From a virus, in the IMG/VR virus record IMGVR_UViG_3300000553_000374, positions 1 through 21,936 of that record: DNA of 21,936 bases. The stretch is one strand, 5' to 3'. Below the pieces are notes generated by a model, which was given only the letters and a program-made list of their open reading frames with translations, searched no databases and was not told the DNA's origin. Each line of letters opens with the position of its first letter. Position 1 is the stretch's first letter. The translations under genes and the position numbers were made by a program. Positions 1 through 21,936 of this stretch are shown here, in pieces.

Positions 1-1
1 T

Positions 2-73
2 GGCCTTCTTGACCCAAATTATGTAAAAAAGAGTAGTGGGTGGAATAACACTTTACTTCATAAAAAACTGTGA
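2..73 (+). CDS. possible C-terminal end of an upstream gene (partial)
   Basis: One forward frame is open from the window edge to TGA at 71-73 and encodes 23 residues beginning GLLDPNYVKKSSGWNN. The other two forward frames stop by 12 and 26. It may be the tail of a gene that starts before the window. Nothing in it identifies a family, and a 23-codon open frame can occur by chance, so this is only a plausible fragment. Confidence 0.3.
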   Translation, partial: GLLDPNYVKKSSGWNNTLLHKKL

Positions 74-104
74 GTTAAATCAACTTTTAAATCATATTTA
101 AGAT

Positions 105-119
105 GAGGTCACAGACCTC
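105..119 (+). other. short hairpin in the leader of the first gene
   Basis: GAGGTC (105-110) and GACCTC (114-119) form a perfect 6-bp stem around a 3-nt ACA loop. It is followed by a pyrimidine-rich run (ccctctccccctct), not a T-run, so it does not look like a standard intrinsic terminator. It lies in the gap of about 87 nt between the upstream fragment and the gene at 161 and could be a leader structure. The role is unknown. Confidence 0.4.
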
Positions 120-160
120 CCCTCTCCCCCTCTATTCGGTAATCTTAAGGAAACTCTAAG

Positions 161-397
161 ATGTTAATGGTTAAAAAGAATGGTAAAGATTTTCTAGCTT
201 TCCTTACTCCTTCAGGTGAAATTGAACTACGAGATTCTAAGTTTAATCCTGAGTCATTTGAACAATTAGATGGTAATGTGGAAATGATGGACATGAAAAC
301 ATTCAATTGGAATGTTGTTCCGGTAGATAACTTCAAAAATCTGTTAAGATTGCGTATCAGCCAGTGTGATTCTGGGCTAAGACGCCAAGCAGTTTAA
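161..397 (+). CDS. small hypothetical protein (78 aa)
   Basis: This is a short, slightly acidic protein with no motif I recognise. The ATG at 161 follows a weak purine stretch (aaggaaactctaag), and the next in-frame ATG comes only two codons later (MLM...), so the start could be either. The sequence is soluble-looking, with no membrane segment or signal peptide. The C-terminal 20 residues are Arg-rich (LLRLRISQ, LRRQ). It stands alone between two gaps of 87-100 nt rather than in a tight overlap, unlike most genes downstream, so it may be its own transcription unit. No function can be assigned. Confidence 0.6.
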   Translation: MLMVKKNGKDFLAFLTPSGEIELRDSKFNPESFEQLDGNVEMMDMKTFNWNVVPVDNFKNLLRLRISQCDSGLRRQAV

Positions 398-421
398 GGA
401 AATATTGTAACGTATGGTAGT

Positions 422-467
422 GTAATTACTTTAATACTTTATAATCACAAAGTCCGACCAATATTGG
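422..467. promoter_or_regulatory. palindrome pair around a TATAAT box; possible operator/promoter
   Basis: The 102-nt gap 398-499 holds GTAATTAC (422-429, an 8-bp palindrome), TATAAT (440-445) and CCAATATTGG (458-467, a perfect 10-bp palindrome). If TATAAT is a -10 box, the 10-bp palindrome would fall around +7 to +16, a usual repressor position. No convincing -35 hexamer sits 16-18 nt upstream of the TATAAT. The next gene (500) has a winged-helix look, so autoregulation is conceivable. The promoter call is weak. Confidence 0.3.
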
Positions 468-499
468 ATCTTCGTGCATCATAAGTATGAGGTTAGATT

Positions 500-727
500 A
501 TGCAATCCGCCGAATCAAAGGCCATCCAAATTTTGGAAAGGGTAAGAGACTTCTACCCTAACGGAATTAAAGAATCTAAACTCCCGTATGATGATGAACT
601 TGTCATGCACCGCTTAACAAATAGAAAATTTTTGAGAACAATAGATGTCATTCTGGAAACCGGCGAAAGCATTTTTGAAATCACTGCTGAGGGTCTTAAA
701 GAGGCCCAAAAGGGAAGGACCCATTGA
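500..727 (+). CDS. small winged-helix-like protein
   Basis: This 75-aa protein has the pattern of a minimal winged helix: helix (residues 5-17), a turn with YPNGIKESKL, helix DDELVMHRLTNRKF, a beta hairpin (RTIDVILETGESIFEIT) and a closing helix AEGLKEAQK. The segment FEITAEGLKEA resembles the wing plus final helix of MarR/PadR-like DNA-binding proteins. SD-like GAGG lies about 8 nt before the ATG at 500. The stop at 725-727 sits 1 nt before the next ATG (729), so the two genes are probably co-translated. It could be a phage transcription regulator. The fold is inferred from the residue pattern only. Confidence 0.6.
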   Translation: MQSAESKAIQILERVRDFYPNGIKESKLPYDDELVMHRLTNRKFLRTIDVILETGESIFEITAEGLKEAQKGRTH

Positions 728-728
728 A

Positions 729-950
729 ATGGCCGTTCCTGTTAACCTTCGAGTCTGCGGAATAGAGTTTGATAGGATCGAACTCAAAAAATCTTTAGAC
801 AAGACCATGGTAGAGGTCACAGATAGTAGATTTGGAGCCTTTACTTTAGACCATCATATGAAATTAGAAATCAAAGAAAACGGAAGATCATCCTCCTTGA
901 ATCTTTCATCAGTCACCTCCTCCTTGCTAGAATGTGCTAAGAAGCAGTAA
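729..950 (+). CDS. small hypothetical protein (73 aa)
   Basis: The frame is open from 645, but the ATG at 645 lies deep inside the preceding gene. The ATG at 729, just after that gene's stop (725-727) and about 9 nt downstream of GGAAGG, is the better start. The protein begins MAVPVNLRVCGIEF and seems beta-rich in its middle (VEVTDSRFGAFTLDHHMKLEIKE) with a Ser-rich C-terminal helix (SSSLNLSSVTSSLLECAKKQ). I do not recognise a family. It sits between a winged-helix-like gene and the helicase gene, in the same direction. Confidence 0.55.
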   Translation: MAVPVNLRVCGIEFDRIELKKSLDKTMVEVTDSRFGAFTLDHHMKLEIKENGRSSSLNLSSVTSSLLECAKKQ

Positions 951-970
951 TAGCTCATAGGAGATGAACG

Positions 971-2938
971 GTGATAGCTGAAGAGGAAGAGGCTTGTCCT
1001 TTAATCACAGACTATACAGACAAAATGGGTCTTTCTCACAAGACCCTTGAGTTACTGTACCGAATCAGATGTCATGATCCTGAAGAGGGTCCAATTCCAA
1101 TTCAGATCCCCCCAACTATTCGAAAGATAACTAAAACCGGTAAGCCCTTTGATATTCGTAATTACCAAACTCAATCTATAGCCCACATGATCAAGATGCA
1201 TCGTTACATTGATGGTCATGCAGTAGGGTTAGGTAAAACCATTTCAGCAATTGTAGGATCAGCCTATCATTTACACAAACGTCCAGGGATGAAGGTGATC
1301 GTCTTCGGGACTAAATCTACTACCTATCAATGGCAGAGTGAGTATGAGAACTTTTCCACTTTAAAAGTTGAAGTACTTCAAGATAAGTATAAGAAGAAGA
1401 AGGGGTCTGAAGCTAGACTAGAACAAATTGAGGACCTATTTAATGGTGATACAGATGTCCTAGTTTGCAAATATTCCTCTCTAGTGGGCCGAAGAAGGAC
1501 TATAGAGGGAGAATTTGACCAAGATGGTAATCCTGTAAACGAAGGCCAAAAAGAAGAGACTTCTCCAGAAGTATTAGCTCTAGTAGCCTTAATGAAAAAA
1601 TATGGGGATAGGCTCATTTTAATCACAGATGAGTGCCAAAAATTTAAATCAACCACCTCTCAAAATAGAAAGATGATTCTTAAAATTCAGCCTTATATTG
1701 CTGCTATTTGGGCCATGACCGCTACTGTCATTCAAAATTCTCTAGATGAATTTTACTCTATTGCAGTAGCAATTGGCATTCGTCCCTTTGGCCCCATGAA
1801 ACCATTTAGGTCAGAATTCTGTATCTATAGACAAGTTCATGTTGGTAAGGGTATTTACAAAGATCAGCTAGAGGGTTATAAAAATGTTAAAAAATTCAAA
1901 GAGGGAATGAGACCCTTTTATTATGGTAGATCCCAAGCTCAGGTTAAAGAGCCGCTACCAAAATTGTCTACTATTTATCATCCAGTGGACCTCGATAAGT
2001 ATCAATCTAAGCTTATTTTGCACGATATCCCTCTTGGGGAATACATTCTCCCGCCTATGGTGAAAAAGGATGTTCATGGGGATCTTTATGAGAAAGAGCG
2101 TGATCCTGATAATGCCATGACTATGTTAGCTGTCACTCAAATGATTGCTAACCACCCATGTCTTCTAGAAAAACATGATTTAAAGGCGTTCCACACTAAG
2201 AATTTATCCCCTAAAGAGGAGGTTTTATTAGATTTACTAGAAGGTGATCTAGCAGGAGAGAAAGTTATTGTATTTACCAAATTCAGGACTTGGATTGACC
2301 GTTTCGAAGCCATTACCAAGAACGGCCATTTCACGGATCGCAAATTCCTCCGTATCACTGGAGCCGAGAATGAGAAACAACGTGAAATAAATAAACAATT
2401 ATTCCAGAATGACCCTAATTACAACCTACTATTTATCAATACCGCTGCTGCTGAGGGGGTTAATCTACAGCAAGCGGCTCACATGGTTCTTCTAGACGCT
2501 CCTTGGAGTTGGGGAGTGCTTATTCAGCTAGTTGGTCGTATGGTTAGAATGGCAAGCCCCCATAGTGCCTGTACGCTTCATGTAGTCCCCGCCAAAGGAA
2601 CCATAGATGAATATGCCATTGACACCTTAAAGGGCAAGGGAGAGCTATTTGAGACTATCCTGGGAGAGTCCTATTCCGCAGGGCTACTCAATGACTCCAA
2701 TGATTTGGACCTTGCATCAGGTATGGAAATGGTTAATGATGACTCTGAATTCCTAAAGCTTCTAAAGGCACATGTTAAGAATATAAAGATGGGGGATTTC
2801 ATTAGTGGCAAGCAGATTAAAGAGGCTGAATTAGAAGGTTCTGATTACAAAATGTCCTTTGATCAACCAGAGAGTAAAAAGAAAGAGAAAAAGAGAGTAT
2901 CAGTGAGTGAGGCTGACCTTGCTAAGTGGGAGTTTTAA
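971..2938 (+). CDS. SNF2-type superfamily 2 DNA helicase/translocase
   Basis: This 655-aa protein has the two RecA-like lobes of SF2/SNF2 ATPases. Motif I is AVGLGKT (84-90), preceded by a Q-motif-like RNYQTQSIAHM (63-73). Motif II is DECQ (220-223), a variant of DEAH/DEXH. Motif III is AMTATVIQN. The second lobe has EKVIVFTKF (motif IV region), NTAAAEGVNLQQA (motif V) and QLVGRMVR (519-526, motif VI). Such enzymes translocate on duplex or branched DNA; in phages they remodel replication forks or recombination intermediates. The start is GTG at 971, with AGGAG at 959-963 and 7-nt spacing. The C-terminal 80 residues are charged and Lys-rich (ESKKKEKKRVS). The next gene overlaps the stop by TAATG. 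Confidence 0.92.
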   Translation: MIAEEEEACPLITDYTDKMGLSHKTLELLYRIRCHDPEEGPIPIQIPPTIRKITKTGKPFDIRNYQTQSIAHMIKMHRYIDGHAVGLGKTISAIVGSAYHLHKRPGMKVIVFGTKSTTYQWQSEYENFSTLKVEVLQDKYKKKKGSEARLEQIEDLFNGDTDVLVCKYSSLVGRRRTIEGEFDQDGNPVNEGQKEETSPEVLALVALMKKYGDRLILITDECQKFKSTTSQNRKMILKIQPYIAAIWAMTATVIQNSLDEFYSIAVAIGIRPFGPMKPFRSEFCIYRQVHVGKGIYKDQLEGYKNVKKFKEGMRPFYYGRSQAQVKEPLPKLSTIYHPVDLDKYQSKLILHDIPLGEYILPPMVKKDVHGDLYEKERDPDNAMTMLAVTQMIANHPCLLEKHDLKAFHTKNLSPKEEVLLDLLEGDLAGEKVIVFTKFRTWIDRFEAITKNGHFTDRKFLRITGAENEKQREINKQLFQNDPNYNLLFINTAAAEGVNLQQAAHMVLLDAPWSWGVLIQLVGRMVRMASPHSACTLHVVPAKGTIDEYAIDTLKGKGELFETILGESYSAGLLNDSNDLDLASGMEMVNDDSEFLKLLKAHVKNIKMGDFISGKQIKEAELEGSDYKMSFDQPESKKKEKKRVSVSEADLAKWEF

Positions 2939-3714
2939 TGGTTATATCAGTCTTCTCGGCGGAGACCTCAGTTTGTCCTAAGTGTCATGGCAACAAAACA
3001 ATTGCCATAGGGGAGAATCTCAGGGAGCCCTGCACCTGTATCGGTATCGCCCTATTAAAAGAGTACACTAGTCCTCTTAAGGACTTTCATTTCTTAAAGT
3101 CAACTAAGCTCTTAGAACCACTTAAAGCTCGTACCAATTTATGCATTGAATGTGAGGACAATGGTATTTGGCAGGCTCATCTTAGGACCGCGCTAATAAG
3201 GCGCAAAATGCCTGAAAAGAGTTGGAAGATTGTATCCCCCACAGAACTAATGTCTCATGCAGTTCCCAGTGGGGATAATGCCCAACAAATGGCGGCTTTA
3301 TACTCTGTAGACCTTCTTATTATCAATGCTCCAGTTTTCTTGCATTATGAGAAGGCTTCGCAGTGGCACGAATTCGTAATAAGTAACAGGCAATCTGCGG
3401 GTCATCCAACCTGGATTGTAGTAAAATCTAGGCCACAGTTTATTGATCAACATCCATCAATGACTTCAAGTTTTAGACAATTAGTTTTAAATCTCCCCAC
3501 TATGAAATTGACTAGAGCTAATACAGTTGACTTAATAGTGAAAAGCAAAACCCCTCAAGTAAAATTAGCCTCAGGTAACGGAATCCCAGGTGTGGATGTA
3601 ACACTGTTGGACTTCCTACCAGAGATGGATGACAGAATTAATTATTTAAAGGAGCATGTTAATGAGTGGAAACGAAAGGCGTCTATCAATAACGGGAATG
3701 ACCTTGAGTCTTGA
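2938..3714 (+). CDS. degenerate DnaC-like helicase loader with N-terminal zinc finger
   Basis: This 258-aa protein starts at the ATG of a TAATG junction with the helicase gene, with GGGAG 5 nt upstream. The N-terminus carries CPKCHGN (C13, C16) and CTC (C32, C34), a zinc-finger arrangement common in phage DnaC/IstB-type loaders. The following region follows DnaC order: a P-loop position at 70-82 (ECEDNGIWQAHLRTALI), a strand-helix pair (WKIVSPTELMSH), a Walker B position VDLLIINAP (124-132), then a helix ending SNRQSAGHPTWIVV where sensor 1 falls. The P-loop GKT is replaced by WQA and the Walker B acidic pair by NA, so ATP hydrolysis is unlikely. I infer a loader-derived adaptor for a replicative helicase. 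The family call rests on pattern, not on a search. Confidence 0.6.
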   Translation: MVISVFSAETSVCPKCHGNKTIAIGENLREPCTCIGIALLKEYTSPLKDFHFLKSTKLLEPLKARTNLCIECEDNGIWQAHLRTALIRRKMPEKSWKIVSPTELMSHAVPSGDNAQQMAALYSVDLLIINAPVFLHYEKASQWHEFVISNRQSAGHPTWIVVKSRPQFIDQHPSMTSSFRQLVLNLPTMKLTRANTVDLIVKSKTPQVKLASGNGIPGVDVTLLDFLPEMDDRINYLKEHVNEWKRKASINNGNDLES

Positions 3715-4003
3715 CATTAAAGATGTCAGTTATGGTGCAGGCCAAAGTCGTTTTTTCAACATGAAGGCTGAAGTTCCGGAGGGAACTGAAGGTGTGGGCT
3801 TCGACAATATTGAGGAAGTAGTTAATCAAAGTTTAGACATGCACTTAGCTATGTGGGAATCCCTCAATATTGCTAAGTACGCAGCAGGAGAGATGAGTGG
3901 GACTGATGCTGCCGCTGCCATCACTAAGGCAAAGGCTCGTGTAAAAAAGATGAGAGAACATCTCGCTTCTCTCAGTAATAATTCAGAGACACCGGAGAGC
4001 TAA
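3662..4003 (+). CDS. hypothetical protein (113 aa)
   Basis: Three ATGs compete: 3656, 3662 and 3698. AAAGGAG (3648-3654) is 7 nt from 3662 but only 1 nt from 3656, so 3662 is chosen even though it overlaps the previous gene by 53 nt. If 3698 is used, the protein starts MTLSLDIKDVSYG. The body has a beta-like N-terminus (LDIKDVSYGAGQSRFFNMKAE) and a long helical second half (FDNIEEVVNQSLDMHLAMWESL; AAAAITKAKARVKKMREHLASL). No family is recognised. It is locked by TAATG to the gene for the SSB-tip-bearing protein, so the two are probably made together and may act together in the recombination module. Confidence 0.65.
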   Translation: MSGNERRLSITGMTLSLDIKDVSYGAGQSRFFNMKAEVPEGTEGVGFDNIEEVVNQSLDMHLAMWESLNIAKYAAGEMSGTDAAAAITKAKARVKKMREHLASLSNNSETPES

Positions 4004-5238
4004 TGCAATTATTGAATGAACTAAAAGCAGAAGTGGTTTTAAAAGATACCGCTATTCTTGGCCAGATCGCAAACCTTAAGACTAGCCTCACTTACAAAAC
4101 CGATTCCAATTCTTATCAATTTGAAGACTATTTCAATATCCTGAACAAAGAGATTAAAGGCATTGATCGAATTGAATTGATGGCCGCTATTCCTCCAGGT
4201 GGGGCACAGTCTTATCTAGTAGAACTATCTACAGCCTTACAGCAAGTGACGGATAAGATTGAAGTAGCACAGATGAAGGCTATCTATTTCCAGGGAAAGC
4301 TTAAATCTGCCCTCCACTTAAGCAACAACCTACTTGCAACTTTTTCTGCATGGTATCAAATCGCTATCTCAGAAAAGCTGAAAGAGGCAGGAGTCAAGAT
4401 TCCAGCCTCCACTCAAAAAGCCTTGGCAGAATCTGAATTCTCTAGACTAATTGGAGACACTGATCTTAATATTGACGGACTTTTATCCGCCGTTGAGGTC
4501 ATGGTGGTTCATCTAAAAGAAATGAGGAAGATCGCTCAAGAGAAGTACAAGCTAGGCACTGATCAAGCTAATGCATCTATTGTAAATTTACCCTTTAATG
4601 GGGTAGGATCGGCTGGTGATAACAGCTTCCCTCTGCTTAAGAAACATTGGAGTTTTACTGAGGACTCTGAACCTGTAGAGTCTCCTGATAATGGCTTTGA
4701 TGATTTAGATGAAGACCCCGCTTATGTTGAAAGACGTAGGGCTGATCAAGTAGAGGTCCCTGAAGGCATTCATAAGATCATTGAATCCTCCTCTCCTGCT
4801 GTTATAGTAGCAGAAGAAGTCTCCGAAGAGGATTTAGGTAAATTTATCACCATTAACGGGATAACGGCTGAAGAATTAACGGATTTAGTAAAAGACAGAG
4901 AGGCATTCATGGCCGCTTATCAAGGGGATTTCACCCCTTTACCACCCGTAGAGGCTGAAGAAATAGTCATGCAAGAACCTGATTCTTTTGTAGCTGAGAG
5001 CCATGCTCCTGCTGAAACTACTACACTTCATGATGACTTCGCTGGAGATATTTTAGTAAAAGCCGGTAAAGCCACTCTTGTCCCCTTGTCAAAGAAAAAG
5101 ATTACTTTTGATGATGACGATGATGCAGAAATTCCAGTAGTAGTAAAGGAAGAAGTTAAGGTAGAAAAGACTGAAACTAAGCCAAAGAAAAAGGTAGTTA
5201 CCTTTGATGATGACGAAGAGGAAGAGATTCCTTTCTAG
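4003..5238 (+). CDS. helical recombination-module protein with an SSB-like C-terminal tip
   Basis: This 411-aa protein falls into three parts. Residues 1-195 are almost entirely helical, including a run with KAIYFQGKLKSALHLSNNLL reminiscent of recombination mediators such as T4 UvsY; that likeness is an impression only. Residues 210-360 are acidic, Pro-rich and probably disordered. The tail has a duplicated module: KKKITFDDDDDAEIP (364-378) and KKKVVTFDDDEEEEIPF (395-411). The last residues, acidic run plus I-P-F, copy the C-terminal tip of bacterial SSB (DFDDDIPF in E. coli), which docks repair and replication proteins. The gene is joined by TAATG upstream and is followed 59 nt later by the ssDNA-binding protein gene. 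I see no OB-fold pattern, so I infer a partner or mediator rather than the SSB itself. Confidence 0.6.
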   Translation: MQLLNELKAEVVLKDTAILGQIANLKTSLTYKTDSNSYQFEDYFNILNKEIKGIDRIELMAAIPPGGAQSYLVELSTALQQVTDKIEVAQMKAIYFQGKLKSALHLSNNLLATFSAWYQIAISEKLKEAGVKIPASTQKALAESEFSRLIGDTDLNIDGLLSAVEVMVVHLKEMRKIAQEKYKLGTDQANASIVNLPFNGVGSAGDNSFPLLKKHWSFTEDSEPVESPDNGFDDLDEDPAYVERRRADQVEVPEGIHKIIESSSPAVIVAEEVSEEDLGKFITINGITAEELTDLVKDREAFMAAYQGDFTPLPPVEAEEIVMQEPDSFVAESHAPAETTTLHDDFAGDILVKAGKATLVPLSKKKITFDDDDDAEIPVVVKEEVKVEKTETKPKKKVVTFDDDEEEEIPF

Positions 5239-5297
5239 ACAATCGTTGTCAAATTTAAAGTTCAAAAAACCAGTATTATCTAACAAGGAGGCCATAA

Positions 5298-6053
5298 ATG
5301 GCGCAGAAGTTTGAAGACGAAGAGGAAGTTGTAGTTCAAAAGGGTAAGGGTAAGAAGCCTATCGAAGATGATGATGATTTCTCTTCTAAGGACAAGAAAA
5401 AGGTTGACGTTGTTGTTAGTGATGACGATGACTGCGAGTTTGGTGATGAAAAGCTCATGTATCGTGGGGATGGTCTAGACCGTCTTCGTCCTGAGAAGGG
5501 TTCAGCCTCTCGTTTTGCCATCGTCCCTTTCTTGAAGACCAAGAAAGCACACAATCACTACATTGACAAGAAGGGCACTTTCCGTTGCACTACTTCTGAT
5601 GAGGGTGAGGGACTTTGCTGCAAGTCATTGGGCAAGCCAAACCTCCAGTTCGTAGCTGTGGTGGTTCACTACACTAACGCGAACTCCAAGACCGGAAAGT
5701 ACACCAAGGAAGTTGAAGCTACTGAGTATGAGATCAAGTATGTTAATCTCTCTCAGACCAATTTCTCGGATATCTCCGCTCTAGTGCAGGAAGATGAGCA
5801 TGTCACTGGTTTTGATATTGTTATGACCCATCGTGAGAATGGCATTGGCTACAAGTTTAGCCGTGCTTCCTCTGAGGCTCGTTGGAAGAAGAAGGGCCTT
5901 ACCGATGAAATTAAGGCAGCTTGTGCCAAGTTTGAAGATGGTGTGCTATTGACCAAAAAGCTTGGTAAGAGACTATCTCCGCTTGAATGGAAGGCTTTGA
6001 TTTCTTCCATTGGTAGCGATGGCGATGAAGATGGGGATAATCAAGATTTGTAA
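5298..6053 (+). CDS. gp32-like single-stranded DNA-binding protein
   Basis: This 251-aa protein has a charged, low-complexity N-terminus (residues 5-52, alternating Asp/Glu and Lys runs). A beta-rich core follows, with RFAIVPFLKTKKAHNHYID, FVAVVVHYTN, EYEIKYVNLSQTNF and GFDIVMTH, the pattern of phage OB-fold SSBs. H85/H87, C97 and C107/C108 are spaced like the zinc site of T4 gp32. The acidic C-terminus (SDGDEDGDNQDL) matches the protein-interaction tails of phage SSBs. SD AAGGAGG lies 7 nt upstream of the start. Arg codons are almost all CGT, unlike the AGA-rich neighbours, which suggests selection for high expression. It coats ssDNA in replication and recombination. A strong terminator follows. 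Confidence 0.8.
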   Translation: MAQKFEDEEEVVVQKGKGKKPIEDDDDFSSKDKKKVDVVVSDDDDCEFGDEKLMYRGDGLDRLRPEKGSASRFAIVPFLKTKKAHNHYIDKKGTFRCTTSDEGEGLCCKSLGKPNLQFVAVVVHYTNANSKTGKYTKEVEATEYEIKYVNLSQTNFSDISALVQEDEHVTGFDIVMTHRENGIGYKFSRASSEARWKKKGLTDEIKAACAKFEDGVLLTKKLGKRLSPLEWKALISSIGSDGDEDGDNQDL

Positions 6054-6068
6054 TTCCCATAATAGTGC

Positions 6069-6110
6069 TGAGGCTATTGGATGACGTTTATCCAATAGCC
6101 TCAATTTTTT
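6069..6110 (+). terminator. intrinsic terminator after the SSB gene
   Basis: TGAGGCTATTGGAT (6069-6082) and ATCCAATAGCCTCA (6090-6103) form a perfect 14-bp stem around a 7-nt loop, followed by ATTTTTT (6104-6110). This is a textbook Rho-independent terminator. It lies 15 nt after the SSB stop and 9 nt before the resolvase ATG, so it should uncouple SSB mRNA level from the genes downstream. Confidence 0.93.
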
Positions 6111-6119
6111 GAGGTAATC

Positions 6120-6923
6120 ATGGCCAAAGTAGCAAAGCCAAAACCAAGTGTAAAAGATAGAATAAAGTTACCACCAGAATTCGATGAAATCTCCTGGACT
6201 ATTGTAGGGATTGATCCCTCTCTTAGTAGGACAGGGCTAGCTATTATGGATAATAATAAAGATACCTATACTTGGACTGCAATTAACTCTTTAAAGCCTG
6301 ATGACTCAAAGGCTCCATCTTGGATTAGATCCGTTATGATGGCCAATTACATCACTGAGTCTGTCCTGAAAAACGGGGCTATGGATGCTGGCTTAATCAT
6401 AGTCATGGAGGCTCCAACACCTGGGAATGACTACTTAAATACCATTAATAAAATCATCCATGCTAAGGTGTTGTCAGAAATAAGGGATCGTTCTGATTAT
6501 TCTAAAATTTGTGTCATGCATGTAAACGCCATGACCATGAGGTCATGCTTAGGTCTGACCGCTAAAGGAAATAACAAACACGAAAATATAGCAAAATCCC
6601 ATGATTATGCTCCAGCCGATGACTTCCCAGGTATTGACTCAGATGCCTGTGATGCTATCCTTCTAGCCCAATTCGGCAGATATTTATCAGATATGTTAAT
6701 GGGTAAAGAAATTGATGATGTGCCGGATAAAATTTCCGCTGCTCTATTTGATTTCACAGATGTTAAAAAGGGTAAAGGCAGGAATGAAAGAATGGTCAAG
6801 AAGGGGATTATTTACAATCCTGCTTATTGGTTTGTATTTGCTCCTACCGTTTACAGTATTAGTGTTAAAGATGCACGAGTCCCACCCAAGAAAAGACTAA
6901 CTAAAATCACCGTAACCATCTAA
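6120..6923 (+). CDS. RuvC-like Holliday junction resolvase
   Basis: This 267-aa protein carries the RNase H-fold signature of RuvC-type endonucleases: IVGIDPSLSRTGLAI (D32 as first catalytic acid), LIIVMEAP (E97 as second) and GIDSDACDAILLAQFGRY (D173, D175 and D178 as candidate C-terminal acids). It should cleave four-way or branched DNA during recombination and before packaging. Classical RuvC is about 170-190 aa. This one has about 25 extra N-terminal residues rich in Lys/Pro and a C-terminal extension of about 60 residues (KKGKGRNERMVKKG... PPKKRLTKITVTI), basic and possibly DNA-contacting. GAGGT is 4-5 nt from the ATG. The gene begins right after the SSB terminator and is followed 9 nt later by recA. 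Confidence 0.85.
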   Translation: MAKVAKPKPSVKDRIKLPPEFDEISWTIVGIDPSLSRTGLAIMDNNKDTYTWTAINSLKPDDSKAPSWIRSVMMANYITESVLKNGAMDAGLIIVMEAPTPGNDYLNTINKIIHAKVLSEIRDRSDYSKICVMHVNAMTMRSCLGLTAKGNNKHENIAKSHDYAPADDFPGIDSDACDAILLAQFGRYLSDMLMGKEIDDVPDKISAALFDFTDVKKGKGRNERMVKKGIIYNPAYWFVFAPTVYSISVKDARVPPKKRLTKITVTI

Positions 6924-6932
6924 GGAGTAGAT

Positions 6933-8192
6933 ATGGCAAAGAAGACTTTAAGAAACGCAACATTTGATTCAAAAGATGTTAAGTCCTCATTTCTAGAGGC
7001 TTTGAGCATCATGGGGGAGGATGGCCCAACTGTCCTAAAGTGCGATGTTGATGAGAGATTCACTCCCACTAACTCAATCGTATTTGATAACGTACTCCGC
7101 TTAAAGGGCCTTCCTCGTGGTGGTCGTGTTTATCATATTCATGGTAAGGAACACGGCGGTAAGTCCACACTCTGCTACTCATTCGTTAAGGCTTATCAAA
7201 AGTCCGAGGATGAGCCTGTTGTTATCTTCGATTTTGAGGGAACTTGCACAGGTAATTATCTTCGTGACATCGGAGTAGACACTAGTCGCTCTGCTCTGGC
7301 TGTCTACAGACCTAATAGCATGGATGAGGCTATCAAGCAAACCATCGTGTTTATGAAGGCCGGAGTTAAGCTATTCGTATTTGATTCTATTCCTCGTATG
7401 AAGTCTATGGTGGATGAAAAAGACATCATGAGTGGTCAGGCTATGAAGGCTCAGGTTGGTGAACATGCTAGAGGTATGCAGAAGTTCTTTGATATTCTCA
7501 TGCCCTATGCTATGAAGTACGATTGCTTGTTCCTCATGGTTAACCAGATTCGTGCTAGAATTGAGATGACCCAAGAAGCAATGCAAGCCGTTAAATACCC
7601 TTCTATCACCAATCTAGCTTATACTATGCCTGGAGGCAATTCAGTTCGTTTTATCCCTTCCGTGTCTATTGAAGTTAATGTAGCTAAGGCTTATAGGGCC
7701 GGTGGTTACAAGAGTGCTACGGGAACTCCAGATCCTTTTATTCTAGAACCGGGTGATAATAAGGGTGACTATGTTGCCACTAAGGTTAAAGTTCGTATAA
7801 TCAAGAACAAGGCCACCACTGGTGGTTATCGTGAGTATCATCTTTGGCTTCGTCCTGGGTTCGGCCTAGATGACTGGATTTCTGTTCGTGAGCTAGCTCG
7901 TAACTATGGCCTTATCAAAAATAAGGGTAAGAAGTATATTGTGGGTAATGAGGACAAGCCTATTGCTACCTACGACTCTCAGGATGAAGCTATTCGTAAT
8001 CTAGTAACCGAGCCTGATTTTGAAGTTTTGGCTCGTTTAAAGGTTCTTGTAGCCGCCGCAATTGAAGAGGATAAGGGTGGTTATTCAACTGAAATTACTC
8101 AAAATGATAAATTCTTAGCTGGTGACTCTGAAAGCGTTGAAGAAGAAGAAAATGTAGTTCGCGTCACCGCTTTTGACGATGATGACCTATAA
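6933..8192 (+). CDS. RecA/UvsX-like recombinase
   Basis: This 419-aa protein forms the ATP-dependent strand-exchange filament. Walker A is GKEHGGKST (71-79). An acidic FDFEGT follows where RecA has its conserved EHA/DAE segment. Walker B is KLFVFDS (D151). NQIR (204-207) precedes the DNA-binding L2 region. KVKVRIIKNK matches the conserved RecA segment KIKVVKNK near the core's end. The C-terminus is acidic and ends VRVTAFDDDDL, echoing the FDDDD modules in the protein encoded at 4003-5238. Length is close to T4 UvsX and slightly longer than bacterial RecA. SD AAGGAG is well placed. Arg codons favour CGT, as in the SSB gene, consistent with high expression. It sits directly after the resolvase. 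Confidence 0.92.
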   Translation: MAKKTLRNATFDSKDVKSSFLEALSIMGEDGPTVLKCDVDERFTPTNSIVFDNVLRLKGLPRGGRVYHIHGKEHGGKSTLCYSFVKAYQKSEDEPVVIFDFEGTCTGNYLRDIGVDTSRSALAVYRPNSMDEAIKQTIVFMKAGVKLFVFDSIPRMKSMVDEKDIMSGQAMKAQVGEHARGMQKFFDILMPYAMKYDCLFLMVNQIRARIEMTQEAMQAVKYPSITNLAYTMPGGNSVRFIPSVSIEVNVAKAYRAGGYKSATGTPDPFILEPGDNKGDYVATKVKVRIIKNKATTGGYREYHLWLRPGFGLDDWISVRELARNYGLIKNKGKKYIVGNEDKPIATYDSQDEAIRNLVTEPDFEVLARLKVLVAAAIEEDKGGYSTEITQNDKFLAGDSESVEEEENVVRVTAFDDDDL

Positions 8193-8201
8193 GGGGGACT
8201 C

Positions 8202-8675
8202 ATGTTAGAGTCTAGTGTTAGAATTAAAATAAGAGCCAGTGAGTATATCCTTACTGTTACTAGTGGAGAAAATCTCACTGTTACCATAGATGTCCAGGAT
8301 AAGGCTGTAGGGCCTATCCTGGCTTCTACTGGTAGACTTCCCGCCTTTGATATCCAGGAGGCCATCAGAAGGGCTCCAGCGGGGAATGGACACCAGTACA
8401 GCGTAGAGCAATACATTGTAGGTAATGATGATCCTCCGGGTAAGTTGATTATTGTTACTGATCAAACTGGCCAGAATACTTTAGTAATTGGAGATACGGC
8501 ATTTGTTTTTGATACTAATATTTTAAGTGACGCTATTACTAGTTGCACTAAACTTCCTGAAATCAAATGGGTTCCTACTCCACTTCGCTCTGGTGTAATT
8601 GTGTATCCTGAAACTAAAGGAACTCAAGGTATTCCTGGCACTCAATTATATGTTAATGGTCAGAGAGTCAGATGA
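8202..8675 (+). CDS. hypothetical beta-rich protein (157 aa)
   Basis: No family is recognised. The sequence is dominated by alternating beta-strand patterns (SVRIKIRASEYILTVTSGENLTVTIDV; KLIIVTDQTGQNTLVIGDTAFVFDT), with one helix around residues 48-58 (AFDIQEAIRRA). The C-terminus is Gly/Pro-rich (GTQGIPGTQLYVNGQRVR). No signal peptide or membrane segment is seen. SD AAGGGGG is 6 nt upstream of the ATG, 9 nt after the recA stop. Its TGA overlaps the next ATG (ATGA), so the two unknowns are translationally coupled and may form a complex. Confidence 0.75.
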   Translation: MLESSVRIKIRASEYILTVTSGENLTVTIDVQDKAVGPILASTGRLPAFDIQEAIRRAPAGNGHQYSVEQYIVGNDDPPGKLIIVTDQTGQNTLVIGDTAFVFDTNILSDAITSCTKLPEIKWVPTPLRSGVIVYPETKGTQGIPGTQLYVNGQRVR

Positions 8676-9490
8676 GCAATCCTAATCCCTCTCATTTAAA
8701 TGTATATAGCCAAGTAAAGGACGTATATAATAGTCCTGTTCTTGGCTCAACTATTAAGGCTCGTTCTTCTTTTGCTGTAGATTCAGATGATATTCAATTA
8801 AATGAAAGAGCAAGAGGCTGGTCTTGCAATAAGATGCCATTCAAAACAATATTGAATGGCGGTTTTATTCTTCGTATTATTGATCTTGAATCTAGAGAAG
8901 AAGGTGGAAAAGCTTATAAAGTAGTGGATCAATATGGTCATATATACGATCTTCGTGAACGTGTTATGTTGGATATTTTCAAAAGAAAAACTATTAGCCC
9001 TGGTGGAGAAATTTCAGGAACTTTTCGTTTTGTGAGAGATGGAAGTCAGAATCTTTTAGTCCCTGAAGACTCCGAATGGGTAGAAAAAGCTAATAGAATG
9101 TCTAATAAGACACCAATTAAGAAACCTATCCCTTATACCCTTTACTCCACAAAAAGAGAAAACGAATTCTTTTTCTGTCTCCCCAAGGGTTATTGCTTAG
9201 CTTTTGGACATAGCTTCTTGTCAAATGATAGAACTAAGGCTAATCCCTTGGCTTCTGCTTATAGGACGGACCTACCCAAAACTATTTATCTGTCCTCCAT
9301 ACAATTTGATCTGGGTCCAGATCCCGCTGTCGGTTTGCTCCACGCCTTAATGCTTGGGGATAAGAATTATACTAGATGGACTATTGGAACGTTAGAGCCT
9401 CTTGCTCATCTGGTAGATAGGTACGAAGAATTCAAAAAGCTTGAGGCTAACCCCAGTTTGCTCAAACTTCCAAACACTTGGAGCAATTAA
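8672..9490 (+). CDS. hypothetical protein (272 aa)
   Basis: I do not recognise this protein. It starts at an ATGA overlap with the preceding gene. The middle has an SH3- or beta-barrel-like look (GGFILRIIDL, KAYKVVDQYGHIYDLRERVMLDIFKR, GEISGTFRFVRDG). Cysteines are few (C52, plus two in FFFCLPKGYCLAFGH), with no CxxC pair. The last 30 residues are helical (HLVDRYEEFKKLEANPSLLKL). It is followed by a TAATG overlap with the Rad50-like gene, which places it in the recombination operon. Its function is unknown. Confidence 0.75.
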   Translation: MSNPNPSHLNVYSQVKDVYNSPVLGSTIKARSSFAVDSDDIQLNERARGWSCNKMPFKTILNGGFILRIIDLESREEGGKAYKVVDQYGHIYDLRERVMLDIFKRKTISPGGEISGTFRFVRDGSQNLLVPEDSEWVEKANRMSNKTPIKKPIPYTLYSTKRENEFFFCLPKGYCLAFGHSFLSNDRTKANPLASAYRTDLPKTIYLSSIQFDLGPDPAVGLLHALMLGDKNYTRWTIGTLEPLAHLVDRYEEFKKLEANPSLLKLPNTWSN

Positions 9491-10665
9491 TGCTGGGAAA
9501 GTCATTTAAGCTATCTGGTAGACATTTCCAGTCTTGGAAGAGTTTCCATCTATCCGTTAAAGGTTTCACAGTTATTGTGGGGCCTTCGGATCGTGGAAAG
9601 TCGGCCATTCTACGTTCTCTTAGAGGGATTCTAAGGAATGAAGTAGGAGCTAATCATATCACCTATGGGGAGAAAGAGGTTAATATAACCCTGGAACCAG
9701 AAGAAGGTGAAGTTATAGCCCTATCCAGAAACGCTAAGACCACTAATTACACTATTGGAGATGCTGAATTTTCTAAATTAGCTGGCGGAATTCCTCCTGC
9801 TATGGAGGATCTTAAGTGTGGCTCTGTGGATATAGGCGGGGTAAAATTGGACCCTATTTTTGCTGGCCAATTTGGTCAACAATTCATGTTGGAACTAAGC
9901 CCCAATGAGCTTAACGCAATCTTCGGTTTATTCTCTTCTACTGAGAAATTGAACTCCGGTAAGAAGCAAGCCTCTTTGAAGAATGCAGAACTCACTTCTA
10001 CTGCTAAATATATAGCCACAGATATTCAAGAATCTGAACTTAAAAGAGCATTGTTAGCCTCATTAGTAACGGAATTTGATGAAGCCACAAAGCCCCTAGA
10101 GGCCCTATCAGAACAGTGTGATACTTTAGAAGCCACTCTAAATAGTTTAGAGCATCTTGCTCTTGTTAAACGTAAAGTGGGGGCTCTTAGCGGAATCAAG
10201 CGACCTATCCCATCTCTTGATGAACTAGAGAGTGCTTTATATCATGCCAGACTTATTAGAAATTACATAAGATCAGCCAATTCTAGAAATAACTACCTAA
10301 ATGGGGCCTCTATTGAAATTCCTCGTACAGCTAGTATTATTAAATTAATGGAGTTAATTCCAAAAGTTAATAAGTATACTACATCAGTCAATAAAGCCAA
10401 ATCTTTTAGAGCAATAACTAAAGTTAATAGTGATAAATGGATTCAAAATATAGAAAAACTTCAAGGCATCAAGACCTTGTTAACTATGGTAACTAATTAC
10501 CTTGAATCTATGGAGTCCCAGAAAAATTTGAAAATTAAGATATCTGAGTTCAATAGTGAGTATCAGCTATTGACTGACCGTTTAGTCGAGTTACAAAACG
10601 ATGGTGTCCAATGTCCTAATTGCGGTCACTATTTCAACACAGGAGAAAAACATGGGCATCAATGA
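9490..10665 (+). CDS. N-terminal half of a Rad50/SbcC-type SMC ATPase, ending at a zinc hook
   Basis: This 391-aa protein starts at the ATG of a TAATG junction (GGAG 6 nt upstream); the upstream in-frame TTG at 9478 is less likely. The N-lobe matches Rad50/SbcC/RecF: FQSWKSFHL, then Walker A VGPSDRGKSAI (31-38), then a Q-loop AGQFGQQFML (Q127) followed by SPNELNAIFGLFSS. Residues from about 165 to 370 are mostly helical or coiled coil. The C-terminus is CPNCGHYF (C375, C378), a zinc-hook motif, and the protein stops 13 residues later. The whole C-terminal ATPase lobe (second coil, ABC signature, Walker B) is absent here and in the genes nearby. T4 gp46 is about 560 aa. It probably pairs with the Mre11-like nuclease at 11986. 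Whether it hydrolyses ATP is unclear. Confidence 0.75.
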   Translation: MLGKSFKLSGRHFQSWKSFHLSVKGFTVIVGPSDRGKSAILRSLRGILRNEVGANHITYGEKEVNITLEPEEGEVIALSRNAKTTNYTIGDAEFSKLAGGIPPAMEDLKCGSVDIGGVKLDPIFAGQFGQQFMLELSPNELNAIFGLFSSTEKLNSGKKQASLKNAELTSTAKYIATDIQESELKRALLASLVTEFDEATKPLEALSEQCDTLEATLNSLEHLALVKRKVGALSGIKRPIPSLDELESALYHARLIRNYIRSANSRNNYLNGASIEIPRTASIIKLMELIPKVNKYTTSVNKAKSFRAITKVNSDKWIQNIEKLQGIKTLLTMVTNYLESMESQKNLKIKISEFNSEYQLLTDRLVELQNDGVQCPNCGHYFNTGEKHGHQ

Positions 10666-10933
10666 AGAAATCGCTGACCTCAATAAAAAGGTCCTAACTC
10701 TCACTAAAAAGCAAGATGAATTTAAAAAACTTCTTGCTGTAGAAGAACATAAAGTAACAGAAATACTCGATAGCCTCAAAGGTGAGGGTTATGATGTTGC
10801 CACTATGTCTGAAGAAGAGCTAAACGAATTATCAAAGAAGCTCTTAGCCGAACTAGAGAGTAAAAAGAATAAATTATCAGAAGGGCTCTCTGAAGTAGAG
10901 AGCTTATTCACAAAATTGGAGGCTCTACGATGA
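10652..10933 (+). CDS. coiled-coil hypothetical protein (93 aa)
   Basis: The start at 10652 is chosen because AGGAG (10641-10645) sits 6 nt upstream; the frame stays open back to 10601 inside the Rad50-like gene. The protein is almost all helix with heptad spacing: INEEIADLNKKVLTLTKKQD, EFKKLLAVEEHKVTEILDSL, then ELSKKLLAELESKKNKL and GLSEVESLFTKLEALR. It overlaps the 3' end of the half-Rad50 gene by 14 nt. It could supply a descending coil that pairs with the truncated Rad50 coil, but it carries no signature or Walker B motif. It ends in an ATGA overlap with the Nudix gene. Confidence 0.75.
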   Translation: MGINEEIADLNKKVLTLTKKQDEFKKLLAVEEHKVTEILDSLKGEGYDVATMSEEELNELSKKLLAELESKKNKLSEGLSEVESLFTKLEALR

Positions 10934-11376
10934 ACGAGTATGTTGTTGGATTTGTATTTAATGAGACCATGAATTCTGTGTTACTCATTAGAAAGAATCA
11001 CCCTGAATGGCAATCAGGATTACTCAATGGTATTGGTGGAAAAATTGAAGAGGGGGAAACCCCTGTTCAAGCTATGTCCAGAGAGTTTGTTGAAGAGGCG
11101 GGTGTCTTTGTTTCTGAAGATGGTTGGAGACCCCTTGGAATTCTAGGTAGTGAAGATTTTGTTGTTCATTGCTTTTCTCTGATAAGTCAATCTGCGTTTA
11201 AATCCGCTCGTACTACCACTGATGAAGAATTAGAATGGTGGACAGTAGGGGCTCCAGAGCTAGAAATTGAATCCGTTCCATCTGTGCCTTGGCTACTACT
11301 TCTAGCTAAAGACTCTAATTTTCTTAAGGGGCAGCTAACTGTTGTAGCCTCCTATATGAATCTAAATGGCGACTAA
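10930..11376 (+). CDS. Nudix hydrolase
   Basis: This 148-aa protein contains a complete Nudix box: G37-x5-E43-x7-R51-E52-F-V-E55-E56-A-G58-V, where the glutamates bind Mg and the Arg orients them. The fold is otherwise typical, with beta strands YVVGFVFN and SVLLIRKNHP before the box and DFVVHCFSLIS after it. Preceding residues GLLNGIGG resemble MutT/ADP-ribose pyrophosphatase-type members. The substrate is a nucleoside diphosphate linked to X, which I cannot specify; phage Nudix enzymes act on nucleotide pools, mutagenic dNTPs or NAD-related metabolites. It starts at an ATGA overlap with the coiled-coil gene and its end overlaps the next start by 11 nt. Confidence 0.93.
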   Translation: MNEYVVGFVFNETMNSVLLIRKNHPEWQSGLLNGIGGKIEEGETPVQAMSREFVEEAGVFVSEDGWRPLGILGSEDFVVHCFSLISQSAFKSARTTTDEELEWWTVGAPELEIESVPSVPWLLLLAKDSNFLKGQLTVVASYMNLNGD

Positions 11377-11656
11377 ACTTGTAGTTAACTTCAGGCGCGG
11401 GAAGCGTGATATTAATTTCTCCACTTCCTCCGATGAAGCTTTGTGTGACTCCGCTGAAGTAGAGATTCATTTTGATAAAAAGAATCTAGTAACCGAAGAA
11501 GAGTTCTTAAAAACCGTGGCACAATTAAGATACCTCTTAAACAAAATGGGATCTTCAATTTTAGAAGAAACATATAAGGGGGCCGATAAACTTATTGCTT
11601 CTGCCACAAAAGCCCTGGAGAAAAAACATGCAGATCAGAATGAAGATGCTAACTGA
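11366..11656 (+). CDS. hypothetical protein (96 aa)
   Basis: The start overlaps the Nudix gene by 11 nt. The first 35 residues are beta-like (KLVVNFRRGKRDINFST; AEVEIHFDKK). The rest is helical (TEEEFLKTVAQLRYLLNKMG; EETYKGADKLIASATKALEKKH). There are no cysteine pairs or other motifs. The C-terminal 10 codons overlap the start of the hemerythrin-like gene (11628), so translation of the two is probably coupled. The family is not recognised. Confidence 0.7.
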   Translation: MATKLVVNFRRGKRDINFSTSSDEALCDSAEVEIHFDKKNLVTEEEFLKTVAQLRYLLNKMGSSILEETYKGADKLIASATKALEKKHADQNEDAN

Positions 11657-12014
11657 CCTTAATGCAGAGCATAAGGCTATGATGGGTTTACTTGATACTT
11701 TGCCTATGTGCGAAGCTAGCAGAGCTAAGGCTATGTCAGATTTTGTGGCCCATTTAACCACCAATTTCGAGGATGAGGAATCCTACATGCGAATTTGTGG
11801 TTTCCCAGAGGCCAAAGAACATGAGGCTATCCATGAGGGTATTCAAGACTATTTTGGAAAGATCCTGTCATCCTCAACTCCTGTGTTTTGCCAAGATTTA
11901 TCCGAATTAAAAAATTTGCTACAAGTTCATATTAACGAAGAAGATGAAAAATTTGCAAAATTTCTAACAACTGAACAGGAATCAAATGAATTACAGGGTT
12001 ATAAAACTACCTAA
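11628..12014 (+). CDS. hemerythrin-like protein with one substituted iron ligand
   Basis: This 128-aa protein matches the hemerythrin four-helix pattern, the length of a single domain. Ligand positions in order are H15 (EHKAMM), N46 and E50 (NFEDEESYM, where the family has HFxxEE), H65 and H69 (HEAIH), then H101 and D106 (HINEED). Thus six of seven canonical diiron ligands are kept and one His is Asn. Family members bind O2, sense redox state or store iron. The start ATG at 11628 has GGAG 7 nt upstream; the frame continues upstream inside the previous gene. It lies between the Rad50-like and Mre11-like genes and overlaps the latter by 29 nt. The fold call rests on the spaced ligand set. Confidence 0.75.
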   Translation: MQIRMKMLTDLNAEHKAMMGLLDTLPMCEASRAKAMSDFVAHLTTNFEDEESYMRICGFPEAKEHEAIHEGIQDYFGKILSSSTPVFCQDLSELKNLLQVHINEEDEKFAKFLTTEQESNELQGYKTT

Positions 12015-12993
12015 TTCTAGTGTAGTTTTCACATGGATTACTGATATTCATTTGTCTGCGGTTGCTCCCGGTAGACGATCTGATGCTTATCGTAGTCAAA
12101 TATTCAGGAAGCTAGATTTTGTAAGAGAACTTACTGAAAAAGTAAATGGTGTGTGCCTATGTGGTGGGGATATATTCCATATCAAAGGTAGTCATTCTAA
12201 GGCTAATAGCCTAAATATGATTAATGAGACCATTCGTATGTTTGGGTCCTACCCAACTGGCAAAATTTACTCTGCTGCGGGTAACCATGACATCCAGTTT
12301 GATAGGATGGACACAATTCCTAGCCAGCCTCTCGGCGTCTTGATTGAGGCCGGAGTATGTCATCTCCTTAATCACGAGCCTGTTATTTTTACCAATGAGG
12401 ATGAAAGTGTAAAGGTCAGTGTAGAGACATTTGATTACGCAGGAGGAGTGGAGACTATGGCTGCTCTCTTGAACTCAGGCGATAGGCATCCTGATGTGGA
12501 TTATAGACTAGGTATTGTCCATGCTTCAGGAGTTCCTGGGGACTCAAGGGAACGTTTTGGAGAATGGACCGTTGGATACAATCAATTGAAAGACATAGAC
12601 TTCGACCTATTGCTATGGGGACATGACCATACTAGAACTGAGACAGCTACAGTTGGAAATGTTACACATATTAATCTTGGTTCATTAGCTAGAGCCGCTC
12701 TGTCTAGTGATGAGACAGAGCGAAAAATTGTAACTTCAATTCTTACATTTACTGCTGAAAAAGCCCGTATTAAAGAAGTAGAGGTGCCCTGTTTACCAAT
12801 TGCTCAAGCATTTAGAACTGAGGATAAAGTGATTGAAAAATCAAAAGACAATTCTGAAGTTCGAAAATTTTTTAGTGATATGAACGAATCTGTGGATGAG
12901 ATTATTAGCGATGATCCAATTGTCGTAATTGAATCATTATGCAAAGATGAGCCTATCTTGGCTTCCTTGATCAAAGAATTGTGCGAGTATTAA
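11986..12993 (+). CDS. SbcD/Mre11-type metallophosphoesterase nuclease (T4 gp47-like)
   Basis: This 335-aa protein carries all the calcineurin-type phosphoesterase motifs in order: TDIHL (D20, H22), CGGDIFH (D62), AAGNHDI (N100, H101), VHASG (H179) and GHDH (H213, H215). This is the Mre11/SbcD/gp47 nuclease core that binds two metal ions and processes DNA ends and hairpins. Its length is close to T4 gp47 (339 aa) and shorter than bacterial SbcD. GDIF in place of the more usual GDxxD/H spacing is a small variation. The start at 11986 has AGGA 5 nt upstream and overlaps the hemerythrin-like gene by 29 nt. The likely partner is the half-Rad50 encoded at 9490-10665. Confidence 0.88.
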   Translation: MNYRVIKLPNSSVVFTWITDIHLSAVAPGRRSDAYRSQIFRKLDFVRELTEKVNGVCLCGGDIFHIKGSHSKANSLNMINETIRMFGSYPTGKIYSAAGNHDIQFDRMDTIPSQPLGVLIEAGVCHLLNHEPVIFTNEDESVKVSVETFDYAGGVETMAALLNSGDRHPDVDYRLGIVHASGVPGDSRERFGEWTVGYNQLKDIDFDLLLWGHDHTRTETATVGNVTHINLGSLARAALSSDETERKIVTSILTFTAEKARIKEVEVPCLPIAQAFRTEDKVIEKSKDNSEVRKFFSDMNESVDEIISDDPIVVIESLCKDEPILASLIKELCEY

Positions 12994-13245
12994 ATGCAAA
13001 CTATGAAAGCTATAATGCTAGAATGCCCCGATAACCAGTTAGATCCCAGTATCAAAGAAGACATCAAAAAGAACTGGAATGATGAGCCATCTGCTCTTCA
13101 AATTCTTCGTATTCTAGATAGTTGTGTTGCCTCCGGCCAGGGGCCATTGGCTGTTAAAGCACTAGAGTTGCTGCTAAACCAAGCTATTGATGAAGAGGCT
13201 ACTACTTACGAAGCTCTTGTTAAACGAGCAGCTTGGAGAATTTAA
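12994..13245 (+). CDS. small helical hypothetical protein (83 aa)
   Basis: It begins immediately after the nuclease stop (TAA then ATG); an alternative ATG lies three codons in. The sequence is helical (PSIKEDIKKNW; PSALQILRILDSCVASGQG; PLAVKALELLLNQAIDEE; TYEALVKRAAWRI). There is no catalytic motif. It is joined to the next gene by TAATG. The compact size and position suggest an accessory subunit, but nothing in the sequence proves this. Confidence 0.7.
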   Translation: MQTMKAIMLECPDNQLDPSIKEDIKKNWNDEPSALQILRILDSCVASGQGPLAVKALELLLNQAIDEEATTYEALVKRAAWRI

Positions 13246-13712
13246 TGGCTGATATTGTTAAAGCACCAGGAAAATATACTAAAGACAAATTCACTATCTT
13301 TCTAGCTGGTGCGATTGATATGGGTTCGGCTGAGGATTGGCAAGTCAAGGTATCTGAAGCCCTTAAAGATTTTGAGGTCTTGATCTTAAATCCCCGTAGA
13401 GATGACTGGGATTCTTCATGGAAGCAGGAGAAATCTGATCCTCAGTTCTCTGAACAAGTTAATTGGGAACAAGATGGACTTGAAGCCAGCGATTTAGTCC
13501 TGGTGGTATTCACTAAGGATAGCAAAGCACCCATCACTTTTCTTGAACTAGGTATGCATATCAACAATGATATCATGGTGTGCTGTCCTGAAGGTTTCTA
13601 TCGTAAGGGCAATGTGGATATCTGCTGTGGCCGTAAGGGTGTCACAGTATGGGGGGATCTAGATAGTATGATCGAGGATCTGAAAGTTCTACTTCACCAA
13701 GAGGGACTATGA
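13245..13712 (+). CDS. nucleoside 2-deoxyribosyltransferase-like protein
   Basis: The start at 13245 comes from a TAATG junction with GGAG 6 nt upstream; an in-frame TTG at 13233 is less likely. The 155-aa protein has the Rossmann-like N-terminus IFLAGAID (18-25), then LILNPRRDDWD (46-56), the FxEQVxWE element (W74, E75), ASDLVLVVF, and ITFLELGMH with the expected catalytic Glu at E101, followed by MVCCPEGFYRKGNVDICC. This matches the phage and bacterial deoxyribosyltransferase-like group that acts on deoxynucleosides or hydrolyses their glycosidic bond. With ThyX and Nudix nearby it fits nucleotide-pool remodelling. It could also act on a host nucleotide signal. Confidence 0.8.
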   Translation: MADIVKAPGKYTKDKFTIFLAGAIDMGSAEDWQVKVSEALKDFEVLILNPRRDDWDSSWKQEKSDPQFSEQVNWEQDGLEASDLVLVVFTKDSKAPITFLELGMHINNDIMVCCPEGFYRKGNVDICCGRKGVTVWGDLDSMIEDLKVLLHQEGL

Positions 13713-14383
13713 GTTTTACTTCTACTCAGCCAGTTCCTGGATTGGTTCACTTGGATTTTGATTCATTTACACAATTAGGAAAAGCTTTGGTACGCCCTCA
13801 AGAGTATGCGGAATCCCCTAAATTTCAAGACACTATATTTACCACTTCTCGTCTTAAAAAGTATATGAGATCATTCCCCTCTACTCATGGAGGCAGAGCT
13901 AACCCTTATTGGTCTTTCACTGGCTTTAATATTCCAGGTCATTATGTTGATGGATTTTATGATAAATTTCCATCTATCACCTCCGCTGAATTGAAGGTTT
14001 ATGAGCATCTAAAGAGCCTTAAATTGCCTGGACGTTACTATCTTATTGGATCAGCCGATAATGCCGCTAAAAAGGCATCGTGGAAGGCCGGAGACCATGA
14101 ATTAGCCCATGCTCTATGGTATTTAAACGAGAGCTACAAGGCTAATCAACAAGCTATTATTGCACAGTTACCAGAAGAATATCGTAGTTCAGTGCATAAT
14201 AGGCTTTTAAGCTGGGGGTGTTATGGTCCTAGTGTGATAGAAGATGAAGTTCATGCCTATCTTGCTACAGATACTCTGAGTAAGTTAGCCCAAAGATTTC
14301 GTTGGCATATTTTACCTCATGAAGTAGAAATTTGTCATGAAAAGTTAAATCTACAACTACAATTCGCTCTTGGGAGATACTAA
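13709..14383 (+). CDS. predicted zinc metallopeptidase-like protein (HExxH)
   Basis: This 224-aa protein contains HELAHALWYL (H130, E131, H134) and, about 45 residues on, EDEVHAYL (E178/E180), which together look like a gluzincin site with a distant Glu as third ligand. No signal peptide is seen, so it would act in the cytoplasm. The N-terminal 100 residues (VPGLVHLDFDSFTQLGKALV; STHGGRANPYWSFTG) are not assignable. Its start overlaps the previous stop as ATGA and its end joins the next gene by TAATG. The motif HELAH plus a second conserved acidic helix makes chance unlikely, but the substrate is unknown and the protein may not be a peptidase. Confidence 0.7.
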   Translation: MSFTSTQPVPGLVHLDFDSFTQLGKALVRPQEYAESPKFQDTIFTTSRLKKYMRSFPSTHGGRANPYWSFTGFNIPGHYVDGFYDKFPSITSAELKVYEHLKSLKLPGRYYLIGSADNAAKKASWKAGDHELAHALWYLNESYKANQQAIIAQLPEEYRSSVHNRLLSWGCYGPSVIEDEVHAYLATDTLSKLAQRFRWHILPHEVEICHEKLNLQLQFALGRY

Positions 14384-15264
14384 TGGAAATCTATACTACT
14401 GCGGCTGCTGTTCTATCCAAGCTAATTGAAGAGGTCTGGAAAGATGAAGAAAGTATGGTGAAGTGGTTTAAAGAGAAGGTCTTTATTGATCTTGATCGCA
14501 CCACTAGAGCCAAGATGTTTGTAACAAAACTTGTGGATGAGGCCCTAGTTGCTGCTGGCATGAATTCAGGATCTATTTTGCCCAATGATCGTAAGAGAGT
14601 AGCCGCCGTGCTTTCCACTATTCTCAAGGATTTCAATTTAGTCACACAGATCGCTTTGAACCTACAGACTGGCAGTCTCTCCTTTGATCTAGATAAAATG
14701 CAGGAAGATTTAAAACCTATTGAATCTAGTTACCCCTCTTTAGAAGAATCCCCATTAGCTAAAAAGGCAAAATACAAGCCTGGAGTGGAAGAATCAGAAA
14801 AGAAGTATAATCTGGATTTGGCTCTTATCAAGAACGCTAAAATTGTGGGAGAAATGCAGCGTGGGACTAGCTCTTATAGAATTTCCCCCTTAGGTAAGAC
14901 TCCGGCATTAGCCGATATCAACAATCTATCCAATTTATCCCCCTTGGCAATTCAATCATATTTGGATGGGGAGCTTTTCATGTTCGATACTTCTCTTGTT
15001 TGTAACAAGGCAGGAGTGGCAGAAGAGGGAAATGGGAAATGGACTTCTTCTAGACTAAAATGGCCCATTCAATCAGAGTCCGGTGGTGACATTGTAAAGA
15101 AGGCTTTGGCCTCTCGCTATATTGTCTCAAGATTAATTTTTGATCCTGCTATTCTACACTTAGTTCCTCGTTATGAGTCAGTAATAATCCTTAGAGATGC
15201 TAAATCAGATGCTCTCGATGAGTTGATTCACGAAGGCTTGGTAACTAAATATGTTAGAACTTAA
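14383..15264 (+). CDS. hypothetical protein (293 aa)
   Basis: The family is not recognised. Residues 1-100 are helical and charged (VLSKLIEEVWKDEESMVKWFKEK; RKRVAAVLSTILKDF). Residues 105-145 form a polar linker rich in Glu, Ser, Lys and Pro. Residues 145-293 are a mixed domain with LALIKNAKIVGEMQRGTSSYRI, DGELFMFDTSLVCNK and VPRYESVIILRDAKSDA. There are no cysteine clusters or P-loop. It is joined to the zincin-like gene by TAATG and followed by a small gene overlapping by 14 nt. It may partner one of these. Confidence 0.72.
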   Translation: MEIYTTAAAVLSKLIEEVWKDEESMVKWFKEKVFIDLDRTTRAKMFVTKLVDEALVAAGMNSGSILPNDRKRVAAVLSTILKDFNLVTQIALNLQTGSLSFDLDKMQEDLKPIESSYPSLEESPLAKKAKYKPGVEESEKKYNLDLALIKNAKIVGEMQRGTSSYRISPLGKTPALADINNLSNLSPLAIQSYLDGELFMFDTSLVCNKAGVAEEGNGKWTSSRLKWPIQSESGGDIVKKALASRYIVSRLIFDPAILHLVPRYESVIILRDAKSDALDELIHEGLVTKYVRT

Positions 15265-15484
15265 GAGACTACTAAAAGTTAGATTTGCTTCTAGAAAAGA
15301 AAGTGGTTGGAAGGAGATGTGCTTTGAAAAAGGCCCTTCCAATGTTCGAAAAGCTTTTTTTGAACAAATAGGTGATGTCATAAGTGCCGGTAAAAATCCA
15401 GAAAAAGCCAGAAAAGTGGCCAATGATATGCTTTTCAACGGTGTAGATGTTTTAGATATAGATATTTTGATGAGGTTAAAATAA
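15251..15484 (+). CDS. small hypothetical protein (77 aa)
   Basis: It starts inside the end of the previous gene (14-nt overlap), with only a weak upstream SD, and its TAA overlaps the thyX ATG as TAATG. The sequence is basic at the N-terminus (LELKRLLKVRFASRKESGWKEM), then helical (NVRKAFFEQIGDVISAG; PEKARKVANDMLFNG). No motif is recognised. The tight fit between two well-supported genes is the best argument that it is real. Confidence 0.62.
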   Translation: MLELKRLLKVRFASRKESGWKEMCFEKGPSNVRKAFFEQIGDVISAGKNPEKARKVANDMLFNGVDVLDIDILMRLK

Positions 15485-16218
15485 TGGCCGAGCCCTGTGA
15501 ATATAAGAATCCTCTGGAGTTCCTAGAGAGTAAACTAGCAGAAGATAAATCCCAGCTATTCTACAATTGGGATACTTTGGAAGTTATAACCCCATCTGTA
15601 GAGCTAATTGGGATGGCCCCTGATGGAGAGATGATTATGCGTCATTTGGAGGCTGCAATCCGAACTGCCTACAAGAGCGAGGATAAAATTGGCCCAGACT
15701 CCCACTTAAAGATCCTGAAGCACATTCTCAGTCTAAAGCATGAAAGCACATTGGAGCATATCTCCCTATCATTTAGGATTGTCACTTCTAGAGGTGTAAC
15801 TCATGAATTGGTTAGACATAGAATTGCAAGCTACACTCAAGAGTCTACTAGATATGTAAATTATGGGAAAAAGGCTCCTAAGGTCATCCTTCCCTTCCAC
15901 CTAGCTACCCGTGATGACAAAGATAAAAATTTTTGGTATTATGCTCAGGTGGAGAGCATCGCTAAATACAATGAAGCCCTAGCTAGAGGATGGAAGCCCC
16001 AAGAGGCTAGAGGGATTCTGACCAATGACCTGAAAACTGAGATCGTCACCACCATGAATCTTAGATCACTCAGAAACTTTGCTTCCCTGAGGACCCCAAG
16101 CTCTGCTCACCCAGATATGCAGGTAGTGGCAAGAGAAGTTTTGCGTCTTTTATACAACTTGGTGCCATTGCTATTCCAGGATATTCAGGATAAAGTAGAA
16201 GCAGTAGCATGGGTTTAA
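15484..16218 (+). CDS. thyX: FAD-dependent thymidylate synthase ThyX
   Basis: This 244-aa protein converts dUMP to dTMP using FAD, NADPH and methylene-tetrahydrofolate. The diagnostic ThyX motif RHRxxSxxxxSxR is present as R111-H-R-I-A-S116-Y-T-Q-E-S121-T-R123, followed by YVNYGKK. Upstream, HESTLEHISLSFRI is the usual segment contacting FAD. SLRNFASLRTPSSAHPDMQVVAREVL matches the conserved C-terminal nucleotide-binding region. Length is typical. It starts at a TAATG junction. Phages carry thyX to supply dTMP during replication. A hairpin that also holds the next gene's ribosome site lies 22 nt downstream. Confidence 0.95.
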   Translation: MAEPCEYKNPLEFLESKLAEDKSQLFYNWDTLEVITPSVELIGMAPDGEMIMRHLEAAIRTAYKSEDKIGPDSHLKILKHILSLKHESTLEHISLSFRIVTSRGVTHELVRHRIASYTQESTRYVNYGKKAPKVILPFHLATRDDKDKNFWYYAQVESIAKYNEALARGWKPQEARGILTNDLKTEIVTTMNLRSLRNFASLRTPSSAHPDMQVVAREVLRLLYNLVPLLFQDIQDKVEAVAWV

Positions 16219-16240
16219 TAGTAAACAAATAACTGACTAC

Positions 16241-16267
16241 CAAATGCCTCTTGTATGGAGGTATTTG
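16241..16267 (+). promoter_or_regulatory. hairpin that occludes the ribosome site of the HNH gene
   Basis: CAAATGCCTC (16241-16250) pairs with GAGGTATTTG (16258-16267) to give a 10-bp stem with one G-U pair and a 7-nt loop. The 3' arm contains nearly all of the SD GGAGGT (16257-16262) that serves the TTG start at 16270. Folding would therefore hide the SD. The stem is followed by TTTTGG, so it might instead or also act as a weak terminator for thyX. Similar occlusion controls homing endonuclease genes in T4 (I-TevI). Confidence 0.6.
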
Positions 16268-16269
16268 TT

Positions 16270-16869
16270 TTGGATATTAAAAATCAAAAATTCGGGTATT
16301 TAACAGTTTTATGCCAAGGAGAACCTTACCCTAGTGGCCCAGCTAGGTGGTGGTGCAGTTGTGAGTTATGCGGGAAAGAGAAACTTATTGGGCAAGGAGC
16401 TTTGATCAGCGGCTCAAATGTAAGCTGTGGCTGTAAAAGGCAAACTAGGTTACCAGGCAAAGTGTGTCCAAAATGTGGTACCACTTGTGTTAAAAGAGTG
16501 TGCCCCCCAAGAGGATACCTTTGCCCCAAATGTAACAACGAACATAGAAGAAACAAATATCATTCTGATAGCCGTTCAATTATGTTGAATAGTGCCCGTA
16601 GTAGGGCCAACAAACTTAAAGTGCCGTATAGTCTAGTGAAAGAAGATATCATAATTCCAGAAATCTGCCCTGTTCTTGGGATTAAACTTGAAGTTGGTGA
16701 TAGGTACTTCCACGACAACTCACCCAGTCTAGACAGGCTTCTGCCCGACATAGGTTATGTTCCAGGGAATATCCGAGTTATATCCTGGAGAGCTAACAGA
16801 ATTAAGTGTAACGGCACTCTGGAAGAGCTTGAAAAGATTGTTGCTTATATGAAGGTAAATGGACTTTAA
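16270..16869 (+). CDS. HNH-type (homing) endonuclease, TTG start
   Basis: The start is called at TTG 16270 because GGAGGT (16257-16262) is exactly 7 nt upstream and the resulting N-terminus (MDIKNQKFGYLTVL) fits this group; the in-frame ATG at 16255 has no SD. The 199-aa protein has an N-terminal Zn module (WWCSCELCG, then VSCGC), a second Zn ribbon (CPKCGTTC... CPKCN, about 71-93) and a C-terminal module with CPVLGIKL, SPSLDRLLPDIGYVPGNIRV (about 151-170) and ISWRANRIK. That last segment is typical of phage HNH nucleases and their relatives. The canonical catalytic His is not obvious. It stands alone next to thyX, a common site for homing elements, and its translation is probably restrained by the hairpin at 16241-16267. 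Confidence 0.78.
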   Translation: MDIKNQKFGYLTVLCQGEPYPSGPARWWCSCELCGKEKLIGQGALISGSNVSCGCKRQTRLPGKVCPKCGTTCVKRVCPPRGYLCPKCNNEHRRNKYHSDSRSIMLNSARSRANKLKVPYSLVKEDIIIPEICPVLGIKLEVGDRYFHDNSPSLDRLLPDIGYVPGNIRVISWRANRIKCNGTLEELEKIVAYMKVNGL

Positions 16870-16875
16870 GAATCT

Positions 16876-16891
16876 TGATAGGAGACTATCA
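16876..16891 (+). promoter_or_regulatory. hairpin presenting the SD in a GAGA tetraloop
   Basis: TGATAG (16876-16881) and CTATCA (16886-16891) form a perfect 6-bp stem closed by GAGA, a GNRA-type tetraloop. The SD (AGGAGA) spans the stem top and loop, and the last stem base is the A of the ATG at 16891. This could be a translational operator or may simply display the SD. The stem is AT-rich and not very stable. Confidence 0.45.
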
Positions 16892-17439
16892 TGACTTCAA
16901 CTTTTTTTATCATAGAGGCATCCCATCTCTTCAGAGCGGGTGAGTTATTCTCTGCTCAACTGTACGTAGTGAATGTGATAACCTACCTAGCAAACGAAAT
17001 ATTTGCACCTAGTAGCGGAAGCTGGGTTCTATTTGGCTCTACTAAAGACTCCCAAGCAGAAAAGTATACCGCCGCAGTTGAGAAGACTGGTACCACCGTA
17101 ATTAGAATGACTCCAATTGATTCAAGACTAAACATTGGAAGCAAGTTCTATAAGCCAGCTACCTACCTTCACGAGATTTTTAAAGACCTACCAAGTGGGT
17201 CCAATATTGTTCTAATCGGATTCCACAACACCAGATTTGAAGATATTTTGTTAAAATACAAAAATAAATTCTCCATTTCCATGTGCGCCTTTACCACAAA
17301 ATCCAAAAATGGCATGGATATGAAAATCCCAGAACATTTTTATCCCTTGTTAAATAAGGCTATTTCCCTTGACAATCATGTAAATGGTATTAAGGGAGAA
17401 TATGAAAAACAGAAGGAATCAATCGAGGAAGCAATTTAG
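16891..17439 (+). CDS. NYN/PIN-like protein with a degenerate active site
   Basis: This 182-aa protein shows the strand-helix order of NYN-domain RNases: FFIIEASHLFRAG where the family has FIDgxNl, WVLFGSTKDS as the second strand, AEKYTAAVEKTGTTVIRM, SKFYKPATYLHEIF in place of the vDvxLaxD helix, SNIVLIGFHNTRFEDILLKY in place of the vLvSGDxDF strand and helix, then FSISMCAF and LLNKAISLDNHV. The usual catalytic Asp residues are missing (E9 at the first, HNT at SGD). I infer a non-catalytic NYN-fold protein. SD AGGAG lies in a small hairpin just before the ATG. The C-terminus is a charged helix. Fold confidence is moderate and rests on pattern. Confidence 0.5.
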   Translation: MTSTFFIIEASHLFRAGELFSAQLYVVNVITYLANEIFAPSSGSWVLFGSTKDSQAEKYTAAVEKTGTTVIRMTPIDSRLNIGSKFYKPATYLHEIFKDLPSGSNIVLIGFHNTRFEDILLKYKNKFSISMCAFTTKSKNGMDMKIPEHFYPLLNKAISLDNHVNGIKGEYEKQKESIEEAI

Positions 17440-17492
17440 TATTATCAAGTGAGGAATGCAATAACGGTTCCTATAATAAGGGAGTTGCTACC

Positions 17493-18332
17493 ATGTATTA
17501 CATCAACGTATCCTCCGAGCAAATTGAGGATTTGAGGCCAGCGATTGACCTCCTAATTCAATTGTGGGGAGAGGATCTTGATAAAGGAGCCCTATATCTC
17601 TACGGAATGGTAGATGGCAATTCTCCCATTGTCCCCAGCATGGAAGCCTCAGCAGAAGCTAATAATATTACTTACGGAGTAGTCGCTATTCCGGTTAACT
17701 CTGATTCTCTGTATTTTCTAACTGGTTCAGGCTATTCCCTTAAACATGAAGCTTTCGTATACGTCAGTAATGGAGAGATCAGATCCGGTAATTTTGGAGA
17801 TGCACAAACAGAATCAGTAGTAACCTTGTCATCCTTTACCAAGTTAGCTATTTCCAGTTCAAATACCTTCCTTGATCGTTTCCTAAAACTAGAGAATCCA
17901 GAAGCACTTTCATCTGAAAAGCACGGTCCAGATACCAAAGCCGAGAGAAGTGAAGCCGGGACAAACGTTGAACATGGTGGATTAATCCATGAAGAACCAG
18001 AACTCCCCGAAGAAAAAATGAGTAGTGTTGAAGGTTCAGTAATGGATATTTGGGCTGAATCCAACATTGAAGACTGGTCTGTATCCGAGCTTTATAAACT
18101 ACTTCACGGACTCCAAGCAGAGGGGGCAGATAGCGAATCCACCTCTTTCTTTCTCTGGAATGCCTCTGATACTGAGGGCTACTTGATTGAGATTGCTGGT
18201 TCACCTGATGCCGCCGCTAAATTGATTGGATCTAAGCTTGGCCTACAACCCCAAGAAATCATAGAAGAAGGCTCTACCATTACAGGAAGAGAATTAGCCT
18301 CAGCTATTGAGGCTCTACTTGGTGGGGAGTAA
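17493..18332 (+). CDS. two-domain hypothetical protein (279 aa)
   Basis: The family is not recognised. Residues 1-130 look like a mixed alpha/beta domain (YYINVSSEQIEDLRPAIDLLIQLWG; TYGVVAIPVNSDSLYFLTG; AFVYVSNGEI). Residues 131-180 are an acidic, Ser/Pro/Glu-rich linker (EEPELPEEK). Residues 181-279 form a second domain (IEDWSVSELYKLLHGLQAEG; FFLWNASDTEGYLIEIAG; PDAAAKLIGSKLG). GGGAG is about 8 nt from the ATG. The 53-nt gap before it has TATAAT at 17472-17477 but no good -35, and GGAA/TTCC arms at 17453-17470 of unknown role. The next gene starts 3 nt after its stop. Confidence 0.72.
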   Translation: MYYINVSSEQIEDLRPAIDLLIQLWGEDLDKGALYLYGMVDGNSPIVPSMEASAEANNITYGVVAIPVNSDSLYFLTGSGYSLKHEAFVYVSNGEIRSGNFGDAQTESVVTLSSFTKLAISSSNTFLDRFLKLENPEALSSEKHGPDTKAERSEAGTNVEHGGLIHEEPELPEEKMSSVEGSVMDIWAESNIEDWSVSELYKLLHGLQAEGADSESTSFFLWNASDTEGYLIEIAGSPDAAAKLIGSKLGLQPQEIIEEGSTITGRELASAIEALLGGE

Positions 18333-18335
18333 CCA

Positions 18336-18686
18336 ATGGCTACTGCAACACTTACTGTTCCAGGGATTGTAATTAACCTTGATATCGCTGAAAAATTTCA
18401 ACAAGCAGCAACTATGCATGGTCGAATTAAGGTTGAGTTGTGGTATGAAACCGAGAAACCTAAACATTTAAGTTCATTCCTACTACGAGATACCTTTGCC
18501 TTTGATGGTAAATTTGTGGAATCTGTATCTGTTCTGATGAGACCAGAAGATGTATTTGATATGTCAGAAGCCTATTGGGATACGCTGGAGAGACTAAAGG
18601 ATAGTGGTATTGTAACTGCTGATTCTGAGTTCTTTGGCTATGAAATTCGCCTTGAAGATAAACAAACTCTAGCCTGGGTGGTATAA
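18336..18686 (+). CDS. hypothetical protein (116 aa)
   Basis: GGGGAG lies about 7 nt from the ATG and overlaps the previous gene's end. The N-terminus is beta-like (TATLTVPGIVINLDI), then HGRIKVELWYETEK, SFLLRDTFAFDGKFV and a helical segment (SEAYWDTLERLKDSG), ending in YEIRLEDKQTLAWVV. No catalytic motif, cysteine pair or membrane segment is seen. It is the last AT-rich gene before the GC-richer cassette, where base composition changes abruptly. Confidence 0.68.
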   Translation: MATATLTVPGIVINLDIAEKFQQAATMHGRIKVELWYETEKPKHLSSFLLRDTFAFDGKFVESVSVLMRPEDVFDMSEAYWDTLERLKDSGIVTADSEFFGYEIRLEDKQTLAWVV

Positions 18687-18714
18687 GGGTCCGATAATAT
18701 TCAGGAGTAAACGC

Positions 18715-18754
18715 CTTCTAGTTAAGTATAATAGAAGTGACAGACGATTCTGTC
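18715..18754 (+). other. two small hairpins in the cassette leader
   Basis: CTTCTA (18715-18720) and TAGAAG (18732-18737) form a 6-bp stem with an 11-nt loop that contains most of a TATAAT (18727-18732). GACAGA (18739-18744) and TCTGTC (18749-18754) form a second 6-bp stem with a CGAT loop. They occupy the 94-nt gap 18687-18780 at the start of the GC-richer patch. Neither has a T-run. No -35 matches the TATAAT. The role is unknown. Confidence 0.35.
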
Positions 18755-18780
18755 CAGCAGCCGCTGGAGGAAGGAACGAG

Positions 18781-18990
18781 ATGAAATGCTCAGAATGTGC
18801 CGGAACCGACCACGACAAGCCTTCACAGGTTGATGACTCTTGCCATGAAACACTCAAAGCCCGTGTCGCGGATCTAGAGAACGACCTACGGTCCCTTCTG
18901 GACTACGCCGAGCATGGCGACATAACGGGTCGAGGTCGCAGCATCCATCAGGTCAAAGCTGATGCCAGAGAAACCCTCAACCGCAAGTAA
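18781..18990 (+). CDS. small CxxC protein (69 aa)
   Basis: It starts at ATG 18781 after GGAGGAAGGAACGAG. The N-terminus MKCSECAGTDHD carries a CxxC (C3, C6) with nearby His; a further Cys (C21) and His (H22) follow, so metal binding is possible. A helix with coiled-coil spacing follows (HETLKARVADLENDLRSLLDYAEHG). Base composition is clearly GC-richer than the genes before it, with codons such as GCC, CGC and GAC. It is the first of three tiny genes in a row sharing a leader motif. The family is not recognised. Confidence 0.62.
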   Translation: MKCSECAGTDHDKPSQVDDSCHETLKARVADLENDLRSLLDYAEHGDITGRGRSIHQVKADARETLNRK

Positions 18991-19004
18991 TGTCCAGGAG
19001 TCCC

Positions 19005-19151
19005 ATGAATGCCTACGAATCCCACCCGATCATGATTGACCGTGGCACCTTTTGGCGTTGTGACCACGGCTGTACCTTTGCCATTCCCTGCTGGCGCTGT
19101 GGGTTGAAACACCCTATCAAGTTCCTTAGTCACCTTCGCGTTAAGCGTTGA
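19005..19151 (+). CDS. tiny zinc-finger-like protein (48 aa)
   Basis: This frame encodes 48 residues beginning MNAYESHPIMIDRG. AGGAG at 18996-19000 lies 4 nt upstream of ATG 19005. Cysteines at C19, C23, C29 and C32 (WRCDHGC ... CWRCG) form a plausible four-Cys zinc site within 14 residues. The end is basic (KHPIKFLSHLRVKR). It lies 14 nt after the previous gene and shares its GC-rich composition and leader motif. The regular SD and Cys arrangement support it as a real gene despite its size. Confidence 0.6.
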   Translation: MNAYESHPIMIDRGTFWRCDHGCTFAIPCWRCGLKHPIKFLSHLRVKR

Positions 19152-19169
19152 TCCTGCCCAGGAGCCACG

Positions 19170-19331
19170 ATGGACTCTGACCTCATCCCCTTTGATTGGT
19201 CTTCCGATGCCCATGAACGCAAGTGCCCAACTTGTGGCGCAGAGCCAGGTCAATGCTGTTCCTCCCCGGAGCCGGATCGTCCTGGGTTTGCCGAGGAACA
19301 CGGCAGACTCATTCACTACAGCCGCGAATAG
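19170..19331 (+). CDS. tiny zinc-finger protein, CPxCGAxPGxxC type (53 aa)
   Basis: AGGAG (19160-19164) lies 5 nt upstream of ATG 19170. The 53-aa product has RKCPTCGAEPGQCCSS (C19, C22, C29/C30) followed by HGRLIHYSR (H44 or H49), matching the CPxCGAxxGxxC...H pattern of small zinc fingers found in actinobacteria and their phages. That likeness and the GC-rich composition suggest transfer from a high-GC source. It is the third gene of the cassette and is followed by the last copy of the leader motif. Confidence 0.65.
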   Translation: MDSDLIPFDWSSDAHERKCPTCGAEPGQCCSSPEPDRPGFAEEHGRLIHYSRE

Positions 19332-19383
19332 TTTTTGCCCAAGAGCCAGACAAGGAACTCTAACAACGCACAAAGGAAGTTAA

Positions 19384-20412
19384 ATGAAGACCCTGTTTAA
19401 ATGTCTATACGGCTCTCACCTTTATGGTGTGGCTCAGCCTACCTCCGATAAGGATTTCAAGGGTGTGTTCACTCAGTCTTTGGATGAGCTTGTCAGTCTT
19501 GCCCCCACTAATATCCAGTGGAAGGATGAGGAAAAAAACGAAGAGCATGAAATGTATTACATCAAGGCTTTTGCTGACCTGATGGCTTCTGGTCAGACTG
19601 TGGCTTATTCTATGTTATTTGCTCCCCAGAATATGTGGCTGGAGTCTACTCCTGAATGGGAACGTCTGTTACTCAATAAAGATAAGGTCATTTCTAAGAA
19701 GCTCAAGCCTTTTGCTGGTTATGCTCGTTCTCAGGCTGTGAAATACTCTCTCAAAGGTGAGAAGCTCCAGCTTTTAGATGAAGTGATCTTCTTCCTTAGT
19801 GGCTATCCCCCCAACTTCCTCCCTCGACTTTGCTGGGATCAACTTACGGTGGCTTTTACTGGTCGCCCAACGGTTAGATTCTGGACAGATGTCAAGGGTG
19901 AGGTGGAGACCCGTTTGATGGAAATCTGTGGTAAATCCTTTGGGGAGACCACCACTGTTAAGCTGTGGTTGGATGCCCTGGTCAAACTTCGCAAAACCTA
20001 CGGGACTCGCGCCGTGAAAGCCAAGGAGAACGATGGTAAGGACTTGAAGGCCCTATATCATGCGGTACGCATTATAAGCGAAATGAACGAAATCCTTGAG
20101 TATGGGACGGTAACTTACCCTCGTCCTGAAAAGGAACTCCTGCTTGACATCCGTAATGGTAAGCTCACTAATGGAGAAGTCAGCAACCTCATTGACGAAC
20201 TGATGGCAAAGGGAGATAGGTTGTTTGAAACCTCCACTCTCCGAGAGAAGCCAGATTATGAATGGCTGAATCAATGGTATAAGAACACACAAATAAACGC
20301 AGTTAGACATGAAATTTTGAAAGTCAAAAATAAGGAGCAGTCATGCACGAATTTTTTAATGTCATGGGTAAAAAAGCTTGGTTCGCTGTTAAAGTCGTTT
20401 TTTGGATTGTAA
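19384..20412 (+). CDS. RlaP-type nucleotidyltransferase (DNA polymerase beta superfamily)
   Basis: This 342-aa protein begins LFKCLYGSHLYGVAQPTSDKDFKGVF. GSxxYG (G10, S11) and SDxD (D22, D24) are the nucleotide-binding and metal-binding motifs of minimal nucleotidyltransferases, and this arrangement is that of the RlaP family linked to RNA repair. The remainder is helical, with KPFAGYARSQAVKYSLKGEKLQLLDEV and GKDLKALYHAVRIISEMNEIL typical of the family's second domain. The exact transfer reaction is not established by sequence. No RNA ligase or kinase gene is near. AGGAAG precedes the ATG. It is GC-richer with many CGT/CGC Arg codons. The last 70 nt overlap another SD-led frame at 20343. Confidence 0.8.
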   Translation: MKTLFKCLYGSHLYGVAQPTSDKDFKGVFTQSLDELVSLAPTNIQWKDEEKNEEHEMYYIKAFADLMASGQTVAYSMLFAPQNMWLESTPEWERLLLNKDKVISKKLKPFAGYARSQAVKYSLKGEKLQLLDEVIFFLSGYPPNFLPRLCWDQLTVAFTGRPTVRFWTDVKGEVETRLMEICGKSFGETTTVKLWLDALVKLRKTYGTRAVKAKENDGKDLKALYHAVRIISEMNEILEYGTVTYPRPEKELLLDIRNGKLTNGEVSNLIDELMAKGDRLFETSTLREKPDYEWLNQWYKNTQINAVRHEILKVKNKEQSCTNFLMSWVKKLGSLLKSFFGL

Positions 20413-20486
20413 CGATTGACATAGCTCTTGGAGCCACCTCTCATGTTATCAAAGACTTTTTCATGATTGGTTGGAGGGCATTTTGA
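20343..20486 (+). CDS. small single-helix membrane protein (47 aa)
   Basis: This frame starts at ATG 20343 with AAGGAG (20332-20337) 5 nt upstream and encodes 47 residues. It begins MHEFFNVMGKKAW, followed by a hydrophobic segment of about 20 residues (FAVKVVFWIVTIDIALGA) that could span a membrane once, then HVIKDFFMIGWRAF. It overlaps the 3' end of the nucleotidyltransferase gene by 70 nt in another frame, so either the overlap is real dual coding or the upstream frame has been extended. The strong SD supports the call. No function is known. Confidence 0.55.
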   Translation: MHEFFNVMGKKAWFAVKVVFWIVTIDIALGATSHVIKDFFMIGWRAF

Positions 20487-20677
20487 TTCCTCCTTGGATC
20501 GACATCAAACCTAATGTTCTAGTGGCAAAGCATAGTCTTAGAGTTTCCCGAATTATGGGGATTTCAGGACTGGGTTCTTATTCTACTTTACCTCATAGAA
20601 AAATGGACTCTGAAAGCCGAGAGCCTGTACCTATAGTGAACGAGGCGATAGGGCAAAACATTGACACCTTCGCGTAA
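20483..20677 (+). CDS. small hypothetical protein (64 aa), TTG start
   Basis: GGAGGG (20473-20478) lies about 5 nt upstream of TTG 20483, which overlaps the preceding TGA by 4 nt. An in-frame TTG at 20471 is possible but lacks an SD. The product (IPPWIDIKPNVLVAKHSLRV; IMGISGLGSYSTLPHRKM) is not recognised. Its stop lies inside the first arm of the terminator at 20676-20701, so it is the last gene of this forward run. Confidence 0.5.
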   Translation: MIPPWIDIKPNVLVAKHSLRVSRIMGISGLGSYSTLPHRKMDSESREPVPIVNEAIGQNIDTFA

Positions 20678-20701
20678 AAGCCGCTACTCAGCGGCTTTTT
20701 T
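20676..20701. terminator. bidirectional intrinsic terminator between converging genes
   Basis: AAAAGCCGCT (20676-20685) pairs with AGCGGCTTTT (20690-20699) as a 10-bp stem with a 4-nt ACTC loop, followed by TT and AATTTT. Read from the other strand, the 5' AAAA gives a T-run, so it can end both the forward genes and the minus-strand GIY-YIG gene, whose stop codon (20684-20686) lies within it. Confidence 0.9.
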
Positions 20702-21490
20702 AATTTTAGCACATCTTAGTTTATGAGCTTCTGATATCTTTTTTCTATGTTCTTCTGACTTCGGCTTGCCCTTTGACCCTTCTGATATCTTTTTTCTATG
20801 TTCTTCTGACAGGGCTACACCCTTCCTTTTCCTACTCATTTCCGCCCTCTCTTCTTCTGTCCAAATATGCCTAAAACTCACCTTCAGTTGTTCTAATCGT
20901 TTAGCATATTTTTCTGGATCGGACTTAATTGCCGCCCACCCTTGCTTAGATCCCTCACTTTTTGCAAGCCTAAGTGTATCGGAATCAATCCTGGTTTTTG
21001 CTAATTCTTTCAAAGAGTTGCTCATTTTTTCAATGCTTTCTTTTTTCCACACTCTTTTTGAATTTGCTTCCCCTATTTTCTTCTTCTCTTCCTCAGTATG
21101 CCTCCTCAGTTTTCCTCGCTCACTCATTTTTTGTTTTGTATCTGCACTGTGCTTTTTCCCACTCATTGGAGATCCGGCTATCCTTGATATGTTATAACCC
21201 CCTTCTTCACTAGACTTAAAGAAATCTAAGAAAAACTGTTCTCTTGTAAGGAGGTCTTCTTTGCCTACAAGTTCTAAAATTTTACAATCGAATGCGTTTG
21301 CTCCATGTTTATTCCACGAATTTTGGAGTTTTAAAGAGTGATGGCCTCCTTTTTCTAGGAAATCAAAATGCTTCAGCAGTCGCTTTCTGAGATCCACAGA
21401 ACTTCCAATGTAGCTTTTTCCAGTATTAGTGTTTAGAATGGCATAAACTCCTGAGACCCCCAAAGCCTTTGGAGTAGATAAGAACGGCAT
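20684..21490 (-). CDS. GIY-YIG homing endonuclease with NUMOD3 repeats
   Basis: This 268-aa protein has the GIY-YIG core near the N-terminus: GVYAILNTNTGKSYIGSSVDLRKRLLKH, including the GVY and YIG triplets, the following conserved Arg, and a later Glu in TREQFFLDFF. Beyond residue 100 come NUMOD3-type DNA-contacting elements: GSPMSGKKHSADTKQKMSERGK and, near the end, two copies of SEEHRKKISE spaced 17 residues apart. The start has GGAGGT 5 nt upstream on the minus strand. It is the only confident minus-strand gene, placed between a terminator and the DNA ligase gene, as expected for an inserted mobile gene. No intron signs are visible. Confidence 0.92.
   Translation of the reverse strand: MPFLSTPKALGVSGVYAILNTNTGKSYIGSSVDLRKRLLKHFDFLEKGGHHSLKLQNSWNKHGANAFDCKILELVGKEDLLTREQFFLDFFKSSEEGGYNISRIAGSPMSGKKHSADTKQKMSERGKLRRHTEEEKKKIGEANSKRVWKKESIEKMSNSLKELAKTRIDSDTLRLAKSEGSKQGWAAIKSDPEKYAKRLEQLKVSFRHIWTEEERAEMSRKRKGVALSEEHRKKISEGSKGKPKSEEHRKKISEAHKLRCAKIKKAAE
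20728..20810 (-). repeat. 32-nt perfect direct repeat inside the GIY-YIG gene
   Basis: The same 32 bases occur at 20728-20759 and 20779-20810, offset by 51 nt (17 codons). They encode the duplicated SEEHRKKISE part of the NUMOD3 elements. Identity at the DNA level suggests a recent internal duplication. Confidence 0.9.
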
Positions 21491-21538
21491 GAACTACCTC
21501 CATCAGTATACTTGAAAGTTTGTTTTTACGGGAGTTAT

Positions 21539-21936
21539 ATGGATTTCGAAGAAGCAGGTAAAAACCTAATCATAGAAACTAATAAAAAATTAATGGAAGC
21601 TAGTAAAGCCTACTACGCTAAGGCCCAGCCCATCATGACTGATGAGCATTACGATTTGCTAGAAAAAGACCTAAAAAGTATGGTGTCTAAACTTCCACAA
21701 TTTACTGGACTTGCCACGGTTTTAACTAAGGTGGGATCTGACATTGTGGACGATAAGGGTAGAGTTCGTCATTCTAGGCCAATGTTATCTTTAGAAAATC
21801 AGTATACTTTTGATAATGTAGAAGCTTTTGTTGACAAATTTCCTGAGGGGGCCGCTTTTGTGGTTGAACCAAAAATTGATGGCGCGAGTTTAGCGGTTCA
21901 ATACCTGAACCGTCAGCTAGTTAAAGCTGTGACTCG
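21539..21936 (+). CDS. ligA: NAD-dependent DNA ligase, N-terminal part (runs off the window)
   Basis: The start is ATG 21539 with GGGAG 5 nt upstream. The visible 132 residues contain the Ia domain motif AYYAKAQPIMTDEHYDLLEKDL that binds the NMN part of NAD, then VGSDIVDDKGRVRHSRPMLSLENQY, then VEPKIDGASLAVQY, where K112 is the adenylated lysine (K115 in E. coli LigA). The enzyme seals nicks in duplex DNA. The remainder lies beyond 21936, so completeness cannot be judged. It follows the minus-strand endonuclease with a 48-nt gap; the gap holds the 8-bp palindrome AGTATACT (21505-21512), giving a TATACT on each strand, but no convincing -35. Confidence 0.93.
   Translation, partial: MDFEEAGKNLIIETNKKLMEASKAYYAKAQPIMTDEHYDLLEKDLKSMVSKLPQFTGLATVLTKVGSDIVDDKGRVRHSRPMLSLENQYTFDNVEAFVDKFPEGAAFVVEPKIDGASLAVQYLNRQLVKAVT

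Follow-up and report, generated by a model that had tools for sequence, protein, structure and literature searches.

Why should a phage protein that is not an SSB end like one, and what might such a protein do in a phage that encodes its own recombination functions? The question is raised by a gene at 4003-5238 (+) of the window, by which we mean the whole 21,936-nt stretch of IMG/VR virus record IMGVR_UViG_3300000553_000374 analysed here. The gene encodes a protein of 411 aa, referred to as gp411. The E. coli SSB tip reads MDFDDDIPF, and its final Pro-Phe occupy a pocket of RecO (PMC7913777). The tip is described as having two segments, DFDD (proximal) and DIPF (distal), with one binding hot spot each, IPF being required for host partners (PMC10143822). 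A first-pass annotation of the window described gp411 as a helical protein lacking an OB fold, ending in a duplicated copy of this tip and encoded next to the true phage SSB.

Anatomy and predicted fold of gp411

gp411 starts with an ATG that shares bases with the stop codon of the preceding gene (TAATG). Residues 1-194 (4003-4584, +) form the sole helical part of the protein, contain residues invariant across lineages and are most likely its functional body. The description of gp411 as helical holds for this domain but not for residues 195-411, which are acidic (net charge -33) and probably disordered. This second part begins with a poorly conserved, acidic, low-complexity linker (residues 195-363; 4585-5091, +), in which model confidence is low from residue 197. 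An internal motif copy, KKKITFDDDDDAEIP, then lies at residues 364-378 (5092-5136, +), and a C-terminal copy, KKKVVTFDDDEEEEIPF, occupies residues 395-411 (5185-5235, +), so that the protein terminates in KPKKKVVTFDDDEEEEIPF. The copies can be recognized as direct repeats in the DNA itself, where they span 34 nt with 85% identity and stand 96 nt apart.

Using a five-sequence alignment (A10), AlphaFold2 modelled the body with a pLDDT of 83 and a pTM of 0.67, confidence being low after residue 197. The model comprises a beta hairpin (30-39), a long helix (68-129) and helices at 135-150 and 157-194; folding residues 1-215 from the single sequence gave a pLDDT of only 44. An OB-fold SSB was considered as the identity of gp411 and rejected on this all-helical model and on the lack of an SSB match in Pfam or PHROG, in agreement with the first-pass annotation. 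Comparison of the fold with the PDB and with viral structures (BFVD) gave no significant match (all E > 0.01), and a sequence search of the PDB found no significant relative.

A phage protein family with a repeated tail motif

No PHROG or Pfam family matched gp411, and a search of phage proteins returned a single homologue, gp91 of the Tunturiibacter jumbo phage Tunturi_5 (L002:9989-11524; 42% over residues 3-205, E 3e-40). An IMG/VR scan with a RecA alignment brought in loci that keep the helicase-gp411-SSB-RuvC-RecA order and added homologues in three phages, L021:4939-6327 (462 aa), L022:4384-5685 (433 aa; three contigs with equal match values) and L026:4095-5306 (403 aa), and a direct IMG/VR scan added L042:5980-7263 (427 aa). 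The family set thus consists of six lineages: the window, these four IMG/VR phages and Tunturi_5. A further record, IMGVR_UViG_3300000203_000025, carries a copy identical to that of the window. No gp411 was detectable in loci L027-L036, where RecA is more distant, and a scan of bacterial genomes found no relative. gp411 belongs to a new phage protein family, previously without a name, from soil and lake phages described as giant. The first ~195 residues align in all lineages, whereas the acidic, low-complexity tail evolves fast and varies apart from a short motif.

This motif, hydrophobic-x-Phe-Asp-[DE]-[DE], is mostly preceded by Lys or Arg and occurs in one to three copies per tail, the last of which ends at the C-terminus in every lineage (6/6). 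Besides the two window copies, it is represented by KKIDFDEDDDTEI, KKTDYDDEDETIE and KKKVISFDEDDAF in L021, KKRTISFDDEDDMEV, KKKVISFDDEDIDF and RKKIDFDAEESPF in L022, KKRRIVFDDED in L026, PKPVFNDDDLEDII in L042, and TRKVVDFDDELEDI and RKPLNFDFDDDEL in Tunturi_5 gp91. Tested against 5000 shuffles of each homologue's own tail, two copies in the window tail exceed chance (P = 8e-4), which bears out both the SSB-like ending and the internal copy at 364-378 that had been noticed at first; the motif recurs in all five other lineages with P from 0 to 0.04.

Comparison with the bacterial SSB tip

In sequence, the gp411 motif corresponds to the DFDD half of the bacterial SSB tip, the proximal one. A proximal x-F-D-D acidic segment of the SSB-Ct type is present in all six lineages, in L042 in the weaker form VFNDDD. 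The distal end is IPF in the window, SPF in L022 and AF in L021, and is absent from L026, L042 and Tunturi_5. With terminal residues of IPF, DAF, SPF, DED, DII and DEL across the family, IPF is not conserved, and the retention of a terminal IPF among homologues, on which the first-pass annotation had staked its reading, was largely not found. We also compared the last 14 residues of each protein with MDFDDDIPF, against shuffles of those same residues. Similarity exceeded composition in the window (P 0.0055), L021 (P 0.0065) and L022 (0 of 2000 shuffles) and was no better than shuffles in L026, L042 and Tunturi_5. The likeness to the whole SSB tip that was first proposed is thus a trait of the window's own three-lineage clade rather than of the family as a whole.

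Both gp411 and the bacterial SSB-Ct have a disordered tail on which a hydrophobic-x-F-D-D-D core leads into a hydrophobic C-terminal end, and the match is complete, Pro-Phe included, in the window and L022. What differs is that the carrier has no OB fold, the motif is repeated internally, usually behind Lys or Arg, and Pro-Phe is missing in four of the six lineages.

A tip shared with the phage recombinase and SSB

The window encodes a RecA/UvsX-like recombinase at 6933-8192 (+), identified by phrog_97 (E 4.6e-44), PF00154 and PDB RecA chains. Its tip, RVTAFDDDDL (8160-8189, +), is the second-best SSB-tip-like C-terminus among the 32 window genes. When all genes of each locus were ranked in this way (17-32 genes in five loci, 347 in Tunturi_5), gp411 and RecA took ranks 1 and 2, in either order, in the window, L021, L022, L026 and L042, and gp91 was second of 347 in Tunturi_5. 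RecA ends across the lineages include RVTAFDDDDL, RITDFDDDDL, VASFEEDDDDSFS, KFKFDSDVDVEL and ILDDEDEF. Against shuffles of their own residues, these tips score better at P < 0.05 in a single lineage of the six (L021), so the RecA-SSB-tip similarity consists mostly of acidity and a hydrophobic end. In Tunturi_5, only eight of 347 gene products have a tip that is acidic and closes with a hydrophobic residue; three of the eight are gp91, the RecA gp183 and the SSB gp185 (chance 8e-6). The best SSB-tip-like C-terminus of that phage, DEDEGDFDDGDIEL, belongs to gp27 (L004:27331-28008; 225 aa), which has a Cys/His-containing start followed by a Gly/Ser/Arg-rich linker. Searching the relatives' genomes for other C-termini of the form [DE]xx-hydrophobic-P-F-stop gave few DNA matches; on comparison with the ORFs, none of them ended another convincing acidic-tail gene.

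In both the window and Tunturi_5, the gp411-family protein, SSB and RecA have acidic tails whose last residue is hydrophobic; exceptions elsewhere are the L026 gp411, which ends in Asp, and the L022 RecA, which ends in FS. This arrangement resembles that of phage T7, in which gp2.5 and gp4 (ends ...DEDGDF and ...NDTDF) show that several replication proteins of one phage can share such a tail. In T7, however, each tail is a single copy and the carriers are an SSB and a helicase; here they are RecA, SSB and a third protein, whose motif is repeated internally. The acidic tails of T7 gp4 dock on basic patches of the polymerase (PMC12593628).

These observations bear on the possibility that gp411 is a mimic of the host SSB tip, its IPF end (SPF and DAF in relatives) binding the SSB-tip pockets of host RecO, ExoI, PriA and others and so recruiting or titrating them. 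The window end VTFDDDEEEEIPF follows MDFDDDIPF closely, the resemblance is order-specific in three lineages, and a search of these phages for a bacterial-type SSB (PF00436) found none. On the other hand, the distal IPF that host partners require (PMC10143822) is absent from L026, L042 and Tunturi_5 despite their proximal motif, the internal copies have no free C-terminal Phe, and a similar tip on RecA points to a partner within the phage machinery. Since it is the proximal half that is conserved, repeated and also present on the phage RecA, a docking tip shared within that machinery explains more than host mimicry does. As an account of the family we regard host mimicry as unlikely; within the IPF/SPF/DAF clade, host SSB partners may be recruited or titrated.

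Gene neighborhood

Directly upstream of gp411 lies p115 (3656-4003, +), a small conserved protein that is 26% identical in Tunturi_5. Downstream is a putative phage SSB (5298-6053, +; 251 aa) with the tip GDEDGDNQDL. Its designation as an SSB rests on the depositors' annotation of the Tunturi_5 homologue; its sequence matches no SSB, OB-fold or gp32 profile (hhalign probability against gp32, 0.3%). There follow a RuvC-like Holliday junction resolvase (6120-6923, +; phrog_159, E 3.4e-9) and the RecA gene. An SNF2-type helicase, syntenic with gp411, is encoded at 971-2938 (+) and presumably has a UvsW-like role. The window phage, L021 and L022 share one gene order: helicase, p262, p115, gp411, SSB, RuvC and RecA. 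L026 keeps the order SNF2, gp411, SSB, RuvC and RecA, and in L042 SSB and RecA lie downstream of gp411; in Tunturi_5 the gp91 gene is 60 kb from SSB-RuvC-RecA and adjoins a helicase. The cluster holds recombination functions of the T4 type, comprising UvsW-like SNF2, UvsX-like RecA, SSB and SbcC/SbcD-like proteins, together with RuvC.

Several further features of these loci deserve mention. The SNF2 helicases of the window, L021 and L022 end in KWEF, KWDF and KWNF; this short C-terminus, aromatic-acidic-Phe in type, may be one more shared tip. In L026 the SSB N-terminus (L026:5355-5700) contains an imperfect repeat of K-R/K-S-V/A-x-x-DEDE-like units; this acidic-basic array resembles the gp411 tail but is located at the opposite end of the SSB. 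At 20684-21490 (-) of the window, a 268-aa ORF with a GIY-YIG-like start (GVYAILNTNTGKSYIGSS) and Lys-rich repeats is probably a homing endonuclease.

Proposed role of gp411

The anatomy of gp411, the conservation of its repeated motif, the resemblance of the RecA tip and the synteny are observed; partner binding, a common partner and a mediator role are what we infer. Our preferred reading, which we hold at about an even chance, is that gp411 assists the phage's own recombination machinery as an accessory protein, most likely a mediator-like one, and docks by means of a tip that RecA and SSB also carry. The mediator role is suggested by gene position and by elimination, and p115 is another candidate for it in the same cluster. 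A mediator-like gp411 would help RecA work on SSB-coated single strands. On its disordered acidic tail, the motif hydrophobic-x-Phe-acidic (three or more) would serve as a docking element present one to three times, and several copies per chain would give avidity. A related tip on RecA and a simpler acidic-hydrophobic tip on the putative SSB would probably mean a common partner site, at which gp411, RecA and SSB would compete or hand over to one another. In T4, the acidic A-domain of gp32 serves as a binding site for recombinase and mediator alike (PMC3016280).

The parallel with T4 raises the question of whether gp411 is a distant true member of the UvsY mediator family, homologous rather than analogous. 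Like T4 UvsY, gp411 is a helical protein, in its monomer model, of a phage that also encodes an SSB and a RecA-like recombinase, between which it would be expected to act; its gene lies beside theirs, and no recognizable UvsY was found in the relatives searched. The comparison with UvsY that the first-pass annotation had proposed was nonetheless negative: hhalign of the gp411 family against eight UvsY proteins gave a probability of 0.2%, and PF11056, which finds T4 UvsY at 6e-54, detects nothing in these genomes. UvsY is also only 137 aa long, has no acidic tail or tip, and does not appear in the top 50 PDB fold matches of gp411. The helical fold of UvsY assembles into a ring hexamer that wraps ssDNA, whereas the gp411 model is of a helical monomer. 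We consider true membership of this family improbable.

Similarly little credit can be given to the idea that the gp411 tail merely aids solubility or mimics DNA through its acidity and binds no particular partner, its repeats reflecting low-complexity drift. The tail does have an acidic, low-complexity composition and a fast pace of change, but in every lineage the order basic-hydrophobic-Phe-acidic recurs when tested against shuffles, and it extends each time to the final residues.

That gp411 is a virion or tail protein is very unlikely, as the depositors' annotation of gp91 as "tail length tape measure protein" and one family member's non-significant match to tape-measure phrog_9483 (E 0.023) are set against the location of the gene, which has helicase, SSB and RecA genes around it in the IMG/VR phages and adjoins a helicase in Tunturi_5. 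In Tunturi_5 another gene, gp257, encodes a tape measure protein of 1106 aa. Membership of gp411 in the tape-measure family was accordingly rejected, on this best E value in one member and on the location among recombination genes. Both gp91 and the neighboring gp90 (L002:11541-12770) appear to be misannotated in Tunturi_5; gp90, listed as "major head protein," has an AAA ATPase-like sequence with a GPPGTGKS Walker A motif.

A parallel in Bacillus phage G

Among viral structures, the gp411 body matched gp376 of Bacillus phage G (prob 0.99, TM 0.45-0.48) with an E-value that is not significant, and helical bundles easily match one another. gp376 is encoded between the SbcC-like gp375 and the SSB gp377. 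It ends in GWEDF, the phage G SSB in DWNDL and the RecA, encoded 18 kb away, in EWDDL. The pattern W-x-D-[L/F]-stop, drawn up after these three ends had been seen, occurs in the 497.5-kb genome at three places only, namely gp376, SSB and RecA. Like gp411, gp376 is helical, is encoded beside an SSB and has last residues common to SSB and RecA. Unlike gp411, it carries one short W-x-D-F tip, and it shows no sequence similarity to gp411 and only this weak fold match; we regard it as an independent parallel and not as proof of homology. In Bacillus phage SP-15, another source of fold matches, RecA lacks a shared tip and ends in LSIAI.

A broader and decidedly speculative extension would be that giant phages of several lineages tag their SSB, their recombinase and an unnamed helical protein with one type of tip, whose letters differ by phage (F-D-D-D-D-L here, W-x-D-L/F in phage G), as an "address label" of the recombination complex. 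In one clade this label would have come to resemble the host SSB tip by convergence, and phage recombination proteins could then plug into the host SSB network as well.

In conclusion, a mediator that loads the recombinase on SSB-coated DNA has not been recognized in these giant phages, and the gp411 family provides a concrete candidate. In phages beyond the reach of sequence homology, the shared tip offers a testable rule by which partners of SSB and RecA may be found from their final residues. The family's tails also supply variants of the SSB docking peptide that occur naturally and in repeats.
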